Source: Treponema primitia ZAS-2
GTDB taxonomy: Bacteria; Spirochaetota; Spirochaetia; Treponematales; Breznakiellaceae
Assembly: GCF_000214375.1 (NCBI RefSeq)
Contig: NC_015578.1
Location: forward strand, 2,232,001-2,296,000
Direction of reading: 5' to 3'
Length of the DNA stretch: 64,000 nt
Of the stretch, positions 1-64,000 are shown in pieces. The stretch's first letter is position 1. Every line of letters begins with the position of its first letter. A program made the translations under genes and the position numbers. The notes below the pieces were generated by a model. That model was not told the DNA's origin and ran no database searches. It worked only from the letters and a program-made list of their open reading frames with translations.

Positions 1-3000
1 ACCCTCAGCGGCTCCCTCCCCATGAGCAGCCTTCCCTGGGCAGCTCCCAATACCCCGGTAGCTACCCTGGCGGACGGCGTCTATACCTATGCAGTAACCG
101 TAAGTGACCAGGCGGGGAAAACCGCATCCCTTATCCGCACCATTACTGTGGACAGGGAAAAGCCCAAGGTACACATAAAAACCCCGGACAATGACAATTC
201 CCAGGCCATTGGGCAGATAACCATCGAAGGGGAAGCCAAAGACCTTCCCTACGGCAAGGTAGTAAAAGTCCTTTACTGGACAGGGCTGAAGGAAGATGAT
301 TCCTCATACCCCGCGGTGGCGATTCCGGTCCCGATCCCTGTTTATAACCCGGCGGACCCCATTTATGATCCCACCAATACCAACTACAATACCCGGCCCT
401 GGCAAGAAGTTGACGGCATAAGCCCGGGCCTGTCGTCCCTGTGGTTTAAGACCATCCCCCTGGGGGGCACAGCGGAAGGCAAGCGCCAGGTGGCGGTGAT
501 CGCGGTGGACCATTTGGGCAACTTCAGCTCGCCTGAACTGTATAACCCGAGTACCAACACAGATCATGTGGGCATACGCTACTTCTCCAAGGATGACAGC
601 CAACCCTCCTTTGAGGAAACGGTCATAAAAGGCTCCACAGAATCCATGCAAAAGCCCCAATTTTTACTTAAAGGGAGTGCCCAGGACAGCAATGCTATCG
701 ACCGGGTGGTGCTGAAACAGGAATGGACAGGAACGGGGCCCTCCCCTATTCCCCAGACTATTACGGTGACCCTGGTTCTTAACAGGCACCCGAGCTATAA
801 AAAACAGACCCAGTATTGGTGCTTTAATGACCTACCCTATAAAGACACAGACACCGAGGCTCATGGTTCAAGCAATTTAAGCACCGTTAGTAACGGCGGT
901 ACAAACAGCTCTGATCCCATAAGCTTTACCCCCGCCCTTGCGGACAGGTATACCGGGGACGGCAAATTCCGCTATACCCTCACTGCCTACGATGCTGCGG
1001 GTTCAGTGGTTCTGCTGACCCGGAATGTGGCCATAGACACCACGCCGCCCAGGGTCTTCCTGGACGCCGGAAATCCCCTCCAGAATTCCTTCTTCGATCA
1101 GAACGCCATTATCCGGGGGAGCGCCGAAGACACCGGGGCCAACAAATCCGGAGTAGAGGATATCTACTACTGGATAGCCCTCAGGTCGGTGACAACGATT
1201 CCGCCCCATGCAGGGAAAAACGATCTCACCGCTGCTGCCAATGGCTGGCAGCGGGCTGAACACGCCGTTTCCGGGGGAAACGATACCTGGCGCCTGAGCA
1301 TCGATACTACAGTTCTCAGCCCGGAAGGGGAATACCAGCTTCAGGTGCTGGCCCTGGATTATGCGGGAAATACTGGCGGCGATCCGGGAACCCCGGCCAG
1401 CCCGGTTCAATACCTCTTCGGAGTGGACAAGGCTCTCCCGATGGGGGATGAACTGGCCATGGGCACAGATAAATTCACTGCTATAGCGTTCTTCCTGGGG
1501 GGTACCCTCTACGATACCTACGGCATAAATGACTATACGGGTGTCAAGATAAGCCAGAGCAAAGATGGGGGTACAGAAGTACTACTCAAGGCGTTTACAG
1601 ACAACCCCGGGACAAACTACACCGAATACGCTACCCATGGCTCCATACCCGGCGGCAGGCCCGCAGAAACCAGGTGGTGGGAACTAACCGGCCTGCCTAG
1701 GAACCCCGGTAGCCCGGCCACTACCCTGTTAGCGGACGGCAAGTATACGTATAAAATTACCTTCAAAGACAAGGCAGGAAAAGAAAGCGCCATCACCCGC
1801 ACTATTTCTGTGGATAATACCGATCCTACCCTGAGCATAAAACCGGCGGATCCGGATCATCCCAACGACTTGGCTATCTATGCCGGGTCCGTCACTATCC
1901 TGGGAACCGCCAGCGATCCTGCGCCGGGCACGGTGACCACGGTGTATACCTGGATTGGGGCTGACGGCTCAAGTCCGGCATCCACCCTGCCCCTGGACGG
2001 CATCGGTATTGTGCAAGCCGGCTGGAAACTGGCAAACGGAACCGCGGACTGGAACACCACCTATACCATAGGAGCGGGAAAGGATATCACCACGGAGGGT
2101 AAAAAACGCCTGGTGGCCTATGCCTACGACGGGGTTGGGCGCCACAGCCTTATGAAGGACGTCCGTTTCTGGGTGGATGAAAGCGCCCCCACAGTGACCG
2201 AAACGGCGATCAATACCAACGATACCAAATTGACCAACGACCGTTTTACCCTTGAAGGAACCGCAGGGGATACCAATGGGGTAGAAACAGTGGAAGTGTT
2301 CCAGCGCAAAGTGGGGGTTAGCCCCATCGATACCGCCCTACCGGGCAATCTGGTATACAAGTATACTGGTACGGGAGTCCAAAATGTAAGTTGGGCCGTA
2401 CTTTCCAATACCAGCGCCAATCCCGGCCTCAGCCTGCCCCGTAACCCGGGCAGCAATACTGCGGCGGCATATCTGAGTCCCGAGGGCTACGGCAAGGAAG
2501 ACGGAGTCTATGTCTACACTATTATTGTTACAGACATAGCGGGGAAAACCACTTCCATAACACGGACCGTAAACCTGGACTCCCACGCTCCCCAGCTCGG
2601 GGGAGACGGCGGCCTTAGCGGAGGTGTTACCATTGCAAGCCCCCTGGTGCCGGTGAACTACGACTCTACCCATGCCAGTACCTGGCTCAAGGGGACCCTG
2701 GCCAATATCAGCGGAAGTTCCCTGGACTATATGCCCACCACATCCGGCACCATCACCCCTTCCGGGGTTGCGGATGTGTACTATTTAGTGAGGGACGGGG
2801 GGTTTAGCGGGACCCTTCCGGATGTGAAAATTGCGACAAATATACTAAGCGATGCAACCCAGCTGAGTTTGACCAGTGTCTGGGCCAGGGCTAACGGGAC
2901 CGCCCCCTGGTCGGGGACCATCAATCTCCAGGTCTTGGGTGAAGGCATAAAAAAACTCTACGTGGTGGCTAAAGACGGGGCGGGCAACTATAGTGCCGCA

Positions 3001-6000
3001 GAAACCCGGCTGTTCGGGATAGATATGTCTACCCCCCAGCTCACGATTACTATCCCCGCCGGGAAAATCAGCCCCCAGCCTCCGGCTTCCAGCCCGGATG
3101 TGGAATATGTGGAGGATAACTACTTCCAGCTGAGCGGTAAAATCCGGGATCAGAATCTCCTTTCCACTCCCGTTTATATGACCATCACCCAGCAGTACAC
3201 CCCCACAGGCGGATCCATCGGCGCAGTGGTTCCTCTTACCAATATTACTAACTTTGTCACAGTTCAGGATGGAATTGATCCCAAGCTATACACCTGGGCC
3301 CTGCCTTCAGGCTACCGACTGCCCAGAAATCCCAGCAATATAGGTATCGAAGACACTCTGAGCGTGGACGGACAGTATGTCTATGTGGTGACCCTCTACG
3401 ATGCAGCGGGAAATGCCGCCAGCCTGACCCGGAAGATAAATATCGACAAGAACGGGCCTATAGTAAGCATACTTTCCCCATTACAGAACAGTAATAATGT
3501 AGGTGGGCTGCTGCGTATCAGTGGCACCGCCCTGGATACCAATCCGATTACCCGGGTGCTCTACTATCTGAAAAAAGTGGATGGGACCTACAACGGCGGC
3601 GTGAGCGACGATGGAAGCCGGGACCTTGACGGGGACGGTACCGGCTATGCGCCGGCTATCCGGGCAGCCCTGGGCGGGGTCCCGCCAAAATACGATTACA
3701 AGCTTAAAGCCGCCGGGGGTTACTGGCTGGAAACCGAGCACATGGGCGCAGCCTGGGACAGCGTGGTGGACATCAGCAGTTTCGGCATAAGTGAAGGCCA
3801 GCTCAGGCTCTGGGTGGTTGCCTCGGACGGGGGCAATTGGTCGGAGAATCCCAAGAGCGTGGACTTCTACCTTGATCAGAACCCACCCCTTATCAGGACC
3901 TTCAAAGGCGCAGCCATAATGGAAGACTTGAGTTTCTCAGCCAATGTTACTGCGGCCCAGGGGGCGAATTACGCCACTGCGGATTTCAGTTTCAACTTCG
4001 ATGCCTGGGACACCAACAAGCTCAAGGCACCAAAACTCCCCAATGGCGCAACCAGCAGCGCCGCAGTAAAGGTGGAACGTTTCGCAGGCAGCGTTGCTAC
4101 GGTCTTGGCCGATACAGGTACCGGGGCGCCGGTCCTTATAGGGACCTCGGGCTTTACCACATCCCCGCTTTCGGATCCCTATGACCGGGTCCATGTTACG
4201 GTGAACCAAAAGGTGTACGACAGCGTGAGCAACCCTACGGGGGAACTGCACGACGGAACTTACCTCTACCGGGTAACTATCAGCGATACTGTGGATAAGA
4301 CGGTGGTTCTGGAACGGACCCTGGTGGTGGACCATACTCCGCCTGAGGTCTATGTTACCAATATTACCCCCCTGGTGGGGGACAATGCGGATCGGGTCAA
4401 CGGGGTTATTTCTTTTAACATCAACGCCTCGGATGATAATGGGGTCCTGGGGGTCAGGTACGTACTCCTGCCTATGGGCGCAATGCAACCCACCAGCTGG
4501 GATGACACCCGGTTTGCCAGTCCGCCCCTGGGGGCCGGTACCGCCGCCACTCTGGGCGCAGCCCCCTACCGGGGGGTTATCGACACCACAACTATTAGCG
4601 ACAATACCCAATACCAGCTCTGCGTGATTGCCCGGGACCGGGCGGGAAACGTCAGCACCAACAACAGCGCTGCGAATAACCGGATCTTTACGGTGGACCA
4701 GTCCACGGACAAGCCGGTGATCCTCTTCACGGGCTTTGACAGCCGGCCCTCCTATGCCCCGCTGCCCAACAGCTACCGGACCATTGATACCAAGGATCAG
4801 GGGTATAAACTTACGGGGGTGATTTCAGATGATGACGGAATTGCGCCAAATACCTTACAATTGAAGTACACCCCTGACGGAAGCACCTGGATAAACGTGA
4901 CTGTGGACCCGGCCAAGGTAAGCCAGGTTACCCCGGGCTCTTCCAGGGAATACGCCTTTGAATACGAGATTCCCAAGACGGGTTCACCCGGCTCCCTAGC
5001 CGACGGGGTCTATAGCTTCAGCGCCTATGTGGAAGATGATCCCGCCAGGAAGTCGGTAAACGGCTTAGACGGGGTTGCCATCACCAAGCCTGCGGCGAAT
5101 AATACTGCCTACACCACCTTTGCTGTGGATACCGAAGTCCCGCTACTGGAATTGGATGCAGCCTTTATCTCCGCGCCTAATGCGCCGCCCCAGACCTACG
5201 GTACCCAGCCTGTAATAACCGGGACCCTGAAGGAGCCGAACCTGGCGTCCTTTAAGGTCAGTGTTGACGGCGGCATAGAGTACTCCTATGTGCCCAACCT
5301 GGAACTCAGACTTGGGGCAGCAAACGGGGCAGGGGTCAGGGCCTGGAACTTTACGGTTCCCTTTTGGGATACCATGACCCAGGGACCCCACAGCTTAATG
5401 TTTGTGGCTGAGGACAACGGCAGAAAAACTACGCCCCTGGGCTATACATTCTACAAGGATACTGCGGGGCCGAATATAAACTTCACCAATATTAACGAGG
5501 ACAATCTCTATATCATTAAGACTACCCCGGAAGGCAATACCCAGGTTCTTTATCCAGATGCGGCGGATTACGCCGCCCTTCCCGGCAGAGCGGATATTAT
5601 AGCCGACCGGCTTGCGCCAAAACTCAACGGCTCCTTTTCAGACGAATACTCCTTTGTCTTTAAGAACGGGGAAGAACAGTTTTACTACCGATTTGACTAC
5701 ACCGGGCCGTCCACTGCTGTGGGGAATACCGGGGGAACGGGAACTGAACCCTATGACTGGAGGGTCTCGGAGCCCTCGTGGATAGGCGGCGGGGGGAAGA
5801 ATGTGACCTGGCAGCTGCCCCTGAAAAACAGGAACGGGACCATCCTCAGCCAGGGCTACCATACCGTGGACATCATGGTGTATGACTCGGGCAGCAATGT
5901 TAACGGCATGACCCTGAACGGCTTCCACAACGGCATAAACTACAGCAACGCGTTCTTCCAATATGAACGGGTGGCCTTCCGCATTGACAGCGAGGAGCCG

Positions 6001-9000
6001 GATGTAACGATTAGGGTTCCCCAGTTTAACAATACTGTGTACGGGGACACCGCCGCGGACTATTACTTTGAAGCAACTGTGGAAGTGTCGGATTACACCC
6101 TCAAGGATGTTAGTGCCACCATCAGCGGCATGGGCACTGCGTTCTACCACCAGACCTACAGCGCCGGAAGCGCCGGAGGGCCCATTAACGGAAACTTCAC
6201 CCAAAAATTCACCAAAGCCCTGTTTGCAACCCTCACCGGAGGGGCGCCGGGGGTGTATACCTATACCTTCACGGTTACCGCCACTGACGGCAACGGCTGG
6301 GTGGGCAAGGACGAGCGCATCTTTACAATAGATGCCTCGCCTCCGAAATTTGAGCTAAACAACCTGGTTTATCCGACTAGTTTGATCCCCAATCCTCCGG
6401 ATTACCCGACCACCCTGATCGAAAACAATCCCCGGATCCAGGGCAATGTCTCAGACGAAAGCGGCCTAAAGCTGGCCCAGTACAAGCTGCAAAAATGGGA
6501 TTACACCCTGCTGGGCGGCTCAGGCGATTGGGCAAGCACTATTACTACCACCTACAATACCTGGAAGGAACTGAAATCAGGCATTCAGGGATCAAAACTG
6601 GAGAACTGGGAGATCAAGCTCGGGACCGACGGCCTGGGATTAAACGACGGCAAGTACCGCATATCCTTCAGGGCGGAAGACCAGGCTTTGCCGGTGGCGA
6701 ATAAAGATGAGAGCAAGGCAGATATCGTATTCTTCATCGACAGCAAAAACCCGGTTCTCCGCCTGATGAACCCCTATGATACCGCCACGGCGCTGCCAAA
6801 CAGATACACCAAGCTTCCCCTTTTCTACAGCGGAAAGGAAGCGAAAAACAACGATGCTTCAAAAACCTACGCCGCCTTCTACCTTGTCGCCACTGATGAA
6901 AACACCATCGTCTCGGTACGGGGAAAAATGGACGACAACAACTTTAGCAGCGGGACCGTGATAAACGGCACGGCGCCTGTGTGGACCAATGCGCAGCCTA
7001 CGGTTTCTCCTACGGATCAGGTGGGCAGCCAGGTCAACTACTGGATACTCCTGGAAGCCTTTAGCGGCGCCTCGATGTCACAGATTTCCAGCGGAGCCCA
7101 CACTATTTATGTGGAAGCCCGGGACGGCGCAGGCCGGACCACCACCATCACCAGGGAATTTACCTTTGACAGCGAAGCCCCGGTGCTGGAGATCAACGAT
7201 CCCTACATGGATAAGTGGGTGGAATCCCGGGTCATAGTCCAGGGGGTAAGCTCTGACGATAACTCGGTGGCGGATCTGTACTACCAGCTGGGAAAAACGG
7301 AAACCTCAGGCAATACGGTCTGGCACAAGTACAGCGATTCTATTACAAAACCTGTAGGCGCTACACCCAGTAAAACTATTTTCATAGGCAGTAACAGTAT
7401 AAACAACTGGAAATTCGAATTTCCGGACATTCTGGACATAACAAAACTCAGCGATGCAGCTGCATATGTTACCTACGATACTACGGATCAGATCTACGAA
7501 CTTCCCATGCGCTTTAAGGTGATTGACAAGGCGGGCAACGAATCTACCCGATCCATGGTATACGCCTCAAGCGGAGCCACGGGTAAAATCGCGGTGGATA
7601 TTTTCAAACTCCAGATTAACCCCAACGGGGACCTCCCGGTGGTGGTCATCAATTTCCCGCTACCCAACGACCCGGACTATCCCAACGGAAGGGAAGTAGG
7701 TGGCGAAGCTTCGATAAACGGCCTGGCCCAGGACAATGACTGGGTCCATTCCATGGTGTACCGGGTTAAGGATAATCTTGGAAACCTCTTCTATACAGCA
7801 GGGGGGACCCCGGGGGATCTGGACCCTGAAAGCAACGCCGGGGACATCATAGGGGGCTGGAGAAGATTCACCCCCGCAATAACCCCCGGAGCCTTTACCG
7901 CCTGGTCCTTTACCATCAACCGGGACGGATCACTCAGCCCGGTGGGGGATCAGGACAAGCGCAGTTTTACTGTGGAGGTTATGGCCTGGGACGCTTCCTA
8001 CAGCGACCACGGGACCCGGAAACAGAAGGGCCTACTCCATTCTACCAAGGTCGTTTTTGTGGCCGGGCAGCCGGAATACTACGGCGATTACCGGGTCATA
8101 AAAGACAATGTCTCCTATCCCCTGGCCACGGCGAGTACGGCGCCAAACCTGGGCGGGAGCTTCACCGTGAAAGCCCGGGTACGGGACGATACGGGGCTGG
8201 AAACCATCACCTGGAAAAAGGAAAGCGATTCGGGGTATACCAATATTCTGGCCTCCCCCTCTACTCTCAACCCCGGGGCGCCTCCCAGCTGGCCCCAATA
8301 CGCAGTTCCTGCGCTGGAACACCTGAAGCGGCCCCAGGAAATGGTAAACGGCCGCTGGTACATTATCTACACCCAGCCAAGTTCGGCGTACAGTTATACT
8401 ACCTATGGGGCGGCGCAGAACATCCGGGGAACCCTGTTTAAGGCAAGCTTCACAGGTACTCCTGCATCCAGCGCCGATAGCTGGGTGGTGGAAGCAGTCA
8501 GCGCCTCCGGTACCCACCCTGCGGGGGACCTGTACTCAGGCACAGGCAAGTTCTATGTGGAATACGAAATATCCCTCACCCTGAACGCAGATGATCTCAT
8601 CAGCTTCGACATAGCCAGGCCCTATAACCTGTCCCTGCGGGTAACGGATCTGATCGGAACAGCCGCGATACTGGACATACCCCTAAAACTGGACCGCTAC
8701 TACCCCTGGGGGTCCATGACTGGGAACGCCGTGGCGGCGGGTACCAACTACCGCCTGGTCGGTGAAGCCTGGGATTCCGATACGGGGATCACCGTTCAGG
8801 GCATCGACAAGGTGGTGGTCTGGTTCAGCCGCAACAACGGTACTGCGGACATCCCCATGGCTATTAAGGAAAAAGCCGGGGGCATATACCAGGCAGGGGA
8901 CACTATCCCTGTGTATAAGGGCCGCCAGGTTGCGGGGGGCGTTCCCAACCAGGGAGGCCCGGACAGCGTCCGGCTTCCAAAACTGGATGTCCCTGCTGGG

Positions 9001-12000
9001 AGCAACAATGTTTCTGCCATCGTGATTGACAACCCGGCGGAAACCGCGGACGATACTGACGGCGACGGCTTTATAGACGGCATCACGGACAACGGGATTC
9101 ACAATGTTTGGTACTCCTATCTCAACACCACCACCTTCAACGACGGCCTGGGCAAGGTACACTTTGTGGTCTTTGACAGCGCCGGGAATGCCAGTTACTA
9201 TGAATACCGGCTGTTCTTCTCCAACAATCCCCCTAGAGTAACCAGCGTCACCATCGCTACGGATGTCCTGGGCAGCAGCAAGCTCCCGGACTTCAGCGAT
9301 GGGCGGGAATACCGGGCCATTACGGCGAACTACGAAACTACCAACATCACGGTCCGCAACAAGCGGCTGGGCTTCAAGGTTCATATTGAAGGGGAAGGAG
9401 CCCCCTACCACTATCGTCTGTACTATGTAAGCGCCTATGCGGCGGCCACAACCCCGGCGACAGCTTTGACTGCGGGGAAATACTACCGCATTGAAACGGT
9501 GGCGGACACAGGCTGGGAAGCGGTGGGCGCCCCTGCAGGATTCACCCAGGGAACTATCTTCATGGCCATAGGCCACGCAGTGGCCGGCTCAGGGACCGCT
9601 AAGGAACTTACCCTAACCTTGGACCGCTATGCCAACATAAACGGCCAGGACTTCACCATCGGTGTGGGGGGCGAACAGAGCCCCTTTGGGGATTCGGAAT
9701 TTAGCTACATCAGCGATGTGGGAAACAACGGGGCCAAGTTCATCCTTAAGGTCTACAACACCATAAAGATCCCCATGATACCAGATGACCATCCCGCGTA
9801 TATTCAAATAGGGGGGGTTAACGTATACGATAATGCAGGGCCCTACACGGTGTGGGATCAGCCCTTCGACATTAAGGTGATCGGCCTTAATGTGGCCAAC
9901 ACCGATACGGTGAAGCCCAAAGTCAAGCTCTGGGACTTCAACCCCGCAGGAGGCGCGGCCAACGGCACAAATACTGCGGCCTCCTCAGGCATTGGGGACA
10001 ACCTCGGTAGGCCCGGGCTTTTTAACCCGAAAGGGAGCGCCAGCAACATACAGCGCTCCGGGCACATAGAGCCCCGCAGTGGGAATACCAGCACCATTGA
10101 CAGCAGCCTGAAGAGCTACTTTATTGAAGCCAACAGGCCCACCAAGTTTACCCGGGACACCCTCAGTGGTTCAGTAATACTGCGTGGCTACGCCTTTGAC
10201 GAACAGCGCATCGGCGATGTATCCCTCAAATTTACTTCATCCGCGGGTACCAACGAATTTAAGATACTCGAAAAGGATACTGACTATACCGGTACTAACC
10301 CCACCAGGGGGGTACTAAAACCCGTAAGTACCGGCATACCCGGTTCCTACGATGCTCAAGCCAACAAGGCCTATGTGTTCAACGATATTGATCTGGACGG
10401 GCACCGGGCTGAGTGGGCCTTTGTGTGGGATACGGAATCCATACCGGCTAATACCATAGTCGGTTCGGACATCAAGGTCGAAGTAATCGTCAGGGATGTT
10501 ACCAATAACCAGAACACCCAGCGAAACCACCCCAACTCAGGGAGCGGTGGGACCAACGACGGCTTCAGCCTCTTGACGGCAAACGAAGGGTACAGCCGTA
10601 TCGGCGTGGACATCCAGCCCTATATTCAGGGCTATGCCCGGGACGCCTCCAAAGGATATAGCACCATCCGTTCCAAACAAGGCTGGTTCACCTTCAGCAG
10701 GGGGGAAACAGTAACCATGAACGGCTGGAACCTCAACGCCCCGAGCACCACGAGCACCATTAAATTTTACACCGAAGGCGCCGATGCGGATGTGACCCCC
10801 GGCGCGGCGGATCAGTCCGCCCATGCCATCAAATTTACTGTGCCTGCCGCAGCGGTTACCGGATCGATCCGGGTAGCCGCAGGGGGAGGCGCACAAACCG
10901 TAAATGACCGGAACAACAACCTGAACAGCTGGAACCGGGGTGGCTATAACCCTGCAGAGCCCGGGGGCGAACTCTGGAACGACGATCATGCGGTCCATAT
11001 CTGGCAGTCCGACGATCTCCAAACCAACGGCAACCGGGGGTATTTCTCCCAGAGCACCCGGCCGGTGGACCCCTCTATGACCATGGACCCCGCAAACGGA
11101 ACCCTCTGGGGCGCCTGGACGGAACTGTCCGACCAGGGCCTGTACTACAATTCCAATGCGAATAATACCAGGACCACCATCATTGCCTATAACGGAGGGG
11201 GCACTATGGATCATACGGATATCCATATACCCTACACCAAACGGTCGAGCAATCCGGGCAACCCGGCCAACCCGACGGTATTCTACAACAGCACCCGGTC
11301 CTACGCAGGTAACTTCAATTACTACGACAGCGGCGGGATTAAAGGTTACGATCCAAACGGCGGAGGCCGTTACGATTCTGCCATGTCCAGTAATATTACC
11401 GGGCAGTACAACGTAGAATTGGTGTACCATAATCAGATCATCAACCAGTTTACCAACCCGCGGGTGGTAACCCGGGGCAATGATATCCACATGACCTATT
11501 ATGATACCAAGGATAAATCCATGAAGTACTGGTATACCAAGTCAGGCATGGCAACCAGTTCAGGGAACTATAACAGCGGCAGCAATCCTGCCACTAACTA
11601 TACCGCTAACAGCGTTACCCTGTCATTGCGGGCCCGCCGCTGGGCAAACCTTGACGGCGGTTACGACGCGGATGACACCCTGGGCACCAACCGTGTCAGG
11701 CAGGGCAGCTTAGCCCGCTCGGTTTCCGCAGGGGAATGGAGCGCCATAGACCTCCAAAACGACGGGAAGCCCGTGGTCGCCTATTATGACGCGGATCATC
11801 AGACCGTGCGGATCGCCTACGCCTCGGTGGCTGTTAACCCCCTGGCGGAATCAAGCCAATGGACGGTGCAATACGCCATGAACGCATCGGACCCCAACTA
11901 CAGTTTCTCCGGGCAGTACATCAGTATGCAGATCGATCAGACCAACAACGACGCCCACCTGGCGTTCTTCAAATCCAACAGCACGGACTTGATCTACCTT

Positions 12001-12411
12001 AAACTGGCCTGGAACGGCACAAGCTATGCCGCCGGCAGCAGTATTATTGTGGACGATGTAGGCGCTGTGGGCCGATGGGTGGATCTGAGCCTGGACCAGG
12101 GCAACCGGCCCTGGATATCCTATCTGGACATTACCCGGACGAACTTCTACGATGGGGTTAAAATGGCTTATTATGACCCGGTGAAATTCACCGGGGATGT
12201 GGCGGATAGTAACGGCGTGTCCCAAAGGGGATGGGAAACCATGGCAGTGCCGGCCCGGTATGTTATAACGGAAAACCGTACCAGTATTGAGACCTGGCCT
12301 GGACGGGATACCCCGGCCAGCAATACCACCACCCAGTTCTGGAAGGCGGCTATTGGATACACCAACAGCGACTACTATCGGATTGCCTACTATGTTAAGC
12401 CGAAGAATTAA
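1..12411 (+). CDS. Giant Ig-repeat surface protein (5' end outside window)
   Basis: The reading frame is open from base 1, so the true start lies upstream; 4136 residues are visible. Most of it is a tandem series of roughly 100-250-residue Ig-like units, each closing with a pattern like GxYxYxVTxxDxAGxxxSxTR followed by a VDxxxP linker. At least 17 such junctions are visible (for example VDREKP, IDTTPP, VDNTDP, VDESAP, LDSHAP, VDHTPP, IDASPP, FDSEAP). From about base 10680 the pattern changes to an IPT/TIG-like stretch. From about 10930 to the end there are Tyr/Trp-rich repeats with YYD, AYYDAD and ISYLD motifs that suggest a beta-propeller. No sortase motif, barrel or terminal membrane segment is seen. 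Such proteins are usually secreted adhesins or surface-layer components; that role is inferred. The next gene begins 24 bases downstream. Confidence 0.9.
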   Translation, partial: TLSGSLPMSSLPWAAPNTPVATLADGVYTYAVTVSDQAGKTASLIRTITVDREKPKVHIKTPDNDNSQAIGQITIEGEAKDLPYGKVVKVLYWTGLKEDDSSYPAVAIPVPIPVYNPADPIYDPTNTNYNTRPWQEVDGISPGLSSLWFKTIPLGGTAEGKRQVAVIAVDHLGNFSSPELYNPSTNTDHVGIRYFSKDDSQPSFEETVIKGSTESMQKPQFLLKGSAQDSNAIDRVVLKQEWTGTGPSPIPQTITVTLVLNRHPSYKKQTQYWCFNDLPYKDTDTEAHGSSNLSTVSNGGTNSSDPISFTPALADRYTGDGKFRYTLTAYDAAGSVVLLTRNVAIDTTPPRVFLDAGNPLQNSFFDQNAIIRGSAEDTGANKSGVEDIYYWIALRSVTTIPPHAGKNDLTAAANGWQRAEHAVSGGNDTWRLSIDTTVLSPEGEYQLQVLALDYAGNTGGDPGTPASPVQYLFGVDKALPMGDELAMGTDKFTAIAFFLGGTLYDTYGINDYTGVKISQSKDGGTEVLLKAFTDNPGTNYTEYATHGSIPGGRPAETRWWELTGLPRNPGSPATTLLADGKYTYKITFKDKAGKESAITRTISVDNTDPTLSIKPADPDHPNDLAIYAGSVTILGTASDPAPGTVTTVYTWIGADGSSPASTLPLDGIGIVQAGWKLANGTADWNTTYTIGAGKDITTEGKKRLVAYAYDGVGRHSLMKDVRFWVDESAPTVTETAINTNDTKLTNDRFTLEGTAGDTNGVETVEVFQRKVGVSPIDTALPGNLVYKYTGTGVQNVSWAVLSNTSANPGLSLPRNPGSNTAAAYLSPEGYGKEDGVYVYTIIVTDIAGKTTSITRTVNLDSHAPQLGGDGGLSGGVTIASPLVPVNYDSTHASTWLKGTLANISGSSLDYMPTTSGTITPSGVADVYYLVRDGGFSGTLPDVKIATNILSDATQLSLTSVWARANGTAPWSGTINLQVLGEGIKKLYVVAKDGAGNYSAAETRLFGIDMSTPQLTITIPAGKISPQPPASSPDVEYVEDNYFQLSGKIRDQNLLSTPVYMTITQQYTPTGGSIGAVVPLTNITNFVTVQDGIDPKLYTWALPSGYRLPRNPSNIGIEDTLSVDGQYVYVVTLYDAAGNAASLTRKINIDKNGPIVSILSPLQNSNNVGGLLRISGTALDTNPITRVLYYLKKVDGTYNGGVSDDGSRDLDGDGTGYAPAIRAALGGVPPKYDYKLKAAGGYWLETEHMGAAWDSVVDISSFGISEGQLRLWVVASDGGNWSENPKSVDFYLDQNPPLIRTFKGAAIMEDLSFSANVTAAQGANYATADFSFNFDAWDTNKLKAPKLPNGATSSAAVKVERFAGSVATVLADTGTGAPVLIGTSGFTTSPLSDPYDRVHVTVNQKVYDSVSNPTGELHDGTYLYRVTISDTVDKTVVLERTLVVDHTPPEVYVTNITPLVGDNADRVNGVISFNINASDDNGVLGVRYVLLPMGAMQPTSWDDTRFASPPLGAGTAATLGAAPYRGVIDTTTISDNTQYQLCVIARDRAGNVSTNNSAANNRIFTVDQSTDKPVILFTGFDSRPSYAPLPNSYRTIDTKDQGYKLTGVISDDDGIAPNTLQLKYTPDGSTWINVTVDPAKVSQVTPGSSREYAFEYEIPKTGSPGSLADGVYSFSAYVEDDPARKSVNGLDGVAITKPAANNTAYTTFAVDTEVPLLELDAAFISAPNAPPQTYGTQPVITGTLKEPNLASFKVSVDGGIEYSYVPNLELRLGAANGAGVRAWNFTVPFWDTMTQGPHSLMFVAEDNGRKTTPLGYTFYKDTAGPNINFTNINEDNLYIIKTTPEGNTQVLYPDAADYAALPGRADIIADRLAPKLNGSFSDEYSFVFKNGEEQFYYRFDYTGPSTAVGNTGGTGTEPYDWRVSEPSWIGGGGKNVTWQLPLKNRNGTILSQGYHTVDIMVYDSGSNVNGMTLNGFHNGINYSNAFFQYERVAFRIDSEEPDVTIRVPQFNNTVYGDTAADYYFEATVEVSDYTLKDVSATISGMGTAFYHQTYSAGSAGGPINGNFTQKFTKALFATLTGGAPGVYTYTFTVTATDGNGWVGKDERIFTIDASPPKFELNNLVYPTSLIPNPPDYPTTLIENNPRIQGNVSDESGLKLAQYKLQKWDYTLLGGSGDWASTITTTYNTWKELKSGIQGSKLENWEIKLGTDGLGLNDGKYRISFRAEDQALPVANKDESKADIVFFIDSKNPVLRLMNPYDTATALPNRYTKLPLFYSGKEAKNNDASKTYAAFYLVATDENTIVSVRGKMDDNNFSSGTVINGTAPVWTNAQPTVSPTDQVGSQVNYWILLEAFSGASMSQISSGAHTIYVEARDGAGRTTTITREFTFDSEAPVLEINDPYMDKWVESRVIVQGVSSDDNSVADLYYQLGKTETSGNTVWHKYSDSITKPVGATPSKTIFIGSNSINNWKFEFPDILDITKLSDAAAYVTYDTTDQIYELPMRFKVIDKAGNESTRSMVYASSGATGKIAVDIFKLQINPNGDLPVVVINFPLPNDPDYPNGREVGGEASINGLAQDNDWVHSMVYRVKDNLGNLFYTAGGTPGDLDPESNAGDIIGGWRRFTPAITPGAFTAWSFTINRDGSLSPVGDQDKRSFTVEVMAWDASYSDHGTRKQKGLLHSTKVVFVAGQPEYYGDYRVIKDNVSYPLATASTAPNLGGSFTVKARVRDDTGLETITWKKESDSGYTNILASPSTLNPGAPPSWPQYAVPALEHLKRPQEMVNGRWYIIYTQPSSAYSYTTYGAAQNIRGTLFKASFTGTPASSADSWVVEAVSASGTHPAGDLYSGTGKFYVEYEISLTLNADDLISFDIARPYNLSLRVTDLIGTAAILDIPLKLDRYYPWGSMTGNAVAAGTNYRLVGEAWDSDTGITVQGIDKVVVWFSRNNGTADIPMAIKEKAGGIYQAGDTIPVYKGRQVAGGVPNQGGPDSVRLPKLDVPAGSNNVSAIVIDNPAETADDTDGDGFIDGITDNGIHNVWYSYLNTTTFNDGLGKVHFVVFDSAGNASYYEYRLFFSNNPPRVTSVTIATDVLGSSKLPDFSDGREYRAITANYETTNITVRNKRLGFKVHIEGEGAPYHYRLYYVSAYAAATTPATALTAGKYYRIETVADTGWEAVGAPAGFTQGTIFMAIGHAVAGSGTAKELTLTLDRYANINGQDFTIGVGGEQSPFGDSEFSYISDVGNNGAKFILKVYNTIKIPMIPDDHPAYIQIGGVNVYDNAGPYTVWDQPFDIKVIGLNVANTDTVKPKVKLWDFNPAGGAANGTNTAASSGIGDNLGRPGLFNPKGSASNIQRSGHIEPRSGNTSTIDSSLKSYFIEANRPTKFTRDTLSGSVILRGYAFDEQRIGDVSLKFTSSAGTNEFKILEKDTDYTGTNPTRGVLKPVSTGIPGSYDAQANKAYVFNDIDLDGHRAEWAFVWDTESIPANTIVGSDIKVEVIVRDVTNNQNTQRNHPNSGSGGTNDGFSLLTANEGYSRIGVDIQPYIQGYARDASKGYSTIRSKQGWFTFSRGETVTMNGWNLNAPSTTSTIKFYTEGADADVTPGAADQSAHAIKFTVPAAAVTGSIRVAAGGGAQTVNDRNNNLNSWNRGGYNPAEPGGELWNDDHAVHIWQSDDLQTNGNRGYFSQSTRPVDPSMTMDPANGTLWGAWTELSDQGLYYNSNANNTRTTIIAYNGGGTMDHTDIHIPYTKRSSNPGNPANPTVFYNSTRSYAGNFNYYDSGGIKGYDPNGGGRYDSAMSSNITGQYNVELVYHNQIINQFTNPRVVTRGNDIHMTYYDTKDKSMKYWYTKSGMATSSGNYNSGSNPATNYTANSVTLSLRARRWANLDGGYDADDTLGTNRVRQGSLARSVSAGEWSAIDLQNDGKPVVAYYDADHQTVRIAYASVAVNPLAESSQWTVQYAMNASDPNYSFSGQYISMQIDQTNNDAHLAFFKSNSTDLIYLKLAWNGTSYAAGSSIIVDDVGAVGRWVDLSLDQGNRPWISYLDITRTNFYDGVKMAYYDPVKFTGDVADSNGVSQRGWETMAVPARYVITENRTSIETWPGRDTPASNTTTQFWKAAIGYTNSDYYRIAYYVKPKN

Positions 12412-12435
12412 GGCTGAAAAAACGGAAGGCTAAAA

Positions 12436-13524
12436 ATGGCTAAAGGACGAAGACCGGCCTCCCCCTCTAGGGGGGGAGGCCGGCAGGAAGGATTGAAAAA
12501 CAGGATTATAACCAGAAAAAAGCTCCCCCGGATTTTATTGGGAGGGCTTATCCTTCTGGCTTTCGCCGCAGGGGCGCTGATACTCATCCCCATCCTCACG
12601 GAGCCTAAAGTCACCTGGTATGTGGCGCCGGAATATGAAAAACAGTGGGGGGAGATTCTCGCCCGGGCCTCCCCTCCCCCTCCTTTTATGCAGATACAAG
12701 TGTATAAAAAGGAAAGGTCGAAAAAACGAGAGCCCGACGGAATTATTATTACCCGGGAGACTCCGGAACTTCCAGAGCCGGTTTTAGCTGCTGGGCCGAA
12801 AGAAGCCCTGGAATCCCTCCGAATTATTCCCATAGATTCCGGAAACCGGGAATATAGGGGCGCAAGGGCATTGGCTTTTAACCCCTGGATGGTGTATCGT
12901 AAGTATGAGGGCCCCCAACTAACCAGGGCGCGGCTGGACCGCCCGGGCGGAGAGGGCACCATCCTGATTCCCGGGGCTGAACCGGCGGCAGTAGAAGCCT
13001 GGCTGGCCCAGCTTTTACAGGAAAGTCCCGGGGTTTTCCCGGAAGACCGGGAAACCTGGGATAAGGCGGAGGATAGGCTGTTCCTGGATCGCCGTTTTCA
13101 GCGGGGGGCGCTGAGTTATTCCTGGTTTGATATATGGATAGCCCTTTTCCAGGAAGGGCCGTCCTGGGTGTACGCCCCCCTGGGTAAGATCAGGGAACTA
13201 CCCCCGGACCAGGCGGCTTCCCTGGATGCGGCCCAATTCCCCATACCCGGGAATTGGAACCGGTACGGGATGCAGGCGGATATACTTTGGGCTATCCCCA
13301 AAGCTCCGGGAACCAGTGAAAGGGTGAAAAAAGTGCTGGAGGATGCAAATTTCTGGCTTGAGAAACCGGAAATTCAGGCCCTAATAGCCGATACTTTAGG
13401 GTGGGTCCCGGCCCATCCCCAGGGGAAACCCTATGATACCATCGCCCGGGAGGCTCAGGTGGTGTGGTTCAGCAGTTCATTTATATGGCAAGGAGCTAAA
13501 AATGTGCAAGAAGGCTACAGATAG
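12436..13524 (+). CDS. Membrane-anchored protein resembling a solute-binding protein
   Basis: A 362-residue protein with one hydrophobic segment near residues 33-52 and no lipobox, so it is probably anchored to the inner membrane with the rest in the periplasm. The last half resembles the C-terminal lobe of family 1 extracellular solute-binding proteins (motif NRYGMQADILWAIPK, then a helical stretch with WLEKPEIQALIADTLGWVP). No permease or ATPase is nearby, so a transport role is doubtful; a structural or binding role with the flanking Ig proteins is possible. The first 20 codons include a very strong G+C hairpin. A TTG at 12493 in the same frame is an alternative start that would leave the hairpin outside the gene. 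It overlaps the next gene by 23 bases, implying co-transcription. Confidence 0.8.
   Translation: MAKGRRPASPSRGGGRQEGLKNRIITRKKLPRILLGGLILLAFAAGALILIPILTEPKVTWYVAPEYEKQWGEILARASPPPPFMQIQVYKKERSKKREPDGIIITRETPELPEPVLAAGPKEALESLRIIPIDSGNREYRGARALAFNPWMVYRKYEGPQLTRARLDRPGGEGTILIPGAEPAAVEAWLAQLLQESPGVFPEDRETWDKAEDRLFLDRRFQRGALSYSWFDIWIALFQEGPSWVYAPLGKIRELPPDQAASLDAAQFPIPGNWNRYGMQADILWAIPKAPGTSERVKKVLEDANFWLEKPEIQALIADTLGWVPAHPQGKPYDTIAREAQVVWFSSSFIWQGAKNVQEGYR
12454..12483 (+). other. Strong G+C hairpin at the start of a gene
   Basis: The 12 bases at 12454-12465 pair perfectly with 12472-12483 around a 6-base loop. The stem includes a C5/G5 run within a G7 tract. It lies 18 bases after the annotated ATG at 12436, or upstream of the alternative TTG start at 12493. 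No T-run follows, so it is not a standard intrinsic terminator. It may limit translation of the gene relative to the giant gene upstream. Confidence 0.6.
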
Positions 13525-16500
13525 GAGCCGTATTTTAAAATTTACCCTTCAAAGCCTTTTTCCGATTTGTATTTTCATCATCCTCGCCTCTCCCATGTGG
13601 GCTCATGGTAAACAGGAGAACTGGCAGCCCGTGGACGGCCAGGAAATTTGGCAGAAAGAATACGATATAAGCGGCCTTAAAAGGGGCAAGCATAATTTTT
13701 TAGTCCGCGCCAGGGACGCCGCTGGAAATCAAACCATCGACGGTCCCTATAATATTGTGGTGGATCGGAATGCGGGGCTTCCGGAGGTCCGCATCGTGTA
13801 CCCCGAGGCCAATGCGGTTATCCGCCAGGATACGGATTTTCTGGGGGTAGCCTCAGGCCGTTTTGGGGTGGACCATGTGACGGTGCGCCTGGATGACCAG
13901 GCTTCGGTTCAGGCGGATGGCAAAGAATACTGGAAATTCCCTATCTCCACCTTTGTCCGGAGTGTCACCTTAGCAAACGGGTCTACTGCGGAACGGAGCC
14001 TTTCAGAAGGCCTGCACGTAATGCATGTTAAGGCCACAGATACCCGCAGAACCGAGGGGCCGGAGATCCAGATACCCTTTATCTATGACCGGACACCGCC
14101 GGAAGTTGAATTCATTGGCATTGAAACAGGCCAATTGGTATCGGGGAATATCAAACTCCAGGGACAGGCTTCTGACACCAACGGTATAGCCACAGTGGAA
14201 TTCAGCGCCGATGGCGGCCGGAGTTTTGAATTTCTGGATCTGAAACCAAATAAAAAAATCCTCGGGTCGTTTAGCTTTATGGTGCCCTTCCCCACCCTCA
14301 AAAGCCGTGACGGCCAGGTTTTCTTCCAGCTCCGGGCTACGGATACCACAGGCCTGATTAGCACCAAGCCCTACCTGCTCTATGTGGACAATGAGCGCCC
14401 GGTGATTGAAGTCCTGTCCCCTGCGGATGGGGATGATTCACTAGGCCCCACAAGGGTAACAGGGCGCATCTATGATGCGGTGGGCCTTTCAAAATTCTAC
14501 TATGAGTGGGTGGGAGAAACCCATGACATAGAAATACGCCCCGGTGACCCCTACTGGGACATCAACCTTAATATTTCCTACCAAAACCGGAACCCCACCT
14601 TGCGGGTGTACGCGGTGGATAAAAGCAATAACCAGACTGTACTGGTCAAACGGTTTAGCGATAGCCGCAAGGTTAAAACCCCTACCCTCACCATAGACTA
14701 CCCCACCACGGGGCTGAACAATCTGGCGGCGGACCAGTCCATCATCGGTCACTTTAACCCCGGCTTTATACCAGCCACCATAATTATGGAAGGAAGGGTG
14801 GAAGAACTCCCCGCCGAACCGGGCTTCCGTATCCCCCCGGACCTGATCCCCCAGGGGAGAAGTACCATACGGCTCTGGGCAAAGGCGGTGGATGGTACCG
14901 TGGGTTCCCCCTATACCCTGCGGGTCAACAAGCCCGCGAGTAGGGACAATGCGGTGCCCCTGGATCCGAAACCTTCTCCCATAGTGATCTCCAACTATAA
15001 GGCCTATGACTTTATCCGGGAAGGGCAGATTAGCCTCCGGGGGCGTATCGCCCAGCAAACCTACGGGGCTTCTTCGGGCGTCCTGGACGCCTCGGTGCTG
15101 GAGGAACTTTCCGCCATGACCGATATTTCCCTGGCAGCATCCCTCTTGGAATCCCGGGATACGGAAATTGACGAGAGCGCCCCGGATACTCCGGTGGTCG
15201 CCGACGAAATACCCTATTCCTCCCTGATTGCCCAGGGCGGGGCATTCCGCTTGGAATACCGTCTGAACCCCCAGGATGATTGGGGTTCCGTGACCATACG
15301 GGGGGATGGCACCTTTGACCTGCCGGTGGATATGAACAGCTTCCGGGAAGGGCCGGTGCATATAGAACTCCGGACCCTACAGCGGGAGGTTCCGGCCATC
15401 CCCCTGTACTTCCCCCTGAACCGGGCGGAATCGGATCCGGTGGTACACTTTATTTCCCCTGTTCAGAATGGTACCACGGTAAACGGTTCTACCACTGTTA
15501 CCGGCCGGGTCAATTCTGTTGTGCCGATACGTGAAATCGCCTTTACCACCGACGAAACCATTTTTACCCCCATAGAGATGAAAGAGGGCTTCCAAAAGTA
15601 TGAATTCTCCACCCTCTTTGATTTTACCGCCATGGATAGGGCCGGGGGCAGCTTTTCTATACGGGTAACCGACAAAAACGGCGATGCCTTCCTCACCCCC
15701 CTGGATGTGCCGGTGGACGCTGCCAGCGATGATCCGATTATCACCTTTAACCAGCCTTTGGAGAAAGAGGTCATTGTGGATGATCTGTCCATCACCGGTA
15801 TAGTCCAGGACGATGATCAGGTGTACGGCATCCACTGGCGGATCATTAAAAAAGACGAGGATACTACCGCCCGCACCAAGATGTTTGCTTGGGAGGATGA
15901 GGAGCTTGAAGAGGAGTCCCCTCTTTCTTCGGACTTTACCTTTATTGAAACAGATCAGGTATTTGACATCTCTATCCCCCTGGCTTACCTTTCGGATGGC
16001 GAATGGATCATTGAAGCCTTTGGTGAGGATATCTACGGTATCCAGGGGGAAGTGACCCAGCGGATCATACGGGTCAGCCTGGCAAACCCCCAGGTAACCA
16101 TGACCGATCCGGTGATGACGGTCTACAACCGGGGGGTTATCTATATCCACGGCAATGCCTTGGACAGAAATGGTATCCAGGGCGTATGGGTGTCCATGGA
16201 TAACGGTAATTCCTACCAGCAGGCTGAGGGCGGGGAAGAATGGCGGCTCAGCCTGAATACGGCTCTCTATGAGGATGGGGAGTACGCCGTGCTATTACGG
16301 GTGCGGGACCGCTACGACCGGGAGACCATAGACAGCGCCATGCTCAACATTGACAATACCCCCCCGGATATGGTCTTTGAGGTACCCTACGACGATGCGG
16401 ATATCGGGAACACTCTTGATATCGCAGCCCGCATCCAGGACAACATCGTTTTACAGGAAATTACCCTGGAGGTAATCTCAGTCTCCAATTCCGACTACCG

Positions 16501-17899
16501 CCTGACCTATACCCTGGACCCCGCCCCGGTCATTCTGGAAGCCCTTGATATTTCCGAGGCGCCCCTTGGATTCTACAATATCCGTATCGTTGCCACGGAC
16601 ATGGCGGGAAATACCGCCGTGGCCAGCCGCAATGTTACTAAAACTACCGAGGCTGAGGCATCGGAAGCGTCCTTCTACAACCCCATGCCCGGAGAAGTTC
16701 ATACAGGCACCATCAACATAAGCGGTCGGACCCGGGGACTGGTGGTTCCCACAGAGGTCCAACTCTGGGCAAACCGGGAGCCCCATGCTACGGTACCAGT
16801 AGATAAATACGGAAATTTCTTTTATAAGTTCCCCCAGAATAAAATACCCGACGACGGCTTTCTTGTCCTTTCGGCCAGCTATGAAACCCCCTCGGGGGAG
16901 ATGGTGTTCAGCAATGAACACCCCATGCTCTACCGGGATGCGGGCCCCACGGTTACTGTTGAAAGCCACAAGGACGGGGACGTGATCACCGGCAGGCCCT
17001 GGTTAAAGGGCCGCGCCTGGATGGAGTTCAGCCCATCCCAGTGGGCTTCCCTGCCCAGGGGAGAGCGGCCTTACTACGATGTGAAAAAGGTCCTGATAAG
17101 CTTTGATAATGGCCGCACCTACCATGTTGCCAAGGGAACCCGGGAATGGAAATTCCGGCTGGAGTGCAGCGAGATAGGCCGGGGACCCCTTCCCATCCTG
17201 ATTCGGGCGGAATTCGCCAACGGCGAAATAGCCATACGCCGGGTGGTAATGACTATTGACCTGGATCCCCCGGCCCTGCGGACCCTTGACCCAGAGGAAG
17301 ATACCCTCCACCGGGATGCCTTGTATGTCTACGGTACCGCCTCAGAGGAATACGCCTTTGACTCGATCATGATCAACCTGCGGCCCGGGGATAAAGCCCT
17401 CTACATGATTCCCCCCATTATCCAGGGACTATACCTTGATGCATCCTTTTTCGGCGCAACTATCGCATCCGGAGGTTTGGGGATTACCTTCTTTGAGAAC
17501 AATGTAAAGCTCCAGGTCCATGCGGGGATAGCGCCCTCTGAGGTCGAAGGCGAGGCAGGGCGATATCCCGGCCAAGTTTTCGGGGCCAAACTTATCGCCA
17601 ACCTCTACAACCTCCCCTTCCGGTACATCTTCGGCCCGGACTGGGAAATGTTTTCCATGACCTGGGCACTGGGGGCCAACTTTGCCTACTTCTCCATGGG
17701 GGAAGGCACGCCCCAGATCCTGGGGGCGGTTCTGGCCCAATGGGAAGTGGCGCGTTTTACCTTTCCCCAGTTTAAGGTTTTCAGCTCCTATGCCGCCTAT
17801 GTGGAACCCGCCGTGTGGTTTACCTCCACTGAAGAGGGTATCAAAGCAGACAGGTTCAAATTCCGTATCGGCTTTGGAATCCGGGCTAATGTGTTCTAA
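13502..17899 (+). CDS. Ig-repeat protein with C-terminal outer-membrane barrel-like domain
   Basis: The ATG at 13502 is preferred because it has AAGGAG just upstream and opens a clear signal peptide (hydrophobic core about residues 12-32, cleavage near AHG); the frame is open further upstream. The product is 1465 residues. Residues ~25-1300 hold repeated Ig-like units with junctions such as YDRTPPEVEF, YVDNERPVIEV, NIDNTPPDMVF and IDLDPPALRT, like those in the giant gene. The final ~165 residues change to alternating polar/aromatic beta-strand sequence and end RFKFRIGFGIRANVF, with a terminal phenylalanine as in many outer-membrane barrels. I infer an outer-membrane-anchored protein that displays or binds Ig modules, possibly a partner of the giant protein. 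The barrel call is from pattern only. Confidence 0.88.
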   Translation: MCKKATDRSRILKFTLQSLFPICIFIILASPMWAHGKQENWQPVDGQEIWQKEYDISGLKRGKHNFLVRARDAAGNQTIDGPYNIVVDRNAGLPEVRIVYPEANAVIRQDTDFLGVASGRFGVDHVTVRLDDQASVQADGKEYWKFPISTFVRSVTLANGSTAERSLSEGLHVMHVKATDTRRTEGPEIQIPFIYDRTPPEVEFIGIETGQLVSGNIKLQGQASDTNGIATVEFSADGGRSFEFLDLKPNKKILGSFSFMVPFPTLKSRDGQVFFQLRATDTTGLISTKPYLLYVDNERPVIEVLSPADGDDSLGPTRVTGRIYDAVGLSKFYYEWVGETHDIEIRPGDPYWDINLNISYQNRNPTLRVYAVDKSNNQTVLVKRFSDSRKVKTPTLTIDYPTTGLNNLAADQSIIGHFNPGFIPATIIMEGRVEELPAEPGFRIPPDLIPQGRSTIRLWAKAVDGTVGSPYTLRVNKPASRDNAVPLDPKPSPIVISNYKAYDFIREGQISLRGRIAQQTYGASSGVLDASVLEELSAMTDISLAASLLESRDTEIDESAPDTPVVADEIPYSSLIAQGGAFRLEYRLNPQDDWGSVTIRGDGTFDLPVDMNSFREGPVHIELRTLQREVPAIPLYFPLNRAESDPVVHFISPVQNGTTVNGSTTVTGRVNSVVPIREIAFTTDETIFTPIEMKEGFQKYEFSTLFDFTAMDRAGGSFSIRVTDKNGDAFLTPLDVPVDAASDDPIITFNQPLEKEVIVDDLSITGIVQDDDQVYGIHWRIIKKDEDTTARTKMFAWEDEELEEESPLSSDFTFIETDQVFDISIPLAYLSDGEWIIEAFGEDIYGIQGEVTQRIIRVSLANPQVTMTDPVMTVYNRGVIYIHGNALDRNGIQGVWVSMDNGNSYQQAEGGEEWRLSLNTALYEDGEYAVLLRVRDRYDRETIDSAMLNIDNTPPDMVFEVPYDDADIGNTLDIAARIQDNIVLQEITLEVISVSNSDYRLTYTLDPAPVILEALDISEAPLGFYNIRIVATDMAGNTAVASRNVTKTTEAEASEASFYNPMPGEVHTGTINISGRTRGLVVPTEVQLWANREPHATVPVDKYGNFFYKFPQNKIPDDGFLVLSASYETPSGEMVFSNEHPMLYRDAGPTVTVESHKDGDVITGRPWLKGRAWMEFSPSQWASLPRGERPYYDVKKVLISFDNGRTYHVAKGTREWKFRLECSEIGRGPLPILIRAEFANGEIAIRRVVMTIDLDPPALRTLDPEEDTLHRDALYVYGTASEEYAFDSIMINLRPGDKALYMIPPIIQGLYLDASFFGATIASGGLGITFFENNVKLQVHAGIAPSEVEGEAGRYPGQVFGAKLIANLYNLPFRYIFGPDWEMFSMTWALGANFAYFSMGEGTPQILGAVLAQWEVARFTFPQFKVFSSYAAYVEPAVWFTSTEEGIKADRFKFRIGFGIRANVF

Positions 17900-17917
17900 A
17901 GTTTAAGGAGAATCGCC

Positions 17918-19879
17918 ATGGGAACCAAGGGCACACCGGGCCAGGCAAAAAGCCGGCAGGACGAAGTTACACGGCTCATGCAGGAGGAGACTGAAAAGGT
18001 CATCCATCACATAAAAACCCAACTGCCCAAGGAAGTGGTTGAACGGCTGGATGTCCCGGGGGGGCTCAAGGATAATTTGCTGAATTTTTTCAACCGGAGT
18101 TTTCAGGATCTGTTCAATCATTATCTGGGAAGTACCGAAGACGATATTGGGAAAAGCCTGCGCGACTTTCAACAAAGTTCCCCGCGCAGTTATGCTGGGG
18201 GAGATCTTCCCCGGTACGCCCCCAGGGACATTACAGAACTTCTTACGGGCATAGGCGGGACAGGTAAATTCAACACCGGGGAAATCGAAAAATCCCTGGT
18301 CAATATGTACGGTCATTTCCAGGGTCACCTTCAAAAAAGCATCAATGAACTGGAAGATAAGACCAGCAGCCTCCTCCGGCACAGGACCGATACAGGGGCC
18401 TTTATCCGGGGTGACGGAAGTTATAGGGTGGTCAAGTGCAGTTTCAGGGACAACCTGGAAAAGCCCAGGACGGTAACGGACCTTAAACTTTCGATTAATA
18501 TTCCTGAATCGGATCTGATAAGCCCCATCTTTCACTACCAGGCTACCGCAGAATATCTGATAAAGGATCTGCTCTCCAGACGGATACAGAATAGCATTGA
18601 CAAGGAAATTGAACAGCTTCGGGATGAACGGATAGATGAGGGCTTAGAGGATCTGAACGATACGGATCTGCTCCTGCATAAGTTGGATCAGGTGGAGGAA
18701 TTCACCGATGACAATGCGGATCAGGACAAAGCGAAGCGGTACTCCCTGCTCGCCAAGAGCATCATGGACCGGCTTAAGGGCATGGGTGCAGAACTTGAAG
18801 GGGATTACGACCAGTTGAATATACGGGAAAACCTCAGGAAGATCATTGATTCCGAAAATATCCGGGATAGAGGCTTCAACACTGCGATTAATTCCATTAC
18901 CACAATCCTGGACAATGCCCGGCTTGGATTTCAATACATTGAAAACTTAAAAAACGCCCGGGAACTGGTTATCCGGGAATATGAAGACACGGATACCCAG
19001 GGGCTTCCGGACGAACGGTACCAGCTGCGGCTGCGTTACTACGATACCAATCAGCTTACAGAAGCCCGCAAAGCCTATGACGCTCAGATGAAGAGTTTCG
19101 GGACCGAGGTAAAACTGGTTTGGGACATACTTCAGGTAATCTACGAGGAGGGCAAATCCCCCTTTAAGGTCTGTGACTTCAAGGACCTGACCCGAAAAAC
19201 CCAGGACCGGATCCGTAAACTGAATAAGGACCAGGCTGGCCCCTACGGGGATCTTGAAAAACCCTGGGATGAAATGAGTTTTGTACGCCCTACTGAGACC
19301 GAGGTGGAGAAGGCGAACCGCACCTACACCTGGGAAAAGGAAAATATCCAGCGCCGCATCCCCATCATACGGAGCCTGATCCAGGAAATTTACAATTACG
19401 ATTATCCTGTGGAACGGCGCTCCCTGGAGGATAGGCTGAATTTTCTGGAAGCGGAATACAATCGCTTTGAGTACGGCATCAACCCCTACCACCTCCAGCC
19501 CGGGCTGGTCCTGGATATGGATATCACTTCAATAAAACGGAAAAAACTGACCCTGGAGGCAATGTCCAATGTGCTCACCGAATTCCTCCGCACTGTTTCC
19601 CGGGGCTTCCAGGATGCAGCCCTCTCCAACAGTCCCCGCCAGGGGGGCACCGGCAATCAGAGGAATGACCGTTTCCGCAAGGGAAATCTTGGCAACCCCA
19701 GCCCCGCCGGGTCCGCCTCCTTTCTTGCGGGCAGCATTTCTGCCAGTTTAGGTATGGACGAAACCCAACCTCTCCCGGATTCGGTGCCTATGGAAGAGGA
19801 TCCGGAAAGCGGGTCGGATACGGAACTTCCAGTGAAGTCTCCCACAGATGAAGAAGCCGGGGAGATTCGGGAAATTTGA
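17918..19879 (+). CDS. cfpA: Cytoplasmic filament protein A
   Basis: A 653-residue protein that matches treponemal CfpA along its length as I recall it. Characteristic stretches are VTRLMQEETEKV near the N-terminus, GKFNTGEIEKSLVNMYGH, TGAFIRGDGSYRVVKCSF, NIRDRGFNTAINSITTILD, LPDERYQLRLRYYD and INPYHLQPGLVLDMD near the C-terminus. CfpA builds the ribbon of cytoplasmic filaments under the inner membrane along the flagellar axis and is needed for normal cell division in Treponema. The sequence is largely helical and charged, with no signal peptide. The tail after residue ~585 is low-complexity and acidic and appears divergent. Start: ATG with AAGGAG seven to ten bases upstream. It follows the Ig/barrel gene by 18 bases and overlaps the next gene by 4, so it seems part of the same transcript. 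Confidence 0.93.
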   Translation: MGTKGTPGQAKSRQDEVTRLMQEETEKVIHHIKTQLPKEVVERLDVPGGLKDNLLNFFNRSFQDLFNHYLGSTEDDIGKSLRDFQQSSPRSYAGGDLPRYAPRDITELLTGIGGTGKFNTGEIEKSLVNMYGHFQGHLQKSINELEDKTSSLLRHRTDTGAFIRGDGSYRVVKCSFRDNLEKPRTVTDLKLSINIPESDLISPIFHYQATAEYLIKDLLSRRIQNSIDKEIEQLRDERIDEGLEDLNDTDLLLHKLDQVEEFTDDNADQDKAKRYSLLAKSIMDRLKGMGAELEGDYDQLNIRENLRKIIDSENIRDRGFNTAINSITTILDNARLGFQYIENLKNARELVIREYEDTDTQGLPDERYQLRLRYYDTNQLTEARKAYDAQMKSFGTEVKLVWDILQVIYEEGKSPFKVCDFKDLTRKTQDRIRKLNKDQAGPYGDLEKPWDEMSFVRPTETEVEKANRTYTWEKENIQRRIPIIRSLIQEIYNYDYPVERRSLEDRLNFLEAEYNRFEYGINPYHLQPGLVLDMDITSIKRKKLTLEAMSNVLTEFLRTVSRGFQDAALSNSPRQGGTGNQRNDRFRKGNLGNPSPAGSASFLAGSISASLGMDETQPLPDSVPMEEDPESGSDTELPVKSPTDEEAGEIREI

Positions 19880-21201
19880 TACGGACCACATCAACCTTAC
19901 TGATAGTTTTATTGCTGGTAGGGTGCGGCAAACAGGAACCTGTAAAACTGCGGGTACTGAATTATACAGACAGCACATCCCCCGCTTATTCAACTGAACT
20001 TGAACGGGTATGGGAAGCCTTTGAAAAGGCAAATCCGGAGATTATCCTGGAACGGGAGGATCTCCGGGGAGAATCCTTTTTTAACAGGCTTGAGACCTAT
20101 ATCACCGCAGGGGATCTTCCGGATGTGATCTACGCATGGCCTTCGGAACAGGCCGCAGGGCTTACCGCCCCGGGTATCACAGAGCTTCATGCCAAAAAAC
20201 TCCTCAAGGACCTGGCGCCCCTCATTAAAAAGGACAAACTTGGAATGACCTACTCCCCGGTTGCCCTGGACGGCGCGCTTCAGGCAGGTGGCTATCTGGG
20301 GATTTTACCCCGGTCCATCGGTTCCAGCCACAGTTTTTATGTCAATAATGCGGTTCTTCGGGATGCAGGACTTAGTCCAGCAAAGACCTACGATGAACTG
20401 AAAGCCCAGGTTCCCCTGCTGGCCGCCAAGGGGTATGACACGGTTATTATCGGTAATCAGGACGGCTGGGTAATGCCCTACTGCCTTTTTTCGCTTTTGG
20501 CCGGACGGTTCTGCGGCCCCCGCTGGGAACAGCGTATACTCTCGGGAGAAGCAAAATTCACGGATGAAGATTTTATAGCGGCTATCAGCTTCGTACAGAA
20601 TCTCTACCGGGATGCTGTGATCCCCATGGAGACACTAAACTATTCCTACGGAGACGTTACCCGGCGCTTTGCCACAGGCCAGTCAGCCTATTTGATCGAC
20701 AGCCAACAACGGGCAGCCGCCCTGGTAAGTCCCGACACCAATGGTGATACATTAATCTCAGCGGAACGGGAGGAAGACATACTCCTCAGGGTATTCCCTG
20801 AAATCAGGGGAGTAAAACTAAACAATTCTACCTCGGTTATCCCCGGCCCCGGATGGGGCATCGGCGCTCAGGTAGCTTCAAATTCCGCAAAGGAAAAAGC
20901 AGCCTGGGGTCTGGTAAAGTGGCTTTCCGGCAAGGAAGTCCAGACTTGGCTTTTGGAATCAGGGGCCATCATGACAGCCACCCGCACTGATATTGAAATT
21001 GACAGCCTGCCCCTATCCCTCCTACAAAAGGCCGCCGCCGGCTTCGCCGGCAACTACAGCGCCGGAACCGCAGTGATCAGCAGGACCTTCCAGTCCCGGG
21101 TAAACGTCTCCCTCAACGATGGCTTGCAAGAACTGGGGATTGGAACCAAGTCCGCCAAACAGGTGGCAGAAGCGGTTCAACGCAGTTTTGAACAGCCGTA
21201 A
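19876..21201 (+). CDS. Sugar-type extracellular solute-binding lipoprotein
   Basis: A 441-residue protein starting at TTG within the TTGA overlap with the cfpA stop. It has a short lipoprotein signal with lipobox LLVGC (Cys17), followed by a family 1 solute-binding fold: NYTDSTSPAYSTELERVWEAF, the typical segment FFNRLETYITAGDLPDVI, and the late GPGWGIGAQ ... AAWGLVKWLSGKEVQTWLLE pattern. It would bind a sugar or oligosaccharide in the periplasm for an ABC importer. No permease or ATPase genes are adjacent, so it either serves a transporter encoded elsewhere or has another role in the envelope block. It converges with the minus-strand gene ending at 21207, and I see no terminator in the 5-base gap. 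Confidence 0.88.
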   Translation: MIRTTSTLLIVLLLVGCGKQEPVKLRVLNYTDSTSPAYSTELERVWEAFEKANPEIILEREDLRGESFFNRLETYITAGDLPDVIYAWPSEQAAGLTAPGITELHAKKLLKDLAPLIKKDKLGMTYSPVALDGALQAGGYLGILPRSIGSSHSFYVNNAVLRDAGLSPAKTYDELKAQVPLLAAKGYDTVIIGNQDGWVMPYCLFSLLAGRFCGPRWEQRILSGEAKFTDEDFIAAISFVQNLYRDAVIPMETLNYSYGDVTRRFATGQSAYLIDSQQRAAALVSPDTNGDTLISAEREEDILLRVFPEIRGVKLNNSTSVIPGPGWGIGAQVASNSAKEKAAWGLVKWLSGKEVQTWLLESGAIMTATRTDIEIDSLPLSLLQKAAAGFAGNYSAGTAVISRTFQSRVNVSLNDGLQELGIGTKSAKQVAEAVQRSFEQP

Positions 21202-21206
21202 CGGAA

Positions 21207-21875
21207 CTAAAGGTGCATGCGCCGCTGGAGTTCCTGCCACAGGGATTTACCCTCAAAGAGCAGGAGAAAAGCCAGAGATATTATGGAAAGGGTAAAACAA
21301 ACAAGGGCAGGATAGATGATGGTGACCACATGAAAGATCACCAGCAATAATGAAAAAATACTGATCACACTGATAAATCCCAGAAATAAACAGTAATCTT
21401 CAACTTTTAGCCTGCGTACCTTTGCAAATACCGCTAGGGCAACCATAGAACAACTAAAGAGTATGGGAATTACAAAATTCAGGGACCACTTATAAAAACC
21501 ATTGAAAAAATCCCAGAGTAGAACCAACAGGGATATTATCATAAGCTGACGGAAAATAATTTTGGGAATGTCCCACCATTGCCGGTTAATAACCAGAAAA
21601 GAAAGCCAGAGGCTGGCAAGGCCTGCGATGATAAAAAGTGACCACAAAATCCCCGAAACCGGCAGGGCAATATTTACCGCCACGGATATGGCCGCCACAG
21701 CAATGGTGCCGAAGGCGATAAAGCTAAGGAGCCTTTTGAAAGAACCCGAAGGAGGCTGAATGAGGGGGAAAACATTCCCCTCAGGTTCGGCGATTCCGGT
21801 CAAATCTCCCTGGCAGAGGGGGCATCGTTGAGGGTTGCCGGCTACCTTGACATTACATTTATTACAAACAAGCAT
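21207..21875 (-). CDS. Zinc-ribbon integral membrane protein (DUF6320-like)
   Basis: The ATG at 21875 is chosen because it follows the stop of the upstream gene by one base and has GGGAG at suitable distance; a longer frame exists upstream. The 222-residue product opens with a zinc-ribbon, CNKCNVKVAG...CPLC, with four cysteines in CxxC pairs. About six hydrophobic segments follow, covering nearly all of residues 45-210. The architecture (N-terminal zinc ribbon plus multispanning region) resembles the DUF6320 family, which is often encoded beside condensation-type acyltransferases and alpha/beta hydrolases, as it is here. Function unknown; a membrane partner of the acyltransferase is plausible. 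Confidence 0.82.
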   Translation of the reverse strand: MLVCNKCNVKVAGNPQRCPLCQGDLTGIAEPEGNVFPLIQPPSGSFKRLLSFIAFGTIAVAAISVAVNIALPVSGILWSLFIIAGLASLWLSFLVINRQWWDIPKIIFRQLMIISLLVLLWDFFNGFYKWSLNFVIPILFSCSMVALAVFAKVRRLKVEDYCLFLGFISVISIFSLLLVIFHVVTIIYPALVCFTLSIISLAFLLLFEGKSLWQELQRRMHL

Positions 21876-21876
21876 A

Positions 21877-23142
21877 CTAGGCTCCCAATCCTGCAAGGTT
21901 GGAGACAATCGTAATATCCAGACCTAAATTCCCCAGGGCACGGAAGAAGGCCCTCTGAATACCCGAGCTTACCAGAGGGGAAGAAAAACTGATCACCAGG
22001 GTATCCTCAAAGGAACAGATGGCGACATGGGGACGTTTTGTACTGGTAAATAAACTGAACAGGCTTATATGGGGAGCAAGCTCCCGGGGCATGCTGATCT
22101 TTCCGATGTTGGATAGCGCAGCGCTGTCCTCCATATCCGCCTTCCATGCAGCGGTTTTCAATACCGGGGCCTTGACCACCAGGGGCACCACCTTCAAGGC
22201 AAATGCATCCTCCAGGGAAAAAAGCCGGTTGATCCGCTCCTGGATCCGTTCAGGGGTCAACTCTGTTTTAAAAGAAAGCTTAACCCGCTCTGCTACATCC
22301 TCCAGGGTCTTCCCCTGGGTAGAAAAATTGTGGGAAACATTAATAGCCCCAAAAAAATTCCGGGCCGTAGGGGTGGCAAAATATTTTCGCAGATCCACAG
22401 GAATAGTGACGGACACCGGCTTATCCTCATCCCGGATCTTCATACCCTCATGGATGGAACAAATAAGCAGGCTGACAAGAAATTCGCTTACCGTGGTTTG
22501 ATGTTCATGGGCTTTTTGTATCATTGCAGAAACCGAAACATGGCCTTCAATAATACCTATCCTGGATTCGGGAAACCGTTCGCCCCTGATACGGTACGCC
22601 CGGGGCAGAGAGGGAATCCGGGGCGCTCTTTTTTTAGAGTAATACTTATCAAAGGCGTCCAGGCTTTTTTGCTCATCCGAGGCATCGTCGTTTTCCAGGT
22701 GAATATTTTTATCAATTCTATGGGGATATTTTTCCGTAAGGTAGTGGTACACGATGGTTTTCAGAAACTGGAGGGCCCCAACTCCATCGGAAAGGGCATG
22801 ATAAATTTCCAGGTTGATCCGTTTACGGTAATAGCTAAGCTCAAAGAGGAGGTTTTTCCTGTTCACATCATACAGGGGCGCACAGGGGGGTTTATATTCC
22901 TCCCGTACCACAGGCTGTATATCACTTTTTTCAAAATAGTACCAAAAGAAGCCCCGGCGTATGACAAACCGGTAGAAAGGATACTCGCCCAGGCTGGCGT
23001 TCAGGGCACGCTGCAGGGTCTCTGCATCCACTGCCTCCCGAAGCTCGCAGCAGAAACGGAAAACCTTGGTGTCATCCTTGGTGGTACTGGGAGGAAATAT
23101 TTTTGCGGCATTATCCAGACGACTCCATTGATTAGAATACAC
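21877..23142 (-). CDS. Condensation-fold acyltransferase (alcohol acetyltransferase-like)
   Basis: A 421-residue protein starting at GTG with AGGGGAG five bases upstream. Residues 1-140 and the motif HALSDG (about residue 138) match the HHxxxDG catalytic signature of the condensation/alcohol acetyltransferase/WS-DGAT fold, in which the second His is the general base. A later VSVTIPVDLRKYF stretch and the pattern NIGKI also fit this fold. There is no signal peptide or membrane segment. It would transfer an acyl group from a thioester to an alcohol or amine; the substrate is unknown. It lies between an alpha/beta hydrolase gene (9-base gap) and the zinc-ribbon membrane protein gene (1-base gap), an arrangement that suggests lipid or ester metabolism. 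Confidence 0.82.
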   Translation of the reverse strand: MYSNQWSRLDNAAKIFPPSTTKDDTKVFRFCCELREAVDAETLQRALNASLGEYPFYRFVIRRGFFWYYFEKSDIQPVVREEYKPPCAPLYDVNRKNLLFELSYYRKRINLEIYHALSDGVGALQFLKTIVYHYLTEKYPHRIDKNIHLENDDASDEQKSLDAFDKYYSKKRAPRIPSLPRAYRIRGERFPESRIGIIEGHVSVSAMIQKAHEHQTTVSEFLVSLLICSIHEGMKIRDEDKPVSVTIPVDLRKYFATPTARNFFGAINVSHNFSTQGKTLEDVAERVKLSFKTELTPERIQERINRLFSLEDAFALKVVPLVVKAPVLKTAAWKADMEDSAALSNIGKISMPRELAPHISLFSLFTSTKRPHVAICSFEDTLVISFSSPLVSSGIQRAFFRALGNLGLDITIVSNLAGLGA

Positions 23143-23151
23143 GGCGCTCCC

Positions 23152-24075
23152 CTACTCATCCAAAAATGCGTTAATCAGTTCATAGGTTTTCTGCACATGA
23201 ACAAAGCGTGGGGAAAGCATCATATAGGCGTGAAAGGCATCCTTCATCCTGAAAACCTTCACCTGAACCCCCGCCTCTTCCAGCCGCTTCCCATAAAACT
23301 CCCCCTCATCCCGGAGTGGGCAATACTCGGCACTGATGATCAGGGTTTTAGGCTGGCCGCTTAGATCCGCTGCTTCAAGTGGCGCAAAATAGGGATTTTT
23401 GTAATCATCATCCGAGGACTTGTACAGGTCTATCATATCTGCCACTCGTTTTGAAGTTAACAAATAATCGGTTCCATTGGTCCTGATGGATTCAAAGGGC
23501 GAAGAGGAACTGTGATCCGCAGCGACCGCAGGATAGATCAAAATTTGCCGGGGAGGCAAAAATTCACCCCGGTCCCTGGCCATAAGGGAAACCGCCGCTG
23601 CCAGGTTGCCCCCGGCGCTGTCCCCGATAATGGTTATATTGGCAGGGTCCACGTTGAGCAGACTCTTACCCAGGAACAATTCCCGGGCCACGGCGTAACA
23701 ATCCTCCGGGGCAGCGGGAAAATGGCTTTCCGGAGCAAGCCGGTAATCCACAGAAACCACCACCGCAGAAATAGCCCCGGCTAAATAGCCGCACATCTTA
23801 GTATAACTTTCAATACTTCCGGTAACCCAGCCGCCGCCATGGAAAAACAAAAGGAGCCGCCGGGGGCTTCCCTTTTTGGGCAAAAAGACCCGCACAGGCA
23901 CCTCATAATCACCGGATTTTACCATATGATCCCAGATTGAATAGGCCTCAGGTTTAGGTCTTAGCCGGGCGGACAGATTTTCAAACTGTCGCTCCACCTT
24001 ATAGCTCTTCTTAATATCCACATTCAGGTAGGCTATAGCTTTCAGAGCCGCCCGCATCGCCTTGTTTATAGCCAC
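23152..24075 (-). CDS. Alpha/beta hydrolase, HSL-type esterase
   Basis: An esterase of the hormone-sensitive lipase family, 307 residues from the GTG at 24075. It shows the oxyanion-hole motif HGGGW, the nucleophile elbow GDSAGG, and a late CPLRDEG aspartate and DAFHAYM histidine that complete the triad. No signal peptide is seen, so it is probably cytoplasmic. I chose GTG 24075 because GAGG lies six bases upstream; ATG 24057 is an alternative. The frame stays open to 24189, but those codons run into the terminal repeat of a MITE-like element and are probably not translated. It is the first gene of a tight trio with the acyltransferase and zinc-ribbon membrane genes. Confidence 0.88.
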   Translation of the reverse strand: MAINKAMRAALKAIAYLNVDIKKSYKVERQFENLSARLRPKPEAYSIWDHMVKSGDYEVPVRVFLPKKGSPRRLLLFFHGGGWVTGSIESYTKMCGYLAGAISAVVVSVDYRLAPESHFPAAPEDCYAVARELFLGKSLLNVDPANITIIGDSAGGNLAAAVSLMARDRGEFLPPRQILIYPAVAADHSSSSPFESIRTNGTDYLLTSKRVADMIDLYKSSDDDYKNPYFAPLEAADLSGQPKTLIISAEYCPLRDEGEFYGKRLEEAGVQVKVFRMKDAFHAYMMLSPRFVHVQKTYELINAFLDE

Positions 24076-24116
24076 ATTTTGCCTCGCAGGGATAGTATAC
24101 AGCAATTTTCTCTGTT

Positions 24117-24392
24117 TATGATAGCTGTATTGGTGGTAGTGACCGGGGCGCTCCCCTGCGCAAGCAGGTTCTTGGCAATTCCCTACCACCCTAACCTGTA
24201 GAGCCTGCCTACGGAGCCCGGTAGGTCTCCTCCGGCAGAGAATTCCAGAGACGGGTGGCAGGGAATTGCCCGCCCGCCCCTGCCTCTGTCCCTATATAGG
24301 TACCTTAAAGCGGTTGCTATATACAATGGTATGGTTGACTTTAGTCGTTTGACGCTTTTTCGCCCGGTCAGTAGCCCAGCAGAGCTGTCATA
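24117..24392. mobile_element. MITE-like palindromic element, copy A, with both terminal repeats
   Basis: An imperfect terminal inverted repeat of about 32 bases lies at 24117-24150 and 24361-24392 (shared parts include TATGA, AGCT and TGACCGGG). Inside it, 24171-24190 pairs with 24254-24273 (CAATTCCCT...AGGGAATTG). Within that is a core starting CTAACCTGTAGA (24191) and ending AATTCCAGAGACGG (24241-24254). The same core recurs at 31011-31082 and, reversed, at 31458-31528. No transposase is encoded. It fills the gap between the esterase and the DUF192 gene; I see no other gene in this stretch. Confidence 0.72.
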
Positions 24393-24409
24393 AACTGAGA
24401 ACACCAGCC

Positions 24410-24886
24410 TTACTGTACCGGCCCGCACCGATCGCCGATACTGATCCCTGCCCTGGTGAACCAGCCCTGGGGGACTTCCAGGGCATAGCGGCCTGAGCGG
24501 CGTGATTGAATCGCAGTTGTATCCTGGGGCTTCATGTCGTGGATTTCCATAATACGGCCGTCATAGGCGATATAGGCTATGGACAGGGGAAGCAGGGTAT
24601 TTTTCATCCAAAATGAAAGGATCTGGTCCTTTTCAAATACAAAGAGCATCCCCTCCCCGTCTTTCAGGGAGCTCCGCCCCATGAGGCCCCGAGCACGCTG
24701 ATCATCGGTTCGGGCAATTTCAGCCAACAGTTTTACTGTTTCCCCGTTTTCCCGCTCTATGGTAAGCTCCCGCTGTTCCAGCTTGTGCTGCCTCCCGGTA
24801 CTTCCGGCGGAATCACCGGGAGCGCAGTTTACTGCCCCTGCGCCGATCAGGATCAGGCTAAAAAAAAGACTCCGGGGGCATTTCAC
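24410..24886 (-). CDS. DUF192-family lipoprotein
   Basis: A 158-residue protein starting at GTG one base after the stop of the upstream gene. It has a lipoprotein signal ending in VNC (Cys21-22 region), a short linker, then a DUF192 domain: RARGLMGR near residue 65, GMLFVFEKDQILSFWMKNT, PLSIAYIAYDGRIMEI and the closing ALEVPQGWFTRAGISIGD. Those are the hallmark segments of the family, which is widespread and of unknown biochemical role. Length and lipoprotein anchoring are usual for the family. It is translationally coupled to the secreted protein gene upstream. Its stop lies 18 bases from the end of the MITE-like element. Confidence 0.92.
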   Translation of the reverse strand: MKCPRSLFFSLILIGAGAVNCAPGDSAGSTGRQHKLEQRELTIERENGETVKLLAEIARTDDQRARGLMGRSSLKDGEGMLFVFEKDQILSFWMKNTLLPLSIAYIAYDGRIMEIHDMKPQDTTAIQSRRSGRYALEVPQGWFTRAGISIGDRCGPVQ

Positions 24887-24887
24887 G

Positions 24888-25595
24888 TTAAAACCCGTCC
24901 AAAAAAGAATTCCGGTTGAGCAGTTCCCGGGAGCCGTCGGCGGAGGAGCTTTTGACCATAGCGCTGAAGGCCGGCTTGTCTATGTACTTCACCGTCAGGG
25001 GCCGCTCAATAGAGACCCGGGTCTCGGCGGTTTCCCAGACAGCCTCCTTGGGGCTCAAGGAACTGGGGGGGCCGTAACGTTTCACAAAGCTGGTAAAAAC
25101 CGAGTAGTGATCCACCAGCCGGGTATCCAGGATAAAAGACATGATGAACAGGGATTCATCCCGGAACTGAAAGAAAGCGCGCCGGATAAAGGACAGGCCC
25201 TGGGTTTCCACTAGGGTTTGATCCTGGTCCGAAGGGACCAGGGAGACATCCCGGTCTTCACGGAAGCGGAATATGTCATCCTCCCGGAGAACTATCTTGA
25301 GCCCATCAAGACCGATTCCTAAAAAAATGTGCCGGAAACTGCGGGGCAACTCAGCGTAGACCGAGGGTTCCTCGGCCGCCGTTTCTTCCACATCTAAATA
25401 ATTGAGGTATTCCTCGTCTTGGGTGTATCCCTCTGCCGCTTGGCCTTCAGTGTCCCCTTGGCCTTCGGTTTCTTCCGAAAAGTTGCTCCAGTCATATTCA
25501 AAGCCCTCATCGGCGTTGCCATTATCCTGGGCGTACAAAGCGCCGGAAAGGAGGAGCAAAGACAAGGCCAGTACCAGGGACAGATGTTTCATCAT
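24888..25595 (-). CDS. Secreted protein of unknown function
   Basis: A 235-residue protein with a clear Sec signal peptide (about residues 1-22, cleavage after LYA) and no lipobox. A short acidic, low-complexity linker rich in Glu/Gly/Asp covers residues ~23-70. The remaining folded part contains HIFLGIGLDGLKIVL, a FIRRAFFQFRDESLFIMSF stretch and a Tyr/Gly turn before KEAVWETAETRVSIERP. This pattern resembles small treponemal periplasmic proteins, but I do not recognise a family. It is co-transcribed with the DUF192 lipoprotein. An alternative ATG one codon downstream exists. Confidence 0.85.
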   Translation of the reverse strand: MMKHLSLVLALSLLLLSGALYAQDNGNADEGFEYDWSNFSEETEGQGDTEGQAAEGYTQDEEYLNYLDVEETAAEEPSVYAELPRSFRHIFLGIGLDGLKIVLREDDIFRFREDRDVSLVPSDQDQTLVETQGLSFIRRAFFQFRDESLFIMSFILDTRLVDHYSVFTSFVKRYGPPSSLSPKEAVWETAETRVSIERPLTVKYIDKPAFSAMVKSSSADGSRELLNRNSFLDGF

Positions 25596-25650
25596 TTGAT
25601 TATCGGTGAATTCAGCGCTAAAACTAAACGCTTCAAGTGATTCTCGGTTT

Positions 25651-25680
25651 AGGATAGCTGTATTGGGTTACTGACCCGGG
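25651..25680. repeat. Solo terminal repeat of the MITE-like element
   Basis: The bases GATAGCTGTATTGGGTTACT at 25653-25672, followed by GACCCGGG, match the terminal repeats at 24117-24150 and (reversed) 31553-31580. No core follows within the 134-base gap between the secreted-protein gene and the cyclic-nucleotide-domain gene. It is therefore probably a truncated or decayed copy. Confidence 0.6.
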
Positions 25681-25729
25681 AGGGAAATGAGCCGCCATTG
25701 CTTGCTTAAACAGAAAATTGTTAAAGTGC

Positions 25730-26962
25730 CTAGGGTTTCTTTACCCCGGCTTTGCGGTGCTTTTCTATGCGTTCCATATTCCGATAGTACTGGGCCTGTT
25801 TGGATATCTCCCAGGCATCCAGGACGCAGATCTTTTCATTGATAAGCCGGATCTTGTGGTTATCCATAATCTTTTTCATCACCAGGTTGCCCTCCGCTTG
25901 GGAGAGACCCACCATGTTTATCAGTTCCTTGGGGCCGAAATCAAAGATATGGCTCTGGACATTTTTAAGGTCCACCCGGGCTTTTTCAAGCTGGATCAAC
26001 AGGACATCGTACAAACGTCCCAGGGGATCCGCGATCAGGGTGTTGGCTATCTGTTTATAGATGAACCAGATCCGTTCCGACAGGAGGGTGGTCAGTTTGG
26101 CGACTATCTGGGGCTGGGTGACTACCATGCGGCTAAAATTCTCCCGGTTCACTGTGAGGAGCAGGGCGTCCTCATAGGCGACTGCGCAGGCGGTTCGGGG
26201 TTTAGACTCCAGCAGTGCCATTTCCCCAAAAATATCTCCACTTTTCAGCACCGCCAGGAGAACTTCGTTATTGTCCGCTATCTTGGCTATCTTTACCGAC
26301 CCTTTCTGAATGATATACAGCTCTTCCCCGGGCTCACCCTCGGCGAATATCATAAAATCCTTGGGGTATTTCCGAATGTAGTCGCCCTCCTGGGACTCAA
26401 TGGCCTGGGTTTTAACATAGGGGGCAATTTTCATCATCCGTTCCCGGGCGAGGTTAAAATTTTCCCCCTGGGGACAAAACCTGACATACTTGGAATAGGC
26501 GTGATACGCATGGTTGTATTGGCTTATCTTGGCGTAGTACTCGGCCACAATAAAGAGGTGCTCTGTCCCCTCCTCACCTGCATTTTTCAGGGTCAGCCGG
26601 GTCAGAGCTTCGTCAAGGTAGCGCATACGTTTGGAAAACAGGAGGATGATCTTCATGGCCACTGCGGAATTCTTTTGAATCAGTTCGCTGTATTGATCCT
26701 TTTCAACGGAAATCAGGGTAACATCTGTTATGGCTTGGGCGGTTTCGATATGGCTATGGGTGGACATGGTGGATACCACCCCGAAGAAGTCCCCGGGTCC
26801 CAGGAGATTGCTCCCTTCCTCAACCACCACTTCCACGGCCTTGGAAATTCGCACCTTCCCTTCCCGGATAATGAAAAACCGGTCGGCGTTATGCTTACCC
26901 TCCACTACGATATAAGAGCCTTTCTTAAAACTGACAAACGTAAGTTGCAGCTGTCCGCTCAT
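25730..26962 (-). CDS. Regulator with two cyclic-nucleotide-binding domains
   Basis: A 410-residue cytoplasmic protein. Residues ~1-125 form a first cNMP-binding-like domain (FFIIREGKVRISKAVE, GPGDFFGVVSTM) that lacks the ligand arginine. Residues ~130-190 are helical. Residues ~195-320 form a second domain with the intact phosphate-binding cassette GDIFGEMALLESKPRTACAV, where the Glu and Arg contact cyclic nucleotide. The C-terminal ~90 residues carry a Crp-type winged-helix-like segment (GPKELINMVGLSQAEGNLVMKK). It is probably a cAMP/cGMP-responsive regulator with one working and one decayed pocket. A -10-like TATAAT lies about 40 bases upstream on the same strand. Confidence 0.88.
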   Translation of the reverse strand: MSGQLQLTFVSFKKGSYIVVEGKHNADRFFIIREGKVRISKAVEVVVEEGSNLLGPGDFFGVVSTMSTHSHIETAQAITDVTLISVEKDQYSELIQKNSAVAMKIILLFSKRMRYLDEALTRLTLKNAGEEGTEHLFIVAEYYAKISQYNHAYHAYSKYVRFCPQGENFNLARERMMKIAPYVKTQAIESQEGDYIRKYPKDFMIFAEGEPGEELYIIQKGSVKIAKIADNNEVLLAVLKSGDIFGEMALLESKPRTACAVAYEDALLLTVNRENFSRMVVTQPQIVAKLTTLLSERIWFIYKQIANTLIADPLGRLYDVLLIQLEKARVDLKNVQSHIFDFGPKELINMVGLSQAEGNLVMKKIMDNHKIRLINEKICVLDAWEISKQAQYYRNMERIEKHRKAGVKKP

Positions 26963-27000
26963 AAAACCCCGCTAAAGTATAAAATCCCGAAAAAATTGTC

Positions 27001-27006
27001 ATTATA
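27001..27006 (-). promoter_or_regulatory. Probable -10 element of the dual cNMP-domain regulator
   Basis: On the minus strand the sequence reads TGTATAATG, a near-perfect extended -10, about 40 bases before the ATG at 26962. The -35 region 17 bases further up is weak (AGATAT), so activation by another factor is possible. Confidence 0.45.
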
Positions 27007-27057
27007 CAAATTCTTCTTTTAGTATATCTTAGTATCGGAATAAAATCCATTCAGAGT

Positions 27058-28056
27058 TCAGGGATTAAAATCTCCGACAAAAATAATTTCCGGTTCCAAT
27101 TCAATCCCCAGGGCGGCCTTTACCTTTTCCGCCGTTAGGGATGTCAGTTCCCGAATATCAGCAGCCCTGGCGTTCCCGGTGTTGATAATAAAGTTCCCGT
27201 GCCAGGGCGCAATTTGGGCCCCTCCTACAGAAAGGCCCCTCAGGCCCAGTTCATCGATGATCTTTCCTGTGGGTTTCCCGAAATCCCGGTTGTTCTTAAA
27301 GGCTGACCCCGCCGAAGGGAAGCGGTAATGCCCCTTCTCCTCCCGGTCTCGGCGATGTTTTTCCATATCACCCTGTATTTCCAGCTTTTCCCGGCGTTGA
27401 AGCCTGAACCGGGCGGCCAGAATCAGGACATCCCTGGTTTGGAAGGGGCTTTTTTTATAGGAAAAATCCCCTTTCCCGGGGAAAAGGCTGATTCTATTCA
27501 GTTTTTCATCCAGTATTTCGGTTTCCAAAAGTACATCCGAGACCTGCCTATCGAAGCACCGGGCGTTCATCCACACCGCCCCTCCCAGGGTGCCGGGCAT
27601 TCCCGCCAGGAATTCAAGCCCCCCCCAGCCTTCACGGGCAGCGGCTTCTAGGGCATCATCCACCCTTGTCCCCGCCCGGATCAAAACGCTGCCCGAGGCA
27701 GCTGTAGCTTCGTCGGGGCTGAAGTCGCAGCCGGTCCATCCGGTGGTGTCCAGCACTATCCCCCGGAGCCCCGAGTCGGATACCACCAAATTTGCCCCGC
27801 CCCCCAGGATAAAGAGGGGTATACCCTGGGTTCGGGCCAGATCCAGCAGGGCTACGGCAATAGGTGGGAAAGCCTCGCCCCGGGGCCGTATCCAAAGATC
27901 CGCCGGGCCGCCGACCTTAAAGGTGGTATGGGTCGACAGGGGTTCGTCGTATTTCAGGTCATCCTGGGCTAGCAGAGCCGTGATTTCAGAGGGGAGCCTT
28001 TCGATCAGGGCCTCCAGTACTGCTTTACTGTAACTCAAAAAATTCTTTCCTTTCAT
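27058..28056 (-). CDS. murB: UDP-N-acetylenolpyruvoylglucosamine reductase
   Basis: Makes UDP-MurNAc by NADPH-dependent reduction of the enolpyruvyl group, the second committed step of peptidoglycan precursor synthesis in the cytoplasm. The N-terminal FAD domain shows STHTTFKVGGPAD and GGGANLVVSD. The middle carries FLAGMPGTLGGAVWMNA. The catalytic loop reads FPSAGSAFKN, whose Ser is the proton donor, and the C-terminus HGNFIINTGNA fits the type II enzymes. From the ATG at 28056 it is 332 residues, usual for the family. It overlaps the upstream gene by 32 bases; a TTG at 28038, better spaced from AAAGGAAAG, is an alternative start. Confidence 0.95.
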   Translation of the reverse strand: MKGKNFLSYSKAVLEALIERLPSEITALLAQDDLKYDEPLSTHTTFKVGGPADLWIRPRGEAFPPIAVALLDLARTQGIPLFILGGGANLVVSDSGLRGIVLDTTGWTGCDFSPDEATAASGSVLIRAGTRVDDALEAAAREGWGGLEFLAGMPGTLGGAVWMNARCFDRQVSDVLLETEILDEKLNRISLFPGKGDFSYKKSPFQTRDVLILAARFRLQRREKLEIQGDMEKHRRDREEKGHYRFPSAGSAFKNNRDFGKPTGKIIDELGLRGLSVGGAQIAPWHGNFIINTGNARAADIRELTSLTAEKVKAALGIELEPEIIFVGDFNP

Positions 28057-30274
28057 TATTGTTCTGGTCCACCAGGGCACCCAGTTTCTTTGCAGCCAGG
28101 TCCGGCGCCAGGCTGCATATCCGGCTGCTCACCAGATTACGGGTCTTATACCGCTGGGTAAGTCCGGACAGAAGCCGGGCGGAAATCACTGGGTGACCGG
28201 CGGCAGTATAGCCTGTGGCGGCGGACCAGGAAAAGGCACATTCTCCGGTATCCAGGGCAAAGCGCCAGGATGGAGGGCTCTTTTCCAGGAGTTCTTTCAC
28301 CAACGAGGCCGCCCTTGCCCCGGGGCTTTGAGGCGCCGGAACCTTATCCCTGTCGTCATAGGGGACGGCGCCCTTCATTTTTGTCATGGCCCGCCGCTCC
28401 AGTGGGGAACCAAAGGCAAAAACCGCCGTATCCCCCTCAATGCCGCTTAGCACCCCGCCGGCCTTTCCAAACACCTTAAGCACCTCTTTGAGAAAGGCTG
28501 AGGCGGCTTGGGCAGCCTCCTGGGGACTACTTCTGTTTTCAAGGCCCTTCAGGTTTCCCTCCCGAACAACCACAATAGCCGCGTTGGTATTGAGGGTTTC
28601 TGAAAGCCCTGGCCCCCCAGCCCGGATGAGCCCTTTCAGCCAGGAAGGATCCATCCGGGGACCGTAGGCCCGGCGGAGGCGGTTTGCCTCCCGGTATTTT
28701 GCAAGCAGGGCGAACACAAAGGATGAGATAATCCCCGCCAAGGCCCCGGATAAGGGGATAAGGGGATCCATCCAGTAAGAGCGGAGGATAAAACTCTCTG
28801 AAAAACCAAAACCCAGGGCTGCGGTCAGGACCAGACCCAGGCCCAGGGAAACCCAAGGGCCGGTCAGGGCAATAGAGGTCAGAATGACCAGGACCCCAAG
28901 AAGAGACCAGACCAGGGTATCCTGGCCGGTATCCGGGCTGAATACCCGGCCGGTAAGGAGGGTATTGGCCATGAGGGCGGAGCTTTCCAGGTCTGAGTTT
29001 TCCCCGGGGGCGCCCAAAATGCAGAAGGCTCCGGAAAGTTCCGCTTCCATGGCAGAGCGGAGGCGCAGCAGTTCGGCGTATTTTTCCCGAAGATTCCTGA
29101 AAGTGAGGATCAGCTCATTTCGTAGGACCGTAACCCGCCGTATCCCCTCCACTCCTAAGGATTCGGAGGCAATCATCCGCTCATATCCGTCAACCAGGCT
29201 TGTTTCCGAGGGTCCATTAAAAAATTCATCCAGGGACTTGAAATACCCCGCCCTGGCGTTCAGCCAGAGGTCTTTTTTTTCCTGATCCGGGGCTGCCAAC
29301 AGTTCGTCCCGGATTTCTTCGGTATATTTATGGAGGTATCCCGGATATGCTACGGGGTCCAGGTCCTTATAGATACCCTGGTTTTCCGCATTGGTCAGGA
29401 GCCGCCCGAATTCCCGGTCCGCCTCCTCATATTCCTGAAACGCAGCCAAGGGGATACGACGGAAATCCTGTTCTTCCAGGTTAGGAGGAATAAACAAAAG
29501 CGCCCCGGTTTCGTCTGTGGGGAGAGGAAAATCCCCCTCCGGCCCGGCACTGAAAGTTCCAGCGCTTTTCAGGGCGGCAAAAACAATATGCTCCGCCTCA
29601 GAACCATCTTCCCGGATCATCACCGGGGCGATACGGCGTATTTTGCCGTCCCAGTCCTTGGCCGACCCAAGATACAGATCCAGCCCGGGAAGGTAGAGCC
29701 TGCCAAAAACCCCGGCGGAGTGCTCCAGGAGCTTCTCCTGTTTTTCCTGGGGAACCAGGGCTTGGAGAAGCCGATCCTTACCCCGTTCGGTGATAATCAC
29801 CAATTCCCCCACATAGCGTTCCGCCTCCGAGGGAAGGATAAAACCCAGCCGTATAGCCTCAAAGAGGTTCCGTATATTCCGTTCCACCAGGGCAAATTCC
29901 CCGTCAAACCGAGACCGTATCCCGGGGGAACCGGAGCTGTCACCGGAAACACCGGGAAAGTTCCCCCCAAAGGAAGGGTTTTCCAGGACCGGTGTCTGAA
30001 TAATCAGAGTATCAGCCCCCATTTCGGTCAAGGTCATCAATACCTGAGAAGCCGCAGAAGGATCGATAAAATCCTCTTGGGACAGCCGGGTTTCGATAAG
30101 CAACAGCTCCTGAGAAACCGGAGGGCGCCCGGCAAATTGCAAGAGATAATCGTAATGGGGCCCCAGCTTAGGGCCTTTCAGAACATGAGAAGAAAGGACA
30201 ATAACAGCAGCAGCGACACAAAACGTCACCGCCAGTCTGACCAGAGCCTTCTTTTTAGAAATATATACTGCCAT
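28025..30274 (-). CDS. CHASE2-type sensor with degenerate class III cyclase domain
   Basis: A 749-residue membrane protein. One membrane segment lies at residues ~9-29. A long extracytoplasmic region to ~445 contains MTLTEMGADTLIIQTPV and a Gly/Pro turn typical of CHASE2 sensors. Two to three more membrane segments span ~450-530. The C-terminal ~200 residues resemble a class III nucleotide cyclase: AAIVVVREGNLKGLE, then GGVLSGIEGDTAVFAFGSP, which fits the second metal-binding GD. The first metal aspartate appears replaced (VVVREG), so catalysis is doubtful. It is co-transcribed with murB by overlap. The same minus-strand block encodes a cyclic-nucleotide-domain regulator. It may be a sensory receptor that lost activity. 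Confidence 0.8.
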   Translation of the reverse strand: MAVYISKKKALVRLAVTFCVAAAVIVLSSHVLKGPKLGPHYDYLLQFAGRPPVSQELLLIETRLSQEDFIDPSAASQVLMTLTEMGADTLIIQTPVLENPSFGGNFPGVSGDSSGSPGIRSRFDGEFALVERNIRNLFEAIRLGFILPSEAERYVGELVIITERGKDRLLQALVPQEKQEKLLEHSAGVFGRLYLPGLDLYLGSAKDWDGKIRRIAPVMIREDGSEAEHIVFAALKSAGTFSAGPEGDFPLPTDETGALLFIPPNLEEQDFRRIPLAAFQEYEEADREFGRLLTNAENQGIYKDLDPVAYPGYLHKYTEEIRDELLAAPDQEKKDLWLNARAGYFKSLDEFFNGPSETSLVDGYERMIASESLGVEGIRRVTVLRNELILTFRNLREKYAELLRLRSAMEAELSGAFCILGAPGENSDLESSALMANTLLTGRVFSPDTGQDTLVWSLLGVLVILTSIALTGPWVSLGLGLVLTAALGFGFSESFILRSYWMDPLIPLSGALAGIISSFVFALLAKYREANRLRRAYGPRMDPSWLKGLIRAGGPGLSETLNTNAAIVVVREGNLKGLENRSSPQEAAQAASAFLKEVLKVFGKAGGVLSGIEGDTAVFAFGSPLERRAMTKMKGAVPYDDRDKVPAPQSPGARAASLVKELLEKSPPSWRFALDTGECAFSWSAATGYTAAGHPVISARLLSGLTQRYKTRNLVSSRICSLAPDLAAKKLGALVDQNNNERKEFFELQ

Positions 30275-30323
30275 AGATACCTTATTTTCGAAATTATTCC
30301 GATAATAGTAAAGTCTTTTATAC

Positions 30324-30352
30324 TTGCTTATACCATAAGGTATGATTATTAT
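30324..30352 (+). promoter_or_regulatory. Probable promoter with inverted-repeat operator
   Basis: In the divergent gap, TTGCTT near 30324 and TATTAT 17 bases on form a plausible promoter for the lipoprotein gene. The spacer contains the perfect inverted repeat ATACC-ATAA-GGTAT (30330-30343), a possible repressor site. No regulator for it is identified. Confidence 0.4.
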
Positions 30353-30384
30353 ATAAAGACAGAATGATTTTCAGGAGGAAAAAA

Positions 30385-30966
30385 TTGAGCAAAAGTAGAA
30401 TAAACATCATTCTATTTGTACTTTTAGCCCTGTCCCTGGTAGGCTGCGCCAAGCCGCCTACCGCAGAAATGGATAATGCCATAGCAGCGGTAACCAGGGC
30501 GGAAAATGATCCAGATGCCATAGCCTACGGCAGCTCTTCATTAGCCCGTGCCCGGGAAGCCCTGTCCAATATGCAGGCCGAAGCCGGTGCAAAGCGCTAT
30601 GACGGTGCAAAGACCTATGCCCAGGAAGCGATTAACGCCGCAGACCGGGCCATAGCGGACGGCAAAACCGGAGCCCAGCGTGCCCGGGACGAAGCCGCCA
30701 CCCTGGTAAACGGAGCCCGTACAGCCCTGACAGAAACCGAAAAGAACATCACCGCCGCCAAGGGTGTAAAAAACCTCGGTCTTGACTTTGACGGTATTTC
30801 CCAGGACTTTAATTCCGCTAAAAACCTGGTAGATCAGGCTCAGGGTTCTCTTTCCACAGGGAACTACCCTGACTGTGTCAGCAAAAGCCAGTCTGCCCGG
30901 TCTATTTTAGGGAATATTGATACTAAGATAAGTCAGGCAAGTATAGCTACTTCACGGAAGAAGTGA
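30385..30966 (+). CDS. DUF4398-like lipoprotein
   Basis: The TTG at 30385 is preferred over the in-frame ATG at 30364 because a perfect AGGAGG lies six bases upstream of it and within the longer version. The 193-residue product has a lipoprotein signal with lipobox LVGC. The mature part is Ala-rich and helical, with repeated NAA/ARAREAL heptad-like units (for example SSLARAREALSNMQAEAGAK and QEAINAADRAIADGK), the look of DUF4398 periplasmic lipoproteins. Role unknown; such proteins may be envelope spacers or Lpp-like linkers. It is transcribed alone and is followed by a repeat-filled gap. Confidence 0.85.
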   Translation: MSKSRINIILFVLLALSLVGCAKPPTAEMDNAIAAVTRAENDPDAIAYGSSSLARAREALSNMQAEAGAKRYDGAKTYAQEAINAADRAIADGKTGAQRARDEAATLVNGARTALTETEKNITAAKGVKNLGLDFDGISQDFNSAKNLVDQAQGSLSTGNYPDCVSKSQSARSILGNIDTKISQASIATSRKK

Positions 30967-30983
30967 GCTGAGATGGCATACAC

Positions 30984-31109
30984 AGGGGAGGAAGAGAAAT
31001 ACCCCCGCCCCCTAACCTGTAGAATTCCCCTTCGTCAGCCTCGCTTTGCGAGTCTGCTCCGGGGAGGAATTCCAGAGACGGGGGCGGAGGTATTTCCCTC
31101 CCTCCCCTG
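30984..31109. mobile_element. MITE-like palindromic element, copy B
   Basis: An outer inverted repeat (30984-31010 against 31079-31109, both including GGGGAGG...GAAATAC on opposite strands) encloses the core CCTAACCTGTAGA (31011-31023) and AATTCCAGAGACGGG (31068-31082). The centre TCGTCAGCCTCGCTTTGCGA corresponds to the matching centre in copy C. The long terminal repeats of copy A are not evident on either side. It starts 18 bases after the lipoprotein stop and could also act as a transcription barrier. Confidence 0.68.
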
Positions 31110-31181
31110 CCTTTTGTCACTCACACTTCCAGAATAAAAGGATAGCCTGTTCCCCAAGGTTCAATAATATTCCCTGCCATT

Positions 31182-31360
31182 ATGTTTAACAGCGGTCCAA
31201 AGTACCCCTTTAAGTACCATATACCATTGATCCAAAGCATCCCCTACCCTCATGTTTACCACCGATTTAAGGCGCCCCTTACCGTACCGTATACTAGCGA
31301 TCCAAGGCATACCCTACCCTTTTATGTTTACCACCGATCCAAGGCGCTCCCTCCCGTTAA
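31182..31360. repeat. Short tandem repeat, ~71-base unit, about 2.5 copies
   Basis: Units start ATGTTTA at 31182, 31252 and 31324. Each includes CCACCGAT or a variant and a second half with GATCCAA[AG]GCAT[AC]CCCTACCC, so the unit itself looks like a doubled ~35-base sequence. The copies are diverged (for example GCGGTCCAAAG, CCGATTTAAGG, CCGATCCAAGG). They lie between MITE-like copies B and C. I see no coding frame or CRISPR architecture here. Confidence 0.6.
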
Positions 31361-31433
31361 GTTTAGCGGAGTTAAGGTTTTCCTTATGTTATGTATAACA
31401 ATGGTTTAATGTAAATATACCGGGATAGAGGCA

Positions 31434-31580
31434 GGGCCGGGGGGCAATTCTTTCCGGCCCGTCTCTGGAATTCTCTGCCGTAGCAGACCGCGTAGCGGGC
31501 TGACGGAGGCAGGCTCTACAGGTTAGGGCCGGGGAGAATTGCCCCCCCGGCCCGGTCAGTAACCCAGTACAGTTATCACT
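31434..31580. mobile_element. MITE-like palindromic element, copy C, reversed
   Basis: An outer inverted repeat (31434-31459 against 31527-31555, GGGGGGCAATTC.../...GAATTGCCCCCC) encloses the core on the minus strand (CCCGTCTCTGGAATT at 31458-31472, TCTACAGGTTAGGG at 31515-31528). It ends in one terminal repeat, CGGTCAGTAACCCAGTACAG and following bases (to 31580), matching copy A. Its outer edge lies next to the PFOR promoter. Confidence 0.7.
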
Positions 31581-31581
31581 A

Positions 31582-31610
31582 TTGAACATTTTACATCCAA
31601 AAGATATAAT
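31582..31610 (+). promoter_or_regulatory. Strong sigma-70-type promoter of PFOR
   Basis: TTGAAC at 31582-31587 and a perfect TATAAT at 31605-31610 are separated by exactly 17 bases. Transcription would start about 25 bases before the PFOR ATG at 31640, which has TGAGG upstream. The terminal repeat of the adjacent element ends two bases before the -35. Confidence 0.8.
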
Positions 31611-31639
31611 AAAGAAACCCTTTACCTAATGAGGAAAAA

Positions 31640-34600
31640 ATGTCCGAAAAACACATGGTTATGATTGATGGTAACACCGCCGCGGGCCAGGTTGCCCACG
31701 CGCTAAGCGAAGTAATCGCAATTTATCCGATTACCCCCTCCAGCCCCATGGGCGAAGTCTCCGATGAGCTTTCAGCCCAGGGCAAGAAAAACCTCTGGGG
31801 CACTATCCCCCAGGTGGTCGAAATGCAGTCTGAAGCTGGCGCCGCGGGGGCGGTCCACGGGGCCCTGACCTCAGGCGCCCTCTCTTCCACCTTTACCGCG
31901 TCCCAGGGATTGCTCTTGATGATCCCCAATATGTACAAGATCGCCGGTGAGCTCACCTCAACGGTGTTCCACATCGCCGCCCGTGCCCTGGCTACCAGTT
32001 CCCTCTCGATTTTCGGGGACCACCAGGACGTGATGGCCTGTCGGCAGACCGGCTGGGCCATGCTTTCCTCCAACAGCGTCCAGGAAGCAGCGGATTTGGC
32101 GGTCATTTCCCATGCCGCCACCCTTCGCTCCCGGATACCCTTCCTCCACTTCTTTGACGGTTTCAGAACCAGCCACGAATTGCAGAAGGTCGAGGAAGTG
32201 TCCTTTGATACCCTGAAGCAGATGATCGACGACGATCTGGTCCGGGCACACCGGCTGCGGGGGCTGACCCCGGAAAAGCCCTCCATCAGGGGTACCGCCC
32301 AAAACCCTGACACCTATTTCCAGGGCCGGGAAGGGGTAAACCAGTACTACAATAAGGTTCCCGCCATAGTTCAAGCGGAAATGGACAAATATGCCAAGAT
32401 CACCGGTCGTGCCTACCACATTTATGACTACTTCGGGGCCAAGGATGCGGAAAAGGTGATCATTATCATGGGTTCCGGCGCGGAAACCTGCGAAGAAACC
32501 GTGGAATACCTGAACAAAAACGGTGAAAAGGTCGGGGTACTCAAGGTACGGCTCTACCGGCCCTTTGATGCCGCGGCTTTTGTAAAGGCCCTGCCTGCAA
32601 CGGTTAAGGCTATTGCGGTTCTGGACCGGACCAAGGAGCCCGGCTCCCTGGGCGAGCCCCTGTACGAAGATGTCCGGACCGCCATCGGCGAAATTCAGGC
32701 TGAGGGAAAGGCCCAGTTCAAGGATTATCCCACCATTCTGGGCGGCCGCTACGGCCTGGGTTCCAAGGAATTCACCCCCGCCATGGTCAAAGCGGTTTTT
32801 GATAACCTTTCGGGTAAGAAAATCCCCAAATTCATCGTTGGGATCAATGACGACATCCTGGGCCAGAGCCTGGCCTATGACGAACATTTTGTTTTGGCCG
32901 AAGAAGGCATGAACGAAGCCATGTTCTACGGCCTGGGTGCCGACGGCACGGTCGGGGCCAACAAGAACTCCATCAAGATCATCGGGGACGCCAAGCCGGA
33001 ACTTTCCGCTCAGGCCTACTTCTCCTACGACTCCAAAAAATCCGGGGGCTTCACGGTCTCCCACCTGCGCTTCGGTAAAAGCGCCATCCGCCGCCCCTAC
33101 CTGATCACCAAGGCGGACTTCCTGGCCTGTCACAAATTCTCCTACATGGAAACCTTCGACCTCCTGGCCAACATCAAAGACGGCGGCACCTTCCTCCTGA
33201 ACAGCCCCTATAGCGCCACCGAAGTATGGAAGGAAATCCCTGTGGAAGCCCAGAAGCGGATCATCGACAAAAAGGTCAAGTTTTACGTGATCAACGCCGC
33301 AGAAATAGCCCGGAATACCGGCATGGGGAACCGTATCAACACGGTCATGCAGGCCGCCTACTTCAAGCTTTCCGGGGTGCTCCCGGAAGCGGATGCAGTC
33401 AAGTATATGAAGAAATTCATCGAAAAATCCTACGGCAAGAAGGGCGCCGACGTGGTCCAGAAAAACTACGCCACCGTGGATGCCTCGCTCAACGCAGTTC
33501 AGGAAGTGAAATACTCCGCTGTAGACGGCAAGCTTCATATGAAACAACCTTTTGCCACAGCCAAGGACCCCTGGATTCAGGATGTGCTGGGCGCCGTGTC
33601 CATCCAGGATGGGGACAGGTTGCCGGTAAGCAAAATCCCCGTGGACGGCACCTTCCCCACCGCCACCACTCAGTACGAAAAACGGGCGGTCGCCGAGCGG
33701 GTTCCCAGTTGGGACCCCTCGATCTGCGTTCAGTGCGGTACCTGTGCTATAGTGTGTTCCCACGCCTGTATCCGCTTCAAGAACCTTACCGACGCCGAAG
33801 CGTCCAAGGCCCCCAAGGGCTTTAAGACTGTGGCGATTAAGCCTAAGCCCGTGGACGGTAAACAGACTGCCCTGGTCATCTCCGCCGAAGATTGTATGGA
33901 ATGCGGGGTCTGCATCAACGCCTGCCCTGCCAAATCCAAAGAAGATCCGAACAAGAAGGCCCTAAGCTGGATTAACTATGCGGATAACCCGGAATACCAC
34001 GCGGAACAAGCCGCAGCCTGGGACTATTTCCTCAGCCTGCCCGAAGTTCCCGCGGAAGAACTCAACCTGTCCACCCCCAAAGGCCTGGCCTACAAGCGGC
34101 CCCTCTTTGAATTCTCCGGCGCCTGCGGCGGCTGCGGTGAGACTCCCTATGTGAAGATCCTCTCCCAGCTCTTCGGGGACCGGGCGGTTATCGCCAACGC
34201 CACGGGCTGTTCCTCCATCTACGGCGGGAACCTTCCCACCACCCCCTACGCCCAGCGCGCCGACGGCCGGGGCCCCACCTGGTCCAACAGCCTCTTTGAA
34301 GACGCCGCAGAATTTGGCTTAGGTATGCGGCTCACCAGCGACAAGCTGGCTGAGTTTGCCAGAGAAGTGGCAGTTGTCGCCAAGGGCGAAGGCCTCCAGA
34401 CGGGCATCATCGACAAGATCCTGGCAAACCCCCAGAGCACTGACGCTGAGATCGAAGATCAGCGCAAACTGGTAGACCAGCTCAAGGCAGCCCTGAAAAG
34501 CGACACGAAACCGACTGCCAAGCAGCTTGCCTCCCTGGCGGACCACTTCATCAAGCGGTCCGTGTGGATACTGGGCGGCGACGGCTGGGGCTATGACATC

Positions 34601-35203
34601 GGCTACGGCGGTCTGGACCACGTCCTGGCCAGCAACCGGAACATCAACGTCCTCTGCATGGATACGGAAGTGTACTCCAACACCGGCGGTCAGATGTCCA
34701 AGGCAACCCCCATAGGGGCCATCGCCAAATTCGCCGCCGCCGGCAAGGACATTACCAAAAAGGACCTGGGAGCCCAGGCTATGAGCTACGGCTATGTATA
34801 TGTGGCCCGGATCTCCATGGGGGCCAACATAGGCCAGACCATCAAAGCCTTCCGGGAAGCAGAATCCTACCCCGGGGCCTCCCTGATCCTCGCCTACTCC
34901 CACTGCATCAACCACGGCATCGACATGAGCAAGGGCCTGGAACAGCAGAAAGCAGCGGTTACCTCGGGCCTCTGGCCACTGTACCGCTACGATCCCCGGC
35001 TCAAGGGAGAGGGCAAAAACCCCTTCCAGTTGGACTCCAAGGAAGCCACCACCAGCCTGGAAGACTTCATGTACAAGGAAGTCCGCTTCAAGAGCCTCAA
35101 GGCTGCCAGCCCCGACCGCGCCGACGCCCTGCTTGCCAAGGCCAAAGCCCAGGCAGAGCGGGTGTGGAAAGAGTACAAGTATTTAGCGGATAGACCATTC
35201 TGA
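31640..35203 (+). CDS. nifJ: Pyruvate:ferredoxin (flavodoxin) oxidoreductase
   Basis: Converts pyruvate and CoA to acetyl-CoA and CO2 while reducing ferredoxin or flavodoxin; central to fermentative energy metabolism in anaerobes. The 1187-residue single chain has the usual homodimeric layout. Domain I begins MIDGNTAAGQVAHALSEV and YPITPSSPMGE. The gamma-type and CoA regions follow. Two 4Fe-4S motifs, CVQCGTCAIVC and CMECGVCINACP, lie near residues 697-760. The TPP domain carries GACGGCGETPY, NATGCSSIYGG, GGDGWGYDIGYGG and DTEVYSNTGGQMSKATP. A C-terminal activation-type extension is present. It has its own strong promoter and two terminator-like hairpins after the stop, so it is a single-gene transcript. 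Confidence 0.97.
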   Translation: MSEKHMVMIDGNTAAGQVAHALSEVIAIYPITPSSPMGEVSDELSAQGKKNLWGTIPQVVEMQSEAGAAGAVHGALTSGALSSTFTASQGLLLMIPNMYKIAGELTSTVFHIAARALATSSLSIFGDHQDVMACRQTGWAMLSSNSVQEAADLAVISHAATLRSRIPFLHFFDGFRTSHELQKVEEVSFDTLKQMIDDDLVRAHRLRGLTPEKPSIRGTAQNPDTYFQGREGVNQYYNKVPAIVQAEMDKYAKITGRAYHIYDYFGAKDAEKVIIIMGSGAETCEETVEYLNKNGEKVGVLKVRLYRPFDAAAFVKALPATVKAIAVLDRTKEPGSLGEPLYEDVRTAIGEIQAEGKAQFKDYPTILGGRYGLGSKEFTPAMVKAVFDNLSGKKIPKFIVGINDDILGQSLAYDEHFVLAEEGMNEAMFYGLGADGTVGANKNSIKIIGDAKPELSAQAYFSYDSKKSGGFTVSHLRFGKSAIRRPYLITKADFLACHKFSYMETFDLLANIKDGGTFLLNSPYSATEVWKEIPVEAQKRIIDKKVKFYVINAAEIARNTGMGNRINTVMQAAYFKLSGVLPEADAVKYMKKFIEKSYGKKGADVVQKNYATVDASLNAVQEVKYSAVDGKLHMKQPFATAKDPWIQDVLGAVSIQDGDRLPVSKIPVDGTFPTATTQYEKRAVAERVPSWDPSICVQCGTCAIVCSHACIRFKNLTDAEASKAPKGFKTVAIKPKPVDGKQTALVISAEDCMECGVCINACPAKSKEDPNKKALSWINYADNPEYHAEQAAAWDYFLSLPEVPAEELNLSTPKGLAYKRPLFEFSGACGGCGETPYVKILSQLFGDRAVIANATGCSSIYGGNLPTTPYAQRADGRGPTWSNSLFEDAAEFGLGMRLTSDKLAEFAREVAVVAKGEGLQTGIIDKILANPQSTDAEIEDQRKLVDQLKAALKSDTKPTAKQLASLADHFIKRSVWILGGDGWGYDIGYGGLDHVLASNRNINVLCMDTEVYSNTGGQMSKATPIGAIAKFAAAGKDITKKDLGAQAMSYGYVYVARISMGANIGQTIKAFREAESYPGASLILAYSHCINHGIDMSKGLEQQKAAVTSGLWPLYRYDPRLKGEGKNPFQLDSKEATTSLEDFMYKEVRFKSLKAASPDRADALLAKAKAQAERVWKEYKYLADRPF

Positions 35204-35226
35204 GAAAAAAACTTTCGGTTTTTTTC
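35204..35226 (+). terminator. A/T hairpin directly after PFOR
   Basis: GAAAAAAAC at 35204-35212 pairs with GTTTTTTTC at 35218-35226 around a 5-base loop. The run of T in the right arm makes it a weak bidirectional-type terminator. Confidence 0.6.
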
Positions 35227-35230
35227 TTAA

Positions 35231-35253
35231 GGAGTTTGGCGGAGCCAAACTCC
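35231..35253. repeat. Short perfect palindrome, GGAGTTTGGC family
   Basis: GGAGTTTGGC pairs with GCCAAACTCC around a three-base GGA loop. It belongs with the hairpins at 35409-35452 and 44401-44451. Confidence 0.7.
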
Positions 35254-35276
35254 ACGAAAAGTGTTTAGCTAATGAG

Positions 35277-35313
35277 GCCCGGAGTCGCTGTGAAGGCGGT
35301 TCCGGGCTTTTTT
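35277..35313 (+). terminator. Intrinsic terminator downstream of PFOR
   Basis: GCCCGGA (35277-35283) pairs with TCCGGGC (35301-35307) and is followed directly by six T. It lies 74 bases after the PFOR stop and is the main terminator candidate. Together with the palindromes here, it accounts for most of the 311-base gap before the next gene; I see no gene in it. Confidence 0.8.
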
Positions 35314-35408
35314 ATGGTTAAAAAGCGGGAGGCGAATTTTCCCTTGCTGTTGAGACCCACCTAAAATCCCGGGGTTTATAGCCCTAGCCCCCATAAACCA
35401 AGCACTCT

Positions 35409-35452
35409 GGAGTTTGCGCAGCAAACTCCAAGCAAGTTCCGCAGGAACTTGC
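35409..35452. repeat. Pair of short perfect palindromes with GCA loops
   Basis: Two adjacent hairpins: GGAGTTTGC/GCAAACTCC (35409-35429) with loop GCA, and GCAAGTTCC/GGAACTTGC (35432-35452) with loop GCA. The two-hairpin layout is the same as that found inside the second histidine kinase gene at 44401-44451. Confidence 0.75.
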
Positions 35453-35514
35453 CCCCTTCCCAACGGTATTGAAAAAACCCTGCCGATATTCCATAGTATT
35501 AGGGAGGTACGTTT

Positions 35515-37047
35515 ATGCCAGATGATTTAATCGGGAAGGTCATTTCGATAATTTCCGGCGGTGAGGAGCCGGATTCGGAAAAGAAGACCCTGCTAAAGTT
35601 GGTGGTCAAAGAAATCAGCCAGAATAAATATGCCAAATTTTTCCGGCTGAAGTCCGAGGAAATCGACCCCTCCTTTGCTGCCTATATCTATGAAATATAC
35701 AAGATAGTGTATCCTGCCTGCGCCTTTGTGCAGAATACCGCCAAGCTGAGCCGGGTAAAGCATATCTCCGTGGAAGCCTTTATGGACAAGGGAACCCTGG
35801 AACTGGCCCGGAAGCTCCGCCCCGAAGTGGTACAGGAGCGGGTTAAGGCCCAGGAACCTAAGGTTGTGAGTGCCCAGCTTAAGGAAGATCTGAACTCCTT
35901 TGTTGCGGTCTTTGATAGTAAGCGGATTGCCAATATAAACCGGTGTTATAACCTTAATACCGCCTTGATACAGTTTGCCCAGTTCAATTTCCTTTCAATT
36001 TTACGGAGATTCGACACTGGTCTGCCCGAGGGCAATGGCCCCTATACCCCCCGGTTCCAGCCGGCTAAGGCGGCGGATCTGATCGAAGAATTAAGGCAGT
36101 TCCGCGCGGTCATTCAGCACCTAGAACCCGGGGATGACTGGAAAAACGCCCTGACTATCCTGAAAATCGCCCGGGATGGCCAGGAGCTTATCCCCCTAAA
36201 CCAGTGGAATATGCTTCTGATGAACCTGCGGGAGTTTAAAAATTCTAATATCATCGAGCTCATCGGGCAATACACCACCAAAAACCCGGTATGGCGGGTT
36301 AAATCCGAGCCAATTGACGAGCAGTTGGCGGAAAACTGGCTTGAGGCAAAGCGTTCCGATGTTCAGGGGGTGATTGACCGTATTGTGACCAGCCAGCGGA
36401 ACGGCCAGATAGAAACCCTGGCTACCGCCGTGTTCGGGACCCCGGAGGTGACCAGGCTTCAGTACTACAACCAGGAAACCACTGATGCCTGCAACGATAT
36501 AGGCCTGGATGGTTTTCTCTATGCCGGGGCAATGAATTACCTCACCGCATTTGTTCAGGATTTTCTTTCCAAAGAAATGCAGGAACTCTGCGATATACTC
36601 CTGGTCCGGGGGCAGTGGATAATCAATTCCCAGTCCATGGAAATGTCCAACGCCATCCATACCATCAACGATGCTACCGAATCGGCCGCCGACCTGGACC
36701 TGCTCCTTTCGGAAACCGGAACCTTCGGCCCCCGTTTTTCCCAGGCCCTGGTCCAGGCGGACCGGAACAAGACCCAGGCCAGGTTCATTGACCATGTGGC
36801 AGGTGAACTGGACGAGACCGCCCTTACCCTGATCAATACCGCTGTCCAGAGCCTGGTGGTGGTGGGGAAGCACATGAAAAACCTCCTGGGAGATACCCAG
36901 AAAAGTCCCCCTGAGCTTATCATCAACTGGAAGGAACTGGGGTACTTCACCAAGGTCCCCATCAGCCAGCGTATAACCGAGGCTTACAAAAAAATCAATT
37001 ACTTTGTTCAGTTAATGTTACTGCTCACCCATCCCGAGTCGGCTTAG
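35515..37047 (+). CDS. Spirochaete-type conserved protein (DUF5312-like)
   Basis: A 510-residue, mainly helical cytoplasmic protein with no signal peptide or membrane segment. The opening MPDDLIGKVISIISGG, the middle WNMLLMNLREFKNSNIIELI and the end QRITEAYKKINYFVQLMLLL look like the spirochaete-restricted family DUF5312, though I recall this from pattern and not an alignment. Role unknown. The ATG has GGGAGG upstream (35502 region). It is followed after nine bases by a glycosyltransferase gene with its own AGGAGG, suggesting an operon running to the HAD phosphatase. Confidence 0.8.
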   Translation: MPDDLIGKVISIISGGEEPDSEKKTLLKLVVKEISQNKYAKFFRLKSEEIDPSFAAYIYEIYKIVYPACAFVQNTAKLSRVKHISVEAFMDKGTLELARKLRPEVVQERVKAQEPKVVSAQLKEDLNSFVAVFDSKRIANINRCYNLNTALIQFAQFNFLSILRRFDTGLPEGNGPYTPRFQPAKAADLIEELRQFRAVIQHLEPGDDWKNALTILKIARDGQELIPLNQWNMLLMNLREFKNSNIIELIGQYTTKNPVWRVKSEPIDEQLAENWLEAKRSDVQGVIDRIVTSQRNGQIETLATAVFGTPEVTRLQYYNQETTDACNDIGLDGFLYAGAMNYLTAFVQDFLSKEMQELCDILLVRGQWIINSQSMEMSNAIHTINDATESAADLDLLLSETGTFGPRFSQALVQADRNKTQARFIDHVAGELDETALTLINTAVQSLVVVGKHMKNLLGDTQKSPPELIINWKELGYFTKVPISQRITEAYKKINYFVQLMLLLTHPESA

Positions 37048-37056
37048 GAGGCCTTC

Positions 37057-38355
37057 ATGTACCTGACCAAATTGACCAATATCCGCCACATAGGGTTTGT
37101 ATCGACCCGCTTACAGGGTACCGATGGGGTTTCCCTGGAAACCGATAAATGGCGGCAGGTACTAGAAAAGATGGGGTATGAATGTTTTTTCTTTTCAGGC
37201 CTTTCCGACTGGGCGCCGGAAAAATCCATGGTGGTGGATGAAGCTTTTTTCGGCCACCCCATCATCGAAGATATACAGGAACGCTGTTTCGGAACTACCG
37301 TCCGTGGGGAGGGCCTGACCGGGGAAATCCAAGCCATACGGTTTCGGCTTAAACGGGCTATCTACGAATTTGTAGAGACCTTCAATATCGATCTCTTGAT
37401 CGTAGAAAACGCCCTAACCATCCCCATGAACATCCCCCTGGGGCTTGCCCTGACCGAATACATTGCCGAAACAGGGATCCCAACCATTGCCCACCACCAC
37501 GACTTTGCCTGGGAACGGCAGCGCTTTTCCGTGAACTGCGTGGAGGACTACCTGGCCATGTCCTTCCCTCCCCGGCTCCATACCATCAACCATGTGGTGA
37601 TCAATTCCGAAAGCCGGCAGCGGCTTTCCTACCGCTGCGGCCTTTCCTCCATCATCATCCCCAATGTATTAGACTTCGATACCCAACCCCCGGAAATGGA
37701 TGATTACGCCGCAACCATGCGGAAGGACCTGGGCATAGCGGAGGATGAGCTGCTGCTGCTCCAGCCTACCCGGATGGTTGCCCGCAAGGGTATTGAGCAC
37801 GCCATAGAACTGGCGAACCGACTGAGGGACCGGGGTAAAAAAGCCAAGCTCCTGATCAGCCACCAGGACCGGGACGAAGGTTCCCAATACTACGAACGGA
37901 CCATGGACTACGCAAAGATACTTGGGGTGGAAGTGATAGTGCGCCCGGACCTTATCGGCGCAGAACGGGGAAGCACCGAGGGGTTGGACGGAGCTCCGGG
38001 ACAGAAAAAGTACAGCCTCTGGGACTGCTACCTGAACGCAGACTTTGTCACCTACCCTTCCACCTATGAGGGGTTTGGCAATGCCTTCCTGGAGGCGATC
38101 TGGTTCAGGAAGCCCATCCTGGTAAACCGCTATTCAATATTCCAGCGGGACATAGAACCCCTGGACTTTGATGTGGTGATCATGGAGAACTACGTAACGG
38201 CAGAAACTATCGACAGCGTGGAAGCTATACTATCCGGCTCCGGGGCTTTAAGTGTGATGACCTCCAAAAATTACGAGCTGGGGAAAAAATTTTTCTCCTT
38301 CAACCTTCTGGAACAGCGGATCCACCAGGTTATGATGAATTTCGGTCAGTTATAA
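37057..38355 (+). CDS. GT4-family glycosyltransferase
   Basis: A 432-residue GT-B enzyme that would transfer a sugar from an activated donor. The N-terminal lobe begins IGFVSTRLQGTDGVSLET, a typical acceptor-side glycine loop. The middle holds IPTIAHHHDFAWERQRFS. The C-terminal lobe has LLLQPTRMVARKGIEHAIEL and the donor-binding E-x7-E motif in YEGFGNAFLEAIWFRKPIL. The HHHDFAWERQRF stretch is reminiscent of GT4 synthases of glycerate-linked compatible solutes such as mannosylglucosylglycerate, but I cannot confirm the acceptor. Start: ATG with TAGGAGG about six bases upstream. The HAD phosphatase gene follows within 70 bases, compatible with a synthase/phosphatase pair. Confidence 0.9.
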   Translation: MYLTKLTNIRHIGFVSTRLQGTDGVSLETDKWRQVLEKMGYECFFFSGLSDWAPEKSMVVDEAFFGHPIIEDIQERCFGTTVRGEGLTGEIQAIRFRLKRAIYEFVETFNIDLLIVENALTIPMNIPLGLALTEYIAETGIPTIAHHHDFAWERQRFSVNCVEDYLAMSFPPRLHTINHVVINSESRQRLSYRCGLSSIIIPNVLDFDTQPPEMDDYAATMRKDLGIAEDELLLLQPTRMVARKGIEHAIELANRLRDRGKKAKLLISHQDRDEGSQYYERTMDYAKILGVEVIVRPDLIGAERGSTEGLDGAPGQKKYSLWDCYLNADFVTYPSTYEGFGNAFLEAIWFRKPILVNRYSIFQRDIEPLDFDVVIMENYVTAETIDSVEAILSGSGALSVMTSKNYELGKKFFSFNLLEQRIHQVMMNFGQL

Positions 38356-38424
38356 AGGGAATTTCTAAAAGCTTCAGTTCTTAGAATTTTGCTGCGTAAA
38401 AAAACTAACGGGGAAGGCTGCAAG

Positions 38425-39033
38425 GTGATCAAAAATATTATCTTCGATATGGGAAATGTGCTTGCCAAATTCGATACCGCCCGTTTCTGTGCCTCCCGGG
38501 TACGGTCCAGACGGGACCGGAAAATTATGCAGCGGGAAGTGTTCGCCTCGATTGAATGGTCCCGGCTGGACCGGGGGGTTATTACCCATGAGGAGGCCAT
38601 AGCTTCCATCCAGGGGCGGCTGCCTGAAAAACTTTGGCATTATGCGGATTGGCTGGTGCGGCACTGGTATGATCATTTTGAGCCCGACCAGACAATTGAG
38701 CGGTTCATCGGCGCCCTGAAAAAAAAAGGGTACCGAATCTACCTGCTTTCCAATGCAGGATTTGATTTCTATAAGTTCAAACCCTCTCTGGGGGCGCTGC
38801 GCTGGTTTGACGGAGAAATTGTCTCTGCGGATGTTCATCTCTTGAAGCCGGACCGGCAGATATTTGATGCACTGCTCAATAAATACGCCCTAAAGGCGGA
38901 GGAATGTTTTTTTGTAGACGACATGAGCCTCAATGTTGAAGCCGCCCTTAACATCGGCTTTTCCGGCATGATCTACCGGGGATGCGTAAGGGATCTTGCC
39001 GCTGGGCTGGAAAAGGCTGGGGTAAGCCTTTAA
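38425..39033 (+). CDS. HAD-family phosphatase, YihX-like
   Basis: A 202-residue HAD hydrolase. The GTG at 38425 is preferred over the TTG at 38389 because GGGGAAGG lies seven bases upstream and the catalytic motif then starts at the usual place. Motif I is IIFDMGNVLAKFD, motif II YLLSNAGFDFY, motif III LLKPDRQIFDALL and motif IV FFVDDMSLNVEAA. The DMGNV form is typical of the YihX group, sugar-1-phosphate phosphatases. Its substrate is unknown; it could act on the product of the adjacent glycosyltransferase. The first hybrid kinase gene starts 24 bases downstream. Confidence 0.88.
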   Translation: MIKNIIFDMGNVLAKFDTARFCASRVRSRRDRKIMQREVFASIEWSRLDRGVITHEEAIASIQGRLPEKLWHYADWLVRHWYDHFEPDQTIERFIGALKKKGYRIYLLSNAGFDFYKFKPSLGALRWFDGEIVSADVHLLKPDRQIFDALLNKYALKAEECFFVDDMSLNVEAALNIGFSGMIYRGCVRDLAAGLEKAGVSL

Positions 39034-39057
39034 GGATCGGAGAACAGCATAATTGGT

Positions 39058-41616
39058 ATGAAAACGGACCTCAAAAAAATTTCACTAACCCTGCGTTTTA
39101 CCCTCTTTTTTATCATTTTTGTGCTTGCCGTAATCGCGATCATTATTACCACTTCCGTCCAGCAGATAAGGGACGCCGCAAAAATGACCAGCGCCTGGCT
39201 GGGGTTTCCCATTGTAAATCGGGCCGCCGCACAGATTGACGGTGACGCCTTCGAAAGACTCTGTAAAACCCTGAACGCCCGGGACCCTTTCTACGAGGAG
39301 ACCCGGCTTAAACTTTTGGCGATTAAAGAAGAAACCAAATGCCTCTACCTCTACACCATGGCGCCAAAACGGGGGGGAGGGGGACGAGGCCGGGGAAGGG
39401 GAAAGATATACCAATTCATTGTTGACGGCGGAAATCCGGAGGATGAAGGATTTTCCCCCATCGGCGCCGAAGAAGATACCAGCGCGTATGATATCGCCTT
39501 TCAGTTGGCCTGGGAAACAAAATTGCCCCAGTTCGGGACCCTGGCGGTACAGAGCCAGTGGGGCTACACCATAGGGACCTTTATGCCTATCTTAAATTCC
39601 GCCGGGGATGTTGTCGGTATTATCGGCTGCGATTTTGAAGCGGAATCGATTTTCAACGCCATCATGTCCCGGATCAAACAACAGACTGTTCTTTCTACGG
39701 CCTTAATCCTTCTTGGTTTTTTAATCTATCTGTTTTTGCTTAAGGGGGTAACGGCTTATAACCGGAATCTTCTGGAATTGAGCAGGAAAGCAGAGGCTGC
39801 TTCGGAAGCGAAAAGCGCCTTTCTTGCCAAAACGAGCCATGAGATCCGTACTCCCATGAATGCGATCATCGGTATGGCGGATATTTTACTGCGCCGGGAA
39901 CTGTCCCGGGAAAGCCATGAAGATGTGGAGAGTATTAAAAAGGCGGGGATGAGTCTGCTTTCCATTATTAACGACATTCTTGATTTTTCAAAAATAGAAT
40001 CCGGTAAGCTTGATATTGTAAGCGACGATTATACGCCGGCCTCGATGATCAATGATTGTATCAACATTATCCGCCCTCGGCTTAAAGGCGCCCCTGCTGT
40101 ATTCACGGCCCATGTTGATAACAGTCTACCCCAAACGCTTTCAGGCGACGCCACCCGCATCAGGCAGGTGCTTTTGAATCTTCTTTCCAATGCGGTTAAA
40201 TACACCAAAGAAGGAACCATCACCTTGACGGTTACGGCCCCGCCCCTTCCTGATATTGAGGACTCAGTTTTATTAACCATGACGGTTGCCGACACCGGCC
40301 AGGGTATACAGGCCGAGGATATGGATAAGCTGTTCGGGGATTTCCAGCAGGTAGACCTTAAGCGGAACCAGGGTATTGAAGGAACCGGCCTGGGGCTTGC
40401 CATAAGCCGCAGCCTTTGCCGCCTCATGGGCGGGGATATTACGGTCAGTTCGGTTTACGGCCAAGGCAGCGTTTTTACCGCCGCCATACCCCAGAAGCTT
40501 GTGAACGCCGCGCCCATGGCGGAGCTAAACCATCCGGGAAAAAGTCTTGTCCGCTTTACGGCGCCCGCCGCAAAAATCCTCATCGTGGACGATATTGTTA
40601 CCAATTTAAACGTAGCTCAAGGTTTGCTTGCCCCGTATCAAATGGATATCACCACCTGTACCAGCGGAGAAGAGACGGTCAAGCTGGTTATGGAAAAAGA
40701 CTACGATCTGATACTCATGGATCACATGATGCCCGGTATGGATGGCATAGAAGCCACGGCGGCTATCCGGGCCTGGGAAAACAAACGGCAAATTTCGGAG
40801 GGATATGCGAAGCATATTCCCATCATAGCTTTGACCGCCAATGCAATTTCCGGCATGAGGGAAATGTTTCTGGAGAAGGGCTTTGACGATTATCTTTCCA
40901 AGCCCATCGAAATTTCCAAACTTGACAGGATAATGGCCAAATGGATACCCACAGAAAAACAGATAAGCGCCGAAATGGAAACTGTTTCAGTGGAACCAGA
41001 CGCTGAAACAGCGCCGGGCACCGGGGGCATAAAAATAGACGGGGTGGACACCGCAAAGGGTATTGCCATGACCGGCGGGACCGAAGCCGTCTATCGGAAG
41101 GTATTAAGCGCTTTTTATCAGGACATTTTGGACAGGCTGCCCCTGTTTGCCCTCATTCCTGATCCGTCTTCCCTTTTCCTTTTTACCACCAATGCTCACG
41201 CCATCAAGAGCGCCGCCGCCACCATCGGGGCTGCCGCAGTATCCGCAGAAGCTGCGGAACTGGAGGCTGCGGGAAAGTCGGAGGACCTGGCGCGTATTAT
41301 AATGGGCTTATCGGAATTTTACCGGGACCTCCAAAATTTGGCGGATGGCATAAGCCGGGTCCTGGGGGACGATACCCCGGAGAATCAAGATAGGGGCGCC
41401 GGGGGAAGTTCCGCCGAGTATGTTCCCCTGTTTACGGAGCTCCATGCAGCGCTTGAACAGGAGCAACCCGGGACGGTACACCGCCTCCTTACGGAATTGG
41501 AAGCGGCGCCGCTTGACGGAAAAACACGGGAAGCCCTGGCTGCTGTTTCCAACGCAGTTTTAATGAGTGAGTTTCAGGAAGCAATCGAAAAGCTGACGGT
41601 ACTCCGCCAGACATAA
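39058..41616 (+). CDS. Hybrid sensor histidine kinase with terminal HPt
   Basis: An 852-residue membrane kinase. A membrane segment at residues ~10-34 and another at ~208-228 flank a periplasmic sensor domain of about 170 residues. Then follow HisKA with the phospho-acceptor in SHEIRTPMN (His261), HATPase_c (NAVKYTKEG, ADTGQGI, GTGLGLAIS), a receiver domain with LMDHMMPGMDG (Asp555) and a C-terminal HPt domain with HAIKSAAATIGA (His714). It thus holds all parts of an internal phosphorelay; no separate output regulator is adjacent. The sensor contains an unusual GGGGRGRGRGK stretch (residues ~105-115) encoded by G-rich tracts. It is paralogous to the next gene from HisKA onward. Confidence 0.93.
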   Translation: MKTDLKKISLTLRFTLFFIIFVLAVIAIIITTSVQQIRDAAKMTSAWLGFPIVNRAAAQIDGDAFERLCKTLNARDPFYEETRLKLLAIKEETKCLYLYTMAPKRGGGGRGRGRGKIYQFIVDGGNPEDEGFSPIGAEEDTSAYDIAFQLAWETKLPQFGTLAVQSQWGYTIGTFMPILNSAGDVVGIIGCDFEAESIFNAIMSRIKQQTVLSTALILLGFLIYLFLLKGVTAYNRNLLELSRKAEAASEAKSAFLAKTSHEIRTPMNAIIGMADILLRRELSRESHEDVESIKKAGMSLLSIINDILDFSKIESGKLDIVSDDYTPASMINDCINIIRPRLKGAPAVFTAHVDNSLPQTLSGDATRIRQVLLNLLSNAVKYTKEGTITLTVTAPPLPDIEDSVLLTMTVADTGQGIQAEDMDKLFGDFQQVDLKRNQGIEGTGLGLAISRSLCRLMGGDITVSSVYGQGSVFTAAIPQKLVNAAPMAELNHPGKSLVRFTAPAAKILIVDDIVTNLNVAQGLLAPYQMDITTCTSGEETVKLVMEKDYDLILMDHMMPGMDGIEATAAIRAWENKRQISEGYAKHIPIIALTANAISGMREMFLEKGFDDYLSKPIEISKLDRIMAKWIPTEKQISAEMETVSVEPDAETAPGTGGIKIDGVDTAKGIAMTGGTEAVYRKVLSAFYQDILDRLPLFALIPDPSSLFLFTTNAHAIKSAAATIGAAAVSAEAAELEAAGKSEDLARIIMGLSEFYRDLQNLADGISRVLGDDTPENQDRGAGGSSAEYVPLFTELHAALEQEQPGTVHRLLTELEAAPLDGKTREALAAVSNAVLMSEFQEAIEKLTVLRQT

Positions 41617-41635
41617 GGAAAAAGGAAAAAAGTAA

Positions 41636-44600
41636 TTGAACGGATCGGGTACAAAACAAGTATTTTTATTCACAGTAATGCTTTTGGCATTCTTATCAAA
41701 TTTAAACGCCGAGCCCCGGGGAGCGGGCCCCCTGTATATAGACTTAAAAACCTACCCCCTCTATGTAAAATCCGGTTTTTCCCCCGCCGACCTTTTGAGG
41801 GGGCCCGATGTTTCTTCCGGTGCCTGGCAGGTGGTGGAAGTTTCCGCCGGCCCGGTGATGATACGGGATTTCGGGCTTCCGGATCTTCCCCGCCGTGTTT
41901 TCCTTTCCCCCTTTGGAGTTAAGGAAAGAGAATTTACTGTTCTTGTTCCCTTTAAGCCGGAAGACAAAATCCTCTCTGCTCTTGATTCGGATACTACTTC
42001 TGCGCCGGGTTTGTTTTTGGCCAGTATAGGTGACAACTGGGAAGTTTACCTTAACGGTCATCTGGTAAAGTCGGAAATGCACCTGAACTCTGAGGGTAGT
42101 ATTGTTTTGCACCGTAGCATGCGCTGGGTTTTCTTCCCCCTGGATAAAACCCATTTTGTCCCGGGGGAAAATATTCTGGGCTTCAGGCTCGTCGGGGATC
42201 CGACCTATAAATCCTTGGGGTTTTCCTATGCTTCCCCGTACTATATTGATGAGTATACCCGCATCGCCGATCAGTATAGCGAATCTCTGACCATGGCCCT
42301 GATTGGGGTGTATTTTTTCATGGGGATCTATCATTTATTTATGTTTCTTATCCACAAAAAAGAATACTATAACCTGTCCTATGGCCTTTTTTCAGTGGTA
42401 CTGGGTGTTTATTTCTCCATGCGTACCCATTTTATTTACCGCATTATTGCTAATACGGCTATTATATGGCGGGTAGAATATTTCTGTGTGTTCCTGGCGC
42501 TGCCCATTGCGGCTTTTTTCCTGGAAAGCCTTTGTCTGAAGAAAAACTTTATCATCACCCGGATTTACGGCGCCATTTCTGTACTGCTTGCAGTGGTTCA
42601 ATTGCTGTTTTCCCAAGCCTTTAGGGACGATATTCTAACAATATGGCAAGTAGTAATCATACCGGCTGGTATACTTCTCGTGAGTTTCTATTTTGGGTAC
42701 TCCTTTGTAATTGCATACCGGGAGATAAAAGGGCAGTATACCGCTCCGGGGGGGGTCTCCTTTCCCAGGACGGTGGCTAAAGTTTTTATTGACACCTCTA
42801 TTGGCAGTTTGATAATCGGGGGGGTAATCGGTATCGGCTCCACTGTTCTTGATTTAATCGACTCTACCTTTCTGCATTACGGGCTTACCCTGACCCGTTA
42901 CGGCTTTTTTGTGTTTACCACCGGGGCGGCCTTGATCATGGCCCGCCGGTTCGCCTCCTTGTACAACCAGCTAAACCTTACCAATAGGGATCTGGAGCAG
43001 ACAACCCGGACCCTGGAAAAGCAGATAAAAGCTTTGACAGAAGCGGAACGGGCAACCCAGGCAAAAAGCGTCTTCCTGGCCAATACCAGCCATGAGATCC
43101 GTACCCCCATGAACGCTATCCTAGGAATGGCGGAACTGATACTGCGGAAGGATATTCCCCAGGATGTATACGAAGAAGCCAGGAGTATCAAACAGGCGGG
43201 ATCAAACCTACTTTCCATCATCAACGATATTCTGGACTTTTCAAAAATAGAATCGGGCAAGCTGGATATTGTAGAAGTTGATTACCAGCTGGGTTCGGTG
43301 ATTAACGATGCTATCAGCATCATCCGTATCCGGCTGAGCGAAAAACCAATACTGTTCACTGTGGATATTGACAGCAGGCTGCCGGACCGCCTGGCAGGGG
43401 ATGAAGTACGGGTGCGGCAGGTATTGATGAACCTCCTCTCCAATTCGGTCAAGTATACCCAGGCAGGCCACATTATCCTTGCAGTCACCGGTGAGCTGTG
43501 GGAAGATCAGATTATTCTGGCCATTTCGGTTACCGACACCGGCATCGGTATTAAACAGGAAGATATGGGGAAATTGTTCGGGGAGTTCCAGCAGTTTGAT
43601 ACCCACCGGAACCAGGGCATTGAGGGAACCGGCCTGGGGCTTGCCATAAGCCGTAACCTCTGCCGCCTTATGGGCGGAGATATTGTGGTGGACAGCGTAT
43701 ACGGAAAGGGCAGCGTCTTTACCGCAACCATACCTCAGAAGGTGCGGGAAAAGGAGCCCCTGGCGGCGGTTGAAAACCCTGAAACAAAAGCGGTACTGCT
43801 CTATGAAAGCCGGAAAGAATACGCCGATTCGATTGTCTATTCGATACAGAACCTGAGCATGCCGGTAACCGCCGCCGTGGATATGGAACACTTTAGCCAG
43901 GAGCTGAGGGCCAGTTCACTCCCCGGTGAGAAAAGGTATTCCTTTGCATTTGTATGCGCCGAGGCAGTGGAGGCGGCGTTATCCATTATACAGGAATTAT
44001 CCCTGCCCACAAAATTGGTGCTCCTGGGAGCGCTCCAGGAAATATCCTCCTTCAAGAATATCCCTATTATCAGTATGCCCGCCTATGCCCTGCCCATTGC
44101 CAATGTGGTTAACGAAAAAACAGATACCCCCTATCATACAGAAACCATTGTACGGTTTACTGCCCCTGACGCCCGGCTCCTCATTGTTGATGATATTGTT
44201 ACCAACCTGAATGTAGCTAAGGGGCTTCTGAGTGTATATCAGATCGATATCACCACCGTAACAAGCGGAAGGGAAGCGGTAGATTTGATAAAGAACAACC
44301 GCTATGATATGATACTGATGGACCACATGATGCCCGAAATGGACGGCATTGAAGCGACTGCAGCAATCCGGGCCTGGGAAGCCGAACAAAAGGAGTCGGT
44401 GGAGTTTGATCCGCAGGATCAAACTCCCAAGGAACAGGCAAAGCCTGTTCCCATCATCGTTCTTACCGCAAACGCAGTAACCGGGATGAGGGAGATGTTT
44501 TTATCCAAGGGCTTTAATGACTACCTCTCCAAGCCTATTGAGATATCCAAACTTGACGGGATGATGGCAAAATGGATACCCCTTGAAAAGCAGATAAAAC

Positions 44601-45232
44601 CAAAGCCCGGAACCGATTCTGAACGAACTATGGAAACCACGGGTATAAAAATTGACGGGGTGGATACTGCCAGGGGCCTGGCCATGACCGGCGGGACTGA
44701 GGCGGGGTACCGAAAGGTGCTGGCCTCCTTCCGTAAGGATGCCCTGGAACGGCTGCCCGGACTGGAACGTGTTCCCAATGAGCAGGAACTCTCCCTTTTT
44801 ACCACCAATGTACATGCCCTCAAGAGCGCTGCCGCCACCATCGGCGCTGCCGGGGTATCAGAGGAAGCCGCGGAACTGGAGGCGGCGGGGAAGGCAGGGG
44901 ATCTGACCCGTATCGAAGAAGGGCTTCCTCCGTTCTACTGGAATCTGAAAGATCTGGCGGAACAGATAGTATCAGTGCTGGATGACAAGGTCGACGCTGA
45001 AACTGATTCCGATAGCGATATTTCCCAGTACCTTCCCCTGTTCACGAAGCTAAAGGAAGCTCTGGAACAAGAGCATCCCGGGCTTATCCGCAGTATCCTT
45101 ACGGAACTTGAGCAAAAACCCTTTAACGACAAAACGAAAAAACATATCGATGGTATTTCAAATTCAGTCCTGATGACTGAATTTGAAGAGGCCTTAGTAA
45201 CAATAAATAAACTGATTAACGACCTGAGTTAA
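41636..45232 (+). CDS. Hybrid histidine kinase with 7TMR-DISM sensor and terminal HPt
   Basis: A 1198-residue kinase starting at TTG with AAGGAAAAAAG upstream. It has a signal peptide (~1-25), an extracellular beta-sandwich DISM domain, seven membrane helices (~215-435, beginning ALIGVYFFMGIYHLFMFLIH), HisKA with His486 in SHEIRTPMN, HATPase_c, a degenerate receiver-like stretch (~715-840) with no obvious acceptor Asp, a full receiver with Asp896 in LMDHMMPEMDG, and HPt with His1060 (HALKSAAATIGA). DISM sensors typically detect carbohydrates or related ligands outside the cell. The loop before PIIVLTA in the receiver carries two inserted palindromes. The paralogous kinase lies immediately upstream and a PHP hydrolase gene downstream. 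Confidence 0.93.
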   Translation: MNGSGTKQVFLFTVMLLAFLSNLNAEPRGAGPLYIDLKTYPLYVKSGFSPADLLRGPDVSSGAWQVVEVSAGPVMIRDFGLPDLPRRVFLSPFGVKEREFTVLVPFKPEDKILSALDSDTTSAPGLFLASIGDNWEVYLNGHLVKSEMHLNSEGSIVLHRSMRWVFFPLDKTHFVPGENILGFRLVGDPTYKSLGFSYASPYYIDEYTRIADQYSESLTMALIGVYFFMGIYHLFMFLIHKKEYYNLSYGLFSVVLGVYFSMRTHFIYRIIANTAIIWRVEYFCVFLALPIAAFFLESLCLKKNFIITRIYGAISVLLAVVQLLFSQAFRDDILTIWQVVIIPAGILLVSFYFGYSFVIAYREIKGQYTAPGGVSFPRTVAKVFIDTSIGSLIIGGVIGIGSTVLDLIDSTFLHYGLTLTRYGFFVFTTGAALIMARRFASLYNQLNLTNRDLEQTTRTLEKQIKALTEAERATQAKSVFLANTSHEIRTPMNAILGMAELILRKDIPQDVYEEARSIKQAGSNLLSIINDILDFSKIESGKLDIVEVDYQLGSVINDAISIIRIRLSEKPILFTVDIDSRLPDRLAGDEVRVRQVLMNLLSNSVKYTQAGHIILAVTGELWEDQIILAISVTDTGIGIKQEDMGKLFGEFQQFDTHRNQGIEGTGLGLAISRNLCRLMGGDIVVDSVYGKGSVFTATIPQKVREKEPLAAVENPETKAVLLYESRKEYADSIVYSIQNLSMPVTAAVDMEHFSQELRASSLPGEKRYSFAFVCAEAVEAALSIIQELSLPTKLVLLGALQEISSFKNIPIISMPAYALPIANVVNEKTDTPYHTETIVRFTAPDARLLIVDDIVTNLNVAKGLLSVYQIDITTVTSGREAVDLIKNNRYDMILMDHMMPEMDGIEATAAIRAWEAEQKESVEFDPQDQTPKEQAKPVPIIVLTANAVTGMREMFLSKGFNDYLSKPIEISKLDGMMAKWIPLEKQIKPKPGTDSERTMETTGIKIDGVDTARGLAMTGGTEAGYRKVLASFRKDALERLPGLERVPNEQELSLFTTNVHALKSAAATIGAAGVSEEAAELEAAGKAGDLTRIEEGLPPFYWNLKDLAEQIVSVLDDKVDAETDSDSDISQYLPLFTKLKEALEQEHPGLIRSILTELEQKPFNDKTKKHIDGISNSVLMTEFEEALVTINKLINDLS
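44401..44451. repeat. In-frame pair of short perfect palindromes inside a kinase gene
   Basis: GGAGTTTGATCC pairs with GGATCAAACTCC (44401-44427, loop GCA), followed by GGAACAGGC/GCCTGTTCC (44431-44451, loop AAA). The pair matches the layout of the intergenic pair at 35409-35452. It encodes about 17 residues that the paralogous kinase lacks, in the loop before the PIIVLTA strand of the receiver domain. Confidence 0.8.
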
Positions 45233-45253
45233 ATGAGAAATGAGGTATAACAG

Positions 45254-45958
45254 ATGAAGACTTTCCGCATTGATCCCCATGTTCACGCCAGTGAAACCAG
45301 CGCATGCAGCTGGATAAGCGGTTCCGACATGGCCGCCCAGTACAAAGCCCTGGGCTATGATGGTATAGCCATAACCGATCATCTTCATGAAGGGTACATT
45401 TCCTCTCTCCCCTGCCGGGATAACTGGGACGCCTGTGTGGATAAATATCTTTCGGGTTACAGAGCGGCAAAGGCCATGGGTGAAAAGGTGGGGCTGGCCC
45501 TTATCTTCGGTGTGGAGATACGTTTTACTGAAAGCGATAACGACTATCTTCTCTACGGCATGGATGAACAATTTCTCAGGGCCCATCCCTATCCATACCG
45601 GAACGGCCTTGAGGATTTTTATAACAATTACCATGATAAGCTGCTTATCATCCAGGCCCATCCGTACCGTGGGGGCGGTGACAATATACGGCCCCGGTTT
45701 CTCCACGGGGTGGAGGCTGTCAACGACAGTCCCAGGCATGATAGCCACAACCAGCAGGCCTTTGCCCTTGCGGAGGAGCATTCCCATCTGATACGGACCT
45801 GCGGTTCCGATGCCCATAGGCCTGGTGAACTGGGCCGTGCGGCCATGGTATTTGACTTTCCGGTCCACGATTCCCTTGCATACAAAGAAGCGCTTGAAAA
45901 AGGAGCGTACCATATGGAGTGCCCCAATTTCAGGGATCTAATCGAAAAGTATACATAA
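45254..45958 (+). CDS. PHP-domain metal-dependent hydrolase
   Basis: A 234-residue cytoplasmic PHP-fold enzyme. Metal-site motifs are in order: DPHVHASE near the N-terminus, ITDHLHEG, the glutamate in FGVEIRF, QAHPYR and GSDAHRPGELG. These ligate a trinuclear metal cluster that hydrolyses phosphoesters in histidinol phosphatase- and nuclease-type members. No DNA-polymerase or HisJ context is present, so the substrate is unknown. ATG with TGAGG about ten bases upstream, 21 bases after the second hybrid kinase. Its stop is just two bases before the first duplicated promoter block, so it may be functionally linked to the phosphatase-rich regulon that follows, though it is transcribed ahead of it. 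Confidence 0.9.
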   Translation: MKTFRIDPHVHASETSACSWISGSDMAAQYKALGYDGIAITDHLHEGYISSLPCRDNWDACVDKYLSGYRAAKAMGEKVGLALIFGVEIRFTESDNDYLLYGMDEQFLRAHPYPYRNGLEDFYNNYHDKLLIIQAHPYRGGGDNIRPRFLHGVEAVNDSPRHDSHNQQAFALAEEHSHLIRTCGSDAHRPGELGRAAMVFDFPVHDSLAYKEALEKGAYHMECPNFRDLIEKYT

Positions 45959-46025
45959 GACAGCGTTCAGGAACAAAGAAAGCAGATATTGATCCCATTT
46001 TGCCCGTTCATTTGTTACATTTTTG

Positions 46026-46037
46026 GTAAACGGTTGC
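46026..46037 (+). promoter_or_regulatory. LacI-type operator, upstream site of copy 1
   Basis: GTAAACGGTTGC, one base different from the promoter-proximal site, 160 bases further upstream. This spacing would allow repressor-mediated DNA looping. Confidence 0.65.
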
Positions 46038-46152
46038 AATGATGTTTCGGTATAAATTTTAAAAAATGGACTTTTCAACAAGATTTTTGGGAATATTTAA
46101 GGATAAGTCACAGCAAATTACATTTTATAACTATTTTTAAAAAATATTTTTC

Positions 46153-46182
46153 TTGACAGATTTATAATTCAGGGGTTACAAT
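46153..46182 (+). promoter_or_regulatory. Promoter of the first ABC importer operon
   Basis: A perfect TTGACA (46153-46158) and TACAAT (46177-46182) are separated by 18 bases. Transcription would start near 46189, inside the operator at 46186-46197, giving a leader of about 120 bases before the ATG at 46310. Confidence 0.8.
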
Positions 46183-46185
46183 AAC

Positions 46186-46197
46186 GTAAACGGTTAC
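46186..46197 (+). promoter_or_regulatory. LacI-type operator at the start site, copy 1
   Basis: GTAAACGGTTAC is a near-palindrome with the central CG typical of LacI-family operators. It sits right after the -10, where a bound repressor blocks initiation. The LacI-family gene at 58211 is the natural candidate regulator. Confidence 0.75.
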
Positions 46198-46309
46198 AAA
46201 CCATTGATTTTCTTGCTTTTTATGCAAGGTGATCATAGAATTAAGAACAAGTTACCTAAGTCCCGGTATAAAAACCGATACTATACAATTTCGAGGAGGA
46301 AATTTTAGT

Positions 46310-47359
46310 ATGAAACATCGACTTCCATTATTTCTGTTTGTGTCTATCCTTTTGGCGGCTTGCACCCCCAAATCAGGGCAATCAGCCGGAACAGCCGCGC
46401 CGGCTTACAACCAGCTCACGGTCTATTCGGCCCTGCCGGATCAGGAAATCCCCACCTATTTTAATGCCTTTGAAAAGGATACAGGCATCCATGTGAACTA
46501 TGTCCGGCTCTCCGCCGGGGAGATGATGGCCCGTATCTCTGCGGAAAAAAACAATCCCCAGGCCTCGCTCATGCACGGCGGTTCCAGCGATACCTATGTG
46601 GCGGCAAATAAAGAGGGGCTTCTGTCCCCCTATCAGTCCTCAGAACTTGCAAACATCCCCGCCCAGTACCATGACGCGGATGGCGTGTGGAACCCCATCT
46701 ATGTAGGGGCCATCGCTTTTGTCTGTAATACCGATTGGTTTAAGGAAAACAACCTGAAGATGCCCACATCCTGGGCGGATCTCGTTAAGCCGGAATTCAA
46801 GGGACAGGTATCCATGGCCCACCCTGCCACATCCGGCACTTCTTACACCGTGCTTGCAACCCTTATCCAGCTCTTTGGGGAAACCGAATCCTGGAACTAT
46901 CTGAAAAAGTTAGACGCCAATGTACGCCAGTACACCAAGGCCGGAGCCGCCCCGCCCCAGGAAGCGGCCCTTGGGGAAGCGGCCATTGCCATCACCTTCT
47001 CCCATGACGGCCTCAAGCCCAAAATGGAAGGGTATCCTGTGGAACTGGTGTTCCCCACCGAGGGTACGGGTTACGAAGTGGGAGGCGTGGCGCTTATCAA
47101 AAACGGCTTTGAAAAAGAACAGGAAAACGCAAAACGTTTTATCGACTGGTTTATGAGTGTCCGGGGGCAGGAACTGTTCATTGATGCCGCCAGTAACCGT
47201 CTGCCGGTCAATACTAAAGCCAAGTATACCCCGGGGCTGGTCAGCCTGGATGACCTGCCAATCATTAATTATGATGCTGTATGGGCGGGGCAGAACAAAG
47301 CAGCTTTTGTAGCGAAATTTAATGATTTAATCGAAAATACTTCAAATCTCAAGGAGTAA
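46310..47359 (+). CDS. Ferric/AfuA-type ABC substrate-binding lipoprotein
   Basis: A 349-residue periplasmic lipoprotein. The ATG at 46310 has a clean GAGGAGG upstream and opens a signal with lipobox LLAAC. The mature part shows the fold of the ferric/2-aminoethylphosphonate/AfuA group: LTVYSALPDQEIPTYFNAFE, GGSSDTYVAANKEGLL, YVGAIAFVCNTDWFKENN, PTSWADLVKPEFKGQVSMAH, and TGYEVGGVALIKNG. Members bind iron, phosphonates or sugar phosphates. No iron-binding tyrosine pair is obvious, and the phosphatases in the neighbourhood favour a phosphorylated ligand; that is inference. First gene of the operon, under the duplicated LacI-controlled promoter, followed by its permease after a hairpin. Confidence 0.88.
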   Translation: MKHRLPLFLFVSILLAACTPKSGQSAGTAAPAYNQLTVYSALPDQEIPTYFNAFEKDTGIHVNYVRLSAGEMMARISAEKNNPQASLMHGGSSDTYVAANKEGLLSPYQSSELANIPAQYHDADGVWNPIYVGAIAFVCNTDWFKENNLKMPTSWADLVKPEFKGQVSMAHPATSGTSYTVLATLIQLFGETESWNYLKKLDANVRQYTKAGAAPPQEAALGEAAIAITFSHDGLKPKMEGYPVELVFPTEGTGYEVGGVALIKNGFEKEQENAKRFIDWFMSVRGQELFIDAASNRLPVNTKAKYTPGLVSLDDLPIINYDAVWAGQNKAAFVAKFNDLIENTSNLKE

Positions 47360-47387
47360 TTTTTCACCGTCTTTGAGATAGTCCCTT

Positions 47388-47431
47388 AACAACCCGGGAA
47401 AGGCAGACCTGTCCGCTTTTTTCGGGTTGTT
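47388..47431 (+). promoter_or_regulatory. Hairpin between binding-protein and permease genes
   Basis: AACAACCCG (47388-47396) pairs with CGGGTTGTT (47423-47431); a T-run lies in the loop, not after the stem. Hairpins at this place in ABC operons often stabilise the binding-protein message or reduce read-through, giving more binding protein than permease. Confidence 0.5.
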
Positions 47432-47452
47432 CGTACCATAAAAGGAGGTACC

Positions 47453-49234
47453 ATGCTAGCAGGAGCCGCCGGGGAAAAAATCCCGGAGAAGAAGCTTAAC
47501 TACCTGTCCGGTCGTAATGATATGACAATGCTTATCCGCCAGCCCCTGCTTCTGATTACTATTTTTATTATCGGCCTTATGCTTGTGACCTTTGTCCTCC
47601 TGCCCATTTTTAATGTGTTCAAAATGGGCGCCACCGATGGGAACAACCGTTTTACCCTGGGTAATCTTACCAGTATTCTCTCCACACCATCCTTACGCAG
47701 AACATTCTACAACAGTATGACCCTGGGGCTTATCGTCGCGGTAATCGCAACAGTGATAGGGTATTTGTTTGCTTTTGCCATAACCCGCACAGAAATGAAA
47801 GGTAAAAAATTTTTTAAGGCCATTGCCACTCTGCCCATTGTTTCGCCCCCCTTTATCCTTTCACTGTCCATCATCTTCCTGTTCGGCCGTCAGGGCCTCA
47901 TCACCAGGGGCCTTTTGGGGATCAGAAATGCTGATGTATACGGGATGCACAGCCTTATTGTGGTGCAAACCCTCTCGTTCTTTCCAGTAGCCTACCTGAC
48001 CCTAAGCGGCATTTTGGAATCTATCGACGATTCTGTGGAGGATGCGGCTTACAGCTTGGGCGCCACCCGGGGGCATATCTTCAGGACCGTTACCCTCCCC
48101 CTTTCTTTGCCGGGCATAATCAGTGCCATGCTGCTGGTTTTCATCCAGTCCATGGAGGATTTCTCAAACCCTGCGGTCATTGCAGGTTCCTTTTCCACTC
48201 TATCCGTAGAAGCCTACCGGATTATCACCGGTATGTACGATCTCCACAAGGGTTCCATGATGGCAATTGTACTGCTCTTGCCGACCGTGGCGGCGTACCT
48301 CCTGCAAAAATACTGGATGCGTAAAAAAAGTTTTGTTACCATCACGGGGAAGCCCACCCAGAAACGTCGCAAGCTCCATGAAAAACACATCGTATACCCC
48401 CTGTTTGCCGCCTGTATCCTGGTTTCAGCCTTTATCATACTCTTGTACGGGACCGCCCTGACCGGGGCTTTTGTGAAAACCTGGGGAGTTAATTATCAGC
48501 TCACCCTGTCACATTTTGAATTTGTGCTGTCCATGGGGCTGGACTCCCTGTGGAATTCGGTCAAGCTGGCCGTCTATGCCGCACCCATTGGGGGCATACT
48601 AGGCATGATTATTGCGTATCTCACCGTGCGGGTCCGGTTTCCCGGCAGGAGGGCCATGGAAGTAGTTTCCCTGCTGACCTTCGCCGTGCCCGGCACGGTG
48701 CTGGGTATAGGCTATATTACTTCCTTTAACCAAAGGCCTCTGCTCTTCACAGGCACAGCGTTTATACTCGCCGCAGCTTTTGTGTTCCGCAACCTTCCTG
48801 TGGCTATAGAGTCGGGTACCACAACCCTGCTACAGATAGACAAATCCATTGAAGAGGCTTCTTCCATTTCAGGTGCAAGCAGTGCCTATTCCTTCCGCCG
48901 TATCACCCTGCCCCTGCTGCGCAATGCCTTCTTTTCCGGTCTTGTGTACGCCTTTGTGCGGGCAATGACCGCGGTAAGCGCCATCATATTTCTGGTGTCC
49001 CCCCGATGGCCCCTGGCCACATCAAAAATATTTTCCCTCTTTGAAGCCTCACGGTATTCCGATGCCGCAGCCTATGTTACCCTTATGATTGTTATCATCC
49101 TGGCTGCCATAGGCATCATCAATATTTTAGTACATATTCTGCTTTCCCCCAGGGCAAAGGCCCCCCGGGAGGAGGAAATCAAAAAAGCGCTAGTATCATT
49201 TGAAGTACAAAAGGAAGGAGCCGGCCATGTTTGA
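47453..49234 (+). CDS. Fused two-domain ABC permease (ferric/AfuB type)
   Basis: A 593-residue integral membrane protein with about 12 membrane helices made of two homologous permease halves. Each half ends in an EAA loop for the ATPase: EDAAYSLGATRGHIFRTVTL near residue 196 and EEASSISGASSAYSFRRITL near residue 466. This is the usual layout of the ferric/AfuB permeases. ATG with AAAGGAGG six bases upstream, after a 93-base gap holding a hairpin. It overlaps the ATPase gene by 8 bases. A fusion of two permease subunits in one chain means only this protein and an ATPase dimer are needed for the core. Confidence 0.92.
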   Translation: MLAGAAGEKIPEKKLNYLSGRNDMTMLIRQPLLLITIFIIGLMLVTFVLLPIFNVFKMGATDGNNRFTLGNLTSILSTPSLRRTFYNSMTLGLIVAVIATVIGYLFAFAITRTEMKGKKFFKAIATLPIVSPPFILSLSIIFLFGRQGLITRGLLGIRNADVYGMHSLIVVQTLSFFPVAYLTLSGILESIDDSVEDAAYSLGATRGHIFRTVTLPLSLPGIISAMLLVFIQSMEDFSNPAVIAGSFSTLSVEAYRIITGMYDLHKGSMMAIVLLLPTVAAYLLQKYWMRKKSFVTITGKPTQKRRKLHEKHIVYPLFAACILVSAFIILLYGTALTGAFVKTWGVNYQLTLSHFEFVLSMGLDSLWNSVKLAVYAAPIGGILGMIIAYLTVRVRFPGRRAMEVVSLLTFAVPGTVLGIGYITSFNQRPLLFTGTAFILAAAFVFRNLPVAIESGTTTLLQIDKSIEEASSISGASSAYSFRRITLPLLRNAFFSGLVYAFVRAMTAVSAIIFLVSPRWPLATSKIFSLFEASRYSDAAAYVTLMIVIILAAIGIINILVHILLSPRAKAPREEEIKKALVSFEVQKEGAGHV

Positions 49235-50366
49235 AAATACCGAGGCCATACGCCAATTCAGCAAAAAGAGCAGCGGCGTAACCCTGAAGAATATTACCAA
49301 GTTATTCCCCACCCCGGAAAAAAAGGGGGAAACCATCGCGGTGAACCACATCGACTTGGATATTGCCGATGGGGAGCTTGTAACCCTGCTGGGGCCTTCG
49401 GGCTGCGGTAAAACCACTACCCTGCGGATGATCTCCGGTTTTGAATATCCCTCGGAAGGGCAGATCCTTATCGGCGGTAAGGACGTAGCAAAGGTGCCCC
49501 CCAACAAGCGGGGGATTTCTATGGTATTCCAGAGCTACGCCCTGTTCCCACACATGAGCATTTGGGAAAATGTCGCCTACGGACTGAAAGTACAGCGTCT
49601 TTCCAAGAATGAGGTTCTCGCCCGTACCAATAAAGTTATTGAATTGATGCAGCTAACCGGGATGGAACGGCGTTTCCCGAACCAGCTTTCCGGGGGGCAG
49701 CAGCAGCGGGTAGCCCTGGCCCGGGCCATCGTCATTGAGCCCAGTGTGCTTCTTTTTGACGAACCCCTTTCAAACCTTGACGCAAAACTGCGTGAACACA
49801 TGCGAGACGAACTCCGGTCCCTACAAAAACGCCTTGGAATTACCAGCCTTTACGTCACCCACGATCAGGGAGAGGCAATGGCTATCTCTGACCGGGTGGT
49901 GATCATGAAAGACGGAGATCTCATGCAGATTGGTACGCCCAAGGACATCTATGAGTATCCCTCCTGTAAATTCGTGGCTAATTTTATTGGCAAGGCAAAC
50001 TTTATCTCCGGCATCTACGAAGCTAAGGAAGATGAAGCGGCCCTGGTTCGCATCGGAGACAGGAGTTTCAAAATACCGAACCCCGGCAAAGCGCCGGTTC
50101 GGCCCGGGGAAAAGTGCTGCCTTACATTCCGGCCTGAATCGGTCAAACTGTCCGTGCACGAGGAGGGGATTCCCGGAACCATCAGGCGGGTAACCTTCCT
50201 GGGTTCAAACATGGAATATGAGCTGGAACTTGCGGATACCGTGCTGGTGATAGAAATTTACAATCCCCAGCTGCATAAAACTTACGCCGAGGGTGAAAAA
50301 GTAAACGCCGTACTTGATATGGAATGTGTACGTGTGCTGCCCGACTCTCCCCTGGATGCGGAATAA
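49227..50366 (+). CDS. ABC importer ATPase (FbpC/AfuC type)
   Basis: A 379-residue ATPase driving import with the preceding permease. Walker [11 protein letters not shown]-loop [12 protein letters not shown], signature LSGGQQQR, Walker [13 protein letters not shown] and switch VTHDQ are all intact. A C-terminal regulatory domain follows (residues ~245-379), with [15 protein letters not shown] typical of TOBE-containing members. ATG 49227 with AAGGAAGGAG is preferred over a TTG at 49200. It completes the first importer operon (binding protein, permease, ATPase). No clear terminator follows before the second promoter block. Confidence 0.94.
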
Positions 50367-50464
50367 GCTTAATTATTGCTTCTACCGGCCACTGGCAAGC
50401 AGCGTTCAGGAACAAAGAAAGCAGATATTGATCCTATTTTGCCCTTTCATTTGTTACATTTTTG

Positions 50465-50476
50465 GTAAACGGTTGC
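50465..50476 (+). promoter_or_regulatory. LacI-type operator, upstream site of copy 2
   Basis: GTAAACGGTTGC, identical to the upstream operator of copy 1, 158 bases before the proximal site. Confidence 0.65.
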
Positions 50477-50589
50477 AATGATATTTCGGTGTAAATCGTA
50501 AAAACTAGGCCTGTCAACAAGGTTTTTGGTAAGATTTAAGGATAAGCCACGTCAGATTACATTTTTTTCACATTTTATAAATATTTTTC

Positions 50590-50619
50590 TTGACAGATTT
50601 AAAATTCGGGGGTTACAAT
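50590..50619 (+). promoter_or_regulatory. Promoter of the phosphatase/second importer operon
   Basis: TTGACA (50590-50595) and TACAAT (50614-50619), spacer 18 bases, as in copy 1. The predicted leader is only about 27 bases before the ATG at 50653, unlike the ~120-base leader of the first operon. Confidence 0.8.
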
Positions 50620-50622
50620 AAC

Positions 50623-50634
50623 GTAAACGGTTAC
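50623..50634 (+). promoter_or_regulatory. LacI-type operator at the start site, copy 2
   Basis: GTAAACGGTTAC, identical to the proximal operator of copy 1 and placed the same way just after the -10. Confidence 0.75.
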
Positions 50635-50652
50635 AAACCGAATAGGGGAGTT

Positions 50653-51735
50653 ATGATTCAGTACAAACAGGAAAGTATAGGGATAGCCGCCGCCGCAGTG
50701 GGGAAACTGTCCCACCCTGAGGCTATAAAGACCTATTTGCCTGAAATGCTGGAGCTTGAGGGGGATAATAGCTTTTCCAAGACCGGAAAAACACCCTTCA
50801 GGGCGGCGATTTTCAATATGGAAGCAGGCAGGCGGCTTAAGGAGATAAAAGCCTATTTTACCTATCTCCCCCAGCTTAAGGATGCGGATGTGCTCTTTGC
50901 CAATGAGCTTGACTACGGGATGGCCCGGACAGGGAATCTTCATGTTACAAAAGAACTGGCAGAATGCCTTGGCATGAATTATGTTTACGGGGTGGAGTTT
51001 CTTACCCTTAAAGCAGGGCAAAGCGGGAACGGCCTTGGGCTGCATGGAAACGCCATTTTTTCCCGCTTCCCCCTAAAGAATTTCGGCGCCCTACGGCTCC
51101 CCATAGCCTACGACTGGTTTTACAAGCCCGGGGACAGCCGCCTGGGTATGCGCATGGCGGTATTTGCAGAGGCAGACATGGGCGCCCTGGGAACAGTGGG
51201 CCTGGTGAGTGTGCACCTGGAAAACCGCACTGACCCCCGGGGAAGGCTGCATCAGATGGAAGCCCTTCTTAACGCGGTGGAAGGACATTTTGCCCCCGGG
51301 ACTCCGGTGCTCATAGGCGGGGACATGAACACCAATACGATTGACGGCAATGATGACAGCCAGATGCGCAGCCTGGCGGATCACCCTGATGAACAGTGGC
51401 GGCGGCTGGGACAGATTCCCGCCCTGGAACCCCTGCTGGACCATGCGGCCTCCCGTGGCTTTTCCTACCATGACTGCAATAGCATGACCAAGCCCACCAG
51501 GCGCAAGCCCATGGATGACGGGCAGACGGTGCTGCTCAACCTGGATTGGTTTTTCCAGCGAGGCCTTGTCTGTTCTGCACCAAGCAGGGTGGAAAGTATC
51601 TTTCATAGCAATGGCCTTAAAAACCCGTCGGAAGAAGCCCTCTCCTATCAGGGGCAGGAATTGTCGGATCACGATATTGTTTTGGTAAGCTGCGCGGGTA
51701 ACTCCGTTGCAAGTTGCGGAGGGAAGCGGTCATGA
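50653..51735 (+). CDS. Endonuclease/exonuclease/phosphatase-fold hydrolase
   Basis: A 360-residue protein of the metal-dependent EEP superfamily, which includes nucleases, sphingomyelinases and inositol phosphate phosphatases. Motifs visible are FRAAIFNMEAGRR (N-terminal Asn/Glu metal site), VLFANELDYGM, GLHGNAIFSRFPL, VSVHLENRTDPRGR (catalytic His), IGGDMNTNT (Asp/Asn pair) and the final LSDHDIVLV (Asp-His pair). No signal peptide is present, so it should act in the cytoplasm. ATG 50653 has AGGGGAG upstream. It is first in an operon with two HAD phosphatases and an importer, and its stop overlaps the next start (ATGA). I infer hydrolysis of an imported phosphodiester or phosphomonoester. Confidence 0.88.
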   Translation: MIQYKQESIGIAAAAVGKLSHPEAIKTYLPEMLELEGDNSFSKTGKTPFRAAIFNMEAGRRLKEIKAYFTYLPQLKDADVLFANELDYGMARTGNLHVTKELAECLGMNYVYGVEFLTLKAGQSGNGLGLHGNAIFSRFPLKNFGALRLPIAYDWFYKPGDSRLGMRMAVFAEADMGALGTVGLVSVHLENRTDPRGRLHQMEALLNAVEGHFAPGTPVLIGGDMNTNTIDGNDDSQMRSLADHPDEQWRRLGQIPALEPLLDHAASRGFSYHDCNSMTKPTRRKPMDDGQTVLLNLDWFFQRGLVCSAPSRVESIFHSNGLKNPSEEALSYQGQELSDHDIVLVSCAGNSVASCGGKRS

Positions 51736-52499
51736 TCCGGGCGGTAATTTTTGACGTCGGCGGCGTACTCCACACTAGCGAAGACGACCCTGTTCAGGAA
51801 AAAAACTTTGCCCTTTCGGTCTTACAAACCCTGTCTGAAAACGGGATTAGCCTGAATATAAGCCCCGAGGATCTTATTGCCGCGGTGGACAAGCGGGCCA
51901 AGGAATACAAAAAACACAGCGAGCAAGACCTTAAAGAACTTCCCCCGGCAAGGGTCTGGTCAGAATTCTTCCTCAAAGACTTTTCCCTCACAGAAAAGCA
52001 ACTGGCCCCCTGCGCGGAACGCCTCTGTTTTCTGTATGACGGGGAACGCAAGCAGCTTGTCCCGAGACCAGGTATGAAGGAAGCCCTTGGTGAGCTTAAA
52101 GCCATGGGCATGAAGCTTGGCATCATCAGTAATATTCTTTCCCCCGACTTTGTCCATGACCGGCTTAAACGGTACGGCCTGGCGGATTATATGGACTCTG
52201 TGGTTACCTCCATGGAAACGGGGATACGGAAACCGGACAAGCACATATTCGAAATTGCAACAGAAAAACTCAGCCTGGTTCCGTCCGAATGCGCCTATGT
52301 GGGGGATCGTATCTCCAGGGATGTGATTGGTTCCCATAATGCAGGCATGGCCATGGTCATATTGATTAGATATCCTGCGTCGGAAAAAAAGGACGCCCGG
52401 TTTGTTTCCCCTGAAAATGAACCGGATTACCGGGTTGACGGGTTTCCGGAAATTCCGGCCCTGATACACAATGCAAATCGGAGGGCACAGCATGCTTAA
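51732..52499 (+). CDS. HAD-family hydrolase, first of a tandem pair
   Basis: A 255-residue HAD phosphatase. Motif I AVIFDVGGVLHT (nucleophile Asp), motif II LGIISNILS, motif III TGIRKPDKHIFE and motif IV YVGDRISRDVIGS are intact; a helical cap lies at residues ~25-95. It starts at the ATGA overlap with the preceding EEP gene and overlaps the next HAD gene by 8 bases. Motif IV and overall size are close to the second HAD protein, so the pair looks like a tandem duplication with later specialisation. Substrate unknown; a phosphorylated product of the EEP enzyme is a reasonable guess. Confidence 0.9.
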   Translation: MIRAVIFDVGGVLHTSEDDPVQEKNFALSVLQTLSENGISLNISPEDLIAAVDKRAKEYKKHSEQDLKELPPARVWSEFFLKDFSLTEKQLAPCAERLCFLYDGERKQLVPRPGMKEALGELKAMGMKLGIISNILSPDFVHDRLKRYGLADYMDSVVTSMETGIRKPDKHIFEIATEKLSLVPSECAYVGDRISRDVIGSHNAGMAMVILIRYPASEKKDARFVSPENEPDYRVDGFPEIPALIHNANRRAQHA

Positions 52500-53262
52500 G
52501 GCGGTCATTTTTGATATGGGCGGAACCCTGGAGGATGTGTTTCATAAACCGGAATATAACGAAACCTGCGGCAGAAAACTCCTTGATTATCTGGGGATGC
52601 AGGGTATGCAAATTGATCTTGAGCCGGCCAAATTTATGGAGCACATTGAGGCCCAAAATAAGGCGTACCGCAAATGGGGTGTGGACCAGGGTATTGAGCT
52701 CAGCCCCTACGAACTTTGGTCCCAGTGGCTGCTCAAAGGCTTTGACTGTAACCGGGATCGCCTCAAGGCTGCTGCAAACGATCTTGCGGATATCTGGGAA
52801 CGGGTCTACTATCACCGTTCCCTGCGCCCGGAATCAAAGCCCATGCTTGATGAACTTGCGGAGATGAAGATATCCATGGGGATCATTTCAAACACCTCTT
52901 CCTATACCCAGGTGTTTGAAATACTCCACGAATACGGGATACGCGGCTATTTTGACACCATCGTTCTTTCTTCCATTGCGGGGTTTAGAAAACCTAACCC
53001 GGCGCTTTTCCTCACTGCTTCAGGCGCCCTGGGAGTCAGGCCCGACGAATGCCTCTATGTGGGGGATACCATTTCCCGGGATGTGCGGGGTTCCCGGCTT
53101 GCGGGGTATCTCGGCTGCATACGGATCAATTCGGAATTGACCAAGGGTTCCGATGCAGGGTTCGGGACCGAAGACGAGGAAGCGGAGTATCCGGTAGCCA
53201 GCCTTATGGAAATACCAGGGATAGTAAAGAAATTAACAGAAGAAGGGGCTTCAAAATGTTAA
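52492..53262 (+). CDS. HAD-family hydrolase, second of a tandem pair
   Basis: A 256-residue HAD phosphatase. Motif I AVIFDMGGTLED, motif II MGIISNTSSYTQ, motif III AGFRKPNPALFL and motif IV YVGDTISRDVRGS are intact, with a helical cap domain after motif I. ATG 52492 follows GGAGGGCACAGC and overlaps the stop of the first HAD gene by 8 bases. The cap sequence differs markedly from its neighbour, so substrate preference probably differs. It is followed by a possible 18-codon leader ORF and the second permease gene. Confidence 0.9.
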   Translation: MLKAVIFDMGGTLEDVFHKPEYNETCGRKLLDYLGMQGMQIDLEPAKFMEHIEAQNKAYRKWGVDQGIELSPYELWSQWLLKGFDCNRDRLKAAANDLADIWERVYYHRSLRPESKPMLDELAEMKISMGIISNTSSYTQVFEILHEYGIRGYFDTIVLSSIAGFRKPNPALFLTASGALGVRPDECLYVGDTISRDVRGSRLAGYLGCIRINSELTKGSDAGFGTEDEEAEYPVASLMEIPGIVKKLTEEGASKC

Positions 53263-53312
53263 ACCTTGAAATTACCCCTGCTAACAATACGGTAAAGGAG
53301 GAGACTGTATGA
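53256..53312 (+). CDS. Possible 18-residue coupling peptide
   Basis: A short frame, MLNLEITPANNTVKEETV, starts inside the end of the second HAD gene with GAAGGGG seven bases upstream and ends in an ATGA overlap with the permease start. It may be a leader that couples permease translation to the preceding gene, or chance; nothing else supports it. Confidence 0.25.
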   Translation: MLNLEITPANNTVKEETV

Positions 53313-55174
53313 GTACAGCGCAGTTATCCCAGCCAGGATCTTATTCGGTGGCACGGAAGATAAAAAATGCCTTTCTCAATATTGTTACCAATCCCTACAA
53401 TGTCATTGTAGTGATAACAATTATTCTGCTCGGCTATTTGATTATCATGCCCCTGCTGGATATGATTACCACCACATTTGAATTGCAACGGGTGGACCTG
53501 AGAAGGTTTCCGAACATGACGGAGGGTGAATTTACCCTGTACTACTGGAACCGTCTGGTTTTTTCAAACCTCAGCCAGGCACTGCTCTACAGACCGCTGC
53601 TCAATTCTCTTTGCATAGCGATTTCTGTTTCGGTAATGAGCATACTGCTCGGTTCGGTTATTGCATGGCTCATGGTGCGCAGCGATATTCCCTGGAAAAA
53701 ATTCTTTTCCCTGGCGGTTATCATTCCCTATATGCTGCCCTCCTGGTGTAAATCCATGGCCTGGATTACGGTATTTAAGAATTCCCGCATTGGGGGTCGT
53801 ATAGGCTTTCTGGCAGCTATGGGTATTGAAACCCCAAACTGGCTTGCCTACGGGCCCATACCCATAGTCCTGGTATTGGTCATCCACTACTATGCCTACG
53901 CGTATCTTTTGGTATCCGCGGCCCTCGGCTCGGTCAACAGCGAACTTGAAGAGATGGGAGAAATTGCGGGGGCCAATAAGAGGCAGATACTGAGTAAAAT
54001 AACCATGCCCCTGGTACTGCCGGCCATACTTTCGGCGGTTATCCTTACCTTTTCCAAGGCCATGGGAACCTTCGGGGTACCGGCCTTTCTGGGGATGAAG
54101 GTAAACTTCAACACCATTTCTACCACCTTGTATCAGACCATTAAAAACCGGGAAGCCACAACGGGCTATGCGGTGGCCATGATACTGATAGGGATTTCGT
54201 CAGTTTTTGTGTTCATCAATCAAAAGGCCATCGGTGCGAGAAAGAGTTTTGCTACCATAGGTGGTAAGGGTGGACGATCAACCCTGATAAAACTGGGGCC
54301 CTGGAAGTATATGATAATGGTCATGCTGCTCCTGCTCCTGGTGTTAGGCGTTATGGGCCCCCTGCTTATTCTGGTAGTGGATACCTTTATGCTTAAACCG
54401 GGCTTATATACCCTATCCAATTTTACCTTCCACTACTGGGCCGGGGCGCCAAACCTTTCAATCTATGAAGGCGAACCGGGGGTGCTCCACAATCCGCGCT
54501 TCTGGATGATATTCAGAAACACTATCATGCTGGTGGTATGTACTTCGGTTATCGCTTCCCTGGTAGGGCAGATTATCGGGTATATCATTTCCCGAACCAG
54601 GGGAAAACTGGCGGGGAAATTTATCGAACAGCTGGTCTTTGTGCCCTACCTTATTCCATCCATTGCCTTTGGCGCAATTTACCTGTCCATGTTTGCGGTT
54701 CCCCGTCTCGGCATACCCCTGCCCGGGGGAGGAACCTTCCACCTTATTCCGTCCCTGTACGGAACCTTTACCCTCATGGTACTGGTCAGTGTGGTCAAAC
54801 ATCTGCCCTTCTCATGCAGGGCGGGTATTTCAAATATGCTCCAGATAGGGGTCGAGCTGGAAGAAGCGGCGACCATCCAGGGATCCTCCTTCCTTAACCG
54901 CTTCAGGCGCATTGTACTCCCCCTGTCCAAAGCAGGTTTTGTATCGGGCTTCATGCTGATATTTATCAGTATCATGAAGGAACTGGATCTGATCGTCCTT
55001 ATCATGACCCCCACCAGGGCTACCCTGCCCTATATGGCGTTTCAATATGCGAACCAGAACCAGGAACCCTATTCCAATGTGGTTGCAGTAATACTGTTTG
55101 CCATTGTTTTTATCACCTATATGCTGCTGAATATCGGCGGTAAGGCGGATATCGCCAAGAGCATGGGCGGCTGA
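53309..55174 (+). CDS. Fused two-domain ABC permease of the second importer
   Basis: A 621-residue membrane protein with about 12 membrane helices in two permease halves. EAA loops read EEMGEIAGANKRQILSKITM (about residue 212) and EEAATIQGSSFLNRFRRIVL (about residue 514). It has the same fused layout as the first permease but is clearly diverged, so the two importers are not recent duplicates even though their promoters are. ATG with AAAGGAGGAG upstream. The ATPase gene follows after 64 bases. Confidence 0.92.
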   Translation: MSTAQLSQPGSYSVARKIKNAFLNIVTNPYNVIVVITIILLGYLIIMPLLDMITTTFELQRVDLRRFPNMTEGEFTLYYWNRLVFSNLSQALLYRPLLNSLCIAISVSVMSILLGSVIAWLMVRSDIPWKKFFSLAVIIPYMLPSWCKSMAWITVFKNSRIGGRIGFLAAMGIETPNWLAYGPIPIVLVLVIHYYAYAYLLVSAALGSVNSELEEMGEIAGANKRQILSKITMPLVLPAILSAVILTFSKAMGTFGVPAFLGMKVNFNTISTTLYQTIKNREATTGYAVAMILIGISSVFVFINQKAIGARKSFATIGGKGGRSTLIKLGPWKYMIMVMLLLLLVLGVMGPLLILVVDTFMLKPGLYTLSNFTFHYWAGAPNLSIYEGEPGVLHNPRFWMIFRNTIMLVVCTSVIASLVGQIIGYIISRTRGKLAGKFIEQLVFVPYLIPSIAFGAIYLSMFAVPRLGIPLPGGGTFHLIPSLYGTFTLMVLVSVVKHLPFSCRAGISNMLQIGVELEEAATIQGSSFLNRFRRIVLPLSKAGFVSGFMLIFISIMKELDLIVLIMTPTRATLPYMAFQYANQNQEPYSNVVAVILFAIVFITYMLLNIGGKADIAKSMGG

Positions 55175-55238
55175 AAACCGTTTCTTGCAAGTTCCCCGCG
55201 CAAAGCACGGGAAACAAACATCTAACAAGGAGAAAGAG

Positions 55239-56360
55239 ATGAGCAGGATAGAACTTAAAAATATTGACAAGTTTTACGGCAGTAACCATGTGCTGAAAAA
55301 CCTTAACCTTACCATCGAGGACGGAGAATTTATGACCCTCCTGGGACCCTCGGGATGCGGGAAAACAACAACCCTCCGGGTCATTTCGGGACTTGAGACG
55401 CCCCAAAACGGAACCATCAGCCTGGACAACAAGGAAATTGTCAATGCAAAGGAACTGTTCTATGTGGCGCCTTCCAAGCGGGAACTAAACCTGGTATTCC
55501 AATCCTACGCCCTGTGGCCCCACATGACGGTGTACAAGAATGTAGCCTTTGGGCTGACCATAAAAAAGATCCCCAACAGCGAGATCAAGGCAAAGGTGGA
55601 AAACGCCCTGGACCGTATGCAGATACTCCAGTACAAAGACCGGTATCCCTCGGAACTTTCAGGCGGGCAGCAGCAGCGGGTGGCCATAGCCAGGGCCATT
55701 GTTACCACCCCAAAGATACTGCTTTTGGACGAACCCCTTTCCAACCTTGACGCGAAGCTCCGTATTGATATGCGGTCAGAACTCAAGCGGCTGCACCAGG
55801 AAATGGGGACCACGGTTGTGTATGTTACCCACGATCAGATTGAAGCCCTTACCATGAGTACCAAGGTAGCTATTTTCTTTGACGGAGTGCTGGTGCAGGT
55901 GGATACACCAATGGATGTGTATAAAAACCCTGTCTCCCTGAGGGTGGCAGACTTTATCGGCAATCCCCGGATTAACTTTGTCGAAGGAAAGGCTTCCCTT
56001 GAAGGGGGTGATCTGGTGGTAGCTTCTGATCTGGGTGAATTCAGATTCGACCAAAAGGACCTGACCGCCAATGAATTCCCCAAATCAGGAAAATTTGACT
56101 GCATCCTCGGCCTCAGGCCCGAACAGCTCACTCCACAGAGAAATTCTTCCCCCGGCGCCCTGGAGGCTTCCGTATACGCTTCCCAGCCTGCGGGTTCCGA
56201 GACCCTGGTGCAGATTCAGATAAAAAATACCCGGCTTCTGGTCAAGGAGCTTGGCATAGGCAATTATGAGAGTGACCAGAAACTGTACCTGAGCATAAAT
56301 CCTAATATGATCAATGTCTTTAACAAGGAAAGCGGCGCGCTTATTAAATACGCACTGTAA
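55239..56360 (+). CDS. ABC importer ATPase of the second importer
   Basis: A 373-residue ATPase with Walker [11 protein letters not shown]-loop VFQSYALWPHMT, signature LSGGQQQR, Walker [13 protein letters not shown] and switch VTHDQ. A C-terminal TOBE-like regulatory domain includes CILGLRPEQLTPQ. ATG 55239 with AAGGAGAAAGAG upstream is preferred over an in-frame ATG at 55185 that lacks a good site. It pairs with the preceding permease; the binding protein gene follows 21 bases later, completing a permease-ATPase-binding protein order opposite to the first operon. Confidence 0.94.
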   Translation: MSRIELKNIDKFYGSNHVLKNLNLTIEDGEFMTLLGPSGCGKTTTLRVISGLETPQNGTISLDNKEIVNAKELFYVAPSKRELNLVFQSYALWPHMTVYKNVAFGLTIKKIPNSEIKAKVENALDRMQILQYKDRYPSELSGGQQQRVAIARAIVTTPKILLLDEPLSNLDAKLRIDMRSELKRLHQEMGTTVVYVTHDQIEALTMSTKVAIFFDGVLVQVDTPMDVYKNPVSLRVADFIGNPRINFVEGKASLEGGDLVVASDLGEFRFDQKDLTANEFPKSGKFDCILGLRPEQLTPQRNSSPGALEASVYASQPAGSETLVQIQIKNTRLLVKELGIGNYESDQKLYLSINPNMINVFNKESGALIKYAL

Positions 56361-56381
56361 AATTTTATGGAGGAAAAGAAA

Positions 56382-57578
56382 ATGAAAAGAATTATTATTC
56401 TTTCGGCATGCGTCTTTGCCCTGGCTTTAAGCTGCGGTAAAGGAAAAACAACTGGCAGCTCCCAGGCAGCTGCGCCGGTTACTCCGGTTATCACCGAATG
56501 GGCCAAAGCGAATAAAGTCGACGATGGCTCCCAAACTGAGGATGAATTGTATGAACTTGCCAAGAAGGAAGGCCAGGTTACCATCTATTCTATTTCCAGC
56601 CGTATTACTTCGATAAAAGTCAGCTTTGAAAAGAAATACCCTGGAGTTACGGTTAATGCCTTTGACATCAGCTCCAACGAACTCTATGAAAAGGTTACCA
56701 GGGAATATGCTGCAGGGGTTTACAACGCCGATCTGGTGCATATCAAAGATGAGGACGGGGCGATTTATCAGGAAATGGTACTGCCCGGTAAATTCAACCT
56801 TTACTACCCACAGGATATCTGCGCTCATATACCTGAATCGTCACGGGCCTATTCCATGCCCCTCTATGTTGAGCTTTCCCAGTGGTTTTATAATTCAGAG
56901 CTCTTCAGCGCTCCCCCCATTTCCAGCTGGTGGGATCTGACCAAACCGGAATGGAAGGGCCGTATAGTTATGCAGGACCCCCTGAGCGCCAACACCTATC
57001 TTATCAACTTTGCGGCCTTTGTGGCAAACTCAGCGCTTTTTGAAGAGGACTATCAGAAAGTCTTCGGCGAAAAAATAAAACTTTCCCCCGAGTGTCCCAC
57101 TGCGGCGCATGAACTTATCAAACGTCTAACAGCAAATGACATTATCTTTGAAAGTTCATCCGACAGGGTTTGTGAAGCGGTCGGTACAAAAGGACAGAAA
57201 GGACCGGGTTTAGTCGGCTGGGCAGCTTCTTCCAAGCTCCGCAAAAATGCCAGCGACAACTGGGTTTTGGCACCTATCAATATTACCCCCGGAACCAGTC
57301 TCCATAACCAGAATAATCTCTACCTTGTGGACCAGGCTCCCCATCCCAATGCGGCAAAACTTCTGCTCCGCTGGATGCTCGGAGGCACCGATGGCAAAGG
57401 CGAGGGCTTTAATCCCTTTAACACCCTGGGCGGCTGGTCTGTACGGGATGACGTTGTCCCTGCCAAGGGCAATCCCCTGCTGGCAGACCTCAAGACCTTT
57501 GAAGCAGATCCCAGTTACCTTTACAGCGCCGTGCCTGATATAAAGGATTATTGGATTTCACTTCAAACAAAAAGATAA
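56382..57578 (+). CDS. ABC substrate-binding lipoprotein of the second importer
   Basis: A 398-residue lipoprotein. ATG 56382 has GGAGGAAAAG upstream; a frame start at 56367 is less likely. The signal ends in lipobox ALSC. The fold is of the ferric/AfuA group: EGQVTIYSISSRITSIKVSF, VTVNAFDISSNELYEKV, DLVHIKDEDGAIYQEM, WWDLTKPEWKGRIVMQDP and the later PHPNAAKLLLRWML. It is longer than, and only distantly similar to, the first binding protein, so the two importers may take related but distinct ligands. A hairpin follows before a small membrane protein gene. Confidence 0.9.
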   Translation: MKRIIILSACVFALALSCGKGKTTGSSQAAAPVTPVITEWAKANKVDDGSQTEDELYELAKKEGQVTIYSISSRITSIKVSFEKKYPGVTVNAFDISSNELYEKVTREYAAGVYNADLVHIKDEDGAIYQEMVLPGKFNLYYPQDICAHIPESSRAYSMPLYVELSQWFYNSELFSAPPISSWWDLTKPEWKGRIVMQDPLSANTYLINFAAFVANSALFEEDYQKVFGEKIKLSPECPTAAHELIKRLTANDIIFESSSDRVCEAVGTKGQKGPGLVGWAASSKLRKNASDNWVLAPINITPGTSLHNQNNLYLVDQAPHPNAAKLLLRWMLGGTDGKGEGFNPFNTLGGWSVRDDVVPAKGNPLLADLKTFEADPSYLYSAVPDIKDYWISLQTKR

Positions 57579-57629
57579 ATTGAGACGTTTTCCCCGCCTA
57601 TGCGGAGGGAACGCCACCGCACTTACCAT

Positions 57630-57670
57630 TAAACGAAAGTTCGGAAATATAGTATCCGGACTTTCGTTTA
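57630..57670. repeat. Long imperfect hairpin after the second binding-protein gene
   Basis: TAAACGAAAGTTCGGA (57630-57645) pairs with TCCGGACTTTCGTTTA (57655-57670) with one mismatch and a 9-base loop. It is followed by A's on the plus strand, so it is not a classical terminator for these genes, but it could protect or process the mRNA end. Confidence 0.6.
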
Positions 57671-57687
57671 AAAAATCCGGTTAAGCA

Positions 57688-58116
57688 ATGGGCATTTTTA
57701 CAGACAGAGGCAAAATAAAAAGTACTTTTTTTCTCAGCGCTTTTTCACTGAGCATGCTTTATGCTGTGATATTTATACTGTCCTATGCACTAAGCGCTGG
57801 GCCCGTCGCGAATCTTGTTCCATGGGATACCGGAAACTTTCTTGCGGTATGGCTGCCCCCGTCAATTATCTGCATCATAGCCAGTGCAATCTGCGTTATA
57901 CCGCTTTTTTTTATCAGGGATAAACGTCTGGTTCCTGCGGCATTTTTTCTGCTCTTTATATACGCAGCTCTTATAGGCGTTTTTGCCCTTCTACACTATT
58001 CCCCAGAGCAGCGCCGGGCAGCGGCAGGGCTTTTTATTATGTATCTCTTTTTGCCTGTATTATGGGGCAATCTGATTTCCACTCTTGTCTATGTCTTTTA
58101 TGGAAAGCGCACGTAG
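57688..58116 (+). CDS. Small four-helix membrane protein of unknown function
   Basis: A 142-residue protein with four hydrophobic segments at about residues 12-34, 46-74, 82-104 and 110-136. No known motif is recognised. The ribosome binding site is weak (GGTTAAG). It lies between the second importer and the lacI gene, all on the same strand, so it may belong to the regulon; role unknown. Confidence 0.65.
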   Translation: MGIFTDRGKIKSTFFLSAFSLSMLYAVIFILSYALSAGPVANLVPWDTGNFLAVWLPPSIICIIASAICVIPLFFIRDKRLVPAAFFLLFIYAALIGVFALLHYSPEQRRAAAGLFIMYLFLPVLWGNLISTLVYVFYGKRT

Positions 58117-58138
58117 CACCGTGCATAATATTTATGTA

Positions 58139-58167
58139 TTGACGGGTTTACAAAATAAAAATATACT
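58139..58167 (+). promoter_or_regulatory. Promoter of the lacI-pfkB unit
   Basis: TTGACG (58139-58144) and TATACT (58162-58167) are separated by 17 bases, about 44 bases before the ATG at 58211. No GTAAACGGTTAC-type operator is seen, so the regulator does not seem to control itself through the same site. Confidence 0.7.
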
Positions 58168-58210
58168 TTAACTGTTACATAACTGTTTATTCAAAATGAA
58201 GGGTATGCCA

Positions 58211-59275
58211 ATGATAAGCACAAAGAGGTTAACCATACGGGATATTGCAAAAATAAGCGGCGTATCCTACGCAACTGTTTCCCGTGCCCTGACCGGTAGC
58301 CCCGGTATCAACAGCGAAACCCGTAAACAGATTCTTGGGATATGCGACCAGGTTGGATATACCACAAACTACATGGCCCGCTCCCTGGTGGTGCGAAAAA
58401 GCAAACTTCTTGGGTTTATCGTGGGCAGCATCGACAACCCCTATATGGCCCAGCTTGCCTTTCAGGTGGAACTCTACGCCAGACAGCGGGGGTACAGCCT
58501 TATCCTCTGTAATTCCATGCACCAGGAACAGCACGAGGCGGAACTTTTTTCCCTCCTCATGGGCAGGCAGGTTGACGGAATCATCATTACCCCGACCAAC
58601 GCCGAATCCTATGAATTGATGGATAAATACGTTGAGCAGATCCCTACGGTCGTTATCGGTGATAACCTGAAGGATGAACGCCGCAGTTATGTTACGGTAG
58701 ATAATTACCAAGGAGCAGAACTGGGTACGGAATACCTCATATCCATGGGCCACCGGTCTATTGTCTATATCGGCCACCGGCAGGGAAGCAAAACCCATCA
58801 ACACCGTACCGAGGGGTACCTCAACGCATGTAAGAAGCACGGCTTGAAAACTGCGGTAATCAGTAATGCTGCGCCATCCAGTTCCATAGAACACGGGTAT
58901 ACCCTGGGGAAAAATCTCCTTTCAGGCCCTCATCCCTATACAGCGATATTTGCGGGTAACGATACCACTGCCCTGGGTGTAATGAAGGCGGCGGATGAAT
59001 TGGGAATACGAATACCCGAAGATATTTCCCTAATCGGCTTTGACAACATTTCTTATTCCATGCTACCCCGGATCAACCTTACCACCATTGAACAGCCCTT
59101 GCGCACCATGGCTGTTTCAGCGGTGGATATGTTGATCCATAATATAGAAGAAAGCGCGGCGGGGTATTCACACATTGTGCTTACCCCCACCCTGGTAAAA
59201 CGAGGCACCTGCCGGCTTATAACAGGAGCCGGAGAAGAATATCAGAAGGAGAACTTACATGGGCAAACAATTTGA
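58211..59275 (+). CDS. LacI-family transcriptional regulator
   Basis: A 354-residue repressor. ATG 58211 is placed seven bases after AAGGG; ATGs at 58196 and 58205 are alternatives. The N-terminal helix-turn-helix reads LTIRDIAKISGVSYATVSRAL, with the hinge helix after residue 50. The periplasmic-binding-like sensor domain follows (LLGFIVGSIDNPYMAQLAFQ, GRQVDGIIITPTN, YTAIFAGNDTTALGVMKAAD, ISLIGFDNISYS). Family members bind CG-centred palindromes and respond to a sugar or sugar phosphate. It most likely binds the four GTAAACGGTTAC-like sites upstream of both importer operons. It overlaps the PfkB gene by 17 bases. Confidence 0.94.
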   Translation: MISTKRLTIRDIAKISGVSYATVSRALTGSPGINSETRKQILGICDQVGYTTNYMARSLVVRKSKLLGFIVGSIDNPYMAQLAFQVELYARQRGYSLILCNSMHQEQHEAELFSLLMGRQVDGIIITPTNAESYELMDKYVEQIPTVVIGDNLKDERRSYVTVDNYQGAELGTEYLISMGHRSIVYIGHRQGSKTHQHRTEGYLNACKKHGLKTAVISNAAPSSSIEHGYTLGKNLLSGPHPYTAIFAGNDTTALGVMKAADELGIRIPEDISLIGFDNISYSMLPRINLTTIEQPLRTMAVSAVDMLIHNIEESAAGYSHIVLTPTLVKRGTCRLITGAGEEYQKENLHGQTI

Positions 59276-60152
59276 CACCCTTATTATCGGACAGCCCTCA
59301 CTGGACATCAACACGGACCATGAAGGGCACACTATCCACGAGATAGGTGGAGCGGTGGTTTATTCAGGCTTTGCGGCGGCAGCTCTGGGCCATTCGGTTT
59401 GCGTGCTTCCCAAGGCAAATAAGGATACTGTGGATACCGTATCCCTGTTCGCCAAATCAAAGAACATTGAAGTTGCGGTGGTTGGAAGCGCCAATAGTAC
59501 TTCTATTGAAAACATCTACCATACTGCGGACAAAGAACGTCGGACCTGCCGGGCGGTGAGCCGCATAGATGGGTACCGGCCCGCAGATGTGCCTCCGGTG
59601 GACGCTAAGATTTACCACTTGGCAGGGCTAATGCGGGGAGACATCGGCAATGATATGATTGATTTTGCATATAAAAAAGCCCTGGTGGCGGTAGATGTGC
59701 AGGGCTTCCTCCGCTGTGGAGATGAGAAAACAGGGGAGATGTCCTTCCATGACTGGCCTGAGAAACACGAACTGCTGCCCAAAATACGGTTCCTCAAAAC
59801 CGATGCGGCGGAAGCAGAAATCCTCACAGGGCTCAAGGACCGGACCGAAGCTGCGAAGGTCCTATTCGGCTGGGGCGCCCAGGAGATCATGATCACCCAC
59901 AATACGGAGGTGCTGATCTACGACGGGAAAACCATCTACACCGAACCCATAAAAGCCCGCAACCTTTCCGGGCGTAGCGGTAGGGGGGACACCACCTTTT
60001 CAAGCTACATCACCGAACGGCTGGGAGTGGGGATCCCTGAGGCACTGCTTACCGCCACCGCCCTGGTCTCTCTGAAGATGGAACACCCCGGCCCCTTCAA
60101 CGGAACCAGGGCCGATGTAGAAGCCTATATCAGAGAATTCTACAAAAAATAA
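59259..60152 (+). CDS. PfkB-family carbohydrate kinase
   Basis: A 297-residue ribokinase-fold sugar or nucleoside kinase. It begins FDTLIIGQPSLDINTD with a GGAVVYSGFAAAALG substrate loop, and ends with the anion-hole and catalytic motif SGRSGRGDTTFSSY, where the Asp of GRGD is the base. The GRGD form differs from the common GAGD. No membrane segment. It is translationally coupled to the lacI gene (17-base overlap, AAGGAG site inside lacI). In this context it would rephosphorylate the dephosphorylated sugar or polyol made by the HAD/EEP enzymes; its substrate is not known. Confidence 0.9.
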   Translation: MGKQFDTLIIGQPSLDINTDHEGHTIHEIGGAVVYSGFAAAALGHSVCVLPKANKDTVDTVSLFAKSKNIEVAVVGSANSTSIENIYHTADKERRTCRAVSRIDGYRPADVPPVDAKIYHLAGLMRGDIGNDMIDFAYKKALVAVDVQGFLRCGDEKTGEMSFHDWPEKHELLPKIRFLKTDAAEAEILTGLKDRTEAAKVLFGWGAQEIMITHNTEVLIYDGKTIYTEPIKARNLSGRSGRGDTTFSSYITERLGVGIPEALLTATALVSLKMEHPGPFNGTRADVEAYIREFYKK

Positions 60153-60179
60153 CAAGTACAACAAAGGATAGGAATTGTT

Positions 60180-60881
60180 ATGAATTTTGACTACACGGAG
60201 ATACTACAAAAACTGCATGAGCTTAACTGGATATCTATATGCCTGCGATCTGTTCTATCCATGCTTCTCGGCGGCTTTCTTGGCTATGACCGGGGCAAAA
60301 AAAACAGACCCGCAGGGTTCCGTACCCACATGCTGGTATGTTTCGGCGCAACCATGGTAATGATGACCAACCAGTTTGTCTACCAGACCTACCACGTATC
60401 GGATCCGGTACGGCTGGGCGCCCAGGTAATCAGCGGCATCGGCTTCCTCGGTGCGGGTTCGATCATCCTGAACGCCAAAAGCCAGGTCAAAGGAATTACC
60501 ACCGCTGCGGGCCTTTGGGCTGCGGCTTGCTGCGGCCTTGCCATAGGTATAGGCTTTTATTCGGGGGCTATTATGGCCGGGATTGTCATTTATTTTATCG
60601 TGGTGGTGCTGAACCGCTTTGATACCCGCATCCAGGATCGTACCACAGTTATTCCCCTGTACCTTGAATTCGATAAAAAACACCCTTTCAGCGATTTTCT
60701 CTCCTATGCCCGGGAACAAAAACTTTCAGTGTCAGATATACAGCTCAGTAAAAACAAATTCATGAAAAAGATGACCTTCTGCGTGACCCTGGTGGTAAAA
60801 AGCGATATACCCCGCTTGCGTTCAGAGGTAGTGCAGTTGGTTCAGCACGCCGAAGGGGTTCAGTTCATGGAGGAGCTGTAG
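60180..60881 (+). CDS. MgtC/SapB-family membrane protein
   Basis: A 233-residue protein with the MgtC core: LRSVLSMLLGGFLGYDRG, RPAGFRTHMLVCFGATMVM, GAQVISGIGFLGAGSII and KGITTAAGLWAAACCGLAIG, covering four to five membrane segments in residues ~15-140. A C-terminal soluble ACT-like part follows. MgtC proteins modulate membrane ATPases and adaptation to low magnesium or phosphate. It starts 27 bases after the PfkB gene, with AGGATAGG upstream, and might be in the same transcript. Confidence 0.92.
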   Translation: MNFDYTEILQKLHELNWISICLRSVLSMLLGGFLGYDRGKKNRPAGFRTHMLVCFGATMVMMTNQFVYQTYHVSDPVRLGAQVISGIGFLGAGSIILNAKSQVKGITTAAGLWAAACCGLAIGIGFYSGAIMAGIVIYFIVVVLNRFDTRIQDRTTVIPLYLEFDKKHPFSDFLSYAREQKLSVSDIQLSKNKFMKKMTFCVTLVVKSDIPRLRSEVVQLVQHAEGVQFMEEL

Positions 60882-60942
60882 ATGCCGGGGGATTTGTCGG
60901 ATAGACTTGATCTTCTGGGGCTTTACAAGCCACACTGGGGTT

Positions 60943-61788
60943 ATGTCTGATTCAAAGAAAACCGAAGAAGGGGCCTTTAAGGGCCTCTATGACACGGTGG
61001 TGCAGCTCCGCGCCCCCGACGGCTGCCCCTGGGACCGGGAACAGTCACCTGCTACCCTCCGGGGAGATCTTATCGAAGAGACCTACGAGTGTATTGAGGC
61101 CATTGATCAGAAGGATCCTGCCCATATACGGGAAGAGCTGGGGGACCTTTTCCTCCTGGTGACCATGATCTCCTATATGCACGAGCAGGAAAAGCTCTTT
61201 TCCGTGGCCGATGTGCTGGGAGACATCACAGAAAAACTGATACGCCGACATCCCCATGTATTCGCCGACGTAAAGGTTAAGGACAGTGCAGAGGTTCTGG
61301 ACAACTGGGCCAGGATAAAGGTAGAACAGGAGGGCCGCAAGCCCAAGGACTCCCTGATGGACCAGGTGTCCCGTTCCCTGCCGCCCCTGGACCGGGCTTA
61401 CAAACTTCAGAAAAAGGCTGCCAAGGCCGGTTTCGACTGGCCGGATACCCAGGGAGTCATGGGCAAGGTTGATGAAGAGTTGGGGGAGGTCGCCGATGCT
61501 ATCGGGGCACTGGAAGCCCTGAGCCGTCACGCCGCTGAGGCCCCCGAGGGGGTCAGAAGGCTGCATGAAGACCTGGAAGGGGAACTGGGGGACCTCCTCT
61601 TTTCAGTGGTAAACCTCTGCCGCTTCTTAAAAGTGGAGCCTTCAGTGGCCCTCCAGCGCACCAATGCTAAATTTACGGAACGCTTCCGGCACATAGAAAA
61701 AAGGATGAAAGAAAGCAGCCTAGAACTGAGCAAAGAAAATATGAATGCCATGGACAAATTCTGGGAAGAAGCTAAGGAAAAAAGTTAA
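60943..61788 (+). CDS. mazG: Nucleoside triphosphate pyrophosphohydrolase
   Basis: A 281-residue two-domain MazG, which hydrolyses NTPs to NMP and pyrophosphate and helps clear aberrant nucleotides. Domain 1 has the metal-binding EExxE and ELGDL pair (GDLIEETYECIEAI, REELGDLFLLV). Domain 2 repeats it (DEELGEVADAI, GELGDLLFSVVNL). DGCPWDREQSPATL is the standard MazG opening. ATG 60943 gives the family length; a TTG at 60907 is only a frame extension. It converges with the minus-strand dehydrogenase gene, 22 bases away, with no clear terminator. Confidence 0.95.
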   Translation: MSDSKKTEEGAFKGLYDTVVQLRAPDGCPWDREQSPATLRGDLIEETYECIEAIDQKDPAHIREELGDLFLLVTMISYMHEQEKLFSVADVLGDITEKLIRRHPHVFADVKVKDSAEVLDNWARIKVEQEGRKPKDSLMDQVSRSLPPLDRAYKLQKKAAKAGFDWPDTQGVMGKVDEELGEVADAIGALEALSRHAAEAPEGVRRLHEDLEGELGDLLFSVVNLCRFLKVEPSVALQRTNAKFTERFRHIEKRMKESSLELSKENMNAMDKFWEEAKEKS

Positions 61789-61810
61789 CCCTAAACCCGA
61801 GTAAACCATA

Positions 61811-62785
61811 TCAGGGCGATACTGTGCTGTCCGCCCTCGGATGCGCCGGGTGGTTTACCGGCCAAGTGGGCTTATCACCCCGGAGTATCTCGTCGATGCC
61901 TTTAGCGGCATCCAGGGACATTTTGTAGTTTGCCTCAACCGAAAGGCCGGCGCTGTGCTGGGTCACAATTACCTGGTCCATGCGGTATAGGGGGCTGTCA
62001 AAGCGGGGCTCGGGATCAAAGACATCCACCGCAGCCCCGGCAAGGCGGCCCTCATCCAGGGCCCTGGCCAGATCGGCTTCCACGTAGGTGTCACCTCGGG
62101 CGCAGTTAATGTAATAGGCACTGGGTTTCATAGCGGAAAAGGCTGCGTAGTTAAACATTCCCCGGGTTTCAGAGGTAGAGGGCACAAAAACCCCCAGGTA
62201 GTCCGAAGAAGAGAGGATCCGGGAAAAATCCGTGGTATGCTCCACCATCAGCGGGGTTTCGGGGTGTTTACGGGGGTGGTAGGTGAGTATCTTCATACCC
62301 AGGCCTGAGACTTTTTCAGCTACCATGCGGCCTATGCGGCCAAAGCCTACGATGCCCAGGGTTAAACCCGCCAGATCCCGGCGCTTCAGGTGTTCCCGGT
62401 AGGTCCAGTCCCCTTCCCGGGTTTTTCGATCCAGCCTGATGAGATCGCATTCCAGGGCCATGATCATGGCCACCGCGCATTCTGCCACGGTGTTTCCATT
62501 GGACAGGGGGGCGTTGACCACCCATATACCCTGGGACTCGGCGTAGTCCACCGCTACCGTATCCACCCCTACCCCATGGCGGGCTATCACCTTGAGCTTC
62601 TTCCCCGCAGCCAGAACCTCCTCGGGGAACCGGGCGATACGGGCCAGCAGGGCGTCGGCGTCAGCGATTTCCCGTTTAAGGGTTTCAATATCCGTGGGAA
62701 CACCCACCTTGATCTCATATCCCCGTTCAAGGAGATAGTCCTTTCCCGATGAATCCACGTCCTCGGGTATCAATACCTTATACAC
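61811..62785 (-). CDS. D-isomer-specific 2-hydroxyacid dehydrogenase
   Basis: A 324-residue NAD-dependent dehydrogenase of the phosphoglycerate dehydrogenase group. The nucleotide-binding motif is GIVGFGRIGRMVAEK. The catalytic triad is Arg in INCARGDTYV, Glu in FDPEPRFD and His in VTQHSAGLS. The substrate domain includes IARHGVGVDTVAVDYAE and NGNTVAECAVAMIMA. No ACT domain is present, so it is not a feedback-regulated SerA; the exact hydroxyacid is uncertain. The pth gene lies just upstream on the same strand (15-base gap). Confidence 0.93.
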   Translation of the reverse strand: MYKVLIPEDVDSSGKDYLLERGYEIKVGVPTDIETLKREIADADALLARIARFPEEVLAAGKKLKVIARHGVGVDTVAVDYAESQGIWVVNAPLSNGNTVAECAVAMIMALECDLIRLDRKTREGDWTYREHLKRRDLAGLTLGIVGFGRIGRMVAEKVSGLGMKILTYHPRKHPETPLMVEHTTDFSRILSSSDYLGVFVPSTSETRGMFNYAAFSAMKPSAYYINCARGDTYVEADLARALDEGRLAGAAVDVFDPEPRFDSPLYRMDQVIVTQHSAGLSVEANYKMSLDAAKGIDEILRGDKPTWPVNHPAHPRADSTVSP

Positions 62786-62800
62786 CGGTTTACCCCTCCC

Positions 62801-63424
62801 CTAGCCTATCTTCTTTTTATTCCATTCCGGCAAAAGTGCCTCGGGCCCCTCCAGGAGCGAGCGGGTCAGGGCGGAAGCACAGGCTTCCAGGACCTGATCC
62901 AATACCGGCTTCTCCGGGTTTCCAAAATCCGACAGAACCCAGCCGGAAATATTATCGTGGTTCGGCCTGCCTATGCCTATACGCAGGCGCCAAAAATCGG
63001 CAGTGCCGAAGCAGCTTTTCATGGACCGCAGGCCGTTGTGCCCCCCCAGGCCGCCTGAAAACTTGAATGCCGCGACGCCCAGGGGAAGCTCCAGCTCATC
63101 ATGGATCACCAGTATTTTTTCCGGGGGAATTTTAAAAAAAGAAGCAGCGGCCTTGACCGACTCCCCGGAAAGGTTCATATAGGTTTCGGGCATGAGGAAG
63201 TGGAGTCTCGGGGGAAGGGCCGGCAGTTTTAGGCCGTCCGGACCGTCAACAGGCGAGCTTGGCGGTTTTAAAGCCCTGCTGTCCAGGCCGGCGTAAAGGC
63301 CCTTGTACTTCTTCTGCCAGCTCAGGGCAAAGGGAAGAACCGCTGCTAAAAGCCGGCCCGCGTTATGGCGGTTATTCTGATATTCAGGTCCGGGGTTACC
63401 CAGAAATGCAATAAGTTCAATCAT
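62801..63424 (-). CDS. pth: Peptidyl-tRNA hydrolase
   Basis: A 207-residue enzyme that frees tRNA from prematurely released peptidyl-tRNA. All active-site residues are visible: LGNPGPEYQNNRHNAG (Asn, catalytic His), PETYMNLSG (Asn), VIHDELELPLG (Asp) and GGLGGHNGLRSM (Asn). An insertion of about 15 residues rich in Pro/Ser/Gly lies between the first and second motifs (around residues 50-68). It is transcribed with the dehydrogenase gene. The divergent gap to the next gene is 71 bases. Confidence 0.96.
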   Translation of the reverse strand: MIELIAFLGNPGPEYQNNRHNAGRLLAAVLPFALSWQKKYKGLYAGLDSRALKPPSSPVDGPDGLKLPALPPRLHFLMPETYMNLSGESVKAAASFFKIPPEKILVIHDELELPLGVAAFKFSGGLGGHNGLRSMKSCFGTADFWRLRIGIGRPNHDNISGWVLSDFGNPEKPVLDQVLEACASALTRSLLEGPEALLPEWNKKKIG

Positions 63425-63495
63425 TGGTTTGCTAATCTTTCTATCCTATAGTAAACTATTATCAGCAAAATTTATAGTGATTTTTCGGGGATAAT

Positions 63496-64000
63496 ATGGA
63501 ACTTATACAAACAAAGGGCCCATTGCCAACCGGGTTAGCCGGGACATTGCTGCGCTATACTGCCGGAGCTGCGGGGCAAATTGCAAGGGAAAGGGGCGGG
63601 GCTTTTGAAATCGCCCTCTGGCCCTTTGAGGAATTAATGAATTTTGCCGGCCTGGAAGGGGCGGACCAGGAGGCTTTCGGAGATCCTACGCAACTGACGG
63701 TCCAATGCGGGGGCTGGCAATCCTGGTCTGCGGGCTGGGAACTGGCTGCGGGGGAAACCTTGCCGAATCGGGTCCTGATTATCCCGGAGTTGTTAAAGCT
63801 TACCAACCGTCCAGGGGACACCGAGACACTGGCTGACCGGAGCGGCAAAGACTGGCTTATTGGACACTTCATCATGTATATCAGAGCAGGAGACCGCTAC
63901 CTCTGTATAGCTGCTCTGGATGAGGGGCCTCCGGTAACGTACCGGATCAATATGAAGCGGGGATTGGTCAGCGCGGAGATCTACTGCCCGGGGAAAACCT
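63496..64000 (+). CDS. Probable GH36 alpha-galactosidase, N-terminal part
   Basis: An open frame of 168 codons runs past the window end from an ATG with GGGG upstream, divergent from pth. It has no signal peptide. The motif CGGWQSWSAGWELAAGE around residue 73 resembles the NxWQSW element in the N-terminal beta-sandwich of family 36 alpha-galactosidases; the catalytic barrel would lie outside the window. The assignment rests on that motif and general composition only. Confidence 0.5.
   Translation, partial: MELIQTKGPLPTGLAGTLLRYTAGAAGQIARERGGAFEIALWPFEELMNFAGLEGADQEAFGDPTQLTVQCGGWQSWSAGWELAAGETLPNRVLIIPELLKLTNRPGDTETLADRSGKDWLIGHFIMYIRAGDRYLCIAALDEGPPVTYRINMKRGLVSAEIYCPGKT

Follow-up and report, generated by a model that had tools for sequence, protein, structure and literature searches.

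In mitochondria, of fungi and of other organisms, double-hairpin elements consist of two adjacent hairpins with variable stem sequences and look mobile. In bacteria, Rickettsia palindromic elements (RPEs) and the intragenic REPs tagged by GTAG or CGTC are short dispersed palindromes that occur singly or as dimers. They lie mostly between genes, near gene 3′ ends, and some are placed in frame within protein-coding genes, essential ones included (PMC3733652). For Treponema primitia, T. azotonutricia and spirochaetes, literature searches yielded nothing relevant on palindromes.

The repeat described here resembles RPEs and intragenic REPs (PMC3733652) in being dispersed and in lying in frame within protein genes. 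Unlike them, it has neither a CGTC nor a GTAG tag: compared by tag, its copies end in GGAG…CTCC, the foot being GGAG paired with CTCC. Its inner stems vary between copies yet stay complementary, and it occurs in a spirochaete family. As with the GTAG REPs and REPINs that are associated with RAYT (Y1), hairpin doublets are scattered between genes; however, the GTAG tetranucleotide expected as a head at the 5′ end is absent from the flanks of the copies, and the presence of Y1 does not track copy number. With the mitochondrial double-hairpin elements, compared by description, the repeat shares the two adjacent hairpins of variable stem, but it differs in its location on a bacterial chromosome, its conserved foot and its in-frame coding copies. 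We consider it probable that a twin hairpin within a kinase gene of T. primitia ZAS-2 is an in-frame coding copy of this lineage-specific, dispersed, REP/RPE-like double-hairpin repeat.

The window, a stretch of 64,000 nt, corresponds to positions 2232001–2296000 of the host genome, a single contig of 4,059,867 bases. On its forward strand, the gene at 41636–45232 encodes a hybrid kinase with 7TMR-DISM, HisKA, HATPase, receiver and Hpt domains. Hairpin A (GGAGTTTGATCC-GCA-GGATCAAACTCC, 44401–44427, + strand), with a stem of 12 bp, codes for the residues V-E-F-D-P-Q-D-Q-T-P and is joined by a CAA spacer (44428–44430, +) to hairpin B (GGAACAGGC-AAA-GCCTGTTCC, 44431–44451, +), which has a stem of 9 bp and lies on receiver codons. 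Both hairpins are perfect, possess 3-base loops and are in frame with the ORF, exactly as the sequence-only reading had described them, and the insert is located in the receiver loop that joins helix alpha3 to strand beta4. Such a pair is rarely reproduced by chance: among 300 synonymous-codon shuffles of the kinase ORF, hairpins with a loop of 3 and a stem of at least 9 bp occurred at a mean of 0.03 (2 observed), and none had a stem of at least 12 bp (1 observed). The RNA fold of the region yielded a z of −7.7 against shuffles. In the AlphaFold2 model of the insert-bearing receiver the fold is intact (mean pLDDT 89), with the insert modelled as an unstructured, low-confidence loop from alpha3 to beta4 (block means 64–77). 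The predicted tryptic peptide of the insert-bearing kinase is ESVEFDPQDQTPK.

Aligned with the neighbouring paralogous kinase (39058–41616, +), which lacks hairpin A, the window kinase has 10 extra residues, or about 30 nt, equivalent to hairpin A plus the spacer. Only these are extra because hairpin B sits on codons that the neighbour already has: where hairpin B lies in the window gene, the neighbour's GYAKHIP codons are already quasi-palindromic, and these receiver codons (EYAK-H-I-P type) are also found in kinases without the insert. The original estimate of about 17 inserted residues, absent next door, therefore holds for hairpin A and fails for hairpin B, whose codons are native. A typical solved receiver from the PDB has a loop shorter by 15 residues. 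The insert is present in four close paralogues of the host genome (the window gene, L011, and L012, L013 and L014) and was absent from 14 further paralogues (L015 to L028) and from all 23 receiver homologues taken from other genomes. The sharing of the insert by four paralogues speaks against a single fresh landing.

When the loop was taken out and trees were built from kinase plus receiver, L013 grouped with L017 and L012 with L016, the partner being insert-free in each case. These pairings were supported by 100/100 and 96/91, respectively, in the tree of the kinase part alone; L014 was included in the kinase plus receiver tree only, and trees built from the short receiver alone did not resolve the history of the insert. 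Monophyly of the insert-bearing kinases was not recovered in the kinase tree. Hence, the insert was lost, converted or regained among the paralogues, and the data fit one origin followed by loss, conversion, or landing more than once. Most of these paralogues reside in a cluster of hybrid kinases at 3.05–3.08 Mb of the host genome (L012–L014, L016, L017, L019, L020, L023). Within this cluster the type of receiver loop is out of step with the kinase-domain tree, which suggests gene conversion.

Hairpin A belongs to a family of common design, consisting of the fixed foot GGAGTTT…AAACTCC, copy-specific inner stems that match within each copy, and a short loop. A pattern search that fixed the foot and left the inner arms free (GGAGTTTN{3,30}AAACTCC) returned 32 exact-foot copies in the host genome and 0 for the reversed-pattern control, bearing out the palindrome family that had been suspected. 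Although 17 distinct arms are represented, 114 of 125 inner pairs are complementary; exchanging arms between copies lowers the match to 36%. In the covariation analysis, which used 18 copies and left out the kinases and the window, 29 double-changed cells were counted against 7.9 in shuffles (0/500). A covariance model built from these 18 copies, to which no kinase copy had contributed, recovered the kinase copy (E = 1.4e-4 in the window) and detected about 42 genome sites at E up to 1. Three pattern matches inside genes (L110, L130, L131), with short or poorly matched inner arms, were rejected as likely chance, and there was no Rfam match to a known RNA family at gathering score within the window.

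A second hairpin usually follows or precedes the A-type copy at a distance of 0–6 nt: counting the host and related genomes, a partner within 6 nt was present at 40 of 59 copies, and short spacers of 1–4 nt are seen in most other copies. As in the double-hairpin elements, the two adjacent hairpins have variable yet complementary stems. In the window, the intergenic pair that had been placed at 35409–35452 comprises an A hairpin (TGGAGTTTGC-GCA-GCAAACTCCA, 35408–35430, +) and a partner (GCAAGTTCC-GCA-GGAACTTGC, 35432–35452, +) of the GCAAGTT type, which has 11 copies in the host genome and is essentially absent from the remaining members of the genus. A third pair was found at 35203–35253, with an A hairpin GGAGTTTGGC-GGA-GCCAAACTCC (35231–35253, +) and a partner (35203–35227, +) that overlaps the stop codon of the gene at 31640–35203. 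While the family counts are genome-wide, the general hairpin census covered an 800-kb sample plus the 64-kb window. In these 864 kb, hairpins with a stem of at least 8 bp numbered 166, whereas a first-order shuffle gave 53; for adjacent hairpin pairs the counts were 18 and 0.

Further repeats were noted in the host genome. Hairpin clusters occur in and around the lipoprotein genes L133 and L134 (2.100–2.110 and 3.446–3.456 Mb) with the foot types GGAGTTTCGGC, GCAAGTTCC and GACGAAAAAGG, and a Y1 transposase ORF lies at 3456598–3456930. In the window, intergenic direct repeats at 45961–46202 and 50400–50639 (189 nt at 86%, then 67 nt at 94%) terminate in the promoter-like stretch TTGACA…GGTTACAATAACGTAAACGGTTACAAACC. 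Four imperfect direct repeats of 34 nt, spaced by 35–70 nt, are located at 31182–31357, and repeats of 61 nt at 24225 and 31052 form a separate set.

With one genome per species in the comparison set, 136 of the 150 genomes from the host's family (gut spirochaetes) contain the foot pattern, with copy numbers across the set ranging from 0 to 182, the low counts including some chance matches. In the rest of the phylum counts were near the control background, and among the matches listed there the inner arms were mostly non-complementary, with possible exceptions, e.g. in G159 and G172. The other genomes of the host's genus hold only 1–3 copies, so the expansion is lineage-specific. Copies of about 40–44 nt in the contigs of G121 share an internal asymmetric stem GGAGTTTGCGGTAAGCCAGCC…CGCAAACTCC and form a more conserved, REP-like subfamily.

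Other in-frame copies were observed in the host genome. These are located in the N-terminal extension of an RluB-like pseudouridine synthase (L119, SVEFQPKLETPKGP), in the lipoproteins L133 and L134 (peptide GVSA.PKLQ) and in the radical-SAM/B12 protein L135 (peptide PLWSFGWAKTP); the RluB-like and radical-SAM/B12 copies were assigned from frame and family membership. Among relatives, PurL (L177) carries an in-frame copy where eight PurL homologues have shorter loops and no hairpin, and the AmrS-like radical-SAM protein L126 is about 18 residues longer than most of its eight aligned homologues. Seven of these eight lack the insert; an unrelated long loop is found in L273 and a partial loop in L275. 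Homologues without the insert were thus aligned for the kinase, the lipoprotein, AmrS and PurL. Coding copies occupy all three reading frames; ORF overlaps at L006, L180, L181 and similar sites involve unconfirmed ORFs and were excluded from the coding count. The proposal of a mobile palindrome family that lands in coding loops accordingly stands as regards dispersal and in-frame copies; movement is a conjecture, and hairpin B does not qualify as inserted.

Changes in one arm tend to be matched in the other. In L013 and L014, hairpin B has the arms GGAATATGC/GCATATTCC, from which the GGAACAGGC/GCCTGTTCC of the window gene differs by two changes per side, with pairing kept and the residues Y, H and I altered. 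L012 combines GGAACAGGC with GCATATTCC, resulting in two mismatches, and differs from the L013/L014 type in the left arm only. The probable ancestral type is GGAATATGC-GAA-GCATATTCC, and L012 would represent either an intermediate or a recombinant of paralogues. The lipoproteins show the same behaviour, with arms GCGGACCC/GGGTCCGC versus GCGGTCCC/GGGACCGC, and an uninserted lipoprotein paralogue already has the right arm of the hairpin. In addition, a perfect 13-bp palindrome at 45157–45187 (+) of the same kinase gene lies on the native Hpt-end codons SNSVLMTEFE without any insertion; at this position the paralogues have nearly identical residues and no indels, and the palindrome is absent or imperfect (L016 comes close). 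Arm correction is not absolute, since a mismatch in hairpin A is retained in L012–L014, as are the two in hairpin B of L012.

Multi-base matching of arms is described as a footprint of template switching, by which perfect stems are made or repaired through arm copying, in two reports (PMC8794818; PMC8604942). The matched changes seen here likewise most likely arise at replication, when one arm serves as the template for the other. A parallel for coding stems in which several amino acids change at once comes from the coding palindromes of Nematomorpha mitochondria (PMC6649704). Unlike in these examples, the process would here act on a dispersed family as well as on native codons.

On the reading that we favour, an in-frame copy of the dispersed repeat, hairpin A with its spacer (about 30 nt) would have landed beside nearly palindromic receiver codons. 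The kinase fold would survive because the frame used is free of stop codons and the loop between alpha3 and beta4 is tolerant. Duplication, probably together with gene conversion, would then have passed the insert between tandem paralogues. The stems would change in sequence yet stay complementary, since template switching within a hairpin rewrites one arm from the other. We infer movement as the way in which the family spread, template switching and not selection as the cause of arm matching, and neutrality of the loop. Target-site duplications were not identified. As the mover, a RAYT/Y1 transposase was rejected: over the 150 family genomes the Spearman correlation between Y1 count and copy number was −0.17, with the highest Y1 counts being at least 27 per genome, and four copy-rich genomes (G148, G075, G056 and G132; 40–136 copies), some of them incomplete, had no Y1 match. 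A bolder version is conceivable, though we regard it as rather doubtful: a family-wide double-hairpin mobile element served by a non-Y1 enzyme that recognises structure, not sequence, above a short foot and so tolerates hypervariable stems, lands next to existing quasi-palindromes, also in essential genes, and couples amino-acid changes in the two arms.

Alternatively, the family may consist of RNA signals, such as tandem terminators or 3′-end stabilisers, selected at gene ends, with coding copies as rare by-products. Several doublets that begin at a stop codon and have their partner hairpin nearer the gene are compatible with this (L001, L002, L005, L006, L117, L118; positions from simple ORF calling), some partner hairpins have the A-tract/T-tract form of a terminator, and selection for RNA pairing would yield covariation too. 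Many intergenic partner hairpins are placed at gene ends and look terminator-like, so function may preserve some members of the family, in which case covariation would be expected as well. As an account of the whole family, however, RNA signalling appears unlikely given copies inside genes (PurL, the receiver), where termination would be harmful, and copy numbers from 0 to 182 within one family; moreover, no intrinsic terminator (G+C-rich stem-loop plus T run) was called at 44401–44451 or at the two intergenic A hairpins.

If hairpins arose locally by template switching alone, without a mobile element, the insertion-free 13-bp palindrome, the position of hairpin B on native codons and the lipoprotein right arm in an uninserted paralogue would all be accounted for. 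This process cannot produce a GGAGTTT foot shared by about 42 sites and by 136 of 150 genomes, nor a GCAAGTT partner recurring in 11 copies, and we judge it improbable as the full explanation. Selection of the inserted peptide as a functional loop at the protein level could explain why the kinases and the RluB-like protein have the peptide frame VEF.P…TPK in common; yet coding copies elsewhere are read in the remaining two frames (GVSA.PKLQ; WSF..AKTP) and 14 host-genome paralogues do without the loop, which makes this idea very hard to sustain.

That dispersed palindromes tolerate coding loops is already known from REPs and RPEs, and the repeat shows the same behaviour as these do in other bacteria (PMC3733652); new is the double-hairpin form with its concerted arm evolution, which fits template switching. 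With these results, palindromes that code for protein, known above all from Rickettsia, are extended to an entire spirochaete family. The kinase paralogues keep an apparent half-changed state, so that coding DNA, in which the cost in amino acids can be read off, allows a direct test of whether selection or template switching keeps both arms matched. For annotation, short in-frame loops in such proteins may represent insertions at the DNA level rather than functional features.
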